Assembly: GCF_900106075.1 (NCBI RefSeq)
Contig: NZ_LT629794.1
Location: 1,406,001-1,470,000, forward strand
Reading direction: 5' to 3'
From: Polaribacter sp. Hel1_33_78
GTDB lineage: Bacteria; Bacteroidota; Bacteroidia; Flavobacteriales; Flavobacteriaceae
Length of the DNA: 64,000 bases
In this document: positions 1-64,000 of the stretch, piece by piece
Layout of the letters: each line of letters begins with the position of its first letter
Position numbering within the stretch: the stretch's first letter is position 1
Notes under the pieces: model-generated
The model's input: only the letters and a program-made list of their open reading frames with translations
What the model was told of the DNA's origin: nothing
The model's database searches: none
Program-made: the position numbers and the translations under genes

Positions 1-109
1 TGAAGGGTTTAATTTTAAACAATTGGTTATCAATTAATTATAATTAAAATAGTGATATTGGTTTTTATTGATTCAATAAATCAATGTCACAATGACAGAT
101 ATACAGAAA

Positions 110-2563
110 ATGAGCAAAACAAAGATTATAAAGTTAGACAGTTTGTCGTTTCAAAACATCATGAACGAAGATGCTGAATTAATCCCATTAATGACGCCAG
201 AAGATGAAGAAATCATCAATAAAGAGAGCGTTCCTGCAATGTTGCCAATTCTTCCGTTAAGAAATACCGTTCTATTTCCAGGAGTTGTAATTCCTATTAC
301 GGCCGGAAGGGATAAATCCATTCAATTAATTAAAGATGCCAATAAAGGTGATAAAATAATTGGAGTAGTAGCACAAAAAAATGAAGAAGAAGAAGACCCT
401 GGTTTAAAAGATATACATACAACGGGTGTTGTGGCACAAATTTTACGTGTGTTAAAAATGCCTGATGGAAATACAACTGTTATCATTCAGGGAAAAAAAC
501 GTTTTGAAATTGATCAAATTATTCAGGATGAACCTTATTTAAAGGCAACTGTAAAAGAAGCTGTAGATGATAGAAGTATTGAAGACAAAAAAGAGTTCGA
601 TGCAATTATAGATTCTATTAAAGAACAAGCTTTAGAGGTTATTAAGGAAAACCCAATGTTACCTTCAGAAGCTTCATTCGCGATTAAAAATATTCAATCC
701 AATTCGTTTTTAGTCAATTTTATTGCTTCTAACATGGATTTAAGTGTAATGCATAAACAAGTAATTTTAGAAAAAGACAATCTAAAAGAACGAGCTTTAT
801 TAACACTCAAAAACTTAAACAAAGAGCTACAGAAATTACAATTACGTAATGACATTCAATCTAAAACACGTGAAGATTTAGATCAACAACAACGTGAATA
901 TTATTTAAATCAGCAGTTAAAAACGATTCAAGAAGAATTAGGAGGCGTTTCTAATGATGAAGAATTGGAAGAAATGCGCAAGCAGGCCAAAAAGAAAAAG
1001 TGGACTAAAGAAGTAGGAGAGACCTTTGATAAAGAACTGGCTCGTTTGCGAAGAATGAATCCACAAGCTGCAGAATATGGTGTGCAAAGAAGCTATTTAG
1101 AATTATTATTAGAATTACCTTGGGGCATTTATTCTGAAGACAAATTCGATTTGAAGCATGCTACCAAAGTTTTAGATCGAGATCACTTTGGTTTAGAAAA
1201 AGTAAAAGAAAGAATTATAGAACACTTAGCTGTTTTAAAATTAAGAGGTGATATGAAATCACCTATTATCTGTTTATATGGCCCTCCAGGAGTTGGTAAA
1301 ACTTCTTTGGGGAAATCTGTTGCGGAAGCTTTAGGGCGCAAATATGTTAGAATGTCTTTAGGTGGTTTACGTGATGAAGCAGAAATTAGAGGACATAGAA
1401 AAACTTATATTGGCGCAATGCCGGGTCGTTTAATTCAGAATTTAAAAAAATCAGGAACTTCAAACCCTGTTTTTGTGTTAGACGAAATAGATAAATTAGG
1501 TCAAAGTCACCAAGGCGATCCATCTTCAGCGATGCTAGAAGTATTAGATCCTGAGCAAAATGAGGCTTTTTATGACAATTATTTGGAAGTTGGTTATGAT
1601 TTATCGAAAGTACTTTTTATTGCTACAGCAAATAATTTAGGTCAAATTCCTTGGGCTTTGCGTGATAGAATGGAAATTATAAATGTTTCTGGTTATACAA
1701 TTGAGGAAAAAATAGAAATCGCCAAAAGACATTTATTACCAAAACAATTAAAAGAACACGGTTTAACAACTAAAGATATTAAGTTAGGAAAAAAACAAAT
1801 TGAACAAATTGTTGAAGGTTACACGCGTGAGTCAGGAGTTCGTGGTTTAGAAAAGAAGATTGCAAAAGTGGTTCGTTTTGCAGCTAAATCTATCGCACTA
1901 GAGGAAGAATATGATATCGCTGTATCTTCAGAAAAAATAGAAGATATTTTAGGAACCCCAAGAAATAGAGATAAATTTGAAAATAATGATGTTGCTGGTG
2001 TAGTTACAGGTTTAGCATGGACGCAGGTTGGAGGTGATATTTTATTTATAGAATCTATTTTATCAAAAGGAAAAGGAACACTTTCTATTACAGGTAATTT
2101 AGGAACTGTAATGAAAGAATCGGCAACAATTGCATTACAATATATAAAATCCAATGCGGAAGAATTTGGTATTAAACCAGAAATTTTAGAAAAGTACAAT
2201 GTCCATATTCACGTTCCTGAGGGAGCAACACCAAAAGATGGGCCTAGTGCAGGTATCACCATGTTAACCTCTTTAGTCTCCTCTTATACACAACGTAAAA
2301 TTAAGAATAAATTAGCCATGACTGGCGAAATTACCTTGCGTGGAAAAGTATTACCTGTTGGCGGAATTAAAGAAAAAATATTAGCTGCTAAAAGAGCAAA
2401 TATTAAGGAAATTATTTTGTGCAAGGACAATGAAAAAGATATTTTAGAAATAAAAGAGAGCTATTTAAAGGGCTTAACTTTTCATTATGTAACCGACATG
2501 AAAGAGGTCATAGAATTGGCGCTCACAAAACAAAAAGTAAAAAACGCTAAGAAATTAGTCTAA
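110..2563 (+). CDS. lon: ATP-dependent protease Lon (endopeptidase La)
   Basis: Cytosolic AAA+ serine protease that degrades misfolded and regulatory proteins. The N-terminal substrate-binding domain opens with the typical [16 protein letters not shown] stretch. A Walker A motif GPPGVGKT lies near residue 390 and Walker B (VFVLDEIDK) follows. The C-terminal protease domain has the catalytic serine in DGPSAG near residue 713 and the lysine of the dyad in GGIKEK about 43 residues later. Length (817 aa) is normal. An ATG at 92 would add six residues; the ATG at 110 is preferred because family members usually begin at MSKxK. It is monocistronic and followed directly by a hairpin terminator. The neighbouring mazG is convergent. 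Confidence 0.97.
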
Positions 2564-2567
2564 ATTT

Positions 2568-2597
2568 AAAAGCCTCCTAATTGGAGGCTTTTTTTAT
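2568..2597 (+). terminator. Intrinsic terminator after lon
   Basis: A nine-base stem, AAAGCCTCC with GGAGGCTTT, encloses a five-base loop and runs into a T tract, a few bases after the lon stop codon. The run of A before the stem means it may also serve the convergent mazG transcript. Confidence 0.88.
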
Positions 2598-2620
2598 TTT
2601 AATAAAAAAGTGTGGAAAAT

Positions 2621-3400
2621 TTATTTAAAAAAATCTTTAGATTTTTCCCAGTAAACATCCATCTCAGTTAAGGTCAAGTCCGAAAGTTGTGTACCATCAT
2701 CCTTGGCAGCTTGTTCTAAATATTGAAAACGATTTATAAATTTTTTGTTCGTTTTTTCTAGAGCATTTTCAGGATTTACGCCAATAAATCGAGCGTAATT
2801 AATCATGGAAAACAAGACATCTCCAAATTCTTTTTCAATGTCTTCTTTATTTTCCTTCTTTATTTCTTCATTTAGTTCAGAGAGTTCTTCTTGTACTTTT
2901 TCCCAAACTTGTTCTGGTTTTTCCCAATCAAATCCAACACCTGCAACTTTATCTTGTATTCTATTCGCTTTTACAATGGCGGGTAGACCTTTAGGAACGC
3001 CTTCTAAAACAGAGTTTTTACCTTCCTTTAGCTTTAATTGTTCCCAATTACGTTTTACATCTTCCTCATTCTCCACTTTTACATCCCCATAAATGTGAGG
3101 ATGTCTATGAATTAATTTATCAGAAATAGAGTTAGCAACATCCCCAATATCAAAAGCATTTTTTTCACTTCCAATTTTTGCGTAAAAAACAATGTGCAAG
3201 AGAACATCTCCTAATTCTTTTTTAATTTCTTGCAAATCATTATCAAGAATAGCATCAGCCAATTCATACGTCTCTTCTATTGTTAAATGACGTAAACTTT
3301 CTAATGTTTGTTTTTTATCCCAAGGACACTTCTCACGAAGTTCGTCCATTATATCTAACAAACGATTAAAAGCTGCTAATTGATCTTTTCTTGTATTCAA
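2621..3400 (-). CDS. mazG: Nucleoside triphosphate pyrophosphohydrolase MazG
   Basis: Hydrolyses (d)NTPs to the monophosphate and pyrophosphate, a house-cleaning and stringency-related activity. Two MazG repeats are visible. The first has PWDKKQTLESLRHLTIEETYE followed by KKELGDVLLHIV; the second has ELSELNEEI followed by EKEFGDVLFSMINY. These carry the EExxE and ExxD metal-binding patterns. Length, about 259 aa, fits the two-domain form. The frame is open back to an ATG at 3442 inside the upstream gene, but homologues begin at MNTRxxQL, which points to the TTG at 3400, just after the upstream stop codon. It is the last gene of the def-DUF5606-mazG run. Confidence 0.93.
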   Translation of the reverse strand: MNTRKDQLAAFNRLLDIMDELREKCPWDKKQTLESLRHLTIEETYELADAILDNDLQEIKKELGDVLLHIVFYAKIGSEKNAFDIGDVANSISDKLIHRHPHIYGDVKVENEEDVKRNWEQLKLKEGKNSVLEGVPKGLPAIVKANRIQDKVAGVGFDWEKPEQVWEKVQEELSELNEEIKKENKEDIEKEFGDVLFSMINYARFIGVNPENALEKTNKKFINRFQYLEQAAKDDGTQLSDLTLTEMDVYWEKSKDFFK

Positions 3401-3413
3401 AATGATAAAGTGA

Positions 3414-3839
3414 TTATGCTTCTTCAGCTTTTTCTTCAGCAATCTCTTCTTTAATTGCAGAAAAGTCTAAACCAGCATTTACTAGTAAGTTAAACCACTG
3501 AATTACTTTTTTTATGTTAGAAGTGTATACTCTTTCATCATCATAATTTGGCAAAACTTCAGCAAAAAATGCCGCTAATTTTTTACCACTTTCTTTGTGA
3601 GAAATTGCTTCTGTACCTTCAGTTTTTTCAAACATAGATTTAAAGATTTCTAATAAAGGTACATCTTCTTCAAACGTATAAATTGCAATGTTTTCTAACA
3701 AACTTACATTTTGAGTTGAGTTAATTGCCAAACGTTTTTTGTCTGTCAAAGACTCAACGATAATTGAATTTTTAGATTGTGATATTACTTGAAATAAACC
3801 AGGTTTACCAGTAACCGAAATAATTTTACTAAATTCCAT
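3414..3839 (-). CDS. DUF5606 family conserved protein
   Basis: A 141-aa protein of a family found throughout Flavobacteriia. It starts with the characteristic MEFSKIISVTGKPGLFQVI block, a short beta-rich N-terminal region, followed by an alpha-helical part with VLPNYDDERVY and KVIQWFNLL. The C-terminus is rich in Glu, Lys and Ala. No signal peptide or membrane segment is seen, so it is probably cytosolic. The beta-rich start suggests an SH3/KOW-like fold, which is inference only. It sits between def and mazG on the same strand with short gaps, so it is probably co-transcribed. Function unknown. Confidence 0.88.
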   Translation of the reverse strand: MEFSKIISVTGKPGLFQVISQSKNSIIVESLTDKKRLAINSTQNVSLLENIAIYTFEEDVPLLEIFKSMFEKTEGTEAISHKESGKKLAAFFAEVLPNYDDERVYTSNIKKVIQWFNLLVNAGLDFSAIKEEIAEEKAEEA

Positions 3840-3866
3840 ATGTATATTTTTTATGTCTTTGAAAGA

Positions 3867-4457
3867 CTATTTACCTTTTTTTAAATTAGGAAAGCGCATT
3901 CTATAATCAGCATTAATTTTTCCTTTAGAAATATTTTCTAATTTCTTTTTGATTAATCTTTTTTTAAGTGTTGAAAGTTTGTCCGTAAATAATACTCCTT
4001 CAATATGATCAAATTCATGTTGAAAAACTCTAGCAGCCAATCCTTCTAAAACTTCTGTATGTGTTTTAAAATCTTCATCTTGATATTCTAAGGTTACTTT
4101 TGGCTGACGATATACATCTTGACGGACATCTGGTATACTTAAACAACCTTCATTAAATACCCATTCTTCACCTTCTTCTTTTAGAATTTTAGGATTGATA
4201 AAAACTCTATTAAACGTCTTTAAAACTTCCCTTTCTTTTTCATCTAAATCTTCATCTTCAGCAAAAGGAGAAGCATCAATTAAAAATAAACGAATTGATT
4301 TTCCAATTTGTGGAGCCGCCAAACCAACACCAGAAGCATTGTACATGGTTTCTTTCATATTGATAATTAATTCCTTTAGATTTGGATAATCTATGTCAAT
4401 CTCGATGCCTGTTTTTCTAAGAACGGGATCTCCGTAAGCAACAATAGGTAAAATCAT
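3867..4457 (-). CDS. def: Peptide deformylase
   Basis: Removes the formyl group from the N-terminal methionine of new proteins, using a bound metal ion. All three family motifs are intact: GVGLAAPQIG (about residues 43-52), EGCLS with metal-ligand Cys105, and QHEFDH with His147, catalytic Glu148 and His151. Length 196 aa is typical of the type 1 enzyme. The acidic insertion near residues 67-76 (AEDEDLDEKE) is common in the Bacteroidota form. A -7 element lies just upstream, making this the probable first gene of def-DUF5606-mazG. Confidence 0.96.
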   Translation of the reverse strand: MILPIVAYGDPVLRKTGIEIDIDYPNLKELIINMKETMYNASGVGLAAPQIGKSIRLFLIDASPFAEDEDLDEKEREVLKTFNRVFINPKILKEEGEEWVFNEGCLSIPDVRQDVYRQPKVTLEYQDEDFKTHTEVLEGLAARVFQHEFDHIEGVLFTDKLSTLKKRLIKKKLENISKGKINADYRMRFPNLKKGK

Positions 4458-4477
4458 TTTTGTCTTTTTAATTACTG

Positions 4478-4485
4478 CAAAAATA
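4478..4485 (-). promoter_or_regulatory. Putative -7 element for the def operon
   Basis: On the minus strand this reads TATTTTTG, matching TAnnTTTG. Nineteen bases upstream there is TTTT, one base off the usual TTTG. The def start codon is about 20 bases downstream. Confidence 0.5.
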
Positions 4486-4508
4486 CAAAGTTTGTAACTT
4501 GAATAAAA

Positions 4509-4919
4509 CTATTTATTATATAAAAATGACTGAAGAATGATCGTTGCGCTTATTTCATCAACTAAAGCTTTGTTTCTGCGCTGGTTTTTATTCAAACCAC
4601 CATCAATCATTGTTTGAAAAGCCATTTTAGAAGTAAAACGTTCATCCACTCTTTGCACTGAGATTTGTGGTATTACTTTGGATAGTTTTTTTAGAAAAGG
4701 AAGGATTAAGGCTTCACTTTCACTATCAGAGTTATCCATTTGTTTTGGTTTTCCAACTAAAAAAAGCTCTACTTTTTCTTTAGAGGTATAGTCTTTTAAA
4801 AATAAAATTAATTCCTCAGTATTTACTGTCGTTAAACCAGAAGCAATAATTTGTAGTTCGTCTGTAACTGCAATTCCTGTTCTTTTTTTTCCAAAATCGA
4901 TGGCTAAAATTCTTCCCAA
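4509..4919 (-). CDS. ruvX: Putative Holliday junction resolvase RuvX (YqgF)
   Basis: An RNase H-fold nuclease, implicated in Holliday junction resolution and in some bacteria in 16S rRNA 5' processing. The first catalytic Asp sits in ILAIDFGKKRTG (residues 4-15), and the conserved VDERFTS block is near residue 92. The C-terminal part DEISATIILQSFL carries the last acidic site. Length 136 aa is normal. The start codon is TTG (minus strand, 4919-4917), supported by the family N-terminus MGRILAID. A TATTTTTG promoter element lies about 18 bases upstream. Confidence 0.94.
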   Translation of the reverse strand: MGRILAIDFGKKRTGIAVTDELQIIASGLTTVNTEELILFLKDYTSKEKVELFLVGKPKQMDNSDSESEALILPFLKKLSKVIPQISVQRVDERFTSKMAFQTMIDGGLNKNQRRNKALVDEISATIILQSFLYNK

Positions 4920-4936
4920 TCTGTATACTATTTATG

Positions 4937-4944
4937 CAAAAATA
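4937..4944 (-). promoter_or_regulatory. Putative -7 element for ruvX
   Basis: The minus strand reads TATTTTTG here, about 18 bases before the TTG start of ruvX, giving a very short leader. No clear -33 TTTG is seen at the ideal spacing. Confidence 0.5.
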
Positions 4945-5079
4945 TAGTTTATACTTTTAATAGTAATAATTAAAGAGAATATTATCAAGAAGTTCGTTGA
5001 AATTAGTTCTTGGATTTTAAACAAAGAAGAAATATATGTTTAAAAAATGTATATTCGCCTGAGATTTTACAGATAAATT

Positions 5080-5087
5080 TATATTTG
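5080..5087 (+). promoter_or_regulatory. Putative -7 element for dapD
   Basis: TATATTTG, a perfect match to TAnnTTTG, lies 18 bases before the ATG at 5106. Its position argues against the in-frame ATG further upstream at 5010, which would lie before the promoter. Confidence 0.55.
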
Positions 5088-5105
5088 CAAAAAGTAAAGT
5101 TTAAA

Positions 5106-5921
5106 ATGAAAGAAATTAGAAAAATTATAGAATCAGCTTGGGAAAATCGTGATTTATTAAAAGAAGAAAAAACTATTAGTACAATTCGAAAAGTAGTTGA
5201 TTTATTAGATAAAGGTGAATTAAGAGTTGCAGAGCCCATTGAAGATGGATGGCAAGTAAATGAATGGGTTAAAAAAGCAGTTGTTTTATATTTTCCAATT
5301 CAAAAAATGGAAACTTTAGAAGCTGGTATTTTTGAATATCATGATAAAATTCCTTTAAAAAGAAACTTTGCAGAAAGAGGAATTAGAGTGGTGCCAAATG
5401 CTGTTGCCAGACATGGTGCATATATTGCTTCGGGAACTATTTTAATGCCAAGTTATGTAAATATCGGTGCTTACGTGGATAAAGGAACGATGGTGGATAC
5501 TTGGGCTACAGTTGGTTCTTGTGCACAAATTGGTAAAAATGTTCATTTATCTGGTGGCGTAGGAATTGGTGGTGTTTTAGAACCATTACAAGCTGCACCA
5601 GTAATTATTGAAGACGGCGCTTTTATAGGGTCTAGATGTATTGTTGTTGAGGGAGTGAGAGTAGAGAAAGAAGCTGTTTTAGGCGCAAATGTTGTGCTAA
5701 CAATGAGTACTAAAATTATAGATGTTACTGGAGTTGAGCCTATAGAAATGAAAGGAAGAGTTCCAGCAAGATCGGTTGTAATTCCTGGAAGTTATACTAA
5801 GAAATTTGCAGCAGGAGAATACAATGTACCATGTGCATTAATTATTGGAAAAAGAAAAGAAAGTACCAACAAAAAAACTTCTTTAAACGAAGCATTGCGC
5901 GAATATGACGTTGCTGTTTAA
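5106..5921 (+). CDS. dapD: Tetrahydrodipicolinate N-succinyltransferase DapD
   Basis: Transfers a succinyl group from succinyl-CoA to tetrahydrodipicolinate in the lysine/meso-diaminopimelate pathway, feeding peptidoglycan synthesis. The N-terminal helical domain contains ESAWENRDLL and GWQVNEWVKKAV. The rest is a left-handed beta-helix of hexapeptide repeats (for example ASGTILMPSYVNIGAYVDKGT). Length 271 aa matches the family. The frame is open back to 5010, but the ATG at 5106 matches the family N-terminus MKEIRKIIESAW and lies after a promoter element. It heads a rightward run with three glycan genes. Confidence 0.96.
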   Translation: MKEIRKIIESAWENRDLLKEEKTISTIRKVVDLLDKGELRVAEPIEDGWQVNEWVKKAVVLYFPIQKMETLEAGIFEYHDKIPLKRNFAERGIRVVPNAVARHGAYIASGTILMPSYVNIGAYVDKGTMVDTWATVGSCAQIGKNVHLSGGVGIGGVLEPLQAAPVIIEDGAFIGSRCIVVEGVRVEKEAVLGANVVLTMSTKIIDVTGVEPIEMKGRVPARSVVIPGSYTKKFAAGEYNVPCALIIGKRKESTNKKTSLNEALREYDVAV

Positions 5922-5935
5922 GATTTGAAAAGGCT

Positions 5936-6694
5936 ATGACAAAGATTACTGCTATTATCCCCACTTTAAATGAAGAAATTCATATTTCTAACGCTATAAA
6001 ATCAGTGAGCTTTGCTGATGAGATTATTGTAATAGATTCTTTTAGTAAGGATAATACAGTAGCGCTGGCAGAAAAGCATAATGTGAAAATTATCAAACGT
6101 AAGTTTGATGATTTTTCTTCTCAAAAAAACTTTGCAATAGACCAGGCTAAATATCCTTGGATTTATATTTTAGACACGGATGAAAGAGTTACACCAGAAG
6201 TTGAAAATGAGATTCTGGAAGCCGTTAAAAACCCAAAAGATTTTGTTGGTTTCAATGTGCGAAGGACTTTTTTCTTTTGTGGAAGTAAAATTAATTACGG
6301 AGGTTGTCAAAGAGATAAAGTGATTCGTTTATTTTTAAAAGAACATTGCAAGTATTCTGGGGTTGTTCATGAAAGAATAGTTGCAAATGGAAAAGTAGGT
6401 TTTTTTAAAAATAAGATAGATCATTATTCTTACAAAAGCTATGATCATTATATTTCCAAAATGAATCATTATGGCCAATTAAGAGCTCAGCAATTTTTTG
6501 AAGAAGGACGAACAGTAAATCTATTTCATATTCTAATTAAACCACCTGCGCGGTTTTTTATTCATTATATTGTTAGGCTTGGGTTTTTAGATGGATTTCC
6601 TGGTTTTGTTTTTGCAAAAACGCAAGCATACGGAGTTTTAACAAAATACATAAAGCTTTGGTTGTTAAATAGAAATGCCACTAATGAGCGATAA
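5936..6694 (+). CDS. Glycosyltransferase family 2, LPS-core type
   Basis: A GT-A fold enzyme, likely adding a sugar to a lipid-linked or core oligosaccharide at the cytoplasmic face. The N-terminus ITAIIPTLNEEIHISNAIKS and the metal-binding ILDTDERV near residue 80 are diagnostic of GT2. The C-terminal portion (KNKIDHYSYKSYDHYISKM and the FFIHYIVRLGFLDGFPGFV segment) resembles the WaaE/KdtX branch that acts on the LPS core. Length 252 aa is normal for that branch. It follows dapD by 14 bases and overlaps the next glycosyltransferase, so the block is probably one transcript. The donor and acceptor sugars cannot be deduced. Confidence 0.88.
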   Translation: MTKITAIIPTLNEEIHISNAIKSVSFADEIIVIDSFSKDNTVALAEKHNVKIIKRKFDDFSSQKNFAIDQAKYPWIYILDTDERVTPEVENEILEAVKNPKDFVGFNVRRTFFFCGSKINYGGCQRDKVIRLFLKEHCKYSGVVHERIVANGKVGFFKNKIDHYSYKSYDHYISKMNHYGQLRAQQFFEEGRTVNLFHILIKPPARFFIHYIVRLGFLDGFPGFVFAKTQAYGVLTKYIKLWLLNRNATNER

Positions 6695-7658
6695 TTTTAA
6701 GCAAAATATTTCTATAATTATTGTAAACTATAAAAGTTGGAAGCCATTAGAGTTATGCCTAAAATCAATTACAGACATTTCTTTTCATAATTTGAATATT
6801 GAAACTATTGTTGTAGACAACTGTTCAAACGATAATTATTTTAGTGTTTTTCAATTAAAATTTCCAAGTGTTTCTTTTTCTCTAAATTCTGGTAATAATG
6901 GTTTTGCAAATGCTTGTAATTTGGGCGCTAAAAAAGCATCAGGAGAATTTTTGCTTTTTTTAAATCCTGATACGATTATAAACAAAATGGCCATTGAAAA
7001 AATGCATAATTATTTATTAGAAAATTCTAATATTGGTTTAGTTTCTTGTTTGCAAAAAAATAGTGATGGTTCTTATGAAAAAAGCTTTCGTTTTTTTCCT
7101 TCGTTTAAAACAATATTTGGTATTGTTAGAGCAATAAATGGGAAACAACTTCGTAAAAATATTATCAGAAAAAATAATATATTATTTCCAGATTGGGTTT
7201 CTGGAGCAGTTGTTTTAATTTCTATAAATTGGTTTGATAAAATACAGGGATGGAATGAAGATTATTGGATGTATTTTGAAGATGTAGATTTGTCTAAAAA
7301 AGTTGCTGATTTAGGAGGAGAGATTGCATTATTAGAAAATGTAGAAATTATACATAATCATGGTGGTTCTTCTAGAATTAATATTAAAACTGCTGCCATT
7401 ACAAAAACAGAAGTATTAATATCAAAACATGTTTATATTTATAATCATTTTAAAGGATTCCAGTATTTTTTAATTCAATATTCTGTCATAACCACTGTTT
7501 TAATAAGTAAACTTATTTTGGGTATTTTTGGATTTGTATTTTTTTATAAACCAAAATTAAAACTAGAATCAAAAATATTAGTAAATTTAATAGAGTATTA
7601 TTTAAAATCCATACTTAATAGAACTTGGCTAAGTTTTAGGTCAACTAATTTTAAATAA
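6684..7658 (+). CDS. Glycosyltransferase family 2, rhamnosyltransferase-like
   Basis: A 324-aa GT2 enzyme. Recognisable elements are ISIIIVNYKSWKPLELCLKS at the start, the NSGNNGFANACNLGA block, the metal-binding region FLFLNPDTII near residue 95, and WMYFEDVDLSKK. The order matches the WsaE/rhamnosyltransferase-like branch that builds O-antigen or capsule. A hydrophobic stretch near residues 260-290 probably contacts the membrane. The start chosen is the ATG at 6684, which overlaps the preceding stop by 11 bases; an in-frame ATG at 6675 would add three residues. The overlap suggests translational coupling. Confidence 0.85.
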   Translation: MSDNFKQNISIIIVNYKSWKPLELCLKSITDISFHNLNIETIVVDNCSNDNYFSVFQLKFPSVSFSLNSGNNGFANACNLGAKKASGEFLLFLNPDTIINKMAIEKMHNYLLENSNIGLVSCLQKNSDGSYEKSFRFFPSFKTIFGIVRAINGKQLRKNIIRKNNILFPDWVSGAVVLISINWFDKIQGWNEDYWMYFEDVDLSKKVADLGGEIALLENVEIIHNHGGSSRINIKTAAITKTEVLISKHVYIYNHFKGFQYFLIQYSVITTVLISKLILGIFGFVFFYKPKLKLESKILVNLIEYYLKSILNRTWLSFRSTNFK

Positions 7659-7669
7659 AAATTTTTATA

Positions 7670-8644
7670 ATGAAAACAAAAAGTATAATAATTGATGTAG
7701 TTTTTACTTGGGTAGATGGTAAAGATGAAAAATATAGAGACAAGCTATTAAATTATATTCCTAAAGAAAAATCTAAAAATAATGAAGTTAGGGCTTTAAG
7801 TCAAGTACATGAAATTGAGTATGCAGTAAAATCAATTATAAAGCATGCTAAATTTGTTCGTAATATTTTTATAGTAACAGCAGATCAAACACCAGATTTT
7901 TTAAAAGATAAAGAAGAGGCTTCTAAAAAATATCCAAATGTATTTGTTATAAGTCACGATGTTATTTTTGAAGGTTATCATCAATATTTACCAACTTTTA
8001 GTTGTTTACCCATAGAATCTCTCTTATACAAAATACCTGAATTATCAGAACATTTTTTATATGCAAATGATGATTTCTTTTTGTTAAGAGAAGCAAAAAT
8101 TTCTGATTTTTTTATCGATGGAAAACCTGTAATTAGAGGAGAATGGACTTCTTTTTATGAAGATATTTGGTATAAAAAAGTACAAAGTGGTTTTTATAAT
8201 CTTATTAGAAAAGAAGATAAAATAAAGAAATGGGGATTTAAAAAAGGGCAACAAACGATTGCTAAAACTTTAGGTTTTAAAAAATATGTAAGATTAGACC
8301 ATACTATTGCGCCTCTTAAAAAATCTACTTATGATAATTTTTATAAAAAATTTCCTGAATTATTAGATGTAAATATTAAGCACAAGTTTAGGCATCACGA
8401 GCAGTATACAAACCAGTCCTTAGCAAATCATTTAGAAATACAAAAGGACAATTATATTTTGAAAGAAGATTATCAATTAGTGTATTTTCAAAATTATAAT
8501 AAACCTTTATGGTGGCTTAAAAATAGACTTAAAAAAGCTGAAAAAGATAAAAGTAAACTTTTCCTTTGTATGCAAGGATTAGATTTATGCCCCCAAGAAA
8601 AATTAATTTATATAAAAAATTGGCTTTCTAATAAATACGATTAA
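7670..8644 (+). CDS. Stealth family sugar-phosphate transferase
   Basis: The Stealth family includes bacterial capsule hexose-1-phosphate transferases and the animal GlcNAc-1-phosphotransferase GNPTAB. Its conserved regions are visible here: CR1 as DVVFTWVDGKDEKY (residues 9-22), CR2 as SEHFLYANDDFFLLREAKISDFF near residues 125-147, and a His-rich RHHEQYTNQSLANH segment near residue 245 corresponding to CR3/CR4. Length 324 aa is typical. It is the third glycan gene of a tight rightward block, so it probably forms a phosphodiester link in a surface polysaccharide. The sugar substrate is not predictable. Confidence 0.92.
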   Translation: MKTKSIIIDVVFTWVDGKDEKYRDKLLNYIPKEKSKNNEVRALSQVHEIEYAVKSIIKHAKFVRNIFIVTADQTPDFLKDKEEASKKYPNVFVISHDVIFEGYHQYLPTFSCLPIESLLYKIPELSEHFLYANDDFFLLREAKISDFFIDGKPVIRGEWTSFYEDIWYKKVQSGFYNLIRKEDKIKKWGFKKGQQTIAKTLGFKKYVRLDHTIAPLKKSTYDNFYKKFPELLDVNIKHKFRHHEQYTNQSLANHLEIQKDNYILKEDYQLVYFQNYNKPLWWLKNRLKKAEKDKSKLFLCMQGLDLCPQEKLIYIKNWLSNKYD

Positions 8645-8674
8645 TTCATCTACGTAAATAACACATCTAAAATA

Positions 8675-10678
8675 TTACTTTTCTGTCTTTTTATTATTAA
8701 AATACAAATATTTAGTAGTATGATAATAAGCAGATAAAAGACTATCCATTTGCTTTGTAAGATTAGGTTTTTCAGTCTTTATATCTTTAATTCTATCATC
8801 TTCTAAACTGTAAAGACTAGCTTTCTTAGAAACGTTCGTTTTTTCATAATAATAACCATCTTTTATAACACCAACAGCTTTTTCTCCTTTACTTTGACTA
8901 TGAACAAGTGCAGCAGTATTTATGTTAGTACTATCTAATAAATCTCTTCCTAAAGTGTAATTTGTGTAATCTATTTTCGCTAAACTTGTAGCTGTAGGAA
9001 AAATATCTACTAATTTTGCGTATTTGTCTATTTCTTGAGCTTTTGTATATTTTGGAGCATGAATAAAAAACGGAACATGATGTACTTGGATTCCTAAATC
9101 ATCTTCATTATTTTCTAAAAAATTCAACTTTTTCATTCCCCCTCTATGATCACCAAAAAAGACAAAAATAGAATTTTCATAATAACCTGATTCTTTTGCC
9201 CTTTCTAAAAAGCGAGCAACATTAAAGTCTAAATAACGAATTCCATTCAGCTGTCCCAAAGATCTAAATCCCCCTTTAAGCAGAGTTTCTTCTTTAATTT
9301 CATTTTCTAAAATAGGTCTAAAACTTTCTTTATTATCAGGTATAGTGAAAGGCATATGATTTGTTGCTGTTTGAATATAAGCAACAAAAGGTTTTCCTTT
9401 TTCGTGCAATTTTTTTAACTTTTTATCAGACTCTTTAAATAAGTCGTAATCGTCAATACCCCAAACATCAGCTCTGTTGTTCTCTTCAAAACTTCCTTCT
9501 TCATAAATTTTTAAGTCTTTAATATTTGACTGAAAAACGCCTCTAATATTTGCCCAGTTTGCAGAGCCTCCCAAAAAATATAACTTTTCATAACCTTTGT
9601 ATTGATCAAAAATAATTCGTTGGTCTATAATCATAGGGTTTCTTGAAGCTGTTTTTACATCTTCAATATCCGGTAAGCCAGTAATACTTGCAAAAACGCT
9701 ACCTGCTGTTCCTGGTTTATGAACATAAAACTTAGAAAAACTTAGACTTTCTTTAATGATAGAATCCATTTTTGGTGAACTATTTAAGGGATTGCCATAG
9801 TAACTCATAGTTGCAGTTCCAGTAGATTCTAACATTACAAAAACAACATTAGGTTTTTCTTTGTAAGGCTCTTTAAAAATTATTTTTTTAGTGAAATTTA
9901 TAGTATCTAAAGGTAGATTCAAATGTTTTGCAATTACTGGGTAATACAGCTTAAATTTCTCAATATCTGCACCTTCACTCCTAAAAGCAAAGCTATCAAA
10001 GAAATATAAAACAGGGTTTAAGGCAAACTGATTTACACTGTTTTTTTTAGAGAAAAAAGCTTCACTCCAGCGCAAGGGATAATACGTTATGCTATTATAA
10101 ATACCAAAGGAAAAAAGCAGAATGGTTAAAATAAAAAATAATGCTTTTAGTTTTTTAATTATTTCTTGAGATGTTTTAGAAAATAAATCATACACAAACA
10201 TGGTATATTTATATATGATAAAAGATAAAATGGATAATCCTAAAACACCTTTGTATACAGGATAACTTTCAAGCAATACCTGACTAGATATTTTAAAATT
10301 ACTTAAAAAACGAAGAGAAGAAGCATCTAAGCGAATTGCTAAATATTCATAATACCCAAAATCGAAAAGGTAAAATAGCGTCAAAATTAAGTAGGCTAAT
10401 ACCAGATAAATAGCTGCTATTCTTTTGTAAACGCTATTTTTAAAAAAACGATAGTTGGAAATTAAAACGATTAAAGCTAAAGGGAAAAAAGTAAGAATAG
10501 CTAATTTTAAATCAAAACGTATACCTAACGAAATAGCTTTTTGTATTTCTTCAGTAGGAATATTTTCTAGATCCGCAAAAAATAGATAGAAAAAACCTCT
10601 AAAAAAAACGACAAAAACAAAAAGAGAAAAAACATTTGTAAAGATGTATTTTATATAATTTGGAATTTTTTGAAACAT
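8675..10678 (-). CDS. LtaS-like membrane phosphotransferase/sulfatase-superfamily protein
   Basis: A 667-aa membrane protein of the alkaline phosphatase superfamily. About five hydrophobic segments fill roughly the first 190 residues. An extracytoplasmic catalytic domain follows, beginning PNVVFVMLESTGTATMSYYG near residue 275, with the likely Thr nucleophile in HKPGTAGSVFASITGLPD and the metal-binding FVFFGDHRGG late in the domain. This layout matches LtaS-type phosphoglycerol transferases and related EptA/OpgB-like enzymes. It is convergent with the Stealth gene, and together they suggest phosphate-containing surface glycans. Whether it transfers phosphoglycerol, phosphoethanolamine or another group is undetermined. 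Confidence 0.88.
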   Translation of the reverse strand: MFQKIPNYIKYIFTNVFSLFVFVVFFRGFFYLFFADLENIPTEEIQKAISLGIRFDLKLAILTFFPLALIVLISNYRFFKNSVYKRIAAIYLVLAYLILTLFYLFDFGYYEYLAIRLDASSLRFLSNFKISSQVLLESYPVYKGVLGLSILSFIIYKYTMFVYDLFSKTSQEIIKKLKALFFILTILLFSFGIYNSITYYPLRWSEAFFSKKNSVNQFALNPVLYFFDSFAFRSEGADIEKFKLYYPVIAKHLNLPLDTINFTKKIIFKEPYKEKPNVVFVMLESTGTATMSYYGNPLNSSPKMDSIIKESLSFSKFYVHKPGTAGSVFASITGLPDIEDVKTASRNPMIIDQRIIFDQYKGYEKLYFLGGSANWANIRGVFQSNIKDLKIYEEGSFEENNRADVWGIDDYDLFKESDKKLKKLHEKGKPFVAYIQTATNHMPFTIPDNKESFRPILENEIKEETLLKGGFRSLGQLNGIRYLDFNVARFLERAKESGYYENSIFVFFGDHRGGMKKLNFLENNEDDLGIQVHHVPFFIHAPKYTKAQEIDKYAKLVDIFPTATSLAKIDYTNYTLGRDLLDSTNINTAALVHSQSKGEKAVGVIKDGYYYEKTNVSKKASLYSLEDDRIKDIKTEKPNLTKQMDSLLSAYYHTTKYLYFNNKKTEK

Positions 10679-10694
10679 GGATTTTATTGAGTTA

Positions 10695-10702
10695 CAAAGG
10701 TA
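10695..10702 (-). promoter_or_regulatory. Putative -7 element for the LtaS-like gene
   Basis: The minus strand reads TACCTTTG, matching TAnnTTTG, 17 bases before the ATG at 10678. Confidence 0.45.
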
Positions 10703-11024
10703 ATATTTTTAGAATTACTTTGAATAAACAAATTTTAAAAACAAAGATATTATCAGAAGCTTTAAGTCAATATGAGAGGGAGGACTAGCATAATTTCTTC
10801 TCAAATTATAGATTTTAGAGTTTTAGTTAAATTTTCAAAGAAACAAAACAACATTTTATTAAAATGATCAATTTAAAAAGAGAAGTTTCAATTTCTTTTT
10901 TATTACTCTTAAATTATTAGGAATCCTAAAAAGCTATTCTTTATAATTTAAAAAGTATCTCATGAGAAATAATAGATAATTATAATACCAAGGGATAATC
11001 CTTTTAATAAATAGTACAACCAAT
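10703..11024. other. Intergenic region without a recognised gene
   Basis: AT-rich spacer between the divergent LtaS-like gene and cca. Both strands carry frequent stops, and no coding, RNA or repeat structure stands out. The promoter for cca begins at its right edge. Confidence 0.6.
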
Positions 11025-11055
11025 TTTGAAAGATGTGTATTATATAGTAAATTTG
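11025..11055 (+). promoter_or_regulatory. Canonical Bacteroidota promoter for cca
   Basis: TTTG at 11025-11028, exactly 19 bases, then TAAATTTG at 11048-11055. This is a perfect TTTG-N19-TAnnTTTG promoter and the clearest in the window. Transcription should start near 11060, giving a leader of about 75 bases before cca. The leader contains a 29-codon ATG frame (11068-11157) that overlaps the cca start out of frame. Confidence 0.8.
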
Positions 11056-11137
11056 CTCCAAAATAAAATGAATACAAATCATCTAAAATTAGCTACAGAT
11101 ATAGGTGTAAAATATTCAGGTTTTAAGACCATAATTC

Positions 11138-12550
11138 ATGCAAAAACAGTTGTTTAAAGAAGCAATTTCATCAGAAATATTTAGGGTAATATCAATAGCA
11201 TCAAAACAAATAGAAATTGAGAGTTATGTAATTGGTGGTTTTGTGCGCGATTTTTTCCTAAAAAGAGGATCGGCAAAAGATATTGATATAGTAGCAATAG
11301 GCAGTGGAATTGATCTGGCTATAAAGGTTTCTCAATTACTACCCAACAAACCGAAAGTGCAAGTTTTTAAAACGTTTGGAACAGCAATGTTGCGTTTTAA
11401 AGATGTTGAAATTGAATTTGTTGGGGCAAGAAAGGAATCATATTCGGATGATAGTAGAAATCCAGATGTAACCGAAGGAACCTTGCAAGATGATCAAAAT
11501 AGACGCGATTTTACAATCAATGCATTAGCGTTAAGTTTGAATGATGAGAATTTTGGCGAGTTATTAGATCCTTTTAATGGAATTAAAGATTTAGAAAATA
11601 AAATTATAAAAACTCCTCTAAATCCTGATATAACCTATTCTGATGATCCTTTAAGAATGATGCGCGCAATTCGTTTTGCAACACAGTTAAATTTTATAAT
11701 TGAAGACGAATCCCTTTCATCAATAGGTGAAAATGCTACTAGACTTGAGATAATAACAAAAGAGAGAATTGTTGATGAATTGAATAAAATCATGTTATCA
11801 AAAAAACCATCAATTGGTTTTCTATTATTAGAAAAAACAGGTTTATTATCACAGATTCTTCCTGAATTAATTGCTTTGAAAGGAGTGGAAGAGGTTGAAG
11901 GTCAAAAACATAAAGATAATTTTTATCATACCTTAGAAGTTGTAGATAATATTGCTGAAAACACAAACGATGTTTGGTTAAGATGGGCAGCTTTATTGCA
12001 TGATATAGGCAAAGCACCTACTAAAAAGTTTAGTAAAAAAGTGGGTTGGACCTTTCATGCGCATGAATTTGTTGGCTCTAAAATGGTTCATAAATTATTC
12101 AAACGTTTAAAAATGCCATTGAATAATAAGATGAAGTTTGTTCAGAAAATGGTATTGCTAAGTTCGCGTCCAATTGTATTAGCCTCAGAAGTTACAGATT
12201 CTGCTGTAAGACGTTTAGTTTTTGATGCAGGTGAAGATATTAATTCTTTAATGACACTTTGTGAAGCAGATATAACAACAAAAAATCCAAAGAAGTTTAA
12301 ACGGTATCACCATAATTTTGAGCTAGTAAGAATTAAAATTAAAGAAGTAGAAGAGAGAGATAAAGTTAGAAATTTTCAACCACCAGTTACTGGAGAAGAA
12401 ATTATGAAGGCTTTTGATTTAAAACCTTGCAGAGAAATTGGTCAAATAAAAGAAGCGATAAAAGAAGCCATTTTAGATGGTGAAATTCCAAATGAACATG
12501 AGGCTTCCTATAGTTTTATGATTGAAAAAGGAAAGCAGTTAGGGTTGTAA
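11138..12550 (+). CDS. cca: CCA tRNA nucleotidyltransferase with HD domain
   Basis: Adds or repairs the 3' CCA of tRNAs. The class II nucleotidyltransferase head shows YVIGGFVRD (about residues 31-39), the catalytic DIDIV, and RRDFTINALAL near residue 128. The neck/body has DPLRMMRAIRFATQL. A C-terminal HD domain (FYHTLEVVDN, then WAALLHDIGKAPT near residue 290) suggests phosphohydrolase activity. Length 470 aa is normal for Bacteroidota. The tRNA-Gly gene in this window lacks an encoded CCA and would need this enzyme. A canonical promoter precedes it. Its stop codon abuts the stop of the convergent ABC gene with no spacer. Confidence 0.95.
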   Translation: MQKQLFKEAISSEIFRVISIASKQIEIESYVIGGFVRDFFLKRGSAKDIDIVAIGSGIDLAIKVSQLLPNKPKVQVFKTFGTAMLRFKDVEIEFVGARKESYSDDSRNPDVTEGTLQDDQNRRDFTINALALSLNDENFGELLDPFNGIKDLENKIIKTPLNPDITYSDDPLRMMRAIRFATQLNFIIEDESLSSIGENATRLEIITKERIVDELNKIMLSKKPSIGFLLLEKTGLLSQILPELIALKGVEEVEGQKHKDNFYHTLEVVDNIAENTNDVWLRWAALLHDIGKAPTKKFSKKVGWTFHAHEFVGSKMVHKLFKRLKMPLNNKMKFVQKMVLLSSRPIVLASEVTDSAVRRLVFDAGEDINSLMTLCEADITTKNPKKFKRYHHNFELVRIKIKEVEERDKVRNFQPPVTGEEIMKAFDLKPCREIGQIKEAIKEAILDGEIPNEHEASYSFMIEKGKQLGL

Positions 12551-14380
12551 TTAGCCTAAGCTTTGCATTGAAACCAATTTAAAGTACTCTCCTTGTATAG
12601 CGAGCAATTCTTCGTGTTTACCTTGTTCAACGATTTTACCCTTTTTGAGGACCAAAATTTTATCTGCTTTCTGAATTGTAGAAAGCCTATGAGCAATCAC
12701 TAACGAGGTTCTGTTTTGCATCATTTTTTCTAAAGCAATTTGTACCAGTTGTTCTGATTCTGTATCTAGAGCAGAAGTAGCTTCGTCTAGAATCATAATC
12801 GGTGGATTCTTTAAAACTGCTCTAGCTATAGATAAACGTTGTTTTTGTCCTCCAGAAAGTGTGTTTCCACTATCACCAATATTGGTATTGTATTTTTCTG
12901 GTAAATTTTGAATAAATTCATCCGCATTTGCAATTTTAGCTGCTTCCATTATAGCTGTGTAAGAGGCATTCGGAGTTCCTAACTTAATATTATTCGCAAT
13001 AGTATCATTAAATAAAATAGAATCTTGAGAAACAATTCCCATTAAAGCTCGTAAAGATGTTTTTGTAACATCTTTAATATTGCTGTTATCAATAAAAACA
13101 TCTCCTTTATTAACATCATAAAAACGAGTAATTAAATTTGCTAAAGTAGATTTTCCACTTCCAGATTGACCAACTAAAGCAACAGTCTCTCCTTTGTTAA
13201 TAGTTAAGGAAAAATTTTTCAAAACATATTGTTTCTTATATTTGAATGAGACGTTTTTAAACTCAATTTTACCTATAAAATCCTCTTTTATAATTGCATT
13301 GGGTATATCTTTAATGTCATTTTCAGTATTTAAAACAGTCATTATTCTTTCTGCAGAAGCTTCTCCTTTTTGAATATTGTAAAATGTGGTCGTTATTAGT
13401 TTAATAGGATTTAAAACGGTGTAAAATAATACGATGTAGCCAAAAAATTCATCTGGTTGTAAGGGACTTGTTTTAGATAAAACTTCTGTTCCACCATACC
13501 AAAGAATTGCAATAATAGTTGCAGAACCTAAAAACTCACTCATTGGTGAAGCTAATGTTTGACGGTGAAAAACGCTGGTCATTAATTTCCTAAAACTTAG
13601 TGTAGAGTTATTGAATTTACTTTCAATGACTCTCTCTGCATTAAAGCCTTTAATAATCCTTAATCCTGTTAATGTTTCTTCTATAAAGGATAAAAAATTA
13701 CCAGTTTCTTTTTGAGCTTTTACAGAGTTTGCTTTTAGTTTTTTACTAATTGATGAAATTATAAAACCAGAAACAGGCAGTAAAACAAAAACAAAAAGTG
13801 TTAGTTTTACACTCATAAAAAGCATAATTGTTATTGATATAATAACAGTTAAAGGCTCTCTGATAATAACTTCTACGGATGTTAATATAGAGTTTTCTAC
13901 TTCCTGCACATCTGAAGTCATACGTGCAATGATATCTCCTTTTCTCTTTTCTGAAAAATAGGAGATAGGTAGTTCTACAATTTTATTATATAATTTATCT
14001 CGTAAATCTTTTACAATTCCTGTTCTTAAAAAAGTAATTACATAGGAAGCTAAATATCTAAATAAGTTTTTTAGAAAAAAAAGTGATAAGGCGAGCAAAC
14101 AGATGAAAATAAGTGTGTCAATTTCACCCGTATTTTCAATTTTTTGAGAAATTAAATGATAAAAACTTTCTTTTAAAAAGTCACCAATTTTTGTAATTCC
14201 TTCATAGGTTGGTTTATTGGTTATTTTTTTATCTGTACCAAAAAGTATTCCTAAGACAGGAATAAAAGCGAGAACAGATAAAACATTAAAAACAGCATAA
14301 AGAATATTAAATAAAATATTTAGAACAGTATATTTTCTATATTTCTTTTCATACTTTAAAATGTCTTTGAAATAAGCCAT
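12551..14380 (-). CDS. ABC exporter with fused permease and ATPase domains, MsbA-like
   Basis: A half-size exporter of 609 aa that works as a homodimer. The N-terminal transmembrane domain has about six hydrophobic segments in residues 20-340. The nucleotide-binding domain has Walker A GQSGSGKST near residue 400, signature LSGGQKQRLSIARA, Walker B PPIMILDEATSALD and the H-loop IAHRLSTI. The EKRKGDIIARMTSDV coupling helix is typical of the MsbA/lipid-exporter branch, so lipid A or another lipid is a plausible cargo; a drug-type substrate cannot be excluded. Its ATG shares one base with the stop codon of the phosphohexomutase upstream (TAATG), implying translational coupling. Confidence 0.93.
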   Translation of the reverse strand: MAYFKDILKYEKKYRKYTVLNILFNILYAVFNVLSVLAFIPVLGILFGTDKKITNKPTYEGITKIGDFLKESFYHLISQKIENTGEIDTLIFICLLALSLFFLKNLFRYLASYVITFLRTGIVKDLRDKLYNKIVELPISYFSEKRKGDIIARMTSDVQEVENSILTSVEVIIREPLTVIISITIMLFMSVKLTLFVFVLLPVSGFIISSISKKLKANSVKAQKETGNFLSFIEETLTGLRIIKGFNAERVIESKFNNSTLSFRKLMTSVFHRQTLASPMSEFLGSATIIAILWYGGTEVLSKTSPLQPDEFFGYIVLFYTVLNPIKLITTTFYNIQKGEASAERIMTVLNTENDIKDIPNAIIKEDFIGKIEFKNVSFKYKKQYVLKNFSLTINKGETVALVGQSGSGKSTLANLITRFYDVNKGDVFIDNSNIKDVTKTSLRALMGIVSQDSILFNDTIANNIKLGTPNASYTAIMEAAKIANADEFIQNLPEKYNTNIGDSGNTLSGGQKQRLSIARAVLKNPPIMILDEATSALDTESEQLVQIALEKMMQNRTSLVIAHRLSTIQKADKILVLKKGKIVEQGKHEELLAIQGEYFKLVSMQSLG

Positions 14381-16095
14381 TAATTCAGTTTCATTTCTTT
14401 AATAATTCGTTGAATCTTTGCATCTAATTCAGCTTCAACTCCATCAGCATTTTTAGCTAGATCTAATTCAGTATTTACACTAAAATAGAACTTTATTTTT
14501 GGTTCCGTACCACTTGGTCTTGCTGCAATTCTTGTTCCTGATTCTGTTTGATAAATGAGCACATTAGATTTTGGTAAATTAATGTTTGTTACGTCACCAG
14601 TAATTAAGTTTTTTCTCGTGGATGCTTGGTAATCAGAAAGAGATTCTACTTTTTCTCCATCAATTTCCGTTAATGGATTATTACGCATATCACTTAACAT
14701 TTGCTGAATTTCTGCAGCACCATCCATTCCTTTTTTGGTGATAGCTATTAAGTGTTCTTTATAAAATTTATGATGTACATAAATATTAAGTAGTTCTTCG
14801 TAAAAAGAACTTCCATTTTGTTTTGCATACGCAGCTATTTCACAAGCTAAAAGAGTGGCAGTAACGGCATCTTTGTCTCTTACGAAGCCACCAACCATAT
14901 ATCCAAAACTCTCTTCTCCACCCCCTATAAAATCTAATTCAGGAAAATCTTTAACCATTTTTGCAATCCATTTAAAACCTGTTAAACCAACTTTGGTTTC
15001 AACATTATAACTGGAGGCAAGATCATTTACCAATTCAGTAGAAACGATCGTAGATCCAATAAATTGTTTACCATTAATTTTCCCTTCTTCTTTCCATTTT
15101 TTTAACAAGAACTGCGTCATAACAACCATTGTCTGGTTACCATTCATTAATTTTATATTTCCATCAGTATCTCGCACAGCAACACCTAATCTATCACAAT
15201 CTGGGTCTGTTCCAATAACAATATCAGCACCAATTTTATTCGCTAAATCTGTCGCCATTTTTAAAGCCTCAGGTTCTTCTGGATTTGGTGATTTTACAGT
15301 TGGGAAATCACCGTTTGGCACTCTCTGCTCTTCAACAATATGAACGTCTGAGTAACCAGCTTTTGCTAATGCATCTGGCACGGAAACAATGGAAGTTCCA
15401 TGTAAAGAAGTAAAAACAATTTTTAAGTTTTTTCTATCAATTTTATTAGACAAAGATCCATTTTTTACAGATTCTTCAATAAAAACAGCATCAACTTCTT
15501 TTCCAATAACTTCAATTAAATTTTCGTTGGCATGAAAATTGATTTCAGAAAAATCTAATGAGTTTACTTTACCAATAATTCCACCATCATGAGGAGGCAC
15601 AATTTGCCCACCATCTGCCCAATATACTTTGTAGCCATTATATTCTGGCGGGTTGTGAGAGGCTGTTAAAACGATACCAGCATCACAATTTAAATGACGA
15701 ACTGCAAAAGATAATTCAGGAGTTGCTCGCAAATCTTCAAAAAGAAAAACTTTAATGTTGTTCGCAGATAAAACATCGGCAACAATTTTCGCAAACTTCT
15801 TACTATTATGTCTGCAATCGTAAGCGATAACAACACTTAGTTGTTCTTTTTTTATATTTTCTATCAGGTAATTAGACAAACCTTGGGTTGCTCTCCCTAA
15901 AGTATACTTATTAATTCTATTGGTTCCGGCGCCCATAACTCCTCGCATTCCGCCAGTACCAAATTCCATATCTTTATAGAACCTGTCTGCTAAATCATCA
16001 GGGTTATTGTTAATTAATTCTTGAATTTCTGTTTGGGTTTCAGCATCAAAAGTAGAGTTTAGCCATTGTTTTGCTTTGTCTAAGATGTCTTGCAT
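14380..16095 (-). CDS. Phosphoglucomutase/phosphomannomutase family enzyme
   Basis: Interconverts hexose 1- and 6-phosphates. The catalytic serine is Ser146 in TASHNPPEYNGYK. The metal loop DPDCDRLGVA lies near residue 300, the sugar-binding GGGEESFGY near residue 385, and the phosphate-binding loop ARPSGTEPKIKFY near residue 530. Length 571 aa matches the long phosphoglucomutase form (PgcA/PGM2-like) rather than GlmM, which is separate at 36007. It precedes the ABC exporter with a one-base overlap. It probably supplies glucose-1-phosphate for sugar nucleotides. Confidence 0.94.
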   Translation of the reverse strand: MQDILDKAKQWLNSTFDAETQTEIQELINNNPDDLADRFYKDMEFGTGGMRGVMGAGTNRINKYTLGRATQGLSNYLIENIKKEQLSVVIAYDCRHNSKKFAKIVADVLSANNIKVFLFEDLRATPELSFAVRHLNCDAGIVLTASHNPPEYNGYKVYWADGGQIVPPHDGGIIGKVNSLDFSEINFHANENLIEVIGKEVDAVFIEESVKNGSLSNKIDRKNLKIVFTSLHGTSIVSVPDALAKAGYSDVHIVEEQRVPNGDFPTVKSPNPEEPEALKMATDLANKIGADIVIGTDPDCDRLGVAVRDTDGNIKLMNGNQTMVVMTQFLLKKWKEEGKINGKQFIGSTIVSTELVNDLASSYNVETKVGLTGFKWIAKMVKDFPELDFIGGGEESFGYMVGGFVRDKDAVTATLLACEIAAYAKQNGSSFYEELLNIYVHHKFYKEHLIAITKKGMDGAAEIQQMLSDMRNNPLTEIDGEKVESLSDYQASTRKNLITGDVTNINLPKSNVLIYQTESGTRIAARPSGTEPKIKFYFSVNTELDLAKNADGVEAELDAKIQRIIKEMKLN

Positions 16096-16126
16096 AGGTT
16101 TAAAATTAAGTAGGTTAATTGAAACA

Positions 16127-16134
16127 CAAATATA
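16127..16134 (-). promoter_or_regulatory. Putative -7 element for the phosphohexomutase-ABC pair
   Basis: The minus strand reads TATATTTG in the short gap between the glycosyltransferase stop and the phosphohexomutase start. It suggests an independent transcript start for the downstream pair. Confidence 0.5.
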
Positions 16135-16138
16135 CTAT

Positions 16139-17095
16139 TTAGAAATTGAGTTTTTCTTTAATAGTATAGTGTTTTTCAGTGCTTTTTGCTTTTATTATGA
16201 GTTCTCCAATAAAACCAGCTAAAAATAATAAAGTCCCTAAAATCATGGAAGTTAGTGCAATATAAAACCAAGGATTGTTAGTAATTAAAATAGTTTTAAT
16301 ACCATTATAGACTTTATACAGCTTGTAAATACCAATATAAAATGCAGATGTTGTTCCAAAAAGAAACATGAATGTACCCCAAAGACCAAAAAAGTGCATT
16401 GGTCTTTTTCCAAATCTGGATAAAAATGAAATGGTAATCAGGTCTAAAAAACCATTTACAAAACGATCCATACCAAATTTTGTTACTCCGTATTTTCTCG
16501 CCTGGTGCTGAATAATTTTTTCACCTATTTTTGTAAAACCTTCATTTTTAGCCAAAACAGGAATGTATCTATGCATTTCTCCACTAACTTTAATTGCTTT
16601 TATAACTTCGTTTTTGTAAGCTTTTAATCCGCAATTAAAATCGTGTAATTTTAATCCTGAAGTTTTTCTAGCTGCGGCATTAAATAATCTTGAAGGAATA
16701 TTTTTGGTAATAACATTGTCATATCGTTTCTTTTTCCAGCCAGAAATTAAATCGAAATTTTCATCTACAATTAAATTGTATAATTCAGGAATTTCTTCAG
16801 GATTATCTTGTAAATCAGCATCCATAGTAATTACAACGTTTCCTTTTGCTAGTTCAAAACCTGCATCTAAAGCTTGCGATTTTCCATAGTTTTTTTGAAA
16901 ACGAATTCCTTTTACTGCTTTATTTTTTTCTGATAATTGCTCAATAACTTCCCAAGAGTTATCTGTACTGCCATCATCAATAAAAATAATTTCATACAAA
17001 TAACGATTGGATTGCATAACCTTTGCAATCCAATCGTGTAATTCTTGTAAAGATTCGTCTTCGTTTAGAAGCGGAATTACTAAAGAAATTTCCAT
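16139..17095 (-). CDS. GT2 polyprenyl-phosphate glycosyltransferase (DPM1/GtrB-like)
   Basis: Likely transfers a sugar from a nucleotide donor to polyprenyl phosphate at the inner membrane. The GT-A domain shows ISLVIPLLNEDESLQELH at the start, IIFIDDGSTDNSW, and the metal-binding DADLQDNPEEIPEL near residue 94. The block HDFNCGLKAYKNEVI is characteristic of the DPM1-like branch. Two C-terminal membrane segments occur near residues 228-255 and 270-300. Length 318 aa is typical. It follows the DUF4199 gene by 50 bases on the same strand. Confidence 0.92.
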   Translation of the reverse strand: MEISLVIPLLNEDESLQELHDWIAKVMQSNRYLYEIIFIDDGSTDNSWEVIEQLSEKNKAVKGIRFQKNYGKSQALDAGFELAKGNVVITMDADLQDNPEEIPELYNLIVDENFDLISGWKKKRYDNVITKNIPSRLFNAAARKTSGLKLHDFNCGLKAYKNEVIKAIKVSGEMHRYIPVLAKNEGFTKIGEKIIQHQARKYGVTKFGMDRFVNGFLDLITISFLSRFGKRPMHFFGLWGTFMFLFGTTSAFYIGIYKLYKVYNGIKTILITNNPWFYIALTSMILGTLLFLAGFIGELIIKAKSTEKHYTIKEKLNF

Positions 17096-17145
17096 GTAAT
17101 ATTTTTTAAAGAGGTAAAGTTACTAGTTTTAACTTTATACTTTTT

Positions 17146-17667
17146 TTAATAAGTCTCTTCTTCTGATTTCTTCATAATTGCAGAAATAATTGCAGAAAAA
17201 ATAAATCCAATAAAAGCAGAAGCGGCTAGCATGATTGCAGAAGAAATTGCAGGTGTTTGAAATTTTTCTGTCATTGCCATAGATGCATCAATTTGTTCTT
17301 CAGATAAGCCTGCGTCAACCCAAGCTTGCCTCTGGAATTCTAAAGCTTGTTGTTGAAAATCTGGTTCTATAAAATTCATAAAAAGCAAAATATATACAAC
17401 AGTGATCAGCGCACTTATCATAGTGATTCCCATACCAATTTTAACACCCTGACCCCATGAAATAAAACCGTTACTATTTTGTTTATAAGCATTAATTCCC
17501 ATTACAATTAGAACAATCATAGCGACTGCACCAACGATACTGTTAATCCAATTTAATTCTAATAAACTTCCTGTTGCATATAAGGCTAGGTGAGAAATAA
17601 CACTTATTATACCTAGATAAAGACCGTTATTCAAAATGATACTTTTACTGCTTACTTGATTTTCCAT
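17146..17667 (-). CDS. DUF4199 family membrane protein
   Basis: A 173-aa protein with four predicted membrane segments, at about residues 15-32, 35-58, 75-97 and 135-160. Recognition rests on this topology and on the FISWGQGVKIGMGITMIS block between segments two and three, both typical of DUF4199, a family usual next to a DPM1-like glycosyltransferase in Bacteroidota. The central periplasmic stretch is rich in Gln and Glu. Function unknown; a helper role for the adjacent glycosyltransferase is inference from repeated neighbourhood. Confidence 0.88.
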   Translation of the reverse strand: MENQVSSKSIILNNGLYLGIISVISHLALYATGSLLELNWINSIVGAVAMIVLIVMGINAYKQNSNGFISWGQGVKIGMGITMISALITVVYILLFMNFIEPDFQQQALEFQRQAWVDAGLSEEQIDASMAMTEKFQTPAISSAIMLAASAFIGFIFSAIISAIMKKSEEETY

Positions 17668-17692
17668 ACTTTTTTAAAATTAGTTAGTGATA

Positions 17693-17700
17693 CAAATATA
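17693..17700 (-). promoter_or_regulatory. Putative -7 element for DUF4199-glycosyltransferase
   Basis: The minus strand reads TATATTTG 25 bases before the DUF4199 ATG. Confidence 0.5.
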
Positions 17701-17843
17701 TTAATTTCATCTAGTTTAGACCTTAACTTTACCAAAAGTTAAAAAATAGACAAAAAAGACAAAACATCTAATTAGTACTCAGCATGTTAAAAATGTTACT
17801 TAAAATTTACTATTTTTTTTATAGATAAAATAAAAATGTGTTG

Positions 17844-17851
17844 TAAATTTG
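17844..17851 (+). promoter_or_regulatory. Putative -7 element for the SRP RNA
   Basis: TAAATTTG ends five bases before the first base of the SRP RNA stem, the spacing expected for transcription starting at the mature 5' end. Confidence 0.6.
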
Positions 17852-17855
17852 CAGC

Positions 17856-17949
17856 GGCAAGTCCTACACAACTAGCTCCCTTTGAATCCTCCAGGGCGGG
17901 AACGCAGCAAAGGTATTAGGTTGTAGCAGTGTGATGTAGGTAGCTTGCC
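17856..17949 (+). ncRNA. ffs: Signal recognition particle RNA (4.5S, small bacterial type)
   Basis: A hairpin RNA of about 94 nt that pairs with Ffh and the receptor FtsY (encoded at 29311) to target membrane proteins. The ends GGCAAG and CTTGCC pair, and the inner arms GTCCTACACAACTAGC and GTTGTAGCAGTGTGATGTAGG pair with bulges. The apical part contains CTCCAGGGCGGGAACGCAGC followed by AAAGG, the Bacteroidota version of the Ffh-binding asymmetric loop and tetraloop. A T-rich tract follows directly and probably terminates transcription. Confidence 0.92.
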
Positions 17950-18072
17950 ATTTTTTGTTTCTTAAATTCACATCAGAATCGTATTAGATTCATATTTCAA
18001 AAATTCGCTTTCCTTTATTTCCTTTAAATTTATTTTTCGTTAATTCGTAATTTATAAGTAGAAGTTAATTTT

Positions 18073-18876
18073 ATGTCTAAAGTTATATTAGTTACAGGTG
18101 CTTCATCAGGAATAGGAAATTCGATTGCATCTTTTTTGCAGGATAGAGGTTATAAAGTTTTTGGAACAAGTAGAAATCCTAAAAACGTAGAAAATTTTTC
18201 GTTTGAAATCATTGCTTTAGATGTTTTAAAAGTTGAAACGATTGAAAAGGCTGTTGCTCATATTATTAAAAAAGAAGGAAGATTAGATGTTTTAATCAAC
18301 AATGCAGGAATGGGAATTACAGGTCCAATTGAAGACACTCCTACAAATGAAATTAGAGCAGTTTTTAATACCAATTTTTTTGGTGCTATTGATGTAATGA
18401 AAGCTGTTTTACCACAAATGAGAAAGCAGAAATACGGAATGATTTTAAATGTAACTTCAATTGCAGGTTATATGGGTTTGCCTTTTAGAGGTTTCTATTC
18501 TGCAACAAAAGGAGCTTTAGAAATTGTTACTGAGGCTGCAAGTATGGAAGTTAAAAACTTTGGAATAAAAGTGATTAATGTTGCTCCCGGAGATTTTGCC
18601 ACCAATATTGCCGCAGGAAGATATCATACTCCTGTTTTTGAAAAATCTGCATACAAGCAAAAGTATCAAGCTAACTTAGATTTGATGGATTCTCATGTTG
18701 AAGGAGGTATGGATCCTCTAGAAATGGCCAAAACTGTTTATAAAATTATAAATACTAAGAACCCCAAAATACATTATAAAGTTGGTGGTTTTATGGAAAA
18801 ATTTTCGATCGTTTTAAAGCGAATTTTATCAGATAGAATGTATGAAAAAATTTTAATGAATCACTACAAACTATAA
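18073..18876 (+). CDS. Short-chain dehydrogenase/reductase
   Basis: NAD(P)-dependent oxidoreductase of the classical SDR family. The Rossmann motif GASSGIG is at residues 9-15, NNAG near residue 76, the catalytic Ser in NVTSIAG, and the active-site YSATK near residue 154. The C-terminal part has IKVINVAPGDFATNIA. Length 267 aa is normal. It is a single gene on its strand between the SRP RNA and a lipoprotein gene, so context gives no substrate clue. Confidence 0.9.
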   Translation: MSKVILVTGASSGIGNSIASFLQDRGYKVFGTSRNPKNVENFSFEIIALDVLKVETIEKAVAHIIKKEGRLDVLINNAGMGITGPIEDTPTNEIRAVFNTNFFGAIDVMKAVLPQMRKQKYGMILNVTSIAGYMGLPFRGFYSATKGALEIVTEAASMEVKNFGIKVINVAPGDFATNIAAGRYHTPVFEKSAYKQKYQANLDLMDSHVEGGMDPLEMAKTVYKIINTKNPKIHYKVGGFMEKFSIVLKRILSDRMYEKILMNHYKL

Positions 18877-18884
18877 CGCTAGTT

Positions 18885-19913
18885 TTAGTTTTGAACAGAA
18901 ATGTGGACTGCCTCAATTGGATGCAAATAAGTGTCTAATATTTCTACACTACATCCAGGTGAATTGAATTTAAATTTTATCCAACCATAATATTCCTTGT
19001 TGTCAAGGCCCATTTTTACAACATAGTAATTATCCAAGCTATTGTCAAAATATTTTTTGTAGGTTAAATTATTATGAAGAAAGAAATTAAAGTTTTGGTA
19101 TGGATCATCAAATTCGTAAAAAACATCTAGTGCAACTTTTACACCATTGAAGTATTGATTTGTATTTTCGGATGTAAATGGTGGCTCAAAAATTACAGTA
19201 TAAGGTTCTTGATTTTTTTTAGGAGATAAAATTTGGTTTTCATAATTATTTGTAGAAATTAATTTTATAGTGTGTTGGTTGAATTGTGGTTTGTTTCCGA
19301 TATCTCTAATTTTTTCAGATATTATTTTAAAATCCACAATTCCGTCATTATTCATATCTATTTCAATAGGTAATTTACCTCCAAAGCAGTCATCAAAAAA
19401 TATATAATTAGTATTTTCTATTTCTAAATTTTGTGCTGTGAATTCTAACCAAAACTTTCTGCTGTATACTTTTTTATCATGAGGATCTGTGAAGATTATG
19501 TTTCCTGTAAATTTTTTATCAAGTATCCATTCTCCTGTGTAAAATTCGGAAACGTTTATCTCAGTAATTGCAGAAACATCAACTTGTTTACCATCATAAA
19601 ATTTAAAAGCACGTTTTATTTTTAAACAGCCATCTAACTTATTAAAAATAAAAGTAAATGTTTCTGTCTCACCATCATTACCAACCGACTGAGTATATTT
19701 AATTTTTACAACAGTTTCATTGTATGTGCCCTGCCAAAAAACAGGATTTGTTGCGTGCTGAATTACAACATTATCTTGTTCAGTAATTCCAATATTTGTA
19801 TTGGAGCAATTATTAACTTCAGGTTCTTCTTGATCCTCAATTCCTGCTTTTGAGCTGCAAGAGAAAAGTAAGGTTGAAATTAAAATAATTAAGATGTGTC
19901 TTAGAAAAATCAA
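18885..19913 (-). CDS. Putative lipoprotein of unknown function
   Basis: A 342-aa protein with a hydrophobic N-terminus (ILIILISTLLFSCSSKAG), where the Cys after SC fits a lipobox, so an outer or inner membrane lipoprotein is likely. The rest is beta-rich, with NNDGIVDFKI resembling a small calcium-binding loop and several Tyr/Asn-rich strands. I do not recognise the family. The frame has no ATG near its start: the best codon is TTG at 19913, which lies inside a TATATTTG promoter-like element, so the true start is uncertain and may be a rarer codon a little downstream. Convergent with the SDR gene, eight bases away. Confidence 0.7.
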   Translation of the reverse strand: MIFLRHILIILISTLLFSCSSKAGIEDQEEPEVNNCSNTNIGITEQDNVVIQHATNPVFWQGTYNETVVKIKYTQSVGNDGETETFTFIFNKLDGCLKIKRAFKFYDGKQVDVSAITEINVSEFYTGEWILDKKFTGNIIFTDPHDKKVYSRKFWLEFTAQNLEIENTNYIFFDDCFGGKLPIEIDMNNDGIVDFKIISEKIRDIGNKPQFNQHTIKLISTNNYENQILSPKKNQEPYTVIFEPPFTSENTNQYFNGVKVALDVFYEFDDPYQNFNFFLHNNLTYKKYFDNSLDNYYVVKMGLDNKEYYGWIKFKFNSPGCSVEILDTYLHPIEAVHISVQN

Positions 19914-20095
19914 ATATACTTTTTTGTAAAAATAAAGCTTTATTGCTCAGCTATTTGCAATAAATTGTTAAACATTTTTAAACTTTTTGTAAAAGAAATA
20001 TAAAATAAAAATAGAAATATAGTTTTTTAAGTATTTTCATGGATAACTTTTATAAAACTTGCAGTTTAACGCCTAAAAATAAGAACCAAAGTTGT

Positions 20096-20103
20096 TATCT
20101 TTG
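20096..20103 (+). promoter_or_regulatory. Putative -7 element for the transaldolase-like gene
   Basis: TATCTTTG, matching TAnnTTTG, lies 27 bases before the ATG at 20131. Confidence 0.5.
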
Positions 20104-20130
20104 TGCAAAATTAATTAAAAATTTTAAGAG

Positions 20131-20784
20131 ATGAAATTTTTCATAGATACTGCAAATTTAGAGCAAATTAAAGAAGCACAAGCTTTAGGGATTTTAGATG
20201 GTGTAACCACAAATCCGTCTTTAATGGCCAAGGAAGGAATTACTGGAGAAGCAAACATTATTAACCATTACAAAGAAATCTGTGAATTGGTAGAGGGTGA
20301 TGTTTCTGCGGAAGTAATTTCTACAGATTTTGATGGAATGGTAAAAGAAGGAGAGGCTTTAGCTGCATTAAATCCGCAAATTGTTGTGAAATTACCAATG
20401 ATAAAAGATGGTGTAAAAGCATGTAAATATTTTTCTTCTAAAGGAATTAAAACGAACGTAACTTTAGTTTTTTCTGCTGGGCAAGCTTTATTGGCAGCGA
20501 AAGCAGGAGCAACTTATGTTTCTCCATTTATTGGACGTTTAGATGATATTTCTACAGATGGTTTAAACTTAATTGCAGAAATTCGTTTAATTTATGATAA
20601 TTATGGCTTTGAAACTCAAATTTTGGCAGCTTCTGTGCGTCATACAATGCATATTATTGATTGCGCTAAATTAGGTTCGGATGTAATGACAGGGCCTTTA
20701 AGTGCAATTGAAGGGTTGTTAAGACACCCTTTAACAGATAGTGGGTTGGCTAAGTTTTTAGCAGATTATCAAAAAGGAAATTAA
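20131..20784 (+). CDS. fsa: Fructose-6-phosphate aldolase / short transaldolase
   Basis: A class I aldolase of the TalC/FSA subfamily, 217 aa. Family hallmarks are MKFFIDTANLEQIKEA at the start, GVTTNPSLMAKEG (residues 24-36), the Schiff-base lysine in IVVKLPM near residue 86, and AGATYVSPFIGRLDDI. The short form lacks the extra regions of classical TalB transaldolase. It may act as transaldolase in the pentose phosphate pathway or split fructose-6-phosphate; sequence alone does not decide. It is followed by a hairpin terminator, so it is likely monocistronic. Confidence 0.93.
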   Translation: MKFFIDTANLEQIKEAQALGILDGVTTNPSLMAKEGITGEANIINHYKEICELVEGDVSAEVISTDFDGMVKEGEALAALNPQIVVKLPMIKDGVKACKYFSSKGIKTNVTLVFSAGQALLAAKAGATYVSPFIGRLDDISTDGLNLIAEIRLIYDNYGFETQILAASVRHTMHIIDCAKLGSDVMTGPLSAIEGLLRHPLTDSGLAKFLADYQKGN

Positions 20785-20806
20785 TCAACACAGTTGGTTT
20801 TAGTAT

Positions 20807-20847
20807 AAAATGTCATTTCGAGTTTTAAGTTCGGAATGACATTTTTT
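20807..20847 (+). terminator. Intrinsic terminator between the aldolase gene and menD
   Basis: AAAATGTCATT at 20807 pairs with AATGACATTTT at 20835 around a 17-base loop, followed by T6. The arms TGTCATTTCGA/GGAATGACA resemble a short intergenic hairpin that I recall as common in flavobacterial genomes. Only one copy is seen here. Confidence 0.75.
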
Positions 20848-20858
20848 AAGATTAAAAA

Positions 20859-22517
20859 ATGTATCCGAAAAAAGAACTCGCACAAATCGTAATTTCCGCT
20901 TGTTATCAATTTAAAATTGAGACAGTTGTAATTTCTCCAGGTTCACGCAATGCGCCTCTTACAATAGGTTTTTCTAATCATAAAGAAATAGAAACCTTAA
21001 GTGTTGTAGATGAACGATGTGCTGCTTTTTTTGCTCTAGGAATTGCCCAACAAACTCAAAAACCTGTTGCAATTTTATGTACTTCGGGTTCTGCGATGCT
21101 AAATTATTATCCTGCAATTGCAGAGGCATTTTACAGTAATATTCCGTTGGTAGTAATTTCTGCAGATAGACCAAAACATTTAATTGATATTGGCGATGGC
21201 CAAACAATCCGTCAGGAAAATGTTTTTGGAAACCATATTTTATTTTCAGCCAACTTAATTGAAAATCCTAAGTTTAAAACTCGAAATTCTCAATTAATTG
21301 GGGAAGCTTTACAAATATCAGTTTCGCAAAAAGGTCCCGTTCATATAAATGTTCCTTTTGATGAACCCTTGTACGAAACTGTAGATGTATTACAAAAATT
21401 TCATTTTCCTCATATTTCAATGAGTTCATTGGATAATTCTCATATTGATTACGAGAGTTTATCCAAAATTTGGAATGCAGCTGAAAAAAAAATGATTTTA
21501 GTGGGTGTGCATTATCCTGATACTGAATTACACAAGTTGATGGATTTTTATGCTGAAGATGAATCCGTTTTAATTTTAACAGAAACTACTTCTAATCTGC
21601 ATAACGAAAAAGCTATTAATTCCATTGATCAACTTATCTTTTCATTAGATAAAAATCAGTTTAAAGAATTACAACCAGAAATCTTAATAACTTTTGGAGG
21701 AATGATAGTTTCGAAAAAAATCAAAAATTTTTTAAGAGATTATCAGCCAAAACATCATTGGAATATTGATGAGAAAAAAGCAATAAATACGTTCTTTTGC
21801 TTGTCAGAATTTATTCAGACAAAACCACTTGATTTCTTTTTTAATTTTCATAAGTATATATTAAAAAAGGGAAGTACGTATCAATCAAAATGGTTGACTA
21901 TTCGTAATGAGAAAAGAGTAAAACATATTAGCTATTTGTCCAAAACAAAACATTCTGATTTTAAAGTATTTGAGCAAGCTTTAGAAAGTATTCCGAGCAA
22001 TTGTCATTTACAAATAAGTAATAGTTCTATAATTAGATACGCACAATTATTTAGTGTCAAAGACACTATTAATGTTTTTTGTAATAGAGGAACGAGTGGT
22101 ATTGATGGGAGCACTTCTACAGCAATTGGGGCTGCATTTTCTGAGAAAAATCAGACTATTTTTATTACTGGAGATCTCAGTTTTTTTTACGATAGTAATG
22201 CCCTTTGGAATAAAAACATTCCAAAGAGTTTTAGGATCATACTAATTAACAATTCTGGTGGTGGGATTTTTAAAATTATTCCAGGACCGAAAACCACTAA
22301 TGCTTCTAAATATTTTGAAACTCCGCATTGTTTAACTGCAGAGTATTTGTGCAAAATGTATGAATTTGAGTATCAAAAAGCCTTTTCTACGGAGACAGTA
22401 AATGAGCAGCTAAATGGTTTTTATGAAGCATCAGAAAAACCAAAAATATTAGAAATTTTCACACCAAGTGAAGAAAATGATTTAATTTTAACAGCATATT
22501 TTAAATACATACAGTAA
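20859..22517 (+). CDS. menD: MenD, SEPHCHC synthase
   Basis: Thiamine-diphosphate enzyme that condenses 2-oxoglutarate with isochorismate in menaquinone synthesis. The N-terminal domain shows VVISPGSRNAPLTIGF and the catalytic Glu in SVVDERCAAFFALG near residue 55, then CTSGSAMLNYYPAIAEA. The C-terminal ThDP-binding part shows NRGTSGIDGSTSTAIGAA and the GDLSFFYDSNAL motif near residue 437. Length 552 aa is typical. Its stop shares a base with the start of the next gene (TAATG). menB lies nearby at 24300. Confidence 0.95.
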   Translation: MYPKKELAQIVISACYQFKIETVVISPGSRNAPLTIGFSNHKEIETLSVVDERCAAFFALGIAQQTQKPVAILCTSGSAMLNYYPAIAEAFYSNIPLVVISADRPKHLIDIGDGQTIRQENVFGNHILFSANLIENPKFKTRNSQLIGEALQISVSQKGPVHINVPFDEPLYETVDVLQKFHFPHISMSSLDNSHIDYESLSKIWNAAEKKMILVGVHYPDTELHKLMDFYAEDESVLILTETTSNLHNEKAINSIDQLIFSLDKNQFKELQPEILITFGGMIVSKKIKNFLRDYQPKHHWNIDEKKAINTFFCLSEFIQTKPLDFFFNFHKYILKKGSTYQSKWLTIRNEKRVKHISYLSKTKHSDFKVFEQALESIPSNCHLQISNSSIIRYAQLFSVKDTINVFCNRGTSGIDGSTSTAIGAAFSEKNQTIFITGDLSFFYDSNALWNKNIPKSFRIILINNSGGGIFKIIPGPKTTNASKYFETPHCLTAEYLCKMYEFEYQKAFSTETVNEQLNGFYEASEKPKILEIFTPSEENDLILTAYFKYIQ

Positions 22518-23008
22518 TGGGTTTACAAGAGGATTTGCAAGAAGGAAAAGATAATTTACAAGAAGGAGAAAATAATTCGGAAGCGCAAGAGATGAATTTG
22601 CAAGAAGGAGAAAAAGTAAGCCTAATTATTGAGACTGAAACTGGTTTAGGTTATACTGTTTTAATCAATGAAGAATTTGATGGGTTACTTTTTAGAAGTG
22701 AAGTATTTCAAGATTTAGAGGAGAATATGGAAGTTACGGGTTACATAAAAAATATTCGTGAAGATGGTAAAATAGATGTTTCTCTAAGGCCACAAGGTTT
22801 TAGAAATGTTATTGATTCTGATGTAGATAAAGTACTTGCAAAACTGAAAGATAGTAGAGATGGTTTTATTTTAATTACAGACAAAAGTTCTCCAGATTCT
22901 ATTCGTTTTCATATGAAAATGAGTAAAAAAGCTTTTAAAAAAGCTGTCGGAAATTTGTACAAACAAAAGCTAATCTTAATAAAAGAAGATAGGATAGAGT
23001 TGATTTAA
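22517..23008 (+). CDS. Shortened CvfB-like S1/winged-helix RNA-binding protein
   Basis: A 163-aa protein whose residues 33-163 match the C-terminal half of CvfB/YitL: an S1-like barrel (VSLIIETETGLGYTVLI, then YIKNIREDGKIDVSLRPQGF) and a winged helix (HMKMSKKAFKKAVGNLYKQ). Full-length CvfB is about 280 aa with further S1 repeats in front. Here those are absent, replaced by a repetitive leader with LQED/LQEG at about residues 3, 7, 14 and 28. It is coupled to menD by a one-base overlap. RNA binding is likely; a specific role is unknown. Confidence 0.8.
   Translation: MGLQEDLQEGKDNLQEGENNSEAQEMNLQEGEKVSLIIETETGLGYTVLINEEFDGLLFRSEVFQDLEENMEVTGYIKNIREDGKIDVSLRPQGFRNVIDSDVDKVLAKLKDSRDGFILITDKSSPDSIRFHMKMSKKAFKKAVGNLYKQKLILIKEDRIELI
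22526..22615 (+). repeat. Imperfect LQEG-encoding repeat
   Basis: Three copies of a core close to TTGCAAGAAGGAGAAAA, plus a shorter first copy, encode LQEG-type motifs within the first 31 codons of the CvfB-like gene. Copies are about 21 and 45 bases apart. They replace the N-terminal domains expected for the family. Confidence 0.6.
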
Positions 23009-23071
23009 TTAAGTATTCAAAACCACTTTATCTGTTTTATTTTTAAAATAATTTCTAAAGTTAGTAGGTTT

Positions 23072-24229
23072 TTATAGCCCTCCTAATCTTAAAATATTTT
23101 CATAAAAAGCATCAGCATTCGGGTCTGATGGATCCATTTTTCCATAACCAATTTTGTAATGCTTTAAAGCTTTCTTATACATTTTTCCTGTTTCATAATA
23201 TTTACCATGATAATAATTTCCTAAAGGAGAGGAAGGAAATAATTTTAAAATCATCATACCAAAATCAAGTAAACGATCTCCATTTTCTTTTTCAATGATA
23301 ATATTTTCAATGGCATAAATATCTCTTTCTCTGATACCTAAATTGCTACCAAATAAAAACTCTATTTCTAAATATTTATTTTCTAGATAAGAAATTGCAT
23401 CCAGGGGCGCTAATTCTTTAATGTTTTTTTCATATTCTTCTTTTGATATTCCTGAATAGACTTCGAAAACTTTTGTTAATGCTCGTGGTATTGCTTCACC
23501 TAATGCAGAAACTGAATTAGAGGTATTTATTACATCATTTATAACATTAAAATTTTTGATTTGTAAAAGGGATAAACCTTGTTGAACTTGATCTATTTTT
23601 TTCTGTTTAGTTGCAGGAAATGAATTGGAATTGCTGCTGTAGAAATAAAAAGTATTATCTTCTTTTCTAAATTTGAGTAGATTATAAGAAGCGAATTCTC
23701 TACCTATAAAATCAGAAAAGCTTGGGTTTATACAAATAAAAGAATTAATAAAAGCAGTGTTTTCTTGTAAAAAATGCGTAATTAAATTTGCAGAATATCC
23801 ATGACCAACAAGACTTATAAACGGTGATGTTCTGAAATTACTTTCCATATAAAATAAAACTTCATCACGAACAAATTCGTAAAAATTATTTGCACTCAAA
23901 GTTAATTTTCCAGAATTAATATCAAAAGAAATATCCTTTCCTCTTGTTTCTTCCATAGAAAGGCCTACCACAATTTGTTTAGGTGCTTTGTCTTTTTTTG
24001 CAAATAAAATTGAATTACTTACATAAATATCGAATAAATCTTCTTCATCGAAAACAATGGCTAGAGGATAATTTTTAATACTATCTTTTTCATATCCTTC
24101 CGGAATAAAAATTCTGATATTTCTTGTTGCTTCTAAAATATCAGACTCTAAATTTTTTTGAATCGTTTTCTGAGAAAATCCCCAGAAACAAAAAAGAATA
24201 AATATTAATGTAAGTGATTTCTTAATCAT
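23072..24229 (-). CDS. Secreted alpha/beta-hydrolase-fold protein, esterase-D-like
   Basis: A 385-aa protein with a signal peptide (MIKKSLTLIFILFCFWGFSQ). Residues 22-260 resemble esterase D/Fes-like hydrolases: RNIRIFIPEGYEKD, NYPLAIVFDEEDLFD, then VGLSMEETRGKDI. At the nucleophile elbow the sequence is LVGHGYSAN where active relatives have GHSxGG, so the catalytic serine position holds Gly. The C-terminal 120 residues look helical and TPR-like (LGNYYHGKYYETGKMYKKAL). It may be a binding protein rather than an enzyme. Convergent with the CvfB-like gene and divergent from menB. Confidence 0.8.
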   Translation of the reverse strand: MIKKSLTLIFILFCFWGFSQKTIQKNLESDILEATRNIRIFIPEGYEKDSIKNYPLAIVFDEEDLFDIYVSNSILFAKKDKAPKQIVVGLSMEETRGKDISFDINSGKLTLSANNFYEFVRDEVLFYMESNFRTSPFISLVGHGYSANLITHFLQENTAFINSFICINPSFSDFIGREFASYNLLKFRKEDNTFYFYSSNSNSFPATKQKKIDQVQQGLSLLQIKNFNVINDVINTSNSVSALGEAIPRALTKVFEVYSGISKEEYEKNIKELAPLDAISYLENKYLEIEFLFGSNLGIRERDIYAIENIIIEKENGDRLLDFGMMILKLFPSSPLGNYYHGKYYETGKMYKKALKHYKIGYGKMDPSDPNADAFYENILRLGGL

Positions 24230-24242
24230 AAGTTAGAATGTT

Positions 24243-24250
24243 TATTTTTG
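24243..24250 (+). promoter_or_regulatory. Putative -7 element for menB
   Basis: TATTTTTG lies 49 bases before the menB ATG in the divergent gap with the hydrolase-fold gene. Confidence 0.4.
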
Positions 24251-24299
24251 CAAGCAATTATCTTTTGTTCTGTGATAAGAACGCACAAAATACAAAAAT

Positions 24300-25139
24300 A
24301 TGATACAACCTGAATGGCAAACGGCCAAAGAATACGAAGATATTACCTATAAGAAATGCAATGGAGTTGCAAGAATAGCTTTTAATAGGCCAAATGTTAG
24401 AAATGCTTTTCGACCGAAAACTACAAAAGAATTGTATGATGCTTTTTATGACGCAGGCGAAGATATTAATATTGGCGTTGTTTTACTTTCCGCTGAAGGA
24501 CCAAGTTCAAAGGATGGCGTATATTCTTTTTGTTCTGGTGGAGATCAAAAGGCACGAGGTCATCAAGGGTATGTTGGTGATGACGGATATCACCGTTTAA
24601 ATATTTTGGAGGTACAACGTTTAATACGTTTTATGCCAAAAGCGGTAATCGCCGTAGTTCCTGGTTGGGCAGTTGGTGGTGGACATAGTTTGCATGTAGT
24701 TTGTGATTTAACTCTAGCAAGTAAAGAGCATGCTATTTTTAAGCAAACCGATGCAGATGTAACTTCTTTTGATGGTGGATATGGTTCTGCTTATTTGGCA
24801 AAAATGGTAGGACAGAAAAGAGCCAGAGAAATTTTCTTTTTAGGAAGAAATTATTCAGCGCAAGAGGCCTATGATATGGGAATGGTCAATGCTGTAATTC
24901 CTCATGACAAATTAGAAAGTACAGCCTATGAATGGGCGCAAGAAATTTTAGAGAAAAGTCCGACTTCTATAAAAATGTTAAAGTTCGCAATGAATTTAAC
25001 GGATGATGGAATGGTTGGTCAGCAAGTTTTTGCTGGTGAAGCAACGCGTTTAGCGTATATGACAGATGAAGCAAAGGAAGGAAGGGATGCTTTTCTTGAA
25101 AAAAGAAAGCCGAATTTTCCTAAAAAATGGATACCATAG
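24300..25139 (+). CDS. menB: 1,4-Dihydroxy-2-naphthoyl-CoA synthase MenB
   Basis: Crotonase-fold enzyme closing the second ring of the menaquinone naphthoquinone. Family motifs are ITYKKCNGVARIAFNRP, NVRNAFRPKT, the oxyanion region FCSGGDQKARG near residue 80, and AVVPGWAVGGGHSLHVVCD near residue 120. SFDGGYGSAYLAKMVGQ is the MenB-specific stretch. Length 279 aa is normal. menD is 2 kb away on the same strand, separated by the CvfB-like and hydrolase genes, so the pathway genes are clustered but not in one operon. Confidence 0.96.
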   Translation: MIQPEWQTAKEYEDITYKKCNGVARIAFNRPNVRNAFRPKTTKELYDAFYDAGEDINIGVVLLSAEGPSSKDGVYSFCSGGDQKARGHQGYVGDDGYHRLNILEVQRLIRFMPKAVIAVVPGWAVGGGHSLHVVCDLTLASKEHAIFKQTDADVTSFDGGYGSAYLAKMVGQKRAREIFFLGRNYSAQEAYDMGMVNAVIPHDKLESTAYEWAQEILEKSPTSIKMLKFAMNLTDDGMVGQQVFAGEATRLAYMTDEAKEGRDAFLEKRKPNFPKKWIP

Positions 25140-25197
25140 GTTTAATTCTATGCTGTTAGTATTCGTTTTGTTAGTCTAAGTGAAAATCAATAAAAAA

Positions 25198-26067
25198 ATG
25201 AAATCACAAATAGTTACTTTTTTAATTAAATGTCCAGATCAAAAAGGATTGGTAGCAAAAATTACCAATTTTTTTTATGAAAAAGGATTCAATATTTTAA
25301 GTTGTCAGCAGTATGTAAATGCTATTGAAGATACATATTTTATGAGAGTTCGGTTGAATGCTGATGGAACCGATATATCTAAAGAAGAATTAGAAAATAG
25401 TTTCATAAAGCTAGCCGAACCTTTAAGTTTTAATTGGTCTGTAAATTATGGTGATAAAAAGCAAAATGTCGCAATTATGGTTTCTCATACGAGTCATAAT
25501 TTATACGATTTGTTAGAGCGTTTTAAAGAAGGACGTTTAAATTGTAATGTAAAAATGATTATCAGTAATCATGAAAAGTTAAGAAATATTGCAGAAATGT
25601 TTAATGTTCCTTTCCATTATCTACCCATGACAAAAGAGACTAAATTACAACAAGAATCTCAAGTTATAGAATTATTAGATTCTAATGAAATTGATTTGGT
25701 AATTATGGCCAGATATATGCAGATTTTGTCATCAAATTTCATCAATCATTATCCAGAACGAATCATTAATATTCATCATTCTTTTTTACCTGCTTTTCAA
25801 GGAGCAAACCCTTACAAAAAGGCATATGATAGAGGAGTGAAATTAATTGGAGCAACCGCACATTATGCAACTGAAGATTTAGATGAAGGTCCAATTATTG
25901 AGCAAGATGTGAAGCCTGTAACACATGAAAGTACACCAACAACCTTAAAAAGAATTGGTGCAGATATAGAAAAATTAGTTTTAGCGAGGGCAGTAAAAAA
26001 TCATTTAAATAATCAAATTATCGTTTCTGGCAATAGAGCTGTTGTTTTTCCGGAAGCAGGAGAATAA
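25198..26067 (+). CDS. purU: Formyltetrahydrofolate deformylase PurU
   Basis: Hydrolyses 10-formyl-THF to formate and THF, balancing one-carbon pools for purine synthesis. The N-terminal ACT domain (VTFLIKCPDQKGLVAKITNF) is followed by a formyltransferase domain from about residue 88 (KQNVAIMVSHTSHNLYDLLE), with the catalytic IINIHHSFLPAFQGANPY near residue 192 and the Asp of HYATEDLDEGPIIEQ. Length 289 aa is typical. The frame is open to a GTG at 25180; the ATG at 25198 is preferred because it gives the usual short lead into the ACT domain. Confidence 0.94.
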   Translation: MKSQIVTFLIKCPDQKGLVAKITNFFYEKGFNILSCQQYVNAIEDTYFMRVRLNADGTDISKEELENSFIKLAEPLSFNWSVNYGDKKQNVAIMVSHTSHNLYDLLERFKEGRLNCNVKMIISNHEKLRNIAEMFNVPFHYLPMTKETKLQQESQVIELLDSNEIDLVIMARYMQILSSNFINHYPERIINIHHSFLPAFQGANPYKKAYDRGVKLIGATAHYATEDLDEGPIIEQDVKPVTHESTPTTLKRIGADIEKLVLARAVKNHLNNQIIVSGNRAVVFPEAGE

Positions 26068-26231
26068 ATAGCTGTCTTAATTTTTTCGGAGAGAAGATTA
26101 CTTTAAAATGGGATCTTTTTTTGTTAAAAGAAAAGTATATGACTATAATTTGATCACAATTTAGATTTTTTAAAAGTTTAATTTAAAATAAGAGTTTTCC
26201 CTCTTTTTGGGAAATTAAAAGACGATTTTTT

Positions 26232-26840
26232 ATGAAAATAATATGTATTGGGCGCAATTACGCAAAACATATCGAAGAATTAGCAAATGAAAGACCAGAG
26301 AATCCTGTAGTTTTTCTGAAGCCAGATTCTGCTATTTTACCTAGAAAGAATCCGTTTTTTATACCTCCTTTTTCTGATGATGTTCATTATGAAGTAGAGA
26401 TTTTGATAAAAATTAATAAAGTAGGAAAGCATATCGATGCAAAATTTGCACATAAATATTATGATGAAATCGGACTTGGCATTGATTTCACGGCAAGAGA
26501 TGTACAAGCAAAATGTAAAGAAAAAGGTTTGCCTTGGGAAAAAGCAAAAGCATTTGATGGAAGTGCCGTTATTGGTGAATTTTATCCGAAAGAACAATTT
26601 GATTTAGAGAATTTAAAATTTCAATTGTATAAGAATGATGAAATTGTTCAAGATGGAAATACTAGTGCGATGTTATGGAAAACTGATGAATTAATTTCTT
26701 ATGTTTCTCAATATTTTACCTTGAAAAAAGGTGATGTTATTTTTACAGGAACTCCATCAGGAGTGGGTAAAGTGTTTGAGAACGATAATTTAAAAGGAGT
26801 GATAGCAGGAAAAGAGGCGTTTAAGATTAGAGTTAAATAA
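26232..26840 (+). CDS. Fumarylacetoacetate hydrolase family protein
   Basis: A 202-aa member of the short FAH family, which includes acylpyruvases and oxaloacetate decarboxylases. It begins MKIICIGRNYAKHIEEL and continues PVVFLKPDSAI. The metal ligands are in HYEVEILIKI near residue 55 and IGLGIDFTARDVQ near residue 80, then LPWEKAKAFDGSAVIGEF. The end has DVIFTGTPSGVGKV. The substrate cannot be fixed; FAHD1-like acylpyruvase/oxaloacetate decarboxylase activity is likely. It appears to be transcribed alone. Confidence 0.92.
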   Translation: MKIICIGRNYAKHIEELANERPENPVVFLKPDSAILPRKNPFFIPPFSDDVHYEVEILIKINKVGKHIDAKFAHKYYDEIGLGIDFTARDVQAKCKEKGLPWEKAKAFDGSAVIGEFYPKEQFDLENLKFQLYKNDEIVQDGNTSAMLWKTDELISYVSQYFTLKKGDVIFTGTPSGVGKVFENDNLKGVIAGKEAFKIRVK

Positions 26841-27042
26841 TTCTAGGGTTTTTATTATTAATTTAATTGATATCTTTTTTTTCCTTTTTTTAGGTAAATA
26901 CTTTGTTATTTAGTTGATTTCCAATTGCTTTGAAGCAGCTTGGATAAGTTTCTCATCATTGGGTTTTGCTCATTTATGGATTAAATTTTATTTGAATTAG
27001 AGAAAAAGTACGGAAAAAGAGATTAATAAAATAGAAGAATAG

Positions 27043-28284
27043 ATGAACGCAGAAATTATAACAATTGGGGATGAGATTTTAATTGGCCAAATTGTCGATA
27101 CAAATTCACAATGGATTGGTCAACAATTAAATAAAATCGGAGTTTCAGTATATCAAATAACTTCTATCCAAGATGATAAAGAACATATTCTAAATGCTTT
27201 AAAAGAAGCGCAAGAAAGAGTTGGTATTGTAATTATTACTGGAGGTTTAGGTCCAACAAAAGATGATATTACTAAAAAAACAATGGCAGAGTTCTTTAAT
27301 GATGGTAAAGTTAAAGAATATCCAGAGGTTGTGGTACACATTCAAAAAATGTTTAAGAAGTATAACATACCCTATAAGAAAGTGCAGCAATATCAGGCGC
27401 AATTGCCTTCAAAAGCGACTTTATTAATGAATAATTTAGGCACGGCACCGGGTATGTGGTTTTATGAAAATAATACTGTTTTTGTATCACTTCCGGGTGT
27501 GCCTTATGAGATGAAAGGTTTGATTACGCATCAAGTTTTACCAAGAATTCAGAAAAAGTTCAAGCTACCTTTTATTATCCATAAGACAATTATGACATAT
27601 GGTCAAGGAGAAAGTACGATTGCAGAAAGAATTGAAGATTTTGAAAATAATTTACCACCTGATATCAAGTTAGCATATTTACCCTCTTTTGGTAGAGTAC
27701 GTTTAAGATTATCCGCCAAAGGCGAAAATAAAGAAGTTTTGGAAACAGCTCTAAATGCAAAGGTTAATGAGGTTTATCAATTAATTCCTGAAATTATAAC
27801 AGGTTTAGACGATGATAGTTCTTTAGAAAAAAAAGTAGGCGAGTTGCTGAAGAAAAGTAACCAAACAATTGCTACTGCAGAAAGTTTAACGGGAGGTAAA
27901 ATAGCAGCAACTTTAGTATCCGTTGCAGGGTCTTCTGCCTATTACAAAGGAAGTTTTGTAACGTATTCAGCAGAAACAAAAATTAAGCTGTTAGATGTCT
28001 CTGCAGAGACTATAAAAAAACATACAGTTGTTAGTGGGGAGGTAGCTTTAGAAATGGCAAGGGGCGTCAAAGAAAAATTACAAACAAATTACGCAATTGC
28101 CGTGACTGGTAATGCGGGTCCAACAACAGATCATAATGATAAAAGTGTAGGGTTGGTTTATATTGCTTTTGTGTCAGATGATAAAGAGATTGTGCAAGAA
28201 TTTAATTTTGGTCAGCCAAGAGAAAAAGTAATCAATAGAACAGTAAGTAAAGCACTTGAAATTTTACAGAAAGAAATTCATTAA
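27043..28284 (+). CDS. cinA: CinA family nicotinamide-nucleotide amidohydrolase
   Basis: A two-domain protein of 413 aa. The N-terminal MoCF/COG1058 domain (AEIITIGDEILIGQIVDTNS, and VIITGGLGPTKDDITKK near residue 65) is an ADP-ribose pyrophosphatase-like domain. The C-terminal CinA domain from about residue 255 (TIATAESLTGGKIAATLVSVAG, and AVTGNAGPT) deamidates nicotinamide mononucleotide for NAD recycling. In some bacteria cinA is linked to recA and competence; no such neighbour is seen here. The 202-base gap upstream holds no recognised element. Confidence 0.95.
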   Translation: MNAEIITIGDEILIGQIVDTNSQWIGQQLNKIGVSVYQITSIQDDKEHILNALKEAQERVGIVIITGGLGPTKDDITKKTMAEFFNDGKVKEYPEVVVHIQKMFKKYNIPYKKVQQYQAQLPSKATLLMNNLGTAPGMWFYENNTVFVSLPGVPYEMKGLITHQVLPRIQKKFKLPFIIHKTIMTYGQGESTIAERIEDFENNLPPDIKLAYLPSFGRVRLRLSAKGENKEVLETALNAKVNEVYQLIPEIITGLDDDSSLEKKVGELLKKSNQTIATAESLTGGKIAATLVSVAGSSAYYKGSFVTYSAETKIKLLDVSAETIKKHTVVSGEVALEMARGVKEKLQTNYAIAVTGNAGPTTDHNDKSVGLVYIAFVSDDKEIVQEFNFGQPREKVINRTVSKALEILQKEIH

Positions 28285-28299
28285 AAATTGTAAAATTAT

Positions 28300-28331
28300 T
28301 TTGTTCAGAATTAGATTTATTTGTAGATTTG
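28300..28331 (+). promoter_or_regulatory. Promoter for the rpmB-rpmG-DUF4295 cluster
   Basis: TTTG at 28300-28303, 20 bases, then TAGATTTG at 28324-28331, one base off ideal spacing. The rpmB ATG is 40 bases downstream, leaving room for a short leader. Confidence 0.65.
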
Positions 28332-28371
28332 CACCTCGTTTAGAGATAACACTATAAATACTGTCGAAAAG

Positions 28372-28611
28372 ATGTCTAGAGTTTGTGAATTAACAGGAAA
28401 AAAAGCAATGGTTGGGAACAATGTGTCTCACGCTTTAAATAGAACTAAGAGAAAGTTTGACGCTAATCTAATGACCAAGCGTTTTTACATTCCAGAAGAA
28501 GATAAATGGATTACTTTAAAAGTATCTGCATCAGCTTTAAAAAATATTAACAGAAAAGGTATTTCTGCAGTTATAAAAGAAGCGAGAGCTAACGGATTTT
28601 TAACTAAATAA
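28372..28611 (+). CDS. rpmB: 50S ribosomal protein L28
   Basis: A 79-aa ribosomal protein. It begins SRVCELTGKKAMVGNNVSHALNR in the normal L28 form, followed by basic KRKFDANLMTKRFYIPEE and a C-terminal SALKNINRKGISAVIKEA. First of a cluster rpmB-rpmG-DUF4295 that is standard in Bacteroidota. Confidence 0.97.
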   Translation: MSRVCELTGKKAMVGNNVSHALNRTKRKFDANLMTKRFYIPEEDKWITLKVSASALKNINRKGISAVIKEARANGFLTK

Positions 28612-28638
28612 GCTTAAGCGATTTAAAATTTTATACAG

Positions 28639-28821
28639 ATGGCAAAAAAAGGAAATAGAGTTCAGGTAATTTTAGAATGTACAGAGCATAAAGCTTCAGG
28701 AGAAAGAGGTACTTCTAGATACATAACAACTAAGAATAAAAAGAACACTCCAGACAGAATGGAAATTAAAAAATTCAATTCTATCTTAAAGAAAATGACT
28801 GTTCACAAGGAAATTAAATAA
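28639..28821 (+). CDS. rpmG: 50S ribosomal protein L33
   Basis: A 60-aa ribosomal protein starting [18 protein letters not shown], with [20 protein letters not shown] and the C-terminal [16 protein letters not shown]. It has no zinc-ribbon Cys pairs, so it is the Cys-minus form that does not bind zinc. It lies 27 bases after rpmB. Confidence 0.97.
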
Positions 28822-28873
28822 TTAAAATATCTAGAACTCAGAACAGAGCACATAGATTTAAAAAATATACACA

Positions 28874-29026
28874 ATGGCAAAAAAAACAGTAGCATCGTTA
28901 CAAACATCTTCAAAAAGATTAAGTAAAGCTATAAAAATGATTAAATCTCCAAAATCAGGAGCTTACACTTTTGTAGAATCAATCATGCAACCAGAAAAAG
29001 TAAATGACTTTTTAGCAAAAAAGTAA
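28874..29026 (+). CDS. DUF4295 family small basic protein
   Basis: A 50-aa Lys-rich protein beginning MAKKTVASLQTSSKRLSKAI and ending KVNDFLAKK. DUF4295 is a short family encoded after rpmB-rpmG in Bacteroidota. The fixed position and basic charge suggest a ribosome-associated role, which is inference. It lies 52 bases after rpmG and is followed by a strong terminator, closing the operon. Its short length makes it easy to miss. Confidence 0.92.
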   Translation: MAKKTVASLQTSSKRLSKAIKMIKSPKSGAYTFVESIMQPEKVNDFLAKK

Positions 29027-29049
29027 TATTTACTGCATAAAATACTTAA

Positions 29050-29082
29050 AGCTACTTTCTAATTTAGAAAGTAGTTTTTTTT
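29050..29082 (+). terminator. Intrinsic terminator of the ribosomal protein cluster
   Basis: CTACTTTCT at 29052 pairs perfectly with AGAAAGTAG at 29066 around a five-base loop, followed by T8. It lies 26 bases after the DUF4295 stop and separates the cluster from ftsY. Confidence 0.9.
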
Positions 29083-29310
29083 GTGCCTTATAATTCCGTA
29101 TTTTTGGTTGTTACTTAGAAGGCTTGTTTCTTTATTAAACATTGTTAGGCGGAACTTGTTTTCATATTTCACCGTTTGATGCTAAAATAAGTTGAGCACA
29201 AAAAAAGTATATCGTTTCTATAGTGAACGCTGGCAGCTTTAATGACAATTTGACCAAACCAAACAAATGGCATGTTTTTTAGCATACTATTGCATAGAAT
29301 AAAAATAAAA

Positions 29311-30264
29311 ATGAGTTTTTTTAAAAAAATATTTTCAAAAGAAAAAAAAGAAACCTTAGACAAAGGATTAGAAAAGTCTAAAGAAAATTTCTTTGGTAAG
29401 TTAACAAAAGCGGTTGCAGGTAAATCTAAAGTAGATGATGATGTTTTAGATAACTTAGAAGAGATTCTTGTAGCATCTGATGTTGGTGTAGATACCACTC
29501 TTAAAATTATTAATAGAATAGAGGCAAGAGTTGCGAAAGATAAATATGTTGGTACAGATGAGCTCAATACAATTTTGCGCGAAGAAATAGCTGGGTTATT
29601 ATCTAAAACAAATATTGGAAACGAAACTGAATTCACAATTCCAGAGCACAAAAAACCCTATGTGATAATGGTTGTTGGTGTAAATGGTGTTGGTAAAACA
29701 ACCACTATTGGTAAGTTAGCCAGTCAGTTTAAGAAACAAGGTTTAAAAGTAGTTTTAGGAGCAGCAGATACTTTTAGAGCAGCGGCGATAGATCAATTAC
29801 AAGTTTGGGCAGACAGAACAGATGTACCTATTGTACGCCAAGAAATGGGATCAGATCCAGCTTCTGTTGCTTTTGATACTTTAAAATCTGCAGTTACTCA
29901 AAATGCAGATGTTGTTATTATAGATACAGCAGGACGACTGCATAATAAAGTCAATTTAATGAACGAATTGACTAAAATTAAACGTGTAATGCAGAAAGTT
30001 GTAGAAGATGCGCCACATGAAGTTTTATTGGTTTTAGATGGTTCCACTGGTCAGAATGCTTTTGAGCAAGCAAAACAGTTTACATTAGCCACAGAGGTAA
30101 CTTCTTTAGCAGTAACCAAATTAGATGGCACGGCAAAAGGTGGCGTCGTTATTGGTATTTCAGATCAATTTCAAATTCCTGTAAAATATATTGGAGTAGG
30201 AGAAGGAATGGATGATTTACAAGTGTTTAATAAATATGAGTTTGTTGATTCTTTTTTTAATTAA
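29311..30264 (+). CDS. ftsY: Signal recognition particle receptor FtsY
   Basis: SRP-type GTPase that docks Ffh-ribosome complexes at the membrane. The N domain begins SFFKKIFSKEKKETLDKGLEK; Bacteroidota FtsY lacks the long acidic A domain, and at 317 aa this copy fits. The G domain has the P-loop VNGVGKTTTIGKLA near residue 128, the insertion-box region GAADTFRAAAIDQL, DTAGRLHNK, and TKLDGTAKGG near residue 270. The frame is open to an ATG at 29272, but the start at 29311 matches the family N-terminus. Partner RNA ffs is at 17856. Confidence 0.95.
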   Translation: MSFFKKIFSKEKKETLDKGLEKSKENFFGKLTKAVAGKSKVDDDVLDNLEEILVASDVGVDTTLKIINRIEARVAKDKYVGTDELNTILREEIAGLLSKTNIGNETEFTIPEHKKPYVIMVVGVNGVGKTTTIGKLASQFKKQGLKVVLGAADTFRAAAIDQLQVWADRTDVPIVRQEMGSDPASVAFDTLKSAVTQNADVVIIDTAGRLHNKVNLMNELTKIKRVMQKVVEDAPHEVLLVLDGSTGQNAFEQAKQFTLATEVTSLAVTKLDGTAKGGVVIGISDQFQIPVKYIGVGEGMDDLQVFNKYEFVDSFFN

Positions 30265-30337
30265 AAAAAAGTAGGAACAAATAATTAGGTATGTTCTTGA
30301 GTCGAATTTTTGTTAAACGTTAAGTTTAATTATTTAA

Positions 30338-31372
30338 CTATTTTATTGTTTTATTCTGTAAATTAGACCACAAGTTAGGGTTTGGTTTTAAATATCTTGG
30401 TTTTGTTACTTCTTCCAACCATTTTTTTGTAATAAACTCACTTTCTTGAATTCGAGAGTCTACATGTTTAAATAAATCGTTATCTAGCCACATTGGCTGT
30501 ATAGACCAGTTGACGTTAATGTAGGAGAATGCTTTTATTATATCTAGATTGTCGTTTAAGGTTTTAAGAAAAGGTATATACCATTCTTCCCATGCTTGTT
30601 TTGCTTGATTAGGATTTGTTAGAAAAGTATCTAAAAATTCCGGACCATCAAATAGAATAGGGGAGGCCTCTGCTATAAATACGGGTTTTTTGTGTTTTCT
30701 GGCAAATGCCAGCATTTCTTCGTCTGGGTTATTAAAATAGGAATAGCCACACCAATCAACTAAATGATCACCTGGATACCATTGTTCAAGAATTTCCTGT
30801 CCAGATTCTGTTCCTTTAGATTGCCAAACGAAAGCAACATTTTTCACTTTCATTTCTTCAAATTTAGAATGAATTCGTTTCCAAGAAGCTAAATATGCAT
30901 CTTTATTATAGTCGTTCCAATCCCAACCATCAAATTCGTAACCAATTCTCAGAAAAACAGGTCTTTCTATTCCTTTAATCCATTCGCCAAGTTCTTTTAT
31001 TAAATGATCATGTATTCCAATCGCTACCTTTTTTTCATGACCAACCAGAGATAATCCAATAGCAATCACACTATGCTTAAAATTGTTATCATCAATATAA
31101 CTCTTTGCACAGCTATCTTCTGCGCCCCAATTGGCAATAGTTTTAATACCGTCATTACCTTTCTGTGTATATCCATAAGATTCTGTTCCTTTAGCAAAAC
31201 TAGTATATAAAGTAATACCTGCAGGAACCTCAAAATGGTCACAATAGCCATCTGCGTAATTATCAAGACCTCCAATGGCCTTCATATCTTGACCAATGAA
31301 AAATAGACACTCTCCGTCTTTAGGCTCGAATTTAGCGATAACTGTTTTGTTTTTACTTGAGGTTTTTTTCAT
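30338..31372 (-). CDS. Glycoside hydrolase family 26-like protein
   Basis: A 344-aa TIM-barrel-type protein resembling GH26 beta-mannanases. The probable acid/base Glu is in VFLRIGYEFDGWDWN near residue 145, and the nucleophile Glu in KPVFIAEASPILFDG near residue 237. WYPGDHLVDWCGYSYF between them is typical of the family. There is no signal peptide or lipobox (start MKKTSSKNKTVIAK), so it appears cytoplasmic, unlike most GH26 enzymes that attack polymers. No SusC/SusD or other polysaccharide-utilisation gene is adjacent. Substrate unknown. Confidence 0.78.
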   Translation of the reverse strand: MKKTSSKNKTVIAKFEPKDGECLFFIGQDMKAIGGLDNYADGYCDHFEVPAGITLYTSFAKGTESYGYTQKGNDGIKTIANWGAEDSCAKSYIDDNNFKHSVIAIGLSLVGHEKKVAIGIHDHLIKELGEWIKGIERPVFLRIGYEFDGWDWNDYNKDAYLASWKRIHSKFEEMKVKNVAFVWQSKGTESGQEILEQWYPGDHLVDWCGYSYFNNPDEEMLAFARKHKKPVFIAEASPILFDGPEFLDTFLTNPNQAKQAWEEWYIPFLKTLNDNLDIIKAFSYINVNWSIQPMWLDNDLFKHVDSRIQESEFITKKWLEEVTKPRYLKPNPNLWSNLQNKTIK

Positions 31373-31985
31373 AATATTTTAACTCATGTGCAATTATAAA
31401 TAAGCGCTAGGTTGCTCGAATTTTCTGTTTTTAAAAGACTTTATTACTTGTTTGATCTTATTTTATTGAATTCTGCAATCAAATAGCTAATTTAATTTTT
31501 TTAAGTCTAGAAAAAAATAAAATTTGGGCGTTAAAATAGGTAGTGTAAAAATTCATAATAAAAAATAAAATTTCAAAACCTTCAGATATGCATGATTTTT
31601 TAGAATATAGTTTTCAGTTTCATAAGGTTATTAATACTCGTTTTTCTTTTGCTCTTTTTTTAATATTTATTGGATTAGAAATTATCTACCAAATCATTAT
31701 AAATTCTAATCGATAATTATTATTCAGGATTTGTTGTAATTTGGAAATACTAATATTGAACCTTTCTCAAAGTTCATAAATATTCAAGAGAGACTTCCAC
31801 TGTGCGTTTCTTTTAATTCCTTCTTTTAATTGCTTTTTTTAGAAGTTGGCTATAGTTACAAGTGATTAACAAAAGTTAGAATGATGCCTAAAAACTATCA
31901 ATAGAGAGAATGAGAGTATAACAAACGAGCATTTCTAGCTTCTTTTTAAATTTCATCGATTAAATTGAGTGCTCTCAACAAATGC
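31373..31985. other. Long intergenic region, mostly without recognised features
   Basis: A 613-base AT-rich gap between the GH26-like gene and the convergent end of the metallo-hydrolase gene. The only structured content I see is a 42-codon open frame at 31588-31716. No hairpin, tRNA or repeat is evident. Confidence 0.55.
31588..31716 (+). CDS. Possible small membrane protein
   Basis: An ATG-started frame of 42 aa with a polar/aromatic start (MHDFLEYSFQFHKVINTR) and one hydrophobic helix (FSFALFLIFIGLEIIYQIII) ending in NSNR, a plausible single-span protein. No promoter or family support is visible, and a chance AT-rich frame of this length is possible. Confidence 0.25.
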   Translation: MHDFLEYSFQFHKVINTRFSFALFLIFIGLEIIYQIIINSNR

Positions 31986-33044
31986 TTAAAACTCATAGAA
32001 AATTCCTTCCTCAGGAATTAAAAATTTCTCATTTGAAATTTTATAGGTGCCCAATGCTATTTTTAGATCTTTCCCAGCTTCGCCTTGTCCTTCATCAGCC
32101 AAAGCAAATGTGCCAAAATGTGTGGCTACAGATTGTTTTGTCTTTAAGTCTATATGTATTTTTACGGCCTCATTCGGATTTGTATGAATTAGGGACATAA
32201 ACCAATTGGGTTTATAAGCGCCAATTGGAATAATAGACAAGTCTAAACTCGGATTTTCATTTCCTATTTTCTTAAAAATATTTTCATCATACCCCGTATC
32301 CCCAGCAAAATAAATATTTTTAGATCCTTTAATTAAATACCCACACCAGAGTGTTTTATTTTGATCAAAAGCGCCTCTGCTAGAAAAATGCACTGCGGGT
32401 GTGCCTTTTATTTTTAGAGATTTAAATTCAATTTCTTCATCCCAATCAATTTCAATAACATTCTGAATGCCCAATCGTTTAAAAAAATGAGAGACTCCAA
32501 GCGGCACAATAAACTGAGGTGTATGTTCTTTTTGAAGGGCTAGAATGGTGTTTTTATCCAAATGATCATAATGATTATGGCTAATTAGCACAACATCTAT
32601 GTTTGGTAAACTATTAAAAGTTACGCCAGGCGGTCTGTTTCTTTTAGGACCGGCCCATTGCACCGGACTGCATCTTTCAGACCAAATGGGGTCTGTTAGA
32701 ATGTTTAGTGTATCTAACTGAATAAGAAAGGTACTGTGATTTATAAAAATTAATTTAATACTATCTGTATAATTATTCTCTATAGGGATGTCTCTAGAAT
32801 ACGTTTCGTATTCTTTAATCCATTTTGTAGGATTTCTAGTGCGCATAAATTTAAACAACTCTTTTGCACCATTTACTTGCCCTCCATTGATGTTTACAAA
32901 CTTCTTGCCATTAAAATGATCTGAAACATCACCAGAATACCTCTTTTTAAAGATTCCGCAACTAACTAAAAGAACAATTATACTCAAGAAAAAAAGAAAC
33001 CTGAACATACTTGAAATCGTTTTTTTTAATTTTTTTATTTTCAT
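31986..33044 (-). CDS. Metallo-beta-lactamase-fold lipoprotein (NAPE-PLD/UlaG-like)
   Basis: A 352-aa hydrolase with a lipoprotein signal (FLFFLSIIVLLVSCGIFKK; lipobox Cys near residue 29). The metal site has HNHYDHLDK (HxHxDH) near residue 155, the first His in FINHSTFLIQ, and AGDTGYDEN near residue 250. The motif order and the closing THFGTFALADEG match the NAPE-PLD-like and UlaG-like branch, which includes phospholipases and lactonases. It is probably anchored facing the periplasm. Substrate unknown. A -7 element lies about 38 bases upstream. Confidence 0.88.
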   Translation of the reverse strand: MKIKKLKKTISSMFRFLFFLSIIVLLVSCGIFKKRYSGDVSDHFNGKKFVNINGGQVNGAKELFKFMRTRNPTKWIKEYETYSRDIPIENNYTDSIKLIFINHSTFLIQLDTLNILTDPIWSERCSPVQWAGPKRNRPPGVTFNSLPNIDVVLISHNHYDHLDKNTILALQKEHTPQFIVPLGVSHFFKRLGIQNVIEIDWDEEIEFKSLKIKGTPAVHFSSRGAFDQNKTLWCGYLIKGSKNIYFAGDTGYDENIFKKIGNENPSLDLSIIPIGAYKPNWFMSLIHTNPNEAVKIHIDLKTKQSVATHFGTFALADEGQGEAGKDLKIALGTYKISNEKFLIPEEGIFYEF

Positions 33045-33081
33045 TCCTGTTTTTTAAGCGACAAACATCCAAGTTGATTTA

Positions 33082-33089
33082 CAAATTTA
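33082..33089 (-). promoter_or_regulatory. Putative -7 element for the metallo-hydrolase lipoprotein
   Basis: The minus strand reads TAAATTTG 37 bases before the ATG at 33044. Confidence 0.45.
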
Positions 33090-33577
33090 CAATAAAAAGT
33101 ATTTTGTAAATTATTTTGCAGTCGCAATTTATTACTTTTATCTATTCATTGGATTAAAATCTGTCCTGCACTGCTAATAGTAATTTAGGAACCAGCGATT
33201 TTCGCTAAAAGTTAAAGTCTTTATTGTTAATGGATTCTTTATTTTCTCTTTATAATCATAGAAAAGCTTCATTATATTTTTCTTTATCAAAAAAAATCTC
33301 AAAACAAAATCCTATTATCAGTGCTAAAAAAACTAAAACAGCATCTCTTTCAGCGTCTTTCGATAAAATTTTATGGGTTATTCTATACACAAGCTTTTTT
33401 TTTAAGAAGTTGTATTTATTATCTTTTATAATATTTAAATTTATAATATTTTAATGAGATCTAAAAACCCCTTAAAAGTACTAATCTTAAGTATTTGCCA
33501 TTTTTAAATAAATGTCGAAATTTTTACAATTGACTAAAAACAATCAATAGAAAGAATACCAATCATTTTAAAAGCAC
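33090..33577. other. Intergenic region without a recognised gene
   Basis: An AT-rich gap between the divergent metallo-hydrolase and rimO genes. One plus-strand frame (33224-33454) is open but of low complexity (Phe, Ser, Lys, Leu-rich) and is not accepted as a gene. Confidence 0.5.
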
Positions 33578-33585
33578 TATTTTTG
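33578..33585 (+). promoter_or_regulatory. Putative -7 element for rimO
   Basis: TATTTTTG followed by CAACC, 89 bases before the rimO ATG, leaving a leader of about 80 bases. Confidence 0.4.
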
Positions 33586-33674
33586 CAACCATTTTAATAA
33601 TTTATATTATTCGAATAATAATTTATAAAAATATACTGCCAAAAGCGATTTAGTGAAAGGCAAAAAGCTAAAAT

Positions 33675-34988
33675 ATGCGTACAAAAACCATCAAGAAAAA
33701 TAAGATCAATGTTGTTACCTTAGGTTGCTCTAAAAATATTTACGATAGTGAAGTGTTAATGGGCCAGTTAAAAGCAAATGGTAAAAACGTTGTGCATGAA
33801 GATCCTGAAGATGATGGGAATATTGTAGTTATAAATACTTGTGGTTTTATAGGGAAAGCAAAAGAGGAATCTATTGATACTATTTTGCACTACGCAAACA
33901 GAAAGGAAGCAGGAGAAATTGATAAAGTTTTTGTTTCTGGATGTTTAAGTGAACGTTATAAACCAGATTTAGAAGACCAAATACCTAATGTAGATCAGTA
34001 TTTCGGAACACATGATTTGCCAAATCTATTAAAAGTTTTAGAAGCAGATTATAAACACGAATTAATTGGAGAACGTTTAACAACAACCCCGAAACATTAC
34101 GCATATTTAAAAATTGCAGAAGGTTGCGATAGACCTTGTTCGTTTTGTGCAATTCCTTTAATGAGAGGAAAACATGTATCTACGCCAATTGAAGATATTA
34201 TTACTGAAGCAACAAAACTAGCAGAAAAAGGAATTAAAGAGGTAATGTTAATCGCACAAGATTTAACATATTATGGTTTAGATATTTACAAAAAAAGAGC
34301 ATTAGCCCAATTATTAGAAGCTTTAGCAAAAGTAGACGGAATTGAGTGGATCCGTATGCATTATGCCTTTCCAACAGGGTTTCCTATGGATGTTTTAGAC
34401 GTGATGAAACGTGAGCCAAAAGTTTGTAATTATTTAGATATTCCTCTACAGCACATTAATACAGAGTTGCTAAAATCTATGAAACGTGGAACAACGCACG
34501 AAAAAACAACTGCATTGATTCATAAATTTAGAGAAGCTGTGCCAGAAATGGCAATCAGAACTACTTTAATTGTTGGTTACCCTGGGGAAACAGAAGAAAT
34601 GTTTCAAGAATTGAAAGACTGGGTTGAAGAAATGCGATTTGAACGTTTAGGTGCTTTTGAATATTCACATGAAGAAAATACGGGAGCATATGTTTTAGAA
34701 GATGATGTGCCTGCTGAAGTAAAGTTTAAAAGAGTAAATGAAATTATGGAAGTTCAATCTCAAATTTCTTGGGAATTGAATCAAGCTAAAATAGGAAAGA
34801 CTTTTAAATGTTTGTTTGATAGAAAAGATGGCGAATATTTTTACGGAAGAACAGAATCTGATTCACCAGATGTAGATAATGATGTTTTGGTTGATGCTAA
34901 AGAGCATTACATAAAAATAGGGGAGTTTATAGATGTAAAAATTCATGAAGCTGGAGATTACGATTTGTATGGCACTCCGATGAAATAA
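33675..34988 (+). CDS. rimO: Ribosomal protein uS12 methylthiotransferase RimO
   Basis: Radical SAM enzyme that methylthiolates an Asp of ribosomal protein S12. The UPF0004 domain provides Cys18, Cys56 and Cys90 for the auxiliary cluster (VTLGCSKN, INTCGFIG, VSGCLSER). The radical SAM CxxxCxxC is CDRPCSFC at residues 151-158. The C-terminal TRAM domain begins near residue 370. IAIPLMRGKH-type features and the SKN after the first Cys favour RimO over MiaB. Length 437 aa is normal. Confidence 0.96.
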   Translation: MRTKTIKKNKINVVTLGCSKNIYDSEVLMGQLKANGKNVVHEDPEDDGNIVVINTCGFIGKAKEESIDTILHYANRKEAGEIDKVFVSGCLSERYKPDLEDQIPNVDQYFGTHDLPNLLKVLEADYKHELIGERLTTTPKHYAYLKIAEGCDRPCSFCAIPLMRGKHVSTPIEDIITEATKLAEKGIKEVMLIAQDLTYYGLDIYKKRALAQLLEALAKVDGIEWIRMHYAFPTGFPMDVLDVMKREPKVCNYLDIPLQHINTELLKSMKRGTTHEKTTALIHKFREAVPEMAIRTTLIVGYPGETEEMFQELKDWVEEMRFERLGAFEYSHEENTGAYVLEDDVPAEVKFKRVNEIMEVQSQISWELNQAKIGKTFKCLFDRKDGEYFYGRTESDSPDVDNDVLVDAKEHYIKIGEFIDVKIHEAGDYDLYGTPMK

Positions 34989-35056
34989 TAATAAGTTTTA
35001 TAATTATAAAACACTTATTCTACAAAGAGAAACGAAATGTGAGTTGCTCATTCTTA

Positions 35057-35863
35057 TCAATCATAATGATTTACCATTTCCGAGGTTAATCCTAAATAGT
35101 TATCAATTAATTGAATCAACTCTTTTGAGAGTTCTAATGTTTCATCTATAACTGCAACATTATTCATTAAAATTGAAATTTGTGTTCTAATAGCATTCAT
35201 AAGAAGTAATTTAGATGCAGGTTTCTCTAGTAAATTATTGATGTATTTTGTGATATCTGAATCTTCTTCTAATATATATTGATTAGTAGTATTCATGTTT
35301 TTTTCATATGGTACTGCTTGAGAAAATTGATTATAAACATGATAAATTTCTGGGTAGAATACATTTATAATAGCAGTTTTTGTATTAGTATGATTTTCTT
35401 CAATATAAATGAAGTAATCAATAATATTTAGGCTTAATTCTTTTTCCTGAATTAAGTCAAATTTACCAGAAGAAACAAGCTCAGAATACGTGTTGTTTAT
35501 ATTTGGAAACGTAAAGGACCTCATTAAAAAATTTAGCTTTTTGTCTAAACTATCTACTTCTAAAAAAGTTTTGTTCGTTTTATATGCCTTCATAATTGAT
35601 TGTCCAATTTCTATAGATTTAAGGCAATTATTTTTAATATATTTTATGCTACTTTTTTGATATTCTATATCCTCAACAATATTAATTAAGTACCAATTTT
35701 CTTTTTTCGTATTTTCTTTCTCTTGATTCCAATTATTAAATTGTAGTGCAAGCAAAATACCAACCATTACTAAAATAATTTCTCCAAAAGCATACATTAA
35801 ATATTTTCTTAATCTATTCTTCGTAATGTGTTCTTGTCTAATTTTTCTGAATAAATGTATCAT
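35057..35863 (-). CDS. DUF6090 family membrane protein
   Basis: A 268-aa protein with the family start: a short basic region (MIHLFRKIRQEHITKNRLRKY), then one membrane helix containing MYAFGEIILVMVGILLALQ and the following FNNWNQEK. The rest is helical and probably periplasmic. Many paralogues exist per genome in Flavobacteriaceae. It stands alone here. Function unknown. Confidence 0.88.
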   Translation of the reverse strand: MIHLFRKIRQEHITKNRLRKYLMYAFGEIILVMVGILLALQFNNWNQEKENTKKENWYLINIVEDIEYQKSSIKYIKNNCLKSIEIGQSIMKAYKTNKTFLEVDSLDKKLNFLMRSFTFPNINNTYSELVSSGKFDLIQEKELSLNIIDYFIYIEENHTNTKTAIINVFYPEIYHVYNQFSQAVPYEKNMNTTNQYILEEDSDITKYINNLLEKPASKLLLMNAIRTQISILMNNVAVIDETLELSKELIQLIDNYLGLTSEMVNHYD

Positions 35864-35980
35864 TAGTTCAATCTTAATTTTAAAGATACTAAAAAAACAT
35901 AACGCATTAAAAACGAAAAGGATTTTGTGTTAGAAAAACACTATTAGGATATTAATCAATTAAAATCAAATGAAAAAAAT

Positions 35981-35988
35981 TATATTTG
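35981..35988 (+). promoter_or_regulatory. Putative -7 element for glmM
   Basis: TATATTTG ends 18 bases before the ATG at 36007 and 12 before the in-frame ATG at 36001, so the leader would be very short. Confidence 0.55.
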
Positions 35989-36006
35989 TTGTGAAAAATA
36001 ATGACA

Positions 36007-37395
36007 ATGACATTAATAAAATCAATATCAGGAATTAGAGGAACAATTGGTGGTAAAACTGCGGATAATTTAACTCCTATAGATACTGTAAAATTTGCTT
36101 CAGCTTATGGAGCTTTTATAAAAAATAGAAATCCAAACAAAGAAAAAATCACTGTAGTAATTGGCAGAGATGCTCGTATTTCTGGTAAAATGGTTTCTAG
36201 TTTGGTGGCAAATACATTGGTAGGTATGGGCATTAACGTTATTGATTTAGGCTTATCTACAACACCAACAGTAGAGGTTGCCGTGCCTTTAGAAAAAGCA
36301 GATGGAGGTATTATTTTAACAGCTTCTCACAATCCAAAAGAATGGAATGCCTTAAAATTATTGAATGAGAAAGGTGAGTTTTTAAATGGTGCTGAAGGTG
36401 AAAAAATTTTAGAATTGGCAGAAAGTGAGGCCTTTACTTTTGCACAAGTTGATGACTTAGGAAATTATAAAAAAAATAAAAAATATTTAAAAAAGCATAT
36501 TAAAGAAGTTTTAAAACTTGATTTAGTTGATGTAAAAGCTATTAAAAAAGCAAAATTTAAAGTTGTTGTTGATGGTGTGAATTCATCAGGAGGAATTTTT
36601 ATACCCGCATTGCTAAAAAAATTAGGTGTAAAATGTGTTGAGTTATATTGTACACCAAACGGACAATTCCCTCACAATCCAGAACCTTTAAAAGAACATT
36701 TAACAGATATTTCGGAATTAGTAGTTAAAGAAAAAGCAGATTTCGGAATTGTCGTAGATCCAGATGTAGATAGATTAGCTTTGGTTTCTGAGGATGGTTC
36801 GATGTTTGGTGAAGAATATACTTTAGTTGCTTGTGCAGATTATGTTTTAGGACGTTTAGGTGGAGGAAATACAGTGTCCAATTTATCCTCTTCCAGAGCT
36901 TTAAGAGATGTTACTCAAAAACATGGAGGAACTTATACAGCAAGTGCTGTAGGTGAAGTAAATGTTGTTATTAAAATGAAGGAGACCAATACTGTAATTG
37001 GTGGCGAAGGAAATGGAGGGATCATTTATCCTGCTTCGCATTATGGACGTGATTCTTTAGTGGGAGTAGCTTTATTTTTATCACACTTAGCACATAAAAA
37101 AATATCTTGTAAAGAATTAAGAGATTCGTATCCTAGTTATTTTATGAGTAAAAATAAAATTCAATTAACACCAGAAATTAATGTTGATGAAATTTTAGAG
37201 ACAATGGCTTCAACTTATAAAAACGAGGATGTTAATACCATTGATGGGGTAAAAATCGATTTTTCAGACGAATGGATTCATTTAAGAAAATCGAATACAG
37301 AGCCAATCATTAGAATTTATACAGAGGCAAAATCTCAAGATTCGGCAGATGCTTTAGCGGTTAGATTTATCAATGAAATTGAAGAAATTATTTAA
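36007..37395 (+). CDS. glmM: Phosphoglucosamine mutase
   Basis: Converts glucosamine-6-phosphate to glucosamine-1-phosphate for UDP-GlcNAc, used in peptidoglycan and lipid A. The start SISGIRGTIGG is diagnostic. The phosphoserine is in LTASHNPKEWNALK (about residue 107), the metal loop DPDVDRLALV near residue 255, the sugar loop GGEGNGGIIYP near residue 335 and the phosphate loop RKSNTEPIIRIY near residue 430. ATG occurs at 36001 and 36007; the second matches the usual family N-terminus MTLIKSISG. Length 462 aa is typical. Confidence 0.94.
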   Translation: MTLIKSISGIRGTIGGKTADNLTPIDTVKFASAYGAFIKNRNPNKEKITVVIGRDARISGKMVSSLVANTLVGMGINVIDLGLSTTPTVEVAVPLEKADGGIILTASHNPKEWNALKLLNEKGEFLNGAEGEKILELAESEAFTFAQVDDLGNYKKNKKYLKKHIKEVLKLDLVDVKAIKKAKFKVVVDGVNSSGGIFIPALLKKLGVKCVELYCTPNGQFPHNPEPLKEHLTDISELVVKEKADFGIVVDPDVDRLALVSEDGSMFGEEYTLVACADYVLGRLGGGNTVSNLSSSRALRDVTQKHGGTYTASAVGEVNVVIKMKETNTVIGGEGNGGIIYPASHYGRDSLVGVALFLSHLAHKKISCKELRDSYPSYFMSKNKIQLTPEINVDEILETMASTYKNEDVNTIDGVKIDFSDEWIHLRKSNTEPIIRIYTEAKSQDSADALAVRFINEIEEII

Positions 37396-37411
37396 AAATT
37401 AATTTTAAGTT

Positions 37412-38257
37412 TTGAAAACATATATTATAACTTTAGCAGTTCTTTTTTTAAGTATTTCTTCTTTATTAGGACAGCAAAATGATATAACACCTAAAAAAAA
37501 GAAAGTACTTAACAAAGGAAAGTTTTTTGTTTATTGGGGGTGGAATTGGGCAAGTTTTTCAAAGTCAGACATTCGATTTAAAGGCAATAATTATGATTTT
37601 ACGTTACAAAGTGTGAAAGCGCACGATACACCATCAGCATTTACTTTCAAAAAGTATTTTGGAATATCAAACCTCACTAAACCACAAACAAACGCGAGAA
37701 TAGGTTATTTTTTTAAAGAGAATTATACGATTTCAATAGGTGTAGATCATATGAAATATGTTGTTGATAATGATCAATTTGTCGATATAGATGGGAACAT
37801 AAATATTGGAAATGTTAAATATGATGGAGTTTATACTGGTCAACAAATTCAATTAACAGAAGATTTTTTGAGATTAGAACATACAGATGGTTTAAATTAT
37901 ATTAACATGCAGTTATATCGTTTTGATGATATAAGTAGTTGGTTTGGTTTAGATTCTGACAGCTTTCAAATAAATGCAACGGAGGGTTTAGGTTTTGGTT
38001 TATTATTTCCAAAAACAGATACAACATTATTAGATATGGAAAGACATGATGATTATCATATTTCTGGATATGGATTGTCTGTAGGATTTGGATTAAATAT
38101 AACCTTTTTGAAACACTTTTTTATTCAAGCAGATTTAAAAGGTGGATATATAAATATGTCAAATGTTAAAATTAGCACCAATCCTGCAGATAGCGCTTCT
38201 CAAGATTTTTTCTTCTTACAGAACAATATTTTAGTTGGTGGAAAATTTAGAATTTAA
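37412..38257 (+). CDS. Putative outer-membrane beta-barrel protein
   Basis: A 281-aa protein with a signal peptide (MKTYIITLAVLFLSISSLLG, cleavage before QQND likely) and a mature part of alternating aromatic/polar strands, such as GKFFVYWGWNWASFSKS, ending in NNILVGGKFRI, consistent with a small barrel with an aromatic-containing last strand. The start codon is TTG at 37412, required for the signal peptide. It lies 17 bases after glmM and overlaps the next gene by one base (TAATG). Function unknown. Confidence 0.8.
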   Translation: MKTYIITLAVLFLSISSLLGQQNDITPKKKKVLNKGKFFVYWGWNWASFSKSDIRFKGNNYDFTLQSVKAHDTPSAFTFKKYFGISNLTKPQTNARIGYFFKENYTISIGVDHMKYVVDNDQFVDIDGNINIGNVKYDGVYTGQQIQLTEDFLRLEHTDGLNYINMQLYRFDDISSWFGLDSDSFQINATEGLGFGLLFPKTDTTLLDMERHDDYHISGYGLSVGFGLNITFLKHFFIQADLKGGYINMSNVKISTNPADSASQDFFFLQNNILVGGKFRI

Positions 38258-39726
38258 TGAAAAATTTAGAGCAATATTTCGATCAATATCGTAAGAATAT
38301 TATTGGTGTAAACCAAACATTTATGTCTCCATATGGATTGCAAAATCTTATCTATGCAGATTGGACTGCGAGTGGAAGATTGTATAGACCAATTGAGGAA
38401 AAAATATGTAATGAATTTGGACCTTTTGTAGCCAACACGCATACAGAAACTTCAACTTCTGGTGCAGCAATGACGCTCGCTTATCATGAAGCCAGAAATA
38501 TTATAAAACGTCATGTAAATGCGAACTCTAATGATGTTTTGATAACAACCGGTTCTGGAATGACTGGTGTTGTGAATAAATTTCAACGAATATTAGGTTT
38601 AAAAGTTTCTGAAAGTTTAAAAGATTATACAACTGTACCAGAAGATTTAAAACCTATTGTTTTTATATCACATATGGAGCATCATTCTAATCAAACTTCT
38701 TGGTTAGAAACGATTGCAGATGTAGAAGTGGTTCCTTGTAATGAGGAAGGTTTACTGTGTCTAGATAGCTTTGAAAAATGCATCCAAACACATGAACATA
38801 GAAAAATTAAAATTGCTTCAATTACTTCCTGTTCTAATGTAACGGGTATAAAAACTCCCTTCCATAAAGTTGCTAAATTAATTCATCAATATAACGGATT
38901 GTGTTTTGTTGATTTTGCTTGCTGTGCGCCTTATGTAGGTATTAATATGCATCCAGAAATGGAGGATGAGCATTTAGATGCTATTTTCTTTTCACCTCAT
39001 AAATTTTTAGGAGGCCCAGGAAGTGCTGGGGTATTAGTTTTTAATAAGAAATTATATAAAAATACAGTGCCAGATAATCCAGGAGGTGGCACTGTAAGTT
39101 ATACAAATCCTTGGGGGCAACATGACTATTTTGACGATGTAGAAACAAGAGAGGATGGCGGAACACCAGCATTTTTGCAAACAATTAAGATTGCACTTTC
39201 AATTCAGTTGAAAGATAAAATGGGTGTTGAAAATATTCGAAGAAGAGAAGATGAAATTAATGAAACGATGTTTCATACTTTAGAAAGTTTATCTGGGGTG
39301 AAAATATTAGCTCCGAATCATAAAAAACGATTAAGTATTTTTTCATTCTATTTTGAAAAGTATCACTTTAACTTAGTCGTAAAATTATTGAATGATCGTT
39401 TTGGAATTCAGACTAGAGGTGGTTGTTCTTGTGCAGGAACGTATGGACATTTCTTATTAAATGTAGATCAAGTCACTTCAAATAGAATAAAGGATGAAAT
39501 TTCACATGGTTGCAATACACAAAAACCAGGTTGGGTGCGTTTGTCTTTGCATCCAACAATAACAAATTCTGAACTAACTTTTATTTGTAAATCTCTGCAA
39601 GAATTATCATTAAATATAAAAGATTGGGCGAAGGATTATAGCTATGATTCTTTGAAGAATGATTATGTTCATAAATTTACAAAGCCCATAGAAAAAGAGT
39701 TAGTTACTTCTTGGTTTTCTGTTTAG
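38257..39726 (+). CDS. Class V aminotransferase-fold PLP enzyme, cysteine desulfurase-like
   Basis: A 489-aa fold-type I PLP enzyme. YADWTASGRLYRPIEEKI, HMEHHSNQTSWLE, VDFACCAPYVGINMHP near residue 220 (PLP-binding Asp) and DAIFFSPHKFLGGPGSAG (Schiff-base Lys near residue 248) mark the SufS/Csd-like clan. RGGCSCAGTYGHFLL near residue 388 offers Cys residues in the region where cysteine desulfurases hold the catalytic Cys. It is longer than SufS (about 405 aa) and has an extended C-terminus. No SUF genes adjoin, so the substrate is uncertain. Its 3' end overlaps the convergent acyltransferase by 23 bases. Confidence 0.88.
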   Translation: MKNLEQYFDQYRKNIIGVNQTFMSPYGLQNLIYADWTASGRLYRPIEEKICNEFGPFVANTHTETSTSGAAMTLAYHEARNIIKRHVNANSNDVLITTGSGMTGVVNKFQRILGLKVSESLKDYTTVPEDLKPIVFISHMEHHSNQTSWLETIADVEVVPCNEEGLLCLDSFEKCIQTHEHRKIKIASITSCSNVTGIKTPFHKVAKLIHQYNGLCFVDFACCAPYVGINMHPEMEDEHLDAIFFSPHKFLGGPGSAGVLVFNKKLYKNTVPDNPGGGTVSYTNPWGQHDYFDDVETREDGGTPAFLQTIKIALSIQLKDKMGVENIRRREDEINETMFHTLESLSGVKILAPNHKKRLSIFSFYFEKYHFNLVVKLLNDRFGIQTRGGCSCAGTYGHFLLNVDQVTSNRIKDEISHGCNTQKPGWVRLSLHPTITNSELTFICKSLQELSLNIKDWAKDYSYDSLKNDYVHKFTKPIEKELVTSWFSV

Positions 39727-40624
39727 AGGCTCTCATTTTTTGCCATTCATCAAAGCTGTTTCTGTGTTTAAACCTCTTATGAGACCATAAATAAAGTTCA
39801 GGTTGTTGTATGATGTTTCTTTCCGTTAAGCGCAAATATTTATCAGTTATTTGGTAATTATCAAACTCTTTCGGAGTCTCGGTTATTAATTGAAATTCGG
39901 TTTCATAATATCCTCTTTTTACTTTTCTAGTTACATAATTTATAACGACCAAATCAAACTTTTTAGCAAGCATTTCAGCTCCTGTATGGATAGGTACCTT
40001 GACACCAAAAAATGTGCTCCAATAAAACGTTTTATGAACTTGTGGAGATTGATCACTCAACAAAATATATAACCCCTGCGTTTTTTCTGCAAAATTCCGT
40101 TGCATTCCTTTTACGGTTTCACTTGTTTTATAACCTGATACACCAAATTTTTCTCTAGAGCTTCTTACTGCTTTTTCAAAGTAAGTATTACCCAATTTTG
40201 TGTATGCACCATTAACTTTTCCTTCTAAAACTAATGGTAAACTTATTGACCATTCCCAATTTGCTTGATGAGCAGCAACTAATGCAATACTTTTTCCTTG
40301 TTTTGTAAAGTCGTTTACCAATTCAGGATTTTTATAGGTATAACGTTTTAAAATTTCTTTTTCTGATATTGAGAAAGCTTTTACACTTTCCATAAATAAA
40401 TCAGTAAAATGTTTAAAGAAATTTCTAGATATTTTTTTTCTTTCGGCTTCTGATTTCTCAGGAAAAGCTAATCTTAAGTTTTCTAAAACTACATTTTTCC
40501 GATACCTAAAAACGTAATAAATCAAAAAGAAAAAAATATCAGATTTTATATATAATATGCGCATTGGCAATCTCGAGAATAGCCAAATAAAAGGGTAAGT
40601 AAGTGCAAAAACTAGAAATTGCAT
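39704..40624 (-). CDS. Lysophospholipid acyltransferase family protein, LpxL/HtrB-like
   Basis: A 306-aa membrane-associated acyltransferase. The catalytic H(X)4E is HQANWE near residue 118 (LVAAHQANWEWSISLPLV). Other family features are YKNPELVNDF, ILLSDQSPQ near residue 190 and the C-terminal LYLWSHKRFKHR. An N-terminal hydrophobic segment anchors it. By homology it adds a secondary acyl chain to lipid A; related Bacteroidota enzymes can instead make aminolipids. The stop lies within the 3' end of the convergent PLP gene. Confidence 0.9.
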   Translation of the reverse strand: MQFLVFALTYPFIWLFSRLPMRILYIKSDIFFFLIYYVFRYRKNVVLENLRLAFPEKSEAERKKISRNFFKHFTDLFMESVKAFSISEKEILKRYTYKNPELVNDFTKQGKSIALVAAHQANWEWSISLPLVLEGKVNGAYTKLGNTYFEKAVRSSREKFGVSGYKTSETVKGMQRNFAEKTQGLYILLSDQSPQVHKTFYWSTFFGVKVPIHTGAEMLAKKFDLVVINYVTRKVKRGYYETEFQLITETPKEFDNYQITDKYLRLTERNIIQQPELYLWSHKRFKHRNSFDEWQKMRASKQKTKK

Positions 40625-40694
40625 AAGGTTAATTTTTATTGCAAATATCAGTATTTATATTTAATTAGAAATAGTTAAAACAAACAGATTTTAT

Positions 40695-40702
40695 TATGTT
40701 TG
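40695..40702 (+). promoter_or_regulatory. Putative -7 element abutting the rhomboid start codon
   Basis: TATGTTTG ends only four bases before the ATG at 40707, so transcription would begin at or next to the start codon, giving a leaderless or nearly leaderless mRNA. Confidence 0.45.
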
Positions 40703-40706
40703 TAGG

Positions 40707-41360
40707 ATGTTACAAGGTTCGAACCCCATAGTTTTATTAATCATTATCGTCAACGTTTTATTTTCAATGAAAGGTTTTGATGATAATTCATTCTTAAATA
40801 AATATAAATTTCAAGTTGGTAGAGTTTTGGGGAATGAAAAAATTAGAATGTTAACTTCTGGATTTTTGCATGTAGATTGGATGCATCTTGGTTTTAACAT
40901 GTATGCACTCTATGTTTTTGGGGGTTTTGTAGCAACTAATTCTGGGATAACTAGTTTTTTAATTATCTATTTTGGAAGTTTAATTGCTGGAAATTTATAT
41001 ACATTACAATACCATAAATATGAACATTATTATAGTGCCGTTGGTGCTTCTGGTGCTGTTTCAGGGATTGTATATTCATCTATATTAGTGTTTCCGGATA
41101 TGCAATTATTATTGTTTTTTGCAATTCCTATTCCTGGATATATTTTTGGAGTTGGTTATTTGTTATATTCCATTTATGGAATGAAAAAACAGGTAGGAAA
41201 TATTGGACATGCTGCTCATCTCGGAGGTGCTATGGGTGGTTTTATTTTAACTTTAATTCTGAAACCAGAACTGTTCTTTACAAATACGGTTTTTGTTATT
41301 TTCTTAGCAATTCCAATTATTTTATTATTACTATTTGGCGATAAGTTAAAGAGTTTGTAA
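40707..41360 (+). CDS. Rhomboid family intramembrane serine protease
   Basis: A 217-aa polytopic inner-membrane protease with about six membrane helices. The catalytic serine is Ser115 in GASGAVSG and the catalytic His is His171 in HAAHLGGAMGG, with the conserved HxxxN (HLGFNMYALY) near residue 60. Compact size without extra domains is typical of Bacteroidota rhomboids. The start lies almost on top of a -7 element. Substrates unknown. Confidence 0.94.
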   Translation: MLQGSNPIVLLIIIVNVLFSMKGFDDNSFLNKYKFQVGRVLGNEKIRMLTSGFLHVDWMHLGFNMYALYVFGGFVATNSGITSFLIIYFGSLIAGNLYTLQYHKYEHYYSAVGASGAVSGIVYSSILVFPDMQLLLFFAIPIPGYIFGVGYLLYSIYGMKKQVGNIGHAAHLGGAMGGFILTLILKPELFFTNTVFVIFLAIPIILLLLFGDKLKSL

Positions 41361-41515
41361 AACAGAAAAACATTATATCCGATAATGTCTTTCCTATCAG
41401 CTAAATAGTAGGTTTATTTAGTTTGTGTTTGATACTGTTTATCAGCTCTTTTATTTCAAATATTAATAAATTTAGAGCAAAAAAAAACTCTATTATTTCT
41501 AATAAAGTCTTTTTG

Positions 41516-41588
41516 AGCGAAAGACCAGGTTCGAACTGGCGACATTCAGCTTGGAAGGCTGACGCTCTACCAACTGAGCTACTTTCGC
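41516..41588 (-). tRNA. tRNA-Gly (anticodon TCC)
   Basis: Read on the minus strand, the acceptor stem GCGAAAG (41588-41582) pairs with CTTTCGC (41523-41517). The D arm has AGCTCAGTTGGTAGAGC, the anticodon loop CTTCCAA gives anticodon TCC (41555-41553), and the T arm has GGTTCGAACC-like pairing with GTTCGAAC. The discriminator is T and the next bases are CAA, so the 3' CCA is not encoded. A TATATTTG element lies just upstream. Confidence 0.95.
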
Positions 41589-41602
41589 GTGGTAAAGAGC
41601 TG

Positions 41603-41610
41603 CAAATATA
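41603..41610 (-). promoter_or_regulatory. Putative -7 element for tRNA-Gly
   Basis: The minus strand reads TATATTTG followed by C, 14 bases before the tRNA 5' end. Confidence 0.55.
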
Positions 41611-41911
41611 AAATCATTTTTGAGTTCTACAATGTTTTTTTTGCAAATTATTAATAAAACTTTTTTATCTTTTCTACTCACTTTTAAAAAGTGAATTCCT
41701 TCTGTATCGTAACCTTAATCATATTAGAAGTTTATATAATTAATCAGAGATTAGCGCAAACTTATAAGAGTCATAAATTTTTAAATTTGCAACATTTTTA
41801 ATATTACACCCTATTGGAAAGCCGGAAGTTATAGTATCTAGTAAGGTTTTTTATTAAAGTATTCTAGAAGGCACTATAAATTGACAGAAAAATAAAAGAT
41901 TTCTGTAAAAT
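41611..41911. other. Intergenic region with an orphan promoter-like element
   Basis: A gap between tRNA-Gly and the PPIase terminator. It holds a plus-strand TAAATTTGC at 41782-41790 but no convincing frame or tRNA after it. Confidence 0.4.
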
Positions 41912-41940
41912 AAAAAAGGACCCTCAAATATCGAGGGTCC
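41912..41940 (-). terminator. Intrinsic terminator of the cyclophilin-FKBP gene
   Basis: GGACCCTC at 41918 pairs perfectly with GAGGGTCC at 41933; on the minus strand the stem is followed by T6. It lies 24 bases after the PPIase stop. Confidence 0.88.
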
Positions 41941-41964
41941 CTGTTCTTTGTAAATGTGAAAAAG

Positions 41965-42894
41965 TTATTTTACATTCATTAATTCTACATCAAAAATTAA
42001 GGTTGCGTCTGGAGGAATTACTCCACCTGCACCTGCAGATCCATATGCTAAGTCAGAAGGGATTACAAAGCGAGCTTTATCACCAACTTGTAATAATTGA
42101 ATTCCTTCATCCCAGCCAGCTATTACTTGTCCTACACCAACATTAAAATCAATTGGTTGTTTTCTTTTGTAAGAAGAATCGAAAACGGTACCGTCTAATA
42201 ATTGACCTTTATAATGTACAGAAACTCCAGCTCCTTTGGTTGCTTGTTTTCCATCACCTTTTTGTAAAATTTGATAACGTAAACCACTTGCAGTTTCTGC
42301 GTAACCTTTAGCAACAGAATCTAATAATTCTTTTTGTTTTGCTTTTTCTTCTGCTTCTCTTTTCTCTCTAGAACCCTCAAAAGTTCTAAATGCTTCAACA
42401 GCATTGAAGTTTTCTGCTTCTGCACCAACTCTAATAATTTCGAGAGACATTACATCGCCTTGTTTTACTAAATCAACAACATCTTGTCCTTCGATTACAG
42501 AACCAAAAACTGTATGTTTATTGTCTAGCCAAGGAGTAGGAACGTGTGTAATATAAAATTGGCTTCCGTTTGTGCCAGGACCAGAATTGGCCATTGCAAG
42601 TTTTCCAGGAGCATCATGTTTTAAATCTGGATGGAATTCATCATCAAATTTATAACCAGGGTTTCCTGTTCCTGTTCCTTGAGGGCATCCTCCTTGAATC
42701 ATAAAATCAGGAATTACTCTATGGAATTTTAATCCATCATAGTAGGGAGTTCCTTGTGGCGTGATAGTATTTTCTAAATTACCCTCGGCCAAAGCAACAA
42801 AGTTACCTACTGTTCCTGACGCTTTTTCATGTTCTAATTGTACTAAAATTTCACCTTTTGGAGTAGTGAATTTTGCATAGATTCCGTTGTTCAT
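41965..42894 (-). CDS. Dual-domain peptidyl-prolyl isomerase (cyclophilin-FKBP fusion)
   Basis: A 309-aa cytosolic foldase combining two unrelated PPIase families. Residues 1-165 are a cyclophilin (TPKGEILVQLEHEKASGTVGNFVAL, YDGLKFHRVIPDFMIQGG, GPGTNGSQFYIT). A charged linker at about 170-195 leads to an FKBP domain (VSVHYKGQLLDGTVFDSSY, IAGWDEGIQLLQVGDKARF, AYGSAGAGGVIPPDATLIF). No signal peptide. Such fusions are known in Bacteroidota. It is followed by a strong terminator. Confidence 0.94.
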   Translation of the reverse strand: MNNGIYAKFTTPKGEILVQLEHEKASGTVGNFVALAEGNLENTITPQGTPYYDGLKFHRVIPDFMIQGGCPQGTGTGNPGYKFDDEFHPDLKHDAPGKLAMANSGPGTNGSQFYITHVPTPWLDNKHTVFGSVIEGQDVVDLVKQGDVMSLEIIRVGAEAENFNAVEAFRTFEGSREKREAEEKAKQKELLDSVAKGYAETASGLRYQILQKGDGKQATKGAGVSVHYKGQLLDGTVFDSSYKRKQPIDFNVGVGQVIAGWDEGIQLLQVGDKARFVIPSDLAYGSAGAGGVIPPDATLIFDVELMNVK

Positions 42895-42951
42895 TCTTTC
42901 TTATTTAATCGATTTTATATTTTTAATATTCTGAAACAAGTTCAGACTAAA

Positions 42952-44523
42952 TTATTTTTTTGCGTTTAACAATGATAAGCCATATGTTAAACCGATATTA
43001 ATGTTTTTTGAATTAACATTACCAAAAGGAGCGAAAACTTGTCCTCCTGAAAAATGAAATGATAAATTATCATTCAGGTGATAGTTTATTCCTGTGGAAG
43101 GTTTAATAATTATTCCTTCACCTGTATCTACACCAGCCCCTCCTGCAACACCAGCTAAAGCTTCTGCAAAAAAAGAAAATCTATTATTTAAAAATTTATT
43201 AGATTTAATTCCGAAGCCAAATATGCCATGAGCATAACCACCAGATTTACCTTCATATGCAAAAGATGCTTCACCTAAAAAATAAATTATTTTGTTAATG
43301 TCATAAATTAATTTTATAGCAATTAGTTGGAGATTTATGGCTGGAGAATCTGTTTTAGCCATATTAAAATATGTTTGATTTTCAGCTTGAACTTTTATTC
43401 CTTGTGTTTTGATTACCTTAACTTTTTCATTAGAATAAGGGTCAGTAACACCACCACTTAATCCATAATGTTTAAAACTAAAACCAACTGTGTATGCTTC
43501 AAAAGTACCGCCAACAGCCCTATGATAACCACCGTGAAAACTAATTCCAAATTTTTTAGAAAATTTAATATCGAAACCAGCACTAGGATAAATTGTTAAT
43601 CCATTTTCAGGATAAATTCTTCCACCTGCAGCTCCTATTCCCATTTTTGCAAAAAAGTTAATATATTTGGATTCCACAAAATTTTTACCTGCTCCAAAAA
43701 ACACATCCATAAAACCAGCTCTTAATCCGCCATACATAGCATCTGCATGAGCATATAGAAAGGTGTTTTTATTGATGTATTTTTGATATTCGAAACCTAA
43801 AACGCTTAGGGTTTGTCTTAAAGGAATTGCTTCATTAAAATTATCAATTCCATCATTTCTCGACATTCCGATTGGAAAAAAATAATCAAAGGTTATTTGT
43901 TGGACATTTTTGACACCAGGATGTTGCCAAAATTTATCTTCATTCTCTTTGTTAACTGTATAGGTTTGCTGAGCACTTGCATATGAACTTGTTCTTACTG
44001 TGGTAGGAATCTCTATAAAGAAGGAAACATTATCTCCTTTTTGGATTCCTGTAAAAAAGTTTACATAACCATACTGAACTCCAAATGAAACACTTTTTGC
44101 ATTGTATTTTAAACCGGCATTTGGGTACAAAAGCCCCCCTCCGTTTACTAAACTTCTAAATCCTCCACCACCACCAAAATGGAGATTTGCATCAAAATAT
44201 AAATTTTTAAATATTGAAAAATTAATACCCAAATTAACACCTAATGTGAAGAGACCACCCTGATCTCCGTAGGCTGCTCCATGAAAGCCAGCGCCTGTGT
44301 ATAGCCAGTCATTTAAAGGAAAATAATAATTTAATCCCCAAAATCCCATATTGGGGTCTAATGTGTAACCATTGCCATAAGTTATATTAGGTTGGTCTAT
44401 TAAAATATAATTTAGTCTAATTCTATTATGAAGTTCTTTGCCTTTTAAATCATCTAATGTATAATCTTGTCCAAAACTAATTAGAGCCACAAAAACTAAA
44501 ATTAAAAAAAGAATATTTTTCAT
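42952..44523 (-). CDS. Large putative outer-membrane beta-barrel protein
   Basis: A 523-aa protein with a signal peptide (MKNILFLILVFVALISFGQ). The mature part is full of short Gly/aromatic strands (for example FGGGGGFRSLVNGGG and GIGAAGGRIYPENGL). Two similar halves may be present: Gly-rich AAGGRIYPENGLTIYPSAG near residue 305 recalls VAGGAGVDTGEGIIIKPSTG near residue 465. Family not recognised; probably an outer-membrane protein. It starts four bases after the prfC stop on the same strand, so the two may be co-transcribed. Confidence 0.75.
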   Translation of the reverse strand: MKNILFLILVFVALISFGQDYTLDDLKGKELHNRIRLNYILIDQPNITYGNGYTLDPNMGFWGLNYYFPLNDWLYTGAGFHGAAYGDQGGLFTLGVNLGINFSIFKNLYFDANLHFGGGGGFRSLVNGGGLLYPNAGLKYNAKSVSFGVQYGYVNFFTGIQKGDNVSFFIEIPTTVRTSSYASAQQTYTVNKENEDKFWQHPGVKNVQQITFDYFFPIGMSRNDGIDNFNEAIPLRQTLSVLGFEYQKYINKNTFLYAHADAMYGGLRAGFMDVFFGAGKNFVESKYINFFAKMGIGAAGGRIYPENGLTIYPSAGFDIKFSKKFGISFHGGYHRAVGGTFEAYTVGFSFKHYGLSGGVTDPYSNEKVKVIKTQGIKVQAENQTYFNMAKTDSPAINLQLIAIKLIYDINKIIYFLGEASFAYEGKSGGYAHGIFGFGIKSNKFLNNRFSFFAEALAGVAGGAGVDTGEGIIIKPSTGINYHLNDNLSFHFSGGQVFAPFGNVNSKNINIGLTYGLSLLNAKK

Positions 44524-44527
44524 GAAC

Positions 44528-46120
44528 TTAATTTTTGAACTCGCTTGTAAAATGAAGTTTTACTGAAGGATATTTACTTTGCGTCATTTGAATTGTAAAA
44601 GCGGAATCAGCTAAAAAGACTAATTGACCTTGTTTATCCTTTGCTAAATAACGCTGTTTTACTCGTTTAAATTCTTTAAATTCTTCACTTTTTATATTTT
44701 CAGGTTCTACCCAACAAGCTTTGTGAACATTTAAATTTTCATAGGTACATTTTGCACCATATTCATGCTCTAATCGATATTGAATAACTTCATATTGCAA
44801 AGCACCAACTGTCCCAATTACTTTTCGTCCGTTCATTTCTAAAGTAAATAATTGAGCCACACCTTCGTCCATTAACTGATCTAAACCTTTATAAAGTTGT
44901 TTCGATTTCATTGGATCTGCGTTGTTTACATATCTAAAATGTTCTGGAGAAAAACTCGGAATTCCTTTAAAATTTAATTGTTCACCTTCTGTTAGAGTAT
45001 CACCAATTTTAAAGTTTCCAGTATCGTGTATACCTACAATATCGCCAGGAAAAGATTCTTCTACAATTTCTTTTTTCTCAGCAAAAAATGCATTGGGACT
45101 AGAAAATTTTACTTTTTTACCATTCCTAACATGTAAATAAGGAGCATTTCTCTTAAAGGTGCCCGACACAATTTTTATAAAAGCTAATCTGTCTCTGTGT
45201 TTAGGGTCCATATTTGCATGTATTTTAAACACAAAACCAGTCATTTTTTCTTCTTTAGAATCTACTAAGCGTTCTTCCGCTTTTTTAGGCTGCGGAGAAG
45301 GTGCAATTTCAATAAATGCATCTAGTAATTCTTTCACCCCAAAGTTATTTAAAGCTGACCCAAAAAATACGGGTTGTAATTTTCCTTCTAAATATTCTTG
45401 CTGATTAAATGATGGATACACTTCATCGATTAATTCAATTTCTTCGCGTAAAGTTTCAGCTGCAGTTTCACCAACTATTTGATCTAATTCTGGGTTCGAT
45501 AAATCATCAAATTGAACACCATCAGAAATAGTAGTTTTGTTATCACCAGAAAAAAGATTTAATTTCTTTTCCCAAATATTATAAATTCCTTTAAAATCAT
45601 ATCCCATTCCAATAGGAAAACTCATTGGAGTTACGCGTAAACCAAGTTTTTGTTCCACTTCGTCTAATAAATCAAAAGCATCTTTTCCTTCTCTATCTAG
45701 TTTATTTATAAAAACCAACATTGGTATGCTACGCATTCTACAAACTTCTACTAATTTTTCTGTTTGTGGCTCAACACCTTTTGCAACATCTATTACTACA
45801 ATTACACTATCTACAGCGGTTAAGGTTCTAAAGGTGTCTTCAGCAAAATCTTTGTGCCCAGGAGTATCTAGTATGTTTATTTTTTTATCCTTATAAATAA
45901 ATGCAAGTACAGAAGTAGCTACAGAAATTCCTCTCTGACGCTCAATCTCCATAAAATCGGAAGTTGCTCCTTTTTTTATTTTATTATTCTTTACTGCACC
46001 AGCTTCTTGTATAGCACCACCAAATAATAATAATTTTTCTGTTAAAGTAGTTTTACCAGCATCTGGGTGAGATATAATACCAAATGTTCTTCTACGTGCT
46101 ATTTCTTTTAAAAAACTCAT
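44528..46120 (-). CDS. prfC: Peptide chain release factor 3
   Basis: Translational GTPase that recycles RF1/RF2 from the ribosome after termination. Near residue 18 is the P-loop SHPDAGKTTLTEKLLLFGGA. DFMEIERQRGISVATSV follows as the switch region, then ILDTPGHKDFAEDTFR and FINKLDREGKD. The domain-2/3 region shows SPQPKKAEERLV and the typical SFSPEHFRYVNNADPMKSKQ. Length 530 aa is normal. Confidence 0.96.
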   Translation of the reverse strand: MSFLKEIARRRTFGIISHPDAGKTTLTEKLLLFGGAIQEAGAVKNNKIKKGATSDFMEIERQRGISVATSVLAFIYKDKKINILDTPGHKDFAEDTFRTLTAVDSVIVVIDVAKGVEPQTEKLVEVCRMRSIPMLVFINKLDREGKDAFDLLDEVEQKLGLRVTPMSFPIGMGYDFKGIYNIWEKKLNLFSGDNKTTISDGVQFDDLSNPELDQIVGETAAETLREEIELIDEVYPSFNQQEYLEGKLQPVFFGSALNNFGVKELLDAFIEIAPSPQPKKAEERLVDSKEEKMTGFVFKIHANMDPKHRDRLAFIKIVSGTFKRNAPYLHVRNGKKVKFSSPNAFFAEKKEIVEESFPGDIVGIHDTGNFKIGDTLTEGEQLNFKGIPSFSPEHFRYVNNADPMKSKQLYKGLDQLMDEGVAQLFTLEMNGRKVIGTVGALQYEVIQYRLEHEYGAKCTYENLNVHKACWVEPENIKSEEFKEFKRVKQRYLAKDKQGQLVFLADSAFTIQMTQSKYPSVKLHFTSEFKN

Positions 46121-46137
46121 TTACAAAAATTGAGGTG

Positions 46138-46145
46138 CAAATATA
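46138..46145 (-). promoter_or_regulatory. Putative -7 element for prfC
   Basis: The minus strand reads TATATTTG followed by C, 17 bases before the prfC ATG. Confidence 0.5.
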
Positions 46146-46356
46146 GGTTTTATTCTATAATTTTTTTAGCTTATTACTTGATAATGAGAATAAGATTCAT
46201 AAAAAAATGATCTATTAATTTATCTAATTTAGTCAAATACTTCAAGTAATATTTTTTAAAAAGTTTAAAATTTCACTAAAATAGAATTTTAGAAAATAGA
46301 ATTTTAGATCGATTTTTTTGTGATAATCAGTTAATTACTTGTTCTTTTAGAATATA

Positions 46357-47055
46357 TTAATTTAAAATTTCTATCCTCATATTTATATCTTCAATGGGCC
46401 ATTCATCGACACCAACTTTTACTTTAGAGATTCTATCCATAACATCAAAACCAGAAATAACTTCGCCAAAAACAGTATGCTCATTGTCTAAATGATGAGC
46501 ACCACTTCTTTTATGAACTATATAAAATTCAAAAGGGCTTGATAGCTTATTTGGGTTGTTTTCCCACTGTCTAGCAGCGGCTAATGCGCCATATTTGTGT
46601 TTTCTATGATTTCTGAATTCGGGTTGCATTAAATAATTCCCATATTTTCTTCGCTGTTTTTGAGTATACATATTATCAGAATTTCCACCCTGAATAACAA
46701 AATTTTTTGCTACCCTGTAAATAACCGTAGTGTTAAAATATTTAATTTTTGTAAGAAAAATGAAATTAGCTCTATGTATTGGAACATCTTTGTATAATAA
46801 TAGTTTTATATTTCCGAATTTTGTTTTTATAAGTACTTTAGTTTCTTGATTTTGTTTTCCATATTCTAATAAAAAAGCTTCAGTATTGAATCTATTTAAA
46901 CTATCCCAAGGTTTCGTAATTATATTTTCTTGTTTCTTTTTAAGGTCTTTTATCTGTTTAACTTCAAGAGTTTTTTCTTTTTTATTTTTCTCTTGATTGC
47001 ATTGATAAAAGGGAATAATGATTAAGAAGAATACTATTTTATAGAAACTTTTCAC
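46357..47055 (-). CDS. Cyclophilin-type peptidyl-prolyl isomerase lipoprotein
   Basis: A 232-aa protein with a lipoprotein signal (YKIVFFLIIIPFYQCNQEK; Cys near residue 19), a charged linker (about 22-75), then a cyclophilin domain: VLIKTKFGNIKLLLYKD, TTVIYRVAKNFVIQGGNSDN, KLSSPFEFYIVHKRSGAHHL, DNEHTVFGEVISGFDVMD. It probably folds proteins in the periplasm, complementing the cytosolic cyclophilin-FKBP at 41965. The start codon is GTG. A TATATTTG element lies 26 bases upstream. Confidence 0.9.
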   Translation of the reverse strand: MKSFYKIVFFLIIIPFYQCNQEKNKKEKTLEVKQIKDLKKKQENIITKPWDSLNRFNTEAFLLEYGKQNQETKVLIKTKFGNIKLLLYKDVPIHRANFIFLTKIKYFNTTVIYRVAKNFVIQGGNSDNMYTQKQRRKYGNYLMQPEFRNHRKHKYGALAAARQWENNPNKLSSPFEFYIVHKRSGAHHLDNEHTVFGEVISGFDVMDRISKVKVGVDEWPIEDINMRIEILN

Positions 47056-47080
47056 TTTTGATATTGATTATTATAAAAAT

Positions 47081-47088
47081 CAAATATA
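47081..47088 (-). promoter_or_regulatory. Putative -7 element for the cyclophilin lipoprotein
   Basis: The minus strand reads TATATTTG 25 bases before the GTG start at 47055. Confidence 0.45.
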
Positions 47089-47163
47089 AATCATCAAAAT
47101 AAAACAATAGATAAATCTGATGGTTTTATTACATTTTTAAGTTTTAAAACTATTTGATTGCAT

Positions 47164-47171
47164 TATATTTG
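47164..47171 (+). promoter_or_regulatory. Putative -7 element abutting the idi start codon
   Basis: TATATTTG ends five bases before the idi ATG, so the mRNA would be leaderless or nearly so. Confidence 0.5.
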
Positions 47172-47176
47172 TAATC

Positions 47177-47716
47177 ATGGAGGAACAAGTGATTTTAGTT
47201 GATAAAAACGACAATCAATTAGGTTTAATGCCTAAAATGGAAGCGCATGAAAAAGCTGTTTTGCATAGAGCTTTTTCAGTATTTATTTTTAATAAGAAAG
47301 GAGAATTAATGCTGCAACAAAGAGCTGCGCATAAATATCATTCACCGTTATTATGGACAAATACATGTTGCTCACATCAACGAAATGGTGAAACCAATTT
47401 AGAAGCAGGTAAAAGAAGATTACAAGAAGAAATGGGTTTTGTAACAAGTTTAAGTGAAGTTTTTTCATTTATATACAAAGCTCCTTTTGATAACGGTTTA
47501 ACGGAGCATGAATTAGATCATGTGTTAATCGGTTATTTCGATAATAGACCAATAATCAATAAGGATGAAGCAGAAGATTACAAATGGATGTTGTTAGAGG
47601 ATGTGAAATCTGACATAGAAAAAAAACCTTCAATTTATACTGAGTGGTTTAAAATAATTTTTAAAGAATCTTTTTCGAAGATTTCAAGTTATAACCTTGG
47701 AGATACTAGTTTTTAA
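47177..47716 (+). CDS. idi: Isopentenyl-diphosphate delta-isomerase, type 1
   Basis: Nudix-fold enzyme that interconverts isopentenyl and dimethylallyl diphosphate for menaquinone side chains, undecaprenyl phosphate and carotenoids. Features are HRAFSVFIFNKKGELMLQQR, the catalytic Cys in WTNTCCSHQRNGE near residue 67, the Nudix-box region AGKRRLQEEMGF near residue 80, and LTEHELDHVLIG with the catalytic Glu near residue 118. Length 179 aa is typical. It is followed by the QueD-like gene after 18 bases. Confidence 0.96.
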   Translation: MEEQVILVDKNDNQLGLMPKMEAHEKAVLHRAFSVFIFNKKGELMLQQRAAHKYHSPLLWTNTCCSHQRNGETNLEAGKRRLQEEMGFVTSLSEVFSFIYKAPFDNGLTEHELDHVLIGYFDNRPIINKDEAEDYKWMLLEDVKSDIEKKPSIYTEWFKIIFKESFSKISSYNLGDTSF

Positions 47717-47734
47717 TTTAAAACAAAAAAATAT

Positions 47735-48148
47735 ATGCCTAAAGTAACTGTTCATAGAAAAGCACATTTTAATGCAGCGCACAGATTGTATAGAAAAGAT
47801 TGGTCGGATGCTAAAAACTTTGAAATTTTTAACAAGTGCAGTAATCCTAACTTTCATGGTCATAATTATGAGCTCATAGTTTCTTTAACAGGAGAGATTG
47901 ATAAAGAAACAGGATATGTGTATGATTTAGGAATTCTTAAAAATTTAATAAAGTCTGAGATAGAGGAGTGTTTTGATCATAAAAATTTAAATGTTGAAGT
48001 TGAAGAATTTCAAGATTTGAATCCTACAGCAGAAAATATTTGCGTAGTTACCTATCAGAAATTAAGAAAACACCTCCCTAATAATTTAGATTTAAAAATT
48101 ACTTTATATGAAACGCCTAGAAACTTTGTTAGTTATACTGGAGAATAA
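47735..48148 (+). CDS. queD: 6-Carboxytetrahydropterin synthase (QueD/PTPS family)
   Basis: A 137-aa zinc enzyme converting dihydroneopterin triphosphate to a pterin used in 7-deazaguanine/queuosine (QueD) or related pterin pathways. The zinc histidines are in HFNAAHRLYR (first) and FHGHNYEL (second pair). The catalytic Cys is in FNKCSNPNFHGHNY near residue 45, and the catalytic Asp/His pair is in ECFDHKNLN near residue 83. The C-terminal TAENICVVTYQKL and YETPRNFVSYTGE complete the family pattern. A degraded partial copy of its 3' end lies at 49186. It may share a transcript with idi. Confidence 0.93.
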   Translation: MPKVTVHRKAHFNAAHRLYRKDWSDAKNFEIFNKCSNPNFHGHNYELIVSLTGEIDKETGYVYDLGILKNLIKSEIEECFDHKNLNVEVEEFQDLNPTAENICVVTYQKLRKHLPNNLDLKITLYETPRNFVSYTGE

Positions 48149-49075
48149 TTTAGGCTTATTTTTATGATTTTTGAATCGTTCTAATGAATATTGAAAGTAA
48201 CTATAGTTATAGTAAGTAAACCCTTGGAAATTTAATTTATCTTTTAAATTTATTCCTTCTTTTTGTAAATCTTTAAAGAAAATTTCTTCAGCCGTTTGGA
48301 ATTATTGTGTACTAAACCATTTTCCCAAAAATTTCATTTCCGAAGAATATAAAATAGAAACTTTAATTTTAGAATCAATACCTGCTAATAAGTTTAGTCT
48401 ATTTTTTACATAATGAAAACTTTCTTGAGGTGTTCTCACATAGGCATGTATTAATAACCTATCGACATGATTACTTATATTTTGTACTTCTTTTTCTGTG
48501 AATTTCCCAATATAAGCCTCTATTTGTATTGGGTGATCGATTTCATTTGCGAGTTTTCTCATTATTTTTAAAGACTCAATATAGAATCTAAAAGAATTTT
48601 CACGATTACATTTTTGATAGCTATCTTTTAGATAACTTTTACAATAATAACCTTTGTTTGAAGAAGACTCCTCGTCCCAGTATTCATATTCTAAATTATA
48701 AATATCAATTTTTTCTTTAGAATTTTTCCTTGAGATATTATAGGGGTGAATAACATTAGTAAAAAAATCGCCACTTTCACCAGATGCACTTATTTTTTGA
48801 ATTCCATATTCAACTTTTGCTTTAACAATAAAACTAGCTAGAACTCCATTTTTTGTCTCATCCCCTAATGGAAATCTTTTATTTATTTTATGTAAATCAT
48901 AAAGAATTAAGGTATTGATTTCGTGATTTTTTACAAATTCTAATAATTCAGTTTCTAAATGATAAGATCCTAAAATATTATTAAAATTGTTGACATATAG
49001 TTCTCTTTCGGTGCTTAATGTGTAGGAAATGTTTAGCAAACAAATTGCTATTAGAACATATTTAATAAGTTTCAT
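48104..49075 (-). pseudogene. Nonsense-interrupted copy A of a duplicated secreted protein gene
   Basis: The ATG at 49075 opens a 257-codon frame with a signal peptide (LIKYVLIAICLLNISYTLS), stopped by TAA at 48304-48302. Past the stop the same frame continues FQTAEEIFFK and GFTYYNYSYFQYSLERFKN, matching the C-terminus of paralogue B (49402-50349). B has a TCA serine codon where A has TAA. The continued frame would end at 48104, antisense to the queD 3' end. A and B are very similar over their shared length. Family not recognised; alternating strands and helices such as INTLILYDLHKINKRF suggest a TIM-barrel-like fold. The truncated product may still be made. Confidence 0.75.
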
Positions 49076-49080
49076 AATGT

Positions 49081-49109
49081 GGGGGGATATATATGTAGGG
49101 ATATATATC
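49081..49109. repeat. Short direct repeat upstream of copy A
   Basis: GGGATATATAT occurs twice about 13 bases apart in the leader region of copy A, next to the large palindrome. No equivalent is seen upstream of copy B. Confidence 0.5.
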
Positions 49110-49118
49110 TTCTCAAAG

Positions 49119-49182
49119 GTAATAGAGTACTTTATATAAAAACATGATATATATCATGTTTTTATATAAAGTACTCTATTAC
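49119..49182. repeat. 64-base perfect palindrome
   Basis: The sequence from 49119 to 49182 is its own reverse complement: two 32-base arms with no spacer, centred between 49150 and 49151. It can form a long hairpin or cruciform. It sits between the 5' end of copy A and the start of the duplicated queD fragment, that is at the duplication join. Nothing comparable occurs at the outer ends of the duplication. Confidence 0.92.
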
Positions 49183-49185
49183 TAG

Positions 49186-49417
49186 GGTTTTATGATTTAA
49201 GAGTTCTTAAAAATTTAATAAATTCTGAGATAGAGGAGTGTTTTTATTATAAAAATTTAAATATTAAAGACTAAGAATTTAGAGGTTTGAATTCTACTGC
49301 AGAAAATATTTGTGTAGTTATCTATCAGAAATTAAGAAAACACTTCTCTAATAATTTAGATTTAAAAATAACTTTGAGTGAAACTCTGAAAACTTTATGA
49401 GCTACTGTGGAGAATAG
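49186..49417 (+). pseudogene. Degraded 3' fragment of queD
   Basis: Aligned by eye, this matches queD from about codon 62 to its stop. YDLRVLKNLI corresponds to queD YDLGILKNLI, and STAENICVVIYQKLRKH to PTAENICVVTYQKLRKH. The fragment lacks the N-terminal zinc and cysteine region. It has a TAA at 49272-49274 where queD has GAA, and one base is deleted near 49385 before a recognisable ENFMSYCGE end. It is non-functional and marks the tandem duplication. Confidence 0.88.
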
Positions 49418-50349
49418 TTTATTTTAGGCCTATTTCTCTGGTTTTTAAATCGCTTTAAAGAATATTGAAAGTAACTATAGTTATAGTAAGTAAACCCCTT
49501 AAAGTTTAATTTCTGCTCTAATTCTATTTCTTCTTTTTCTAATTCTTTAAAGAAAATTTCTTCAGCTGTTTTAAATGATTGTGTTTTAAACCATTTCCCC
49601 ATAAAGTTCATTTCCGAAGAATATAAAATAGAAACTTTAATTTTAGAATCAATACCTGCTAATAAGTCTAGTCTATTTTTTACGTAATGAAAACTTTCTT
49701 GAGGTGTTTTAACATAGGCATGTATTAATAATCTATCTACATGGTCACTAACATTTTGCACTTCTTTTTCTGTGAATTTACCAATATAAGCCTCTACTTT
49801 CACTGGGTGGGCAATTTCATCGGCAAGTCTTCTCATAGTTATTAAGGATTCCACATAGAATTTAAAAGAATTTTCACGATTACATTTTTCATAGCTATCT
49901 TTTAAATAATTTTTACAATAATAACCATTGTTTGAAGAAGACTCCTCATCCCAGTATTCATATTCTAAATTGTAAATATCAAATTTTTCACTAGTTTTTG
50001 TTCTGGAAGTATTGTACGCGTGAATAGCATTTATAAAAAAATCGCTACTCTCGCCAGATGCACTTATTTTTTGAATTCCATACTCAACTTTTGCTTTAAC
50101 AATAAAACTAGCTAGAACTCCATTTTTTGTTTCATCGCCTAATGGAAATCTTTTATTAATTTTATGCAAATCATAAAGAATTAAGGTATTGATTTCATGA
50201 TTTTTTGCAAATTCTAATAATTCAGTTTCTAAATGATAGGTTCCTAAAATATTACTAAAATTGTCTACATATAATTCTCTTTCAGTGCTGAATGTGAAAT
50301 AAATATTTAACAAACAGATTAAGATTATAAATTTCTTTAAAGTTTTCAT
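49402..50349 (-). CDS. Secreted protein of unknown function, copy B
   Basis: A 315-aa protein, the intact paralogue of the interrupted gene at 48104. Signal peptide MKTLKKFIILICLLNIYFTF, then TERELYVDNF. The mature part alternates predicted strands and helices: INTLILYDLHKINKRF, YGIQKISASGES, DIYNLEYEYWDEE, KVEAYIGKF, VDRLLIHAYV, IKVSILYSSEM. This periodicity and the acidic NLEYEYWDEE suggest a TIM-barrel, loosely like glycoside hydrolases, but I do not recognise the family. Two Cys near residues 154 and 165 could pair. Its last codons overlap the queD fragment on the opposite strand. Confidence 0.75.
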   Translation of the reverse strand: MKTLKKFIILICLLNIYFTFSTERELYVDNFSNILGTYHLETELLEFAKNHEINTLILYDLHKINKRFPLGDETKNGVLASFIVKAKVEYGIQKISASGESSDFFINAIHAYNTSRTKTSEKFDIYNLEYEYWDEESSSNNGYYCKNYLKDSYEKCNRENSFKFYVESLITMRRLADEIAHPVKVEAYIGKFTEKEVQNVSDHVDRLLIHAYVKTPQESFHYVKNRLDLLAGIDSKIKVSILYSSEMNFMGKWFKTQSFKTAEEIFFKELEKEEIELEQKLNFKGFTYYNYSYFQYSLKRFKNQRNRPKINYSPQ

Positions 50350-50777
50350 AAATTTTGTGGAGGTTAAAAAAAGTGCTTAAATATACTCAATAATTATTAA
50401 TTTATTTACAAATATGATAAAGTATCAAAATATCTTAAGTCTTAATGCTTAGTTTTATAGTAAAATTTAATCCTTTAGTTGTTCTAATGAATTTCGCTAA
50501 ATTTTTTTTTAGTGTCTAGGCGAGAGGAGAACTTTTAATTTTTATTTTAATAGTAATAACTCATAAATCTTTGTCAATCTGTTTAGGTATGATAGCAAAA
50601 CTATCTAAAATTGTGTTTGTAAAAAAGGAAGAAAATTGACTAGAAAGATCAATTCCGTTCATCATAAACTTGTTTCTAGCTTTTGAAATAAATTTAGCTA
50701 AAATGATTTTTTTTGAGAAAAGTGGAATGAAATAGGTAATTATCTATTTAACTAGAAGTACTTTTAATGTAAATCAT
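50350..50777. other. Intergenic region without a recognised gene
   Basis: An AT-rich gap between the divergent copy B and manA. No coding frame, RNA gene or repeat is evident; the manA promoter element begins at the right edge. Confidence 0.55.
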
Positions 50778-50785
50778 TAAATTTG
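50778..50785 (+). promoter_or_regulatory. Putative -7 element for manA-kdsB-HAD
   Basis: TAAATTTG lies 18 bases before the GTG start of manA and probably drives the three-gene run. Confidence 0.5.
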
Positions 50786-50803
50786 TCGGTAAAATAAATA
50801 ACC

Positions 50804-51781
50804 GTGAAAATTAATCAACTCATAAAATTTCAACCCATATTAAAAGATAAAATTTGGGGAGGAGAAAAATTAGCAACTTTATTAAATAAGCAGTCAACAA
50901 GAGCAGATATTGGTGAGAGTTGGGAAATATCTGATGTGGAAGGAGATACTTCAATAGTTGTGAATGGTGAACTAAAAGGTCAAGATTTAAAACAGTTAAT
51001 TTCTAAATTTAAAGCAGACTTAGTTGGAGGGAGAATTTATGATCATTTTGGAGAAAAATTCCCGCTTTTAATTAAGTTTATAGATGCAAAAGAAGCTTTA
51101 AGTATTCAATTACATCCTCACGACGATTTGGCAAAAAAACGTCACAACTCTTTTGGAAAAACAGAAATGTGGTATGTGATGCAAGCAGATGAAAAAGCTA
51201 ATTTAATTGTAGGTTTTCAAAAAGAAGTTACTTCAAAAGAATATTTAGAACATTTAGAAAATAAAAAGTTACTTCATATTTTAAATGTTGATGAAGTTGA
51301 AAATGGTGATGTTTATTTTATTCCAACTGGAAGAGTGCATGCTATTGGTGCAGGAGTTTTGCTTGCAGAAATTCAGCAGACATCTGATATAACGTATAGA
51401 ATTTATGACTGGGACAGACCCAACTCGGATGGGACTTTTAGAGATTTGCATACGGAAGAGGCTATAGATGCTATTGATTATTCTGCTCAAGATTCTTATA
51501 AAACAGTTTATTCTAAAGAACAAAATATATCTTCTGAAATTGTTTCGTGCCCTTATTTTACGACTAATGTTTTGCCAATAAACGGAGAAGTTTTTATCAA
51601 CCACGAAGAAAAAGATAGCTTTGTAATTTATATGTGTGTAGCAGGCAGTGTTGAATTTAAGTATGAAGATCAGATAGAGAATTTAGAAATGGGAGAAACT
51701 ATTTTAATTCCTAATTGTGTTAAAAATATTGTAATTTCATCCGAAGAAAAATCAGAACTTTTAGAAGTTTATATCAAATAG
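50804..51781 (+). CDS. manA: Class I mannose-6-phosphate isomerase
   Basis: Zinc cupin enzyme interconverting fructose-6-phosphate and mannose-6-phosphate, feeding GDP-mannose. Diagnostic parts are [27 protein letters not shown] near residue 37, the zinc site [11 protein letters not shown] near residue 104, GKTEMWYVM and [19 protein letters not shown] near residue 175. Length 325 aa matches the short bacterial form. The start codon is GTG. kdsB follows after four bases, so sugar-precursor genes are grouped. Confidence 0.94.
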
Positions 51782-51785
51782 ATTT

Positions 51786-52523
51786 ATGAAAATTATTGCA
51801 ATGATTCCTGCACGTTATAGCGCGTCTCGTTTTCCAGGAAAGTTAATGAAAGACTTAGGTGGAAAGCCAGTTATTTTAAGAACTTACGAAGCAGCGTTAA
51901 ATACAAATTTATTTACTGATGTTTTTATAGTAACAGATTCTGATATTATTTTTGAAACCATAGAGAATGTGGGTGGAAAAGCAATTATGAGTAAAACTGT
52001 GCATGAATGTGGTTCTGATAGAATTGCAGAGGCTGTAGAAAATATTGAAGCAGATATTGTAATTAATGTTCAAGGAGACGAACCTTTTATCGATGCAATT
52101 TCTTTATCAAAATTGATTGCTGTTTTTAAACAAGACACTAAAAAAGAAATAGATTTAGCATCTTTAAAAGTCCAAATAACAAAAAAAGAAGATATAGAAA
52201 ACCCTAATAATGTTAAGGTAATTACAGATATAAATAATTTAGCAATTTATTTTTCTCGAAGTATAATTCCTTACCATAGGGATAAAGACATATCAGTAAA
52301 ATATTATAAGCATAAAGGAGTGTATGCTTTTAGAAAGCAAGCGTTAATCGACTTTTACAATACACCCATGACTCCTTTGGAAGCAGCTGAGAAAATTGAG
52401 GCTATTAGGTATCAGGAGATCGGTAAAAAAATTAAAATGGTGGAAACGGATGTTGAAGCTGTCGGTATAGATACTCCAGACGATTTAGAGAAGGCAATTG
52501 AATTTTTGAAATCAAAAAAATGA
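51786..52523 (+). CDS. kdsB: 3-Deoxy-manno-octulosonate cytidylyltransferase
   Basis: Activates Kdo as CMP-Kdo for the LPS inner core. The start [19 protein letters not shown] is the nucleotide-binding loop; [12 protein letters not shown] near residue 92 and [14 protein letters not shown] near residue 178 are family-specific, and [18 protein letters not shown] closes the substrate site. Length 245 aa is normal. It overlaps the HAD gene by four bases (ATGA), implying translational coupling. Its presence indicates a Kdo-containing LPS. Confidence 0.96.
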
Positions 52524-53221
52524 GGAAAATAAGTAACAAAATAAAGGTAATAGCTTTTGACGCAGATGATACTTTATGGGTAAATGAAACTTATTTTAGA
52601 GATGCAGAACACCAGTTTGCAAAGTTATTGTCAAAGTATGAAACCGAAAATAAAATTGACCAGGAGCTTTTTAGAATAGAAATAAAGAATCTAGGGCAGT
52701 ATGGTTACGGTATTAAAGGTTTTATTTTATCGATGGTAGAATGCGCCTTAGAACTTTCTAATTATCAAGTTAAACAGAAAACAATTGAAGCTATTTTAAC
52801 CATTGGGAAAGAAATGTTGGCAAAGCCTATAGAATTATTAGACGGAGTAGAAGAGGTGTTACACTCTTTACAAGGCAAATACAAGCTAATAGTTGCCACA
52901 AAGGGAGATTTGTTAGATCAAGAACGAAAGCTAGAAAAATCAAATTTATTAAAATATTTTCATCATATAGAGGTAATGAGTGATAAAAAAGAGAAAGATT
53001 ATCAAAAATTAATTCAACATTTAGATATTCATGCATCAGAATTATTAATGATTGGGAATTCTTTGAAATCTGATGTGTTGCCGCTTGTAGCAATAGGTGC
53101 ATCGGCATTTCATATTCCATTTCATACAACTTGGGCACACGAAGAGGTGTCTAAAGTTAGCCAATCTAAATTTAAATATGAAACAGTTTCAAATATTAAA
53201 CAAGTATTGTCTTATTTGTAA
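52520..53221 (+). CDS. HAD-superfamily phosphatase
   Basis: A 233-aa haloacid dehalogenase-like hydrolase. Motif I is FDADDTLW with nucleophile Asp14 and general acid Asp16; motif II is IVATKG near residue 132; the motif III Lys is in SDKKEKDY; motif IV is [12 protein letters not shown] near residue 180. A helical cap lies between motifs I and II. Overall it resembles YjjG/GPH-like phosphatases. Coupling to kdsB might suggest Kdo-8-phosphate phosphatase, but KdsC enzymes are shorter and lack such a cap, so that role is unlikely. Confidence 0.88.
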
Positions 53222-53230
53222 TAAATACAC

Positions 53231-53238
53231 TACTTTTG
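53231..53238 (+). promoter_or_regulatory. Putative -7 element for the 86-aa protein gene
   Basis: TACTTTTGC lies 21 bases before the ATG at 53260. Confidence 0.5.
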
Positions 53239-53259
53239 CAACTTTAAAATAAATAAATT

Positions 53260-53520
53260 ATGTCAAGTATAAAAAACTTAAAAAAAGATATTAATTACGT
53301 TTTAGGTGATGTTATAGAATATGCAATAGATGTTGCAGCTTTAAAAAACGAGCAGAAAAAAGGTGATGAAATTATTGATGAAGCTATTGGAACTTTCGAT
53401 GCTTTAATTGCAGAGGTGAATGCAAAAAAAATTGAAAACAAAAAAGCTCATTTTAAATCTATAAATGCAGATTTAGAAGCAAAAGCAAAAGGTTTAGTTG
53501 AAAAGATTAATAGTTTATAA
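53260..53520 (+). CDS. Conserved small helical protein
   Basis: An 86-aa acidic, Lys/Glu/Ala-rich, all-helical protein beginning MSSIKNLKKDINYVLGDVIE. No signal peptide or membrane segment. It has its own promoter element and terminator. I recall similar short proteins in other Flavobacteriaceae but know no function. The frame has normal codon use and a clear start, so it is accepted as a gene. Confidence 0.8.
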   Translation: MSSIKNLKKDINYVLGDVIEYAIDVAALKNEQKKGDEIIDEAIGTFDALIAEVNAKKIENKKAHFKSINADLEAKAKGLVEKINSL

Positions 53521-53549
53521 TCTTAACAGTTTTAAACAAGATTTTATAT

Positions 53550-53579
53550 CCAACATCAGTCAATGATGTTGGTTTTTTT
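53550..53579 (+). terminator. Intrinsic terminator after the 86-aa protein gene
   Basis: CCAACATCA at 53550 pairs perfectly with TGATGTTGG at 53564 around a five-base loop, followed by T7. Confidence 0.9.
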
Positions 53580-53655
53580 ATTTATATTCAAATTGCATAC
53601 TAAAATTGATTATTTTACGTTCTTATTGTTAGATAATTTAATTTTTCTTAAAAAT

Positions 53656-53850
53656 ATGGCTAGAGCAATGTTTGAGTATACCAAAATAGTATTGCAAAAA
53701 GTGAGCTTTAATTCTGAATTGTTCTGCATAGAGTTAGAAAAGGCTTTAAAAAGGTTATTGCCTTTCGAAGTAGAAGAGTTAACAATTTGGATAAAACAGT
53801 ACACTGCTAACAAACCAGAACTATATGTTTGTTTGAACTTAATAGAATAA
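53656..53850 (+). CDS. Conserved small protein of Flavobacteriaceae
   Basis: A 64-aa protein (MARAMFEYTKIVLQKVSFNS, then FCIELEKALKRLLPFEVEEL). The pattern of helices and the KRLLPFEVEEL block recall short conserved hypothetical proteins of this family. The frame is open upstream to 53563 inside the preceding terminator, so that longer version is unlikely. The ATG at 53656 or the one at 53668 is the probable start. Function unknown. Confidence 0.68.
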   Translation: MARAMFEYTKIVLQKVSFNSELFCIELEKALKRLLPFEVEELTIWIKQYTANKPELYVCLNLIE

Positions 53851-53880
53851 AAAAGGGAGCTAATAAGCTCCCTTTTTTAT
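53849..53880. terminator. Bidirectional terminator between convergent genes
   Basis: AAAAGGGAGCT pairs with AGCTCCCTTTT around a short loop, with A-rich sequence on the left and T6 on the right. It can terminate both the 64-aa gene and the leftward Spy-like gene. Confidence 0.88.
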
Positions 53881-53894
53881 TCTATTAAGTTTTT

Positions 53895-54347
53895 TTAATT
53901 TCCTTTTTTATGTCTATATCTATTCAGTAATTTTCTTCCAAACTCCATTTCAGCAAGTTCTAGCTGAATTATTTTTTTATAGGAAAGAATCTTTTTTATT
54001 TTAGTTATAAAATTTTCATGAAGTTCATAGATTTTCTTTTCAGTAGTCAATTTTAATGAAATTAGTCTTTCTGCATCATTTTCAGAAACGGCATTTATAT
54101 TCTCATTTTCTTTGATAGCCTTTTTTATTTCTGACCGAAGTTTAAATTTTAATTCATGCTTCTTTTTATCATGAATATTGTAAACGGGCCAAAATTTTTG
54201 AGCTTCATCAGGAGTTAATTTTAACCGGTCTGTTAAATATGAAATTTTAAGCATCTTAATTTTATCTCTACTTCCTTTTCTAATTTGGGCAGAAAGAGAA
54301 AGAATACAAAAAAGGCTAATACATATAAAAGTGATTATATTTTTCAT
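53895..54347 (-). CDS. Periplasmic helical protein, Spy/CpxP-like
   Basis: A 150-aa protein with a signal peptide (IITFICISLFCILSLSA). The mature part is highly charged and helical, with LTDRLKLTPDEAQKFWPVYN resembling the LTxxQ-type segments of CpxP/Spy family chaperones and metal sensors. It is third in an operon after an ECF sigma factor and an anti-sigma-like membrane protein, the layout of envelope-stress systems. A role as stress sensor or chaperone is inference. Confidence 0.78.
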   Translation of the reverse strand: MKNIITFICISLFCILSLSAQIRKGSRDKIKMLKISYLTDRLKLTPDEAQKFWPVYNIHDKKKHELKFKLRSEIKKAIKENENINAVSENDAERLISLKLTTEKKIYELHENFITKIKKILSYKKIIQLELAEMEFGRKLLNRYRHKKGN

Positions 54348-54374
54348 AAGCTATGTTTTTAATCTGAATAATGT

Positions 54375-54917
54375 TTAATTAATTTCATTTAATAAATCTT
54401 TATAATCAATGGAATTATTTAAGTAATCTTCAATAGTTTCATCTTTAATTGTTAAAAAGTAAAAATCATTTTCGTCTAAAAGATCATCTTCTAAAACTAA
54501 AGCAACCTCGCTGGTAGTGATAGTGTTAGAATCAAGCCAAAATTCAAAATCATCATTAGAAAGAGAATCTAAAGTAAGTGCTTTGTTTGTTTTAAAAACA
54601 AAAGAATTCAATCCAATAAATAAAATAATTGATGCTGCTGCTGCTATTGAACTAATTCTTAAAATTCGTTCTTTAAAAGAAATAACTTTTGTTTCTTTTT
54701 TTTCAGGTGAAACACTGGCTAAAATGGTATCTTCTAAATTATTGAAATAAGTTGCGGGTACCTCAAAATTATGTTCTTTTGAAAAGTTTTTTTCTAATAA
54801 TTTTATAGCAATAGTTTCTTCTAAATTATTGAAATAGTCTGAAGGAACGGAGAATCCAGTTTTCTTTCCGTTTTTTTTAAGGATATATTCAACACTATTT
54901 TTAATTTCTTTACTCAT
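54375..54917 (-). CDS. Putative anti-sigma factor membrane protein
   Basis: A 180-aa protein with one membrane segment near residues 88-107 (ISSIAAAASIILFIGLNSF). The cytoplasmic N-terminus has two similar units, FSVPSDYFNNLEETI (about 22-36) and FEVPATYFNNLEDTI (about 51-65). The C-terminus is very acidic and probably periplasmic. Position directly after the sigma gene, topology and size point to an anti-sigma factor, although there is no ZAS zinc motif. I know no characterised homologue. Confidence 0.75.
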   Translation of the reverse strand: MSKEIKNSVEYILKKNGKKTGFSVPSDYFNNLEETIAIKLLEKNFSKEHNFEVPATYFNNLEDTILASVSPEKKETKVISFKERILRISSIAAAASIILFIGLNSFVFKTNKALTLDSLSNDDFEFWLDSNTITTSEVALVLEDDLLDENDFYFLTIKDETIEDYLNNSIDYKDLLNEIN

Positions 54918-54948
54918 TGTTATTTAGACCTTTAATTTAAAAAAAGGT

Positions 54949-55497
54949 TTAATTAGCTCTTGTTTGTATATATTTTTCAATTTTTTTTACTGCATGGAAG
55001 TAAGAGGCTTTTAAGGCCCCAACAGAAGTTTCTAAAATTTCTGATATTTCAGTATATTTTAATTCATCAAAATATTTCATATTGAAAACTAACTTTTGTT
55101 TTTCAGGCAAAGTTGCTATCGCTTTTTGTAGAATAAGTTGAATTTCATCACCAGTAAAAAGGTTATCATTCGTTAAAGTAGAGACTAATTCTTGTTGATA
55201 ATCAGAAATATCTTCTTTACGTTCTTTTGCTCTTTTATTGATAAAAGTAATAGATTCGTTCGTTGCAATTCTGTATATCCAAGAATACAATTTACTTTGT
55301 TGGTTAAAAGTATCAATATTTCTGAAAATCTTAATAAAAGTGTTTTGTAAAACATCATCAGCGTCATCATGAGAAATCACAATTTTACGGATATGCCAAT
55401 AAAGGCGTTTTTTGTAGAGGTAAATTAATTCTCTGAACGCTTTTTCTTTAGTTTTAACATTTTTTAATTCCGCTATTAAAAGAGTTTCTTTTGTCAA
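54949..55497 (-). CDS. ECF-type RNA polymerase sigma factor
   Basis: A 182-aa sigma-70 family factor. Region 2 is visible as YKKRLYWHIRKIVISHDDADDVLQNTFIKIFRN-like sequence (DDADDVLQ near residue 40) with YSWIYRIATNESITFI, and region 4 as LPEKQKLVFNMKYFDELKYTEISEIL near residue 130 followed by VGALKASYFHAVKKI. The start codon is TTG at 55497. It heads the operon with the anti-sigma-like and Spy-like genes, so it likely controls an envelope response and its own operon. Confidence 0.93.
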   Translation of the reverse strand: MTKETLLIAELKNVKTKEKAFRELIYLYKKRLYWHIRKIVISHDDADDVLQNTFIKIFRNIDTFNQQSKLYSWIYRIATNESITFINKRAKERKEDISDYQQELVSTLTNDNLFTGDEIQLILQKAIATLPEKQKLVFNMKYFDELKYTEISEILETSVGALKASYFHAVKKIEKYIQTRAN

Positions 55498-55547
55498 CTA
55501 GATCGTTTGAAACTATAAGACCTTCAAATTTTAAAAAGGTTTAATTC

Positions 55548-56996
55548 TTATTTTTTTATTCGAGATCTCGAATATCCAAAAAGCCTTTTCTGCTTTATGG
55601 TTTCTGCAATTCCTTCAGGTAACATTTCTTCCCAACCATTTTCTCCGTTAATTATCATTTTTAAAACAGTTCGTGAAAAAATATCTAAAATGGTTTTATC
55701 AAAATCATCAATATTTACAAGTTTACCATTGTTTTTAAAGAATTTATATAATTCTTTCATTCTTGGATGAACTTTTAAGCTTTCACTGTTTATGTAATCT
55801 CCTGAAACAGTATCATGATAAGGATACATATATACTTTTAAATCTCTATTAAACAATTTTCCAAAAGCTTCTAGGATTCCTCCACTCAAATTTCTATAGT
55901 ATTTTTCATCAAAAATTTGAATAAGATTCTGAGTTCCCATGGTTAAACCCATTCTTTCTTTAGTAAATTCGCTAAAATATTCTACTAATTTAAAATATTG
56001 TTGAAAGCTAGTTATCATAACATTTTGTCCCAAAGAGCATAATAATTCAGCTCTATCTAAAAAATCACGCTCGTTAATTTTACCTTCCGAGGTTAGGTTA
56101 CTTAATGTAATTTCAAAAATAACTTGGGTTTTGCTTTCATCAACTTTTTTTTCTGCTAAAAATAGTTTTTTAGATTTTTCATACATATCCATGTTAACCT
56201 TTGTAACAGGTCTAAAACTACCACGTAAAGCCAAAATATTTTTCTTATATAGCACTTGAGCAGGTAATAAGTTGTTTCCATCTGGCCCAAACATTACCGC
56301 ATTAGTCATGCCATTTTTAAGCAACTGTAAACTCATTAAACGGTTGTCTACATACATAAATCGTGGTCCAGAGAAATTAATCATATCAATTTCTAACTGA
56401 TCATTACTCAAATTATCATAAAAAGACTTTACTAAATCTTTAGGGTTATCATTTAAATAAAAAGCACCAAAAATTAGGTTTACACCTAAGGCTCCTAATG
56501 TTTCTTGTTGCAATCTTGCATCAGTTTCTTTAAAACGCAAGTGTAAAATAATTTCATTATAGCCCTCTAAAGGGTCTAATTGAAAACGAATACCAACCCA
56601 ACCATGACCTTTAAATTTTTTAGCAAAATCTATTGTAGTTACTGTATTTGCATAACTAAAAAATAATTTATCAGGATGTTTTTGTCGACTTAAACGGTCT
56701 TCCATTAAATCAATTTCATGACCTAGCATTCTTTCCAAACGGGGTTGCGTTACATATCGTTTGTCTTCTTCCATACCGTAAATAGCATCAGAAAAATCTT
56801 TATCATATGCACTCATGGCTTTCGCAATAGTTCCTGAAGCAGCACCAGATCTAAAGAAATTACGAGCAGTTTCTTGACCTGCTCCAATTTCTGCAAAAGT
56901 TCCGTAGATATCTGTGTTTAAGTTTATTCTTAAAGCTTTACTTTTAATAGTTGGTACACTGCTAATTTCTTGATCACCTCTTAAAGATATTGCCAT
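55548..56996 (-). CDS. Conserved protein of unknown function, about 480 aa
   Basis: A 482-aa cytosolic-looking protein with the conserved start YGTFAEIGAGQETARNFFR and GTIAKAMSAYDKDFSDAIYG (about residues 30-68). Later blocks are GHGWVGIRFQLDP and GALGVNLIFGAF. Members are widespread in Bacteroidota and, as I recall, are sometimes labelled nicotinate-nucleotide adenylyltransferase. I see no HxGH nucleotidyltransferase motif, so that name is not supported. It is divergent from the PhnP-like gene, with -7 elements facing each way. Confidence 0.82.
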   Translation of the reverse strand: MAISLRGDQEISSVPTIKSKALRINLNTDIYGTFAEIGAGQETARNFFRSGAASGTIAKAMSAYDKDFSDAIYGMEEDKRYVTQPRLERMLGHEIDLMEDRLSRQKHPDKLFFSYANTVTTIDFAKKFKGHGWVGIRFQLDPLEGYNEIILHLRFKETDARLQQETLGALGVNLIFGAFYLNDNPKDLVKSFYDNLSNDQLEIDMINFSGPRFMYVDNRLMSLQLLKNGMTNAVMFGPDGNNLLPAQVLYKKNILALRGSFRPVTKVNMDMYEKSKKLFLAEKKVDESKTQVIFEITLSNLTSEGKINERDFLDRAELLCSLGQNVMITSFQQYFKLVEYFSEFTKERMGLTMGTQNLIQIFDEKYYRNLSGGILEAFGKLFNRDLKVYMYPYHDTVSGDYINSESLKVHPRMKELYKFFKNNGKLVNIDDFDKTILDIFSRTVLKMIINGENGWEEMLPEGIAETIKQKRLFGYSRSRIKK

Positions 56997-57018
56997 AAAT
57001 GGATGTTTTTAGTCTTAA

Positions 57019-57026
57019 CAAATGTA
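57019..57026 (-). promoter_or_regulatory. Putative -7 element for the 482-aa conserved gene
   Basis: The minus strand reads TACATTTG 22 bases before the ATG at 56996. It forms a divergent pair with the element at 57060. Confidence 0.5.
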
Positions 57027-57059
57027 ATAAATAAGAGCACTATCAAACAATTTTTATCT

Positions 57060-57067
57060 TACTTTTG
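57060..57067 (+). promoter_or_regulatory. Putative -7 element abutting the PhnP-like start codon
   Basis: TACTTTTG ends five bases before the ATG at 57073, so the transcript would have almost no leader. Confidence 0.5.
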
Positions 57068-57072
57068 TTTTA

Positions 57073-57855
57073 ATGGAAAATGATAAAAAACTCTTAAAGA
57101 TAACTTTTTTAGGAACTGGAACATCACAAGGAATTCCAATGATAGCCAGTAATCATCCTGTTTGTTTGTCAGAAGATCCAAAAGATACTCGTTTGCGTTC
57201 TTCAATTTTAATTTCTTGGGATAAATTTTCTTATGTAATTGATTGTGGCCCAGATTTTAGGCAACAAATGTTACGTGAAAAAATACAATTAATTCATGGT
57301 GTATTTTTTACTCATGAACATGCAGACCATACGGCAGGCTTGGATGATTTGCGTCCTTTTTGTTATAAAATAGGAGATATGCCTATTTATTTAGATGAAA
57401 GAACATTGGAAAGTCTAGAGTTGCGTTTCCAATATATTTTTAGCAAAGAAAACAGATACCCAGGAGCCCCAAGTGTAACCTCTAATATAGTTGCGAATGC
57501 GCCTTTTTTTGTTGACGATTTAAAGATAACACCAATTGAGGTAATGCATGGTACTTTGCCTGTAACCGCCTACAGGTTTTTAGATTTTGCATACTTAACA
57601 GATATGAAATCAATAACAAAACAGGAAAAGGAAAAATTAAAAAATTTAGATGTTTTAGTGATAAATGCTCTAAGAATCGAGGAACATCCAACGCATCTTA
57701 ATTTACAAGAAGCTTTCGAATTTATTAATGAAATTCAACCGAAAAGGACATATTTTACGCACATCAGTCATAAGCTAGGTTTTCATTCTGAGGTTTCCAA
57801 GAATTTACCGAAAAATGTTTTTTTGGCTTATGATGGCTTAAAAATTAGTGTATAG
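57073..57855 (+). CDS. Metallo-beta-lactamase-fold phosphodiesterase, PhnP-like
   Basis: A 260-aa MBL-fold hydrolase. It begins KITFLGTGTSQGIPMI, typical of RNase Z/PhnP relatives. The metal site is FFTHEHADHTAGLDDLRPF near residues 80-97, with further ligands in GPDFRQQ, VMHGTLPV and THISHKLGFH. PhnP cleaves cyclic phosphoribosyl phosphates in phosphonate breakdown, but no phn genes are near, so a general phosphodiesterase role is more likely. The Cys-containing loop HPVCLSEDPKDTRLR resembles PhnP zinc sites. Confidence 0.9.
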   Translation: MENDKKLLKITFLGTGTSQGIPMIASNHPVCLSEDPKDTRLRSSILISWDKFSYVIDCGPDFRQQMLREKIQLIHGVFFTHEHADHTAGLDDLRPFCYKIGDMPIYLDERTLESLELRFQYIFSKENRYPGAPSVTSNIVANAPFFVDDLKITPIEVMHGTLPVTAYRFLDFAYLTDMKSITKQEKEKLKNLDVLVINALRIEEHPTHLNLQEAFEFINEIQPKRTYFTHISHKLGFHSEVSKNLPKNVFLAYDGLKISV

Positions 57856-57961
57856 ATTTTTCTAAGATATTTTTTAATGTATATTTTTTTGATATCAAAG
57901 GTTTAGAAGCTTTCGTTTCAAAAAAAAAAAAATAGTAATTAAGTATTCAATTCTAAAATTT

Positions 57962-58327
57962 ATGGAAAAAAATATTGAACAAGTCAACGGGGTAGAAGTT
58001 AAGAAAGAACAACAGCAAAAAGTTGATAATAGAATTGCAGCAGTTAGAGATCTTATATTCGGTGAAAACATTCAACAATATGATACTGAGTTTGCAGATG
58101 TTTACGACAAGTTAAAAGCACTAGAGGATAAAGCTAATAAGAATTTAGCAGCATCAGTAACCATTCTTGAAAATAAATTAGCAGATTTTGAAAGCTTAGT
58201 GGATCATAAATTTCAGGATTTGAATGATGATTTAGACAAAAAAATCGCAGATTTAGAGGATGAAAAAGCGGACAGAAGAAAATTAGGACGAGCTCTAGGG
58301 AAAATCGCACAGATGCTTCAAGAATAG
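57962..58327 (+). CDS. Coiled-coil protein, first gene of the small-GTPase operon
   Basis: A 121-aa charged, fully helical protein. Residues 40-115 have heptad-like spacing (YDKLKALEDKANKNLAA, ILENKLADFESLVDH, DLDKKIADLEDEKADRR), so a coiled coil or tetrameric bundle is likely. The block IAAVRDLIFGENIQQYDTEF resembles the LKELLLADDR block of the next protein. No signal peptide. Its stop codon is followed immediately by the next ATG, so the pair is tightly coupled. Function unknown; a scaffold for the GTPase or kinase is inference. Confidence 0.82.
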   Translation: MEKNIEQVNGVEVKKEQQQKVDNRIAAVRDLIFGENIQQYDTEFADVYDKLKALEDKANKNLAASVTILENKLADFESLVDHKFQDLNDDLDKKIADLEDEKADRRKLGRALGKIAQMLQE

Positions 58328-59137
58328 ATGAAAAAAACGACTATAGATAATATAGACAATCGTTTTGAGTTGCTTAAGGAACTTCTTCTAGCTGATGATA
58401 GAAAAGACTTTAATGTTTTAAAAGAAGAATTTGTTGAACGTGAAAAGTTTAGAGTCAAAGTAGATCCTGTAATTGATGAAAAAATAGAAGATTTAAAAGA
58501 AAATTTTCCTGAATATTTTGGAGAAACTATTACAGAAACTATTAAAGTTCAAATTAAAGAATCTCAAGATGAAGTTGTAGAGGCGTTGTATCCGATTAGG
58601 GGTAAATTGGTCAAGAAATTTATTATTGCAGAGATTGCAAAACTTTCGGAAAGTATAAACGATACAATTAATAATAAGTTTTCGGTTAAACAAATTATAA
58701 AACGCCTATTCAAGGGGAATACAACCGATGCAGAAGATGTTTTGCAACAGGTTTTTGAACCAATTATAGAAGAAGTTTTTATTATTGAAAAAGATTCTGG
58801 TCTGCTCGTAGGAAACTATTCTAGAGGAAACATAGCAGATAAAGATATGGTTTCTGGCATGCTTACAGCCATTAAATCTTTTGTTGAAGATGCCTTTTCT
58901 AAAGAAGGACAAGATTTAGAGGATATTAAATTTGAAACCTTTCAATTATCCATTCAAAACTTTAAATCAATCTATATAGCTACTGCAACATCAGGAGTTA
59001 TAAATAATGAGTTTAAAAATGAGTTATTGGATACTATTAATAATTTTGCTGAAATTATTTTACGAGACAGAAGTTATCTGTCCAATGAAGAGAAACTTAA
59101 TAAAATAATCAAAAAAACATTTATCAAATCACTATGA
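58328..59137 (+). CDS. Helical protein with a longin/roadblock-like C-terminal domain
   Basis: A 269-aa cytosolic protein. Residues 8-130 are helical and charged (NIDNRFELLKELLLADDRK, VVEALYPIRGKLVKKFI). Residues 148-245 look like a compact alpha/beta domain: EEVFIIEKDSGLLVGNYS, DKDMVSGMLTAIKSFVEDAF, FQLSIQNFKSIYIATATSGV, EFKNELLDTINNF. Strand order and the SGMLTAIKSF helix resemble longin/roadblock modules that bind small GTPases. As I recall, related flavobacterial proteins have the same front half plus a C-terminal OmpA domain, absent here. A GTPase regulator or effector is the best guess. Confidence 0.75.
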   Translation: MKKTTIDNIDNRFELLKELLLADDRKDFNVLKEEFVEREKFRVKVDPVIDEKIEDLKENFPEYFGETITETIKVQIKESQDEVVEALYPIRGKLVKKFIIAEIAKLSESINDTINNKFSVKQIIKRLFKGNTTDAEDVLQQVFEPIIEEVFIIEKDSGLLVGNYSRGNIADKDMVSGMLTAIKSFVEDAFSKEGQDLEDIKFETFQLSIQNFKSIYIATATSGVINNEFKNELLDTINNFAEIILRDRSYLSNEEKLNKIIKKTFIKSL

Positions 59138-59156
59138 TTTGATACGTCTTCTATAA

Positions 59157-59642
59157 ATGATTGCAAAAAAAGTATTGTTGGTTGGTAATTTTGGAGTTGG
59201 AAAAACTTCATTAATTAGAAGATACGTGCTCAACGAATTTTCTGAGGATTATATTAGTACAATTGGTGCTCGCGTTAGTACCAAAATTGTAAAAGTTAAC
59301 AATCAAGAAATCAAGTTTTTAATTTGGGATGTTGCTGGGGTAAATGATAATGATATAATACCAAAAGCCTATTTTTTAGGCTCAAGCGCGGCTATGTATG
59401 TCTTTGATTTATCTCGATTAGAAACCTATAGTAATATAAAGAATCAAGTAGAAACTGTAAAACAACTTTCTGGCTTGAAAAACATAACAGTTGTTGGAAA
59501 TAAAAAAGATTTGTTAGCATCTGGGGAAATTGAAAAGATAAAAAAAACAATTTCAATTTCTATAGATTTAATTACAAGTGCAAAAGATGATGAAAACGTA
59601 GAAGATGCATTTATAAAACTTGCAGAACAATCCCTAAATTAA
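59157..59642 (+). CDS. Rab/Ras-like small GTPase
   Basis: A 161-aa single-domain GTPase of the Ras superfamily. G1 is GNFGVGKT (residues 10-17), the switch I Thr is Thr35 in DYISTIGARV, G3 is WDVAG (57-61), G4 is NKKD (115-118) and G5 is TSAK (140-143). The residue after G3, Gln in Ras and Rab, is Val62, predicting slow intrinsic hydrolysis or use of a partner residue. No C-terminal Cys for lipidation. It is third in an operon with a coiled-coil protein, a longin-like protein and a hybrid kinase. Confidence 0.93.
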   Translation: MIAKKVLLVGNFGVGKTSLIRRYVLNEFSEDYISTIGARVSTKIVKVNNQEIKFLIWDVAGVNDNDIIPKAYFLGSSAAMYVFDLSRLETYSNIKNQVETVKQLSGLKNITVVGNKKDLLASGEIEKIKKTISISIDLITSAKDDENVEDAFIKLAEQSLN

Positions 59643-59647
59643 ATAAT

Positions 59648-61186
59648 TTGATATCCTCAAAAATTGATTTTTTTTTTATCGAACTGACAGTAGATTCTAA
59701 AGGAGTTGTTCGTGCTTTAGTTGCAGGAAAGTTTGCACATTCAGAGTTTGTATTAAATCAATCTATATTTACAGCTTGCCCTTTTTTAGAGGGCACATTA
59801 GAAGGACTTGTAATTGATGAGCCATGCGTAATGGAAGGAATGGTAATCGTTTCTAATGGGGAAGAGTATAATGTGGATGTAGAGCTTTTTAATTTAGGTA
59901 GTGAGGTTTCTATTTTGATACATGATAGAACGAATGTATACAAATATGTAGAAAAACTTAATCAAAATAGAAACGATCTTTTTTTCTTAAAAAGACAACT
60001 TAATGAAAAAAATATTGAGCTAGAAAGATTAAGGAAAATTTCCGATCAAGCAAATGAAGAAAAATCACGTTTTTTAGCCATGATGAGTCATGAAATTAAA
60101 AATCCTTTAAACGTAATTCTTGGTTATACAGAGTTAGTAAATAAAGAAAACATCTCTAAAACGGTAAAAAAATATTTAAAGTATTTAACGATCTCTGGGA
60201 AAAACTTAAAAGTTATAGTGGATGATATTTTGGATTTATCAAGATTTGAAGCTGGTAAATTACAATTAAGTAAATCAGCCGTTAATTTAAATCATGTTGT
60301 AAATCAACTTATTAATGATTACGAGTATAGTCATGGAGATATAGATGTTAAATTGTTTTTTTTATGTTCTCCAAAGCTACCAAAATTTGTGATTGGAGAT
60401 GATGTTAGGATATATCAAATTCTAACAAATTTAATTAACAACTCCATAAAATTCACTCAAAAAGGTTCTATTTCATTAAATGTAGATTTAACTTCTTTAG
60501 ATGAAAATGATGTGATAATTTCCTTCAAAGTAACTGATACAGGAAGAGGAATGTCTGAAAAACAAATAACGACGGTTTTTGAAGAATATCAGTAAAATGA
60601 ATTAGATGATAATCGAATTCATAAAGGAGTAGGTTTAGGATTAGCAATAGTAAAACGTTTGGTTTCTGCAATGAATGGAACCATTAGGGTAACTAGTAAA
60701 ATTAATGTAGGAACAACTTTTTACATAGATATTCCTTTTCATATTGATGCATCGGTTATTGTTGAAGAGAATTCTAACGAACAGATTGTTGAAAATAATT
60801 ATCTAAAAAACAGTAAAATTTTAGTTGCTGATGATAATTTTTTAAATAGAGAGATTGTAACTCATATCTTAACAAAATAGAAAGCTAATTTTACGATAGT
60901 GAAAGATGGGTTAGAAGCACTTAATTTAATGCAAAAAGAAACTTTTGATATGGTTCTTTTAGATATTAACATGCCAAATCTCTCTGGAGAAAGTTTGATG
61001 AGACAGAAAGAAGCATATAGAAAATCGAATTTAGAAACACCTATTTTAGCGCTAACAGCAAACCATACTGAAGAAGAAGTAGAAGGTTATTTAAAAATAG
61101 GATTCATAGATGTGATTCCTAAACCATTTACCAGTAAACAATTTGTCCAGATGTTGAATAAAAATCTTAAAGTCAAGTTTGGGTAA
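59648..61186 (+). pseudogene. Hybrid sensor histidine kinase/response regulator with two in-frame stops
   Basis: One continuous frame of 512 sense and internal stop codons encodes a hybrid kinase, interrupted by TAA at 60593-60595 and TAG at 60878-60880. Order: PAS-like sensor (residues 1-100), coiled linker, HisKA with MMSHEIKNPLN (phospho-His148), N box ILTNLINNS and G1 box DTGRGM; first stop; G2 box GVGLGLAIVKRL; receiver with acidic pair VADDN; second stop; phospho-acceptor in LLDINMPN and switch Lys in IPKPF. All three pieces are in the same frame with no indel. Either change could come from Gln (CAA to TAA, CAG to TAG). The first stop cuts the ATPase domain, so kinase activity should be lost unless the stops are read through. 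Start appears to be TTG at 59648. Confidence 0.85.
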
Positions 61187-61295
61187 CTAATTTTTTATAG
61201 AACCGGTTATATAAAGATCAGTCTTTCATTATAGAAATTTATTCAAAACGAGTCTAGTTTCTTGGGAGCTATTGCTGATATTTATTCCTAATCAT

Positions 61296-61895
61296 TTAAT
61301 CGATAGCCTCTCTTTTTAGCTCTACAATAATTTCATTTTTACGGTTAAAAATTTCATAAGGAGGATTGTATCCTAAAAAGAAAAATCGGTTTGTATAAGG
61401 TATTTCTTTGGCCTCCAGGGCTGATTTTAATTTTTGTTTATACTTTTCTATTTTTTCATCATTAGCCCAACCGCTAAAAGCAATGGCAGCGACCGTTTTT
61501 TTGGGCTCTTCCTGAAATTTTATCTCTGATTGGTCAGGTTTGGGAAGCGTTTCTTTTTTAAATTTCTTAGGAACCATAAACATCATAGTCATGGAGTCTT
61601 CCAAGGACATGGCAACCGGAGAAGTCATGGCTATTTTTTCGTTTTTTTCGTTACCCCCAAAAATATACCCTGCTAAAATGGAGAACCCTTTACTCGATTC
61701 GTCTCTGTATTTATTACCTGAAAGTTTTACGTAAGTAAATAAGCTTGCTTCATAGTTTCGTATTTCGAAGGCATCATATTTTTTAGTAACGTCATAAGAA
61801 TAGGTTTCAATATTTTTTTGTCCATTAATAGCAAAGAGTTGGACGATGATAAATATGAGTAAAATTACTCCGAATATGGTTAGTAATATTTTCAT
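61296..61895 (-). CDS. SOUL family heme-binding-like protein
   Basis: A 199-aa protein with an N-terminal membrane anchor or signal (ILLTIFGVILLIFIIVQLF). The SOUL domain follows: YDVTKKYDAFEIRNYEAS, FSILAGYIFGGNEKNEKIAMTSPV in the mid-region, MTMMFMVPKKFKKETLP, and PYTNRFFFLGYNPPYEIFNRKNEI at the end. SOUL proteins bind tetrapyrroles in eukaryotes; the bacterial role is unknown. It stands alone on its strand, convergent to the kinase frame. Confidence 0.92.
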   Translation of the reverse strand: MKILLTIFGVILLIFIIVQLFAINGQKNIETYSYDVTKKYDAFEIRNYEASLFTYVKLSGNKYRDESSKGFSILAGYIFGGNEKNEKIAMTSPVAMSLEDSMTMMFMVPKKFKKETLPKPDQSEIKFQEEPKKTVAAIAFSGWANDEKIEKYKQKLKSALEAKEIPYTNRFFFLGYNPPYEIFNRKNEIIVELKREAID

Positions 61896-62060
61896 TGTAT
61901 AAAATTATATATAACTCTATTTTAGTTCTTAATGAACTGTAAATTTAGAGTAGGTTAATATTCTTCTTAAAGGCTTATCTCATTCCTTGTTTGGTCAAAT
62001 TCAGAGTCTCAAGCTAATTTCTTGTTTTTAAATGTAAAAGTATCAATGAATACCTGTTTT

Positions 62061-62699
62061 TTATAAACGCTCTTCAATCCAAGATTTAAAGCTATAAAAG
62101 TTTTGTGGCGCAACTCCATGACCAACAGGGTATTCAGAATAGATGTTTTTTAAGCCTAAATTGTCTAAAAAAGGTTTGCTTTTTCTTGCCCAATCAACAG
62201 GTAAAACTTGATCTACAGTTCCGTGAGAGCAATAATAATTAGTTTTTATTTCTTTCGAAATAGAGGATGGCAATAACTCCATATTTACATAACCACTTAA
62301 AGCGATAATGTTTTGTACTTTATTTGGATAGAAAAAACTTAAGGAATAGCTTAAAATTGCTCCTTGACTAAAACCTAATAAGAAAGTTTTATCCGTATTC
62401 GTTTTGTATTTTTGTTTTATTTCGTCTATCAGAACAGCAATTTTATCTAAAGAAGTTTTGGCTTGTTTTAAATCAGAAAATTTACCATTTACATCATCAA
62501 AATTAATGGCATACCAAGCATAACTTCCCGCACCTAAATTATAAGGTGCTCGCACACTCACAATTAATAATTCATCAGGTAATTCTTCAGCAAAAGAAAA
62601 TAAATCTTGCTCGTTGCTTCCATAACCATGCAATAAAATTAACAAAGGAGGATTTTGAATTTCAGTTTTTGGCTCTCTGACTATATATTGTAAGCTCAT
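62061..62699 (-). CDS. Phospholipase/carboxylesterase family alpha/beta hydrolase
   Basis: A 212-aa hydrolase of the acyl-protein-thioesterase/carboxylesterase family. LLILLHGYGSNEQDLFSF forms the oxyanion region, and the nucleophile elbow is LLGFSQGAILSY near residue 113. The catalytic Asp is in GTVDQVLPVDWARKS near residue 163 and the catalytic His in PVGHGVAPQNF near residue 194. The triad is complete, and length is normal. No signal peptide. Substrate unknown. It lies 28 bases after the DUF4870-like gene. Confidence 0.93.
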   Translation of the reverse strand: MSLQYIVREPKTEIQNPPLLILLHGYGSNEQDLFSFAEELPDELLIVSVRAPYNLGAGSYAWYAINFDDVNGKFSDLKQAKTSLDKIAVLIDEIKQKYKTNTDKTFLLGFSQGAILSYSLSFFYPNKVQNIIALSGYVNMELLPSSISKEIKTNYYCSHGTVDQVLPVDWARKSKPFLDNLGLKNIYSEYPVGHGVAPQNFYSFKSWIEERL

Positions 62700-62727
62700 A
62701 AATAATAAATAATTTTATGTAAAAAGT

Positions 62728-63054
62728 TTAAATGTTTTTAAACCAGTTTTGAAATTGTTCTCCAATTACAGGCACCATTTTTTCTTCACCTTTAATGGCT
62801 CCAATTAGACCAATTACCCATAAAATAAAAAGAATAAAGCCAACAAAGGCTCCTGCAGTTGCTCCTAAAAATTCATAAATTACCCACCCATTTAAAACAG
62901 AGGCAATACTTAAACCAATCATTTGTCTGATATGAAAGCTAGTAAAAGAATTCTTTTTACTGGTATTCATAATAAAAGCAATAATTAGTCCTACAACCCA
63001 AAAATAACTTATAATTGCGGCTGTTTTTCCTTCGTTTACTATATGATTTTCCAT
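62728..63054 (-). CDS. DUF4870-like small membrane protein
   Basis: A 108-aa protein with about three membrane helices (residues 11-28, 43-65 and 68-87). FTSFHIRQMIGLSIASVLNG, a HxRQ-type motif between helices one and two, is typical of the DUF4870/Tic20-like family. It sits six bases after the dihydroorotase stop, so it is probably co-transcribed with it. Function unknown. Confidence 0.85.
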   Translation of the reverse strand: MENHIVNEGKTAAIISYFWVVGLIIAFIMNTSKKNSFTSFHIRQMIGLSIASVLNGWVIYEFLGATAGAFVGFILFILWVIGLIGAIKGEEKMVPVIGEQFQNWFKNI

Positions 63055-63060
63055 GCCTAT

Positions 63061-64000
63061 TTAATTTATAATAAGTTGATTGTTTGAGAAGATTCCATAA
63101 ACTTTTCCTTTTAGCTTTTTATTGATAAAAGCACTATTCTTTGAATTTGATAAAATATCTGCTTTAGTAAAAATAGTTTCTACTTCAGGATTGAAAATTG
63201 AGATGTCTGCTATATTTCCTTCTTGGATAGAATGATTTCTAATGCCGAATATCTTTTTAGGTTTTGTTGTAAAGCAGCTTATAAAATCTTCTAATTCTAA
63301 AACTGAATTTACTGCTCCAAATGCAGATTCTAGTCCAATTAGACCATCTTTAGCCTCACTAAATTCTACTTTTTTATGCTCAATATCTATCGGGTTATGA
63401 TCTGAAGTTATTATATCAATATCGCCAGATTTAACACCTTTTTGTAGTGATTTAATATCTTCTTTGGTTCTTAATGGTGGGTTTGTTTTAAAGTTGCTGT
63501 CAAAGCCATGTAATTCATTATCTGTTAGCACTAAATGATGAGCCGCAACGCTACAGGTTACTTGCAGGCCTTCCTTTTTTGCTTTCTTAATCAAGGCAAC
63601 AGATTTAGCCGTTGAAATTGTTGGAATATGTAATTTTCCTCCTGTATATTCCAATAAAAATAAATCTCTCGCAATTTGAAGATGTTCTGCTAAAGCAGGA
63701 ATTCCTTTTAGCCCTAATTTTGTACTATTAATACCTTCATTCGCTATTCCGTCTCCAGCAATCGCATTGTTTTTTGGAAAACTCAACACCAATCCATCAA
63801 AATTTTGCACATATAATAGTGCAATTTTCATGAGATTATCATTTTCAATGGGTTTGTTGTAATCTCCAAAAGCGATAGCTCCAGATTGTTGCATGTCATA
63901 TAATTCAGCTATTTCTATACCTTTGCTTTCTTTTGTTAAAGCACCAATTGGATATAAGTTTGTAGCGGTATTAAAAGCCTTATGAATTAAATATTCAACA
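63061..64000 (-). CDS. pyrC: Dihydroorotase, partial at the window edge
   Basis: The frame continues past the end of the window; 313 codons are seen and the N-terminal metal-binding HxH is missing. Visible features are AIAGDGIANEGINSTKLGLKG, the metal/substrate His in TCSVAAHHLVL, and the catalytic Asp in IITSDHNPIDIEHK. The closing part is HSIQEGNIADISIFNPE. This is the class I dihydroorotase/allantoinase type of pyrimidine synthesis. The sequence toward 64000 (KAFNTATNLYPIGALTKES) continues the same protein, so an ATG at 63894 is internal. Some relatives of this clade are inactive PyrC-like subunits. Confidence 0.9.
   Translation of the reverse strand, partial: VEYLIHKAFNTATNLYPIGALTKESKGIEIAELYDMQQSGAIAFGDYNKPIENDNLMKIALLYVQNFDGLVLSFPKNNAIAGDGIANEGINSTKLGLKGIPALAEHLQIARDLFLLEYTGGKLHIPTISTAKSVALIKKAKKEGLQVTCSVAAHHLVLTDNELHGFDSNFKTNPPLRTKEDIKSLQKGVKSGDIDIITSDHNPIDIEHKKVEFSEAKDGLIGLESAFGAVNSVLELEDFISCFTTKPKKIFGIRNHSIQEGNIADISIFNPEVETIFTKADILSNSKNSAFINKKLKGKVYGIFSNNQLIIN

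Follow-up and report, generated by a model that had tools for sequence, protein, structure and literature searches.

A Group 1 Rup GTPase operon with a predicted longin-type partner protein and an interrupted kinase gene in a relative of Polaribacter

The Group 1 Rup GTPases, which lack the Gln of the G3 motif, were described computationally in 2014 by Wuichet and Søgaard-Andersen (PMC4316618). In the available parts of that paper, their gene partners are given as a coiled-coil protein, a protein with an unknown conserved domain that is often followed by a transmembrane (TM) segment and OmpA, and a signal-output protein whose N-terminal part holds an invariant Gln and which is typically a histidine kinase or a c-di-GMP enzyme. 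The same sections suggest that the Gln may be supplied in trans, list members from Bacteroidetes, and propose Rup as the prokaryotic origin of the eukaryotic Ras-superfamily GTPases, none of the Rup proteins having been experimentally characterised by 2014; a table there couples none of 121 Rup sequences to MglB (PMC4316618). Among the literature matches listed, which were drawn mostly from sources other than subscription papers and preprints, no further work on Rup systems was recognised. Two-component proteins are coupled to Ras-like GTPases in the actinobacterial conservons (CvnA-D) as well, which contain an MglA-family GTPase, an MglB-type roadblock protein and CvnA, a membrane kinase bearing an LPxR motif at its C-terminus; the same parts of PMC4316618 do not describe a PAS-helix Gln for them. 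In MglA, according to the portion of PMC3000849 at hand, Thr78 replaces a highly conserved residue. As for the folds, longin and roadblock are reported to be kin (PMC3521125), Asgard longin and roadblock proteins have been described (PMC10933270), and "Longin/Roadblock" is jointly listed as present in bacteria (PMC4917890), each as far as the excerpts of these papers extend.

The locus analysed here lies in a window of 64,000 nucleotides, meaning the whole stretch of DNA that was read, within a genome of 3.2 Mb in a single contig whose closest named relatives are Polaribacter. ORF analysis placed four same-strand genes at 57962-61186 (+) with intergenic gaps of 0, 19 and 5 bases, which confirms the tight packing and the gene order given in a preliminary description of this DNA. 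The hybrid kinase had been read there as one open frame by running through two in-frame stops, and that reading does not stand. The features are as follows.

57962..58327, + strand: coiled-coil protein of 121 aa with an R-D-L-I-F-G motif close to the N-terminus (ORF).
58328..59137, + strand: the second protein, here called P2, 269 aa, with N-terminal helices and a predicted C-terminal longin-fold module (ORF, AlphaFold2 model).
58763..59134, + strand: predicted longin-fold module of P2, residues 146-269, bb-a-bbb-a-a (AlphaFold2, Foldseek, VIA-align).
58841..58900, + strand: predicted longin helix alpha-1, P2 residues 172-191, the best conserved P2 segment.
59157..59642, + strand: Rup-type Ras-superfamily GTPase, 161 aa (Pfam Ras, 7.5e-33).
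59325..59342, + strand: G3 motif W-D-V-A-G-V of the GTPase, with the Asp kept and Val replacing Ras Gln61.
59648..61186, + strand: hybrid histidine kinase frame, start TTG at 59648, broken by two in-frame stops.
59675..59926, + strand: N-terminal PAS domain of the kinase, residues 10-93 (model mean pLDDT 89; Foldseek and VIA-align).
59963..59965, + strand: invariant kinase Gln106, on the helix leaving the PAS domain (alignments of relatives).
60062..60256, + strand: HisKA domain with phospho-acceptor His148 (Pfam, 5.2e-18; His in 80/80).
60593..60595, + strand: first in-frame stop, TAA, codon 316, within the kinase ATPase domain.
60878..60880, + strand: second in-frame stop, TAG, codon 411, within the kinase receiver domain.
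60899..61186, + strand: remaining receiver domain, 3' of both stops (Pfam Response_reg, 5.8e-17).

The label "coiled coil" for the 121-aa protein was given by eye and from helix-rich weak Pfam matches, and an NCBIfam search with P2 and the coiled-coil protein as queries returned no meaningful match. By each feature that was tested in its sequence, gene set and motifs alike, the operon is a Group 1 Rup member of the short, soluble type. It shares with the set outlined in PMC4316618, as far as that text is available, a Rup GTPase without the G3 Gln, a coiled-coil protein, a conserved-domain protein and a Gln-bearing output; it differs in that the window P2 carries neither TM nor OmpA and has a domain modelled as longin, and in having an interrupted kinase. 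From this architecture we infer that the P2 domain is the unknown conserved domain of PMC4316618; we take the PAS-helix Gln to be the invariant N-terminal Gln noted there. The preliminary description had taken the system to be new; the four-gene Group 1 Rup set was in fact predicted in 2014, and a coupling of two-component proteins to a Ras-like GTPase was already known from the actinobacterial conservons, both on the evidence of the sections consulted of PMC4316618.

The GTPase is a single-domain protein of Rab/Ras type with motifs G1-G5 present. Its best solved relative is Rab14 (8.8e-25), and the best 60 of its 871 solved relatives are of Rab type. Six Ras-profile matches were found in the genome, and only the operon GTPase occupies a frame of single-domain size. 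Motifs were counted over 84 GTPases, that is, the window protein and those of 80 related loci, three of which hold two GTPases. The G3 Asp, which we take to be the residue replaced by Thr78 in MglA, is present in all 84, so that a Thr of MglA type is absent from this position, while Gln occurs at the Ras-61 position in 6/84 and the P-loop is missing in one.

The C-terminal module of P2 was modelled by AlphaFold2 as a fold of the longin/roadblock type, nearer to longin, and the model thus agrees with the fold suggested beforehand, with residues 146-269 forming the module rather than 148-245. The modelled topology, bb-a-bbb followed by two C-terminal helices, is that of the longin fold; the confidence of the P2 model is mixed (mean pLDDT 65; 62-64 over residues 171-200; below 50 across much of 79-133). 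Helix alpha-1 (172-191) has a mean conservation of 3.74 bits, against 1.87-3.20 in 12 other P2 segments. Foldseek with the P2 model gave p14/MP1 at 1e-3 and an Asgard roadblock protein at 3e-3, and roadblock chains (Ragulator, dynein LC7, Rag C-domains) were numerous among the 50 Foldseek matches listed, so the choice between longin and roadblock depends on VIA-align. All of the 50 VIA-align matches listed are chains which we take to have the longin fold (SNAREs, coat subunits, TRAPP, Mon1-Ccz1, CPLANE, Lst4, SRP receptor), and for this reason longin is favoured over roadblock. On the model, a longin fold is therefore the preferred assignment for the module, and a kinship with roadblock is possible. 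Longin domains also occur in SNAREs and coats without exchange activity; a common fold does not establish a common function.

Profile searches at the level of sequence did not reproduce the longin/roadblock match expected from the preliminary description: at E<=1 the window P2 matched no longin profile in Pfam and no Robl_LC7 profile. A PDB sequence search with P2 yielded 0 matches at E<=10. Among 41 P2 members, longin profiles were weak (Fuz_longin_1 in 4/41 and Intu_longin_1 in 2/41, the two rows listed falling under the cut-off), unrelated Pfam families matched as many relatives or more, for example DUF445 in 13/41, and Robl_LC7 was not among the best 25 of the 87 families matching these members. 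Neither the consulted parts of PMC4316618 nor the literature matches listed, which were drawn mostly from sources other than subscription papers and preprints, assign a longin fold to the P2 family. A PAS fold was also considered for P2; no PAS chain appeared among the 50 matches listed by either Foldseek or VIA-align, which falls short of proof.

The P2 profile recovers two forms of the protein, a short one (80) and a long one (14). By hydropathy, no TM segment was detected in the window P2 or in any of 80 short relatives (open frames of 268-299 aa), whereas the long P2 of the phylum sample carries one after the module in 12/12 cases. An OmpA match was found in 5/5 long P2 proteins scanned, one of them slightly below the cut-off, and Pfam gave no OmpA match for the window P2. 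Databases label the short P2 "cell envelope biogenesis protein OmpA", probably because the long forms carry OmpA.

Conservation of the operon was examined by a genome scan in which the best 80 of 126 relatives were kept as loci. The order coiled-coil protein, P2, GTPase, kinase was found under a strict distance rule in 75/80 of them, which is far beyond chance and shows that the gene order is conserved outside this strain. Two of the three refuting outcomes named in the preliminary description, an unrelated fold of the module and an unconserved gene order, thus did not occur. The GTPase is present in 80/80 loci, the kinase in 79/80 and the coiled-coil protein in 76/80, or 78 when two overlapping frames are counted; in these two loci (L094, L102), which fail the strict rule, a coiled-coil frame is present and overlaps the P2 open frame. 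No coiled-coil match was obtained in L087 and L090, and no kinase match in L113 at the threshold used. By record title the related loci are nearly all from Bacteroidota, and related sets occur in Nostoc and Mesorhizobium. The operon is patchily distributed: within the genus it is carried by 14 of 36 genomes, among all relatives by 16 of 59, and in the sample drawn across the phylum by 15 of 392 genomes. The distant long-form set comprises 14 loci, of which two are on plasmids and twelve are stretches from the phylum sample. The coiled-coil gene adjoins P2 in 13 of these, and 11 have the GTPase, in divergent orientation in four of them; three loci of one genus (L127, L128, L131) showed no GTPase within the stretch read.

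Kinase residues 3-132 are modelled, at a mean pLDDT of 89, as a PAS domain that runs on into a long helix, and the Foldseek and VIA-align matches of this model are almost exclusively PAS domains. On this helix, Gln106 and Asn109 are identical in 80/80 kinases (79 loci and the window). The output proteins of the distant loci vary: a histidine kinase follows the GTPase in L123, L125, L126, L130 and L132, a hybrid kinase with Hpt in L119 (Nostoc), a sigma-54 activator of NtrC type in L121 and L124, and a class III nucleotide cyclase in L120 (Mesorhizobium). The domain scan covered distant outputs other than that of L122, and L129, where the output frame is ambiguous, was left out of the Gln count. 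The NtrC-type and class III cyclase outputs are not among the Rup outputs named in the accessible parts of PMC4316618. Multiple alignment placed Gln at the PAS-helix position in 10/10 alignable distant outputs. A profile of the PAS helix (A5) found two of these ten at E<=0.01, those of Nostoc and Mesorhizobium with E about 1e-5, and the Gln of the other eight depends on the multiple alignment. An unrelated PAS kinase of the window genome, the sole negative control, has Asn at the Gln106 position.

In this strain a complete HisKA-HATPase-receiver frame is absent from the kinase gene on account of the two in-frame stops; upstream of the first stop the frame encodes the PAS domain, HisKA and part of the ATPase domain. 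Full-length kinases were found in 25 of the 28 loci closest to the window (L039-L066), and in the remaining three a contig end cuts one kinase and the C-termini of two are abnormal. Since the protein would end partway through its ATP-binding domain, this branch is probably dead unless read-through or a truncated product matters, and the kinase arm is judged from the sequence to be probably inactive here. A codon-usage scan of the 64-kb window listed three stops in coding context, both kinase stops and one at 20268 on the minus strand; the latter sits opposite an open 217-aa frame, so the kinase stops are the only sense-strand cases listed. A 512-aa database protein is identical to the kinase frame apart from the start residue and both stop positions. 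This database protein belongs to a cluster of 40 sequences and may derive from a near-identical strain.

The explanation favoured as a whole, which we regard as reasonably probable, is that of a Group 1 Rup operon with a longin platform that doubles as an exchange factor (GEF), a readout through the PAS-helix Gln, and a kinase that is broken here. The mechanism was drawn from fold, operon and conservation, and it is reasoned throughout from these three. The longin module of P2 and the coiled-coil protein would form a platform that holds the GTPase through putative contacts, and P2 would probably charge the GTPase with GTP in the way that longin pairs act on Rabs. The platform of the long form would be linked via the TM segment to peptidoglycan-binding OmpA and would thus take its input from the condition of the cell envelope; the short form lacks the TM, and such an input would not directly apply to this operon, where it may be cytosolic or is left unassigned. 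The GTP-bound GTPase may then dock onto the PAS helix of the output protein and alter its activity, and the Gln of that helix would provide the residue that the GTPase lacks and so terminate the signal. In this operon the output role would fall to a soluble hybrid histidine kinase. Mon1-Ccz1, TRAPP and CPLANE Fuzzy/Inturned resemble this arrangement in that they partner Rab-type GTPases and have a longin fold, with a good structural match to P2; unlike these eukaryotic regulators, the present system is bacterial, has a single longin module in P2, and is encoded in an operon with signal-output proteins.

The same parts could have other roles, with P2 acting as a GAP or a plain scaffold and the Gln serving signalling along the helix rather than GTP hydrolysis, which appears unlikely on the present evidence. 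The helix leaving a PAS domain is a usual site of signal-relay residues, and the model places the kinase Gln on just this helix, running towards the output domain; furthermore, the roadblock protein MglB, whose fold is related, acts on MglA as a GAP (and GEF) in the portions of the literature at hand. Against these stands the retention of the Gln across unrelated outputs (histidine kinase, NtrC-type activator, cyclase) with a common N-terminal part and a GTPase gene beside them, together with the Asn in the one control kinase. An MglA/MglB or conservon system is highly improbable. In both, a small GTPase is accompanied by a roadblock protein, to which conservons add a histidine kinase (PMC4316618, in the parts available), and MglA/MglB of Myxococcus resembles the operon in having a small GTPase, a partner of the same structural superfamily and ties to two-component proteins. 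However, MglB is a roadblock rather than a longin protein, and the MglA gene is distant from its response-regulator partners in Myxococcus; the G3 Asp is kept in 84/84 GTPases here against Thr78 of MglA (PMC3000849, in excerpt), the closest of the solved relatives are Rab-type as described above, no Robl_LC7 match was obtained anywhere in the genome at E<=1, and the available table of PMC4316618 assigns MglB coupling to 0/121 Rup sequences.

It is also quite possible, if not the probable outcome, that in this strain the operon is a relic undergoing decay, with the kinase a pseudogene and the other three genes kept by recency alone, and this is compatible with the favoured reading of a Rup operon whose kinase is broken. 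Besides the two stops and the patchy presence within the genus, P2 residue 91 is Arg in the window, whereas the 40 other aligned rows all have a hydrophobic residue there (I, L, M or V), and the broken kinase and Arg91 together suggest that the window copy may be decaying. The kinase dN/dS is slightly higher in window pairs (0.17, 0.21) than for L039-L041 (0.145). On the other hand, the other three frames are intact with dN/dS of 0.08-0.17 in window pairs with L039 and L041, and since the kinase differs from the database protein solely at the start residue and the stops, the damage is either very recent or an artefact of culture or sequencing.

Returning to the favoured reading, it may be tentatively extended, at a little less than an even chance, to the view that Group 1 Rup systems represent longin-Rab modules in bacteria, in which a longin exchange platform acts on the GTPase and the PAS-helix Gln is both the effector contact and a catalytic finger in trans. 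Such a reading covers exchangeable outputs, namely histidine kinases, NtrC-type activators, cyclases and c-di-GMP enzymes, and the swap of outputs behind a constant Gln-bearing N-terminal part offers a clear test of the trans Gln, which is only suggested in the consulted parts of PMC4316618. Systems of this kind have been known since 2014, and the fold predicted here hints at how they may work. If the P2 domain is a longin, the pairing of longin and GTPase occurs in bacterial operons, where it would be tractable by simple genetics; if the longin-Rab reading is true, the partnership exists in bacteria outside membrane traffic.

Upstream of the operon in the window, two features were assigned by eye, the first from its fold:
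57073-57855, metallo-beta-lactamase-fold gene
53895-55497, minus strand, gene resembling a sigma factor, with two small genes after it
Of the 28 loci nearest the window (L039-L066), 25 also have the metallo-beta-lactamase-fold gene upstream of the operon, and its retained position there is probably plain synteny. The minus-strand group looks by eye like a putative ECF sigma operon. Within the operon, residue 91 of the window P2, the second operon protein (58598-58600), is Arg, a position occupied by I, M, L or V in all 40 other alignment rows.

Among the distant loci with long-form P2, the gene set is present on the plasmid of Mesorhizobium sp. WSM1497 (L120) with a class III cyclase as the output, and by eye its P2 carries four repeated segments C-terminal of the TM. 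In L127, L128 and L131, both the long P2 and the coiled-coil gene were present, and a recognisable GTPase was not found within the stretch read.

Gene copies also vary among the 80 related loci (best 80 of 126 relatives): a tandem kinase pair follows the GTPase in seven (L089, L101, L102, L107, L108, L110 and L117), and a tandem GTPase pair lies between P2 and the kinase in three (L069, L076 and L092). Because a motif check found the P-loop missing from one of the two GTPase copies of L076, that copy may be a pseudo-GTPase partner.
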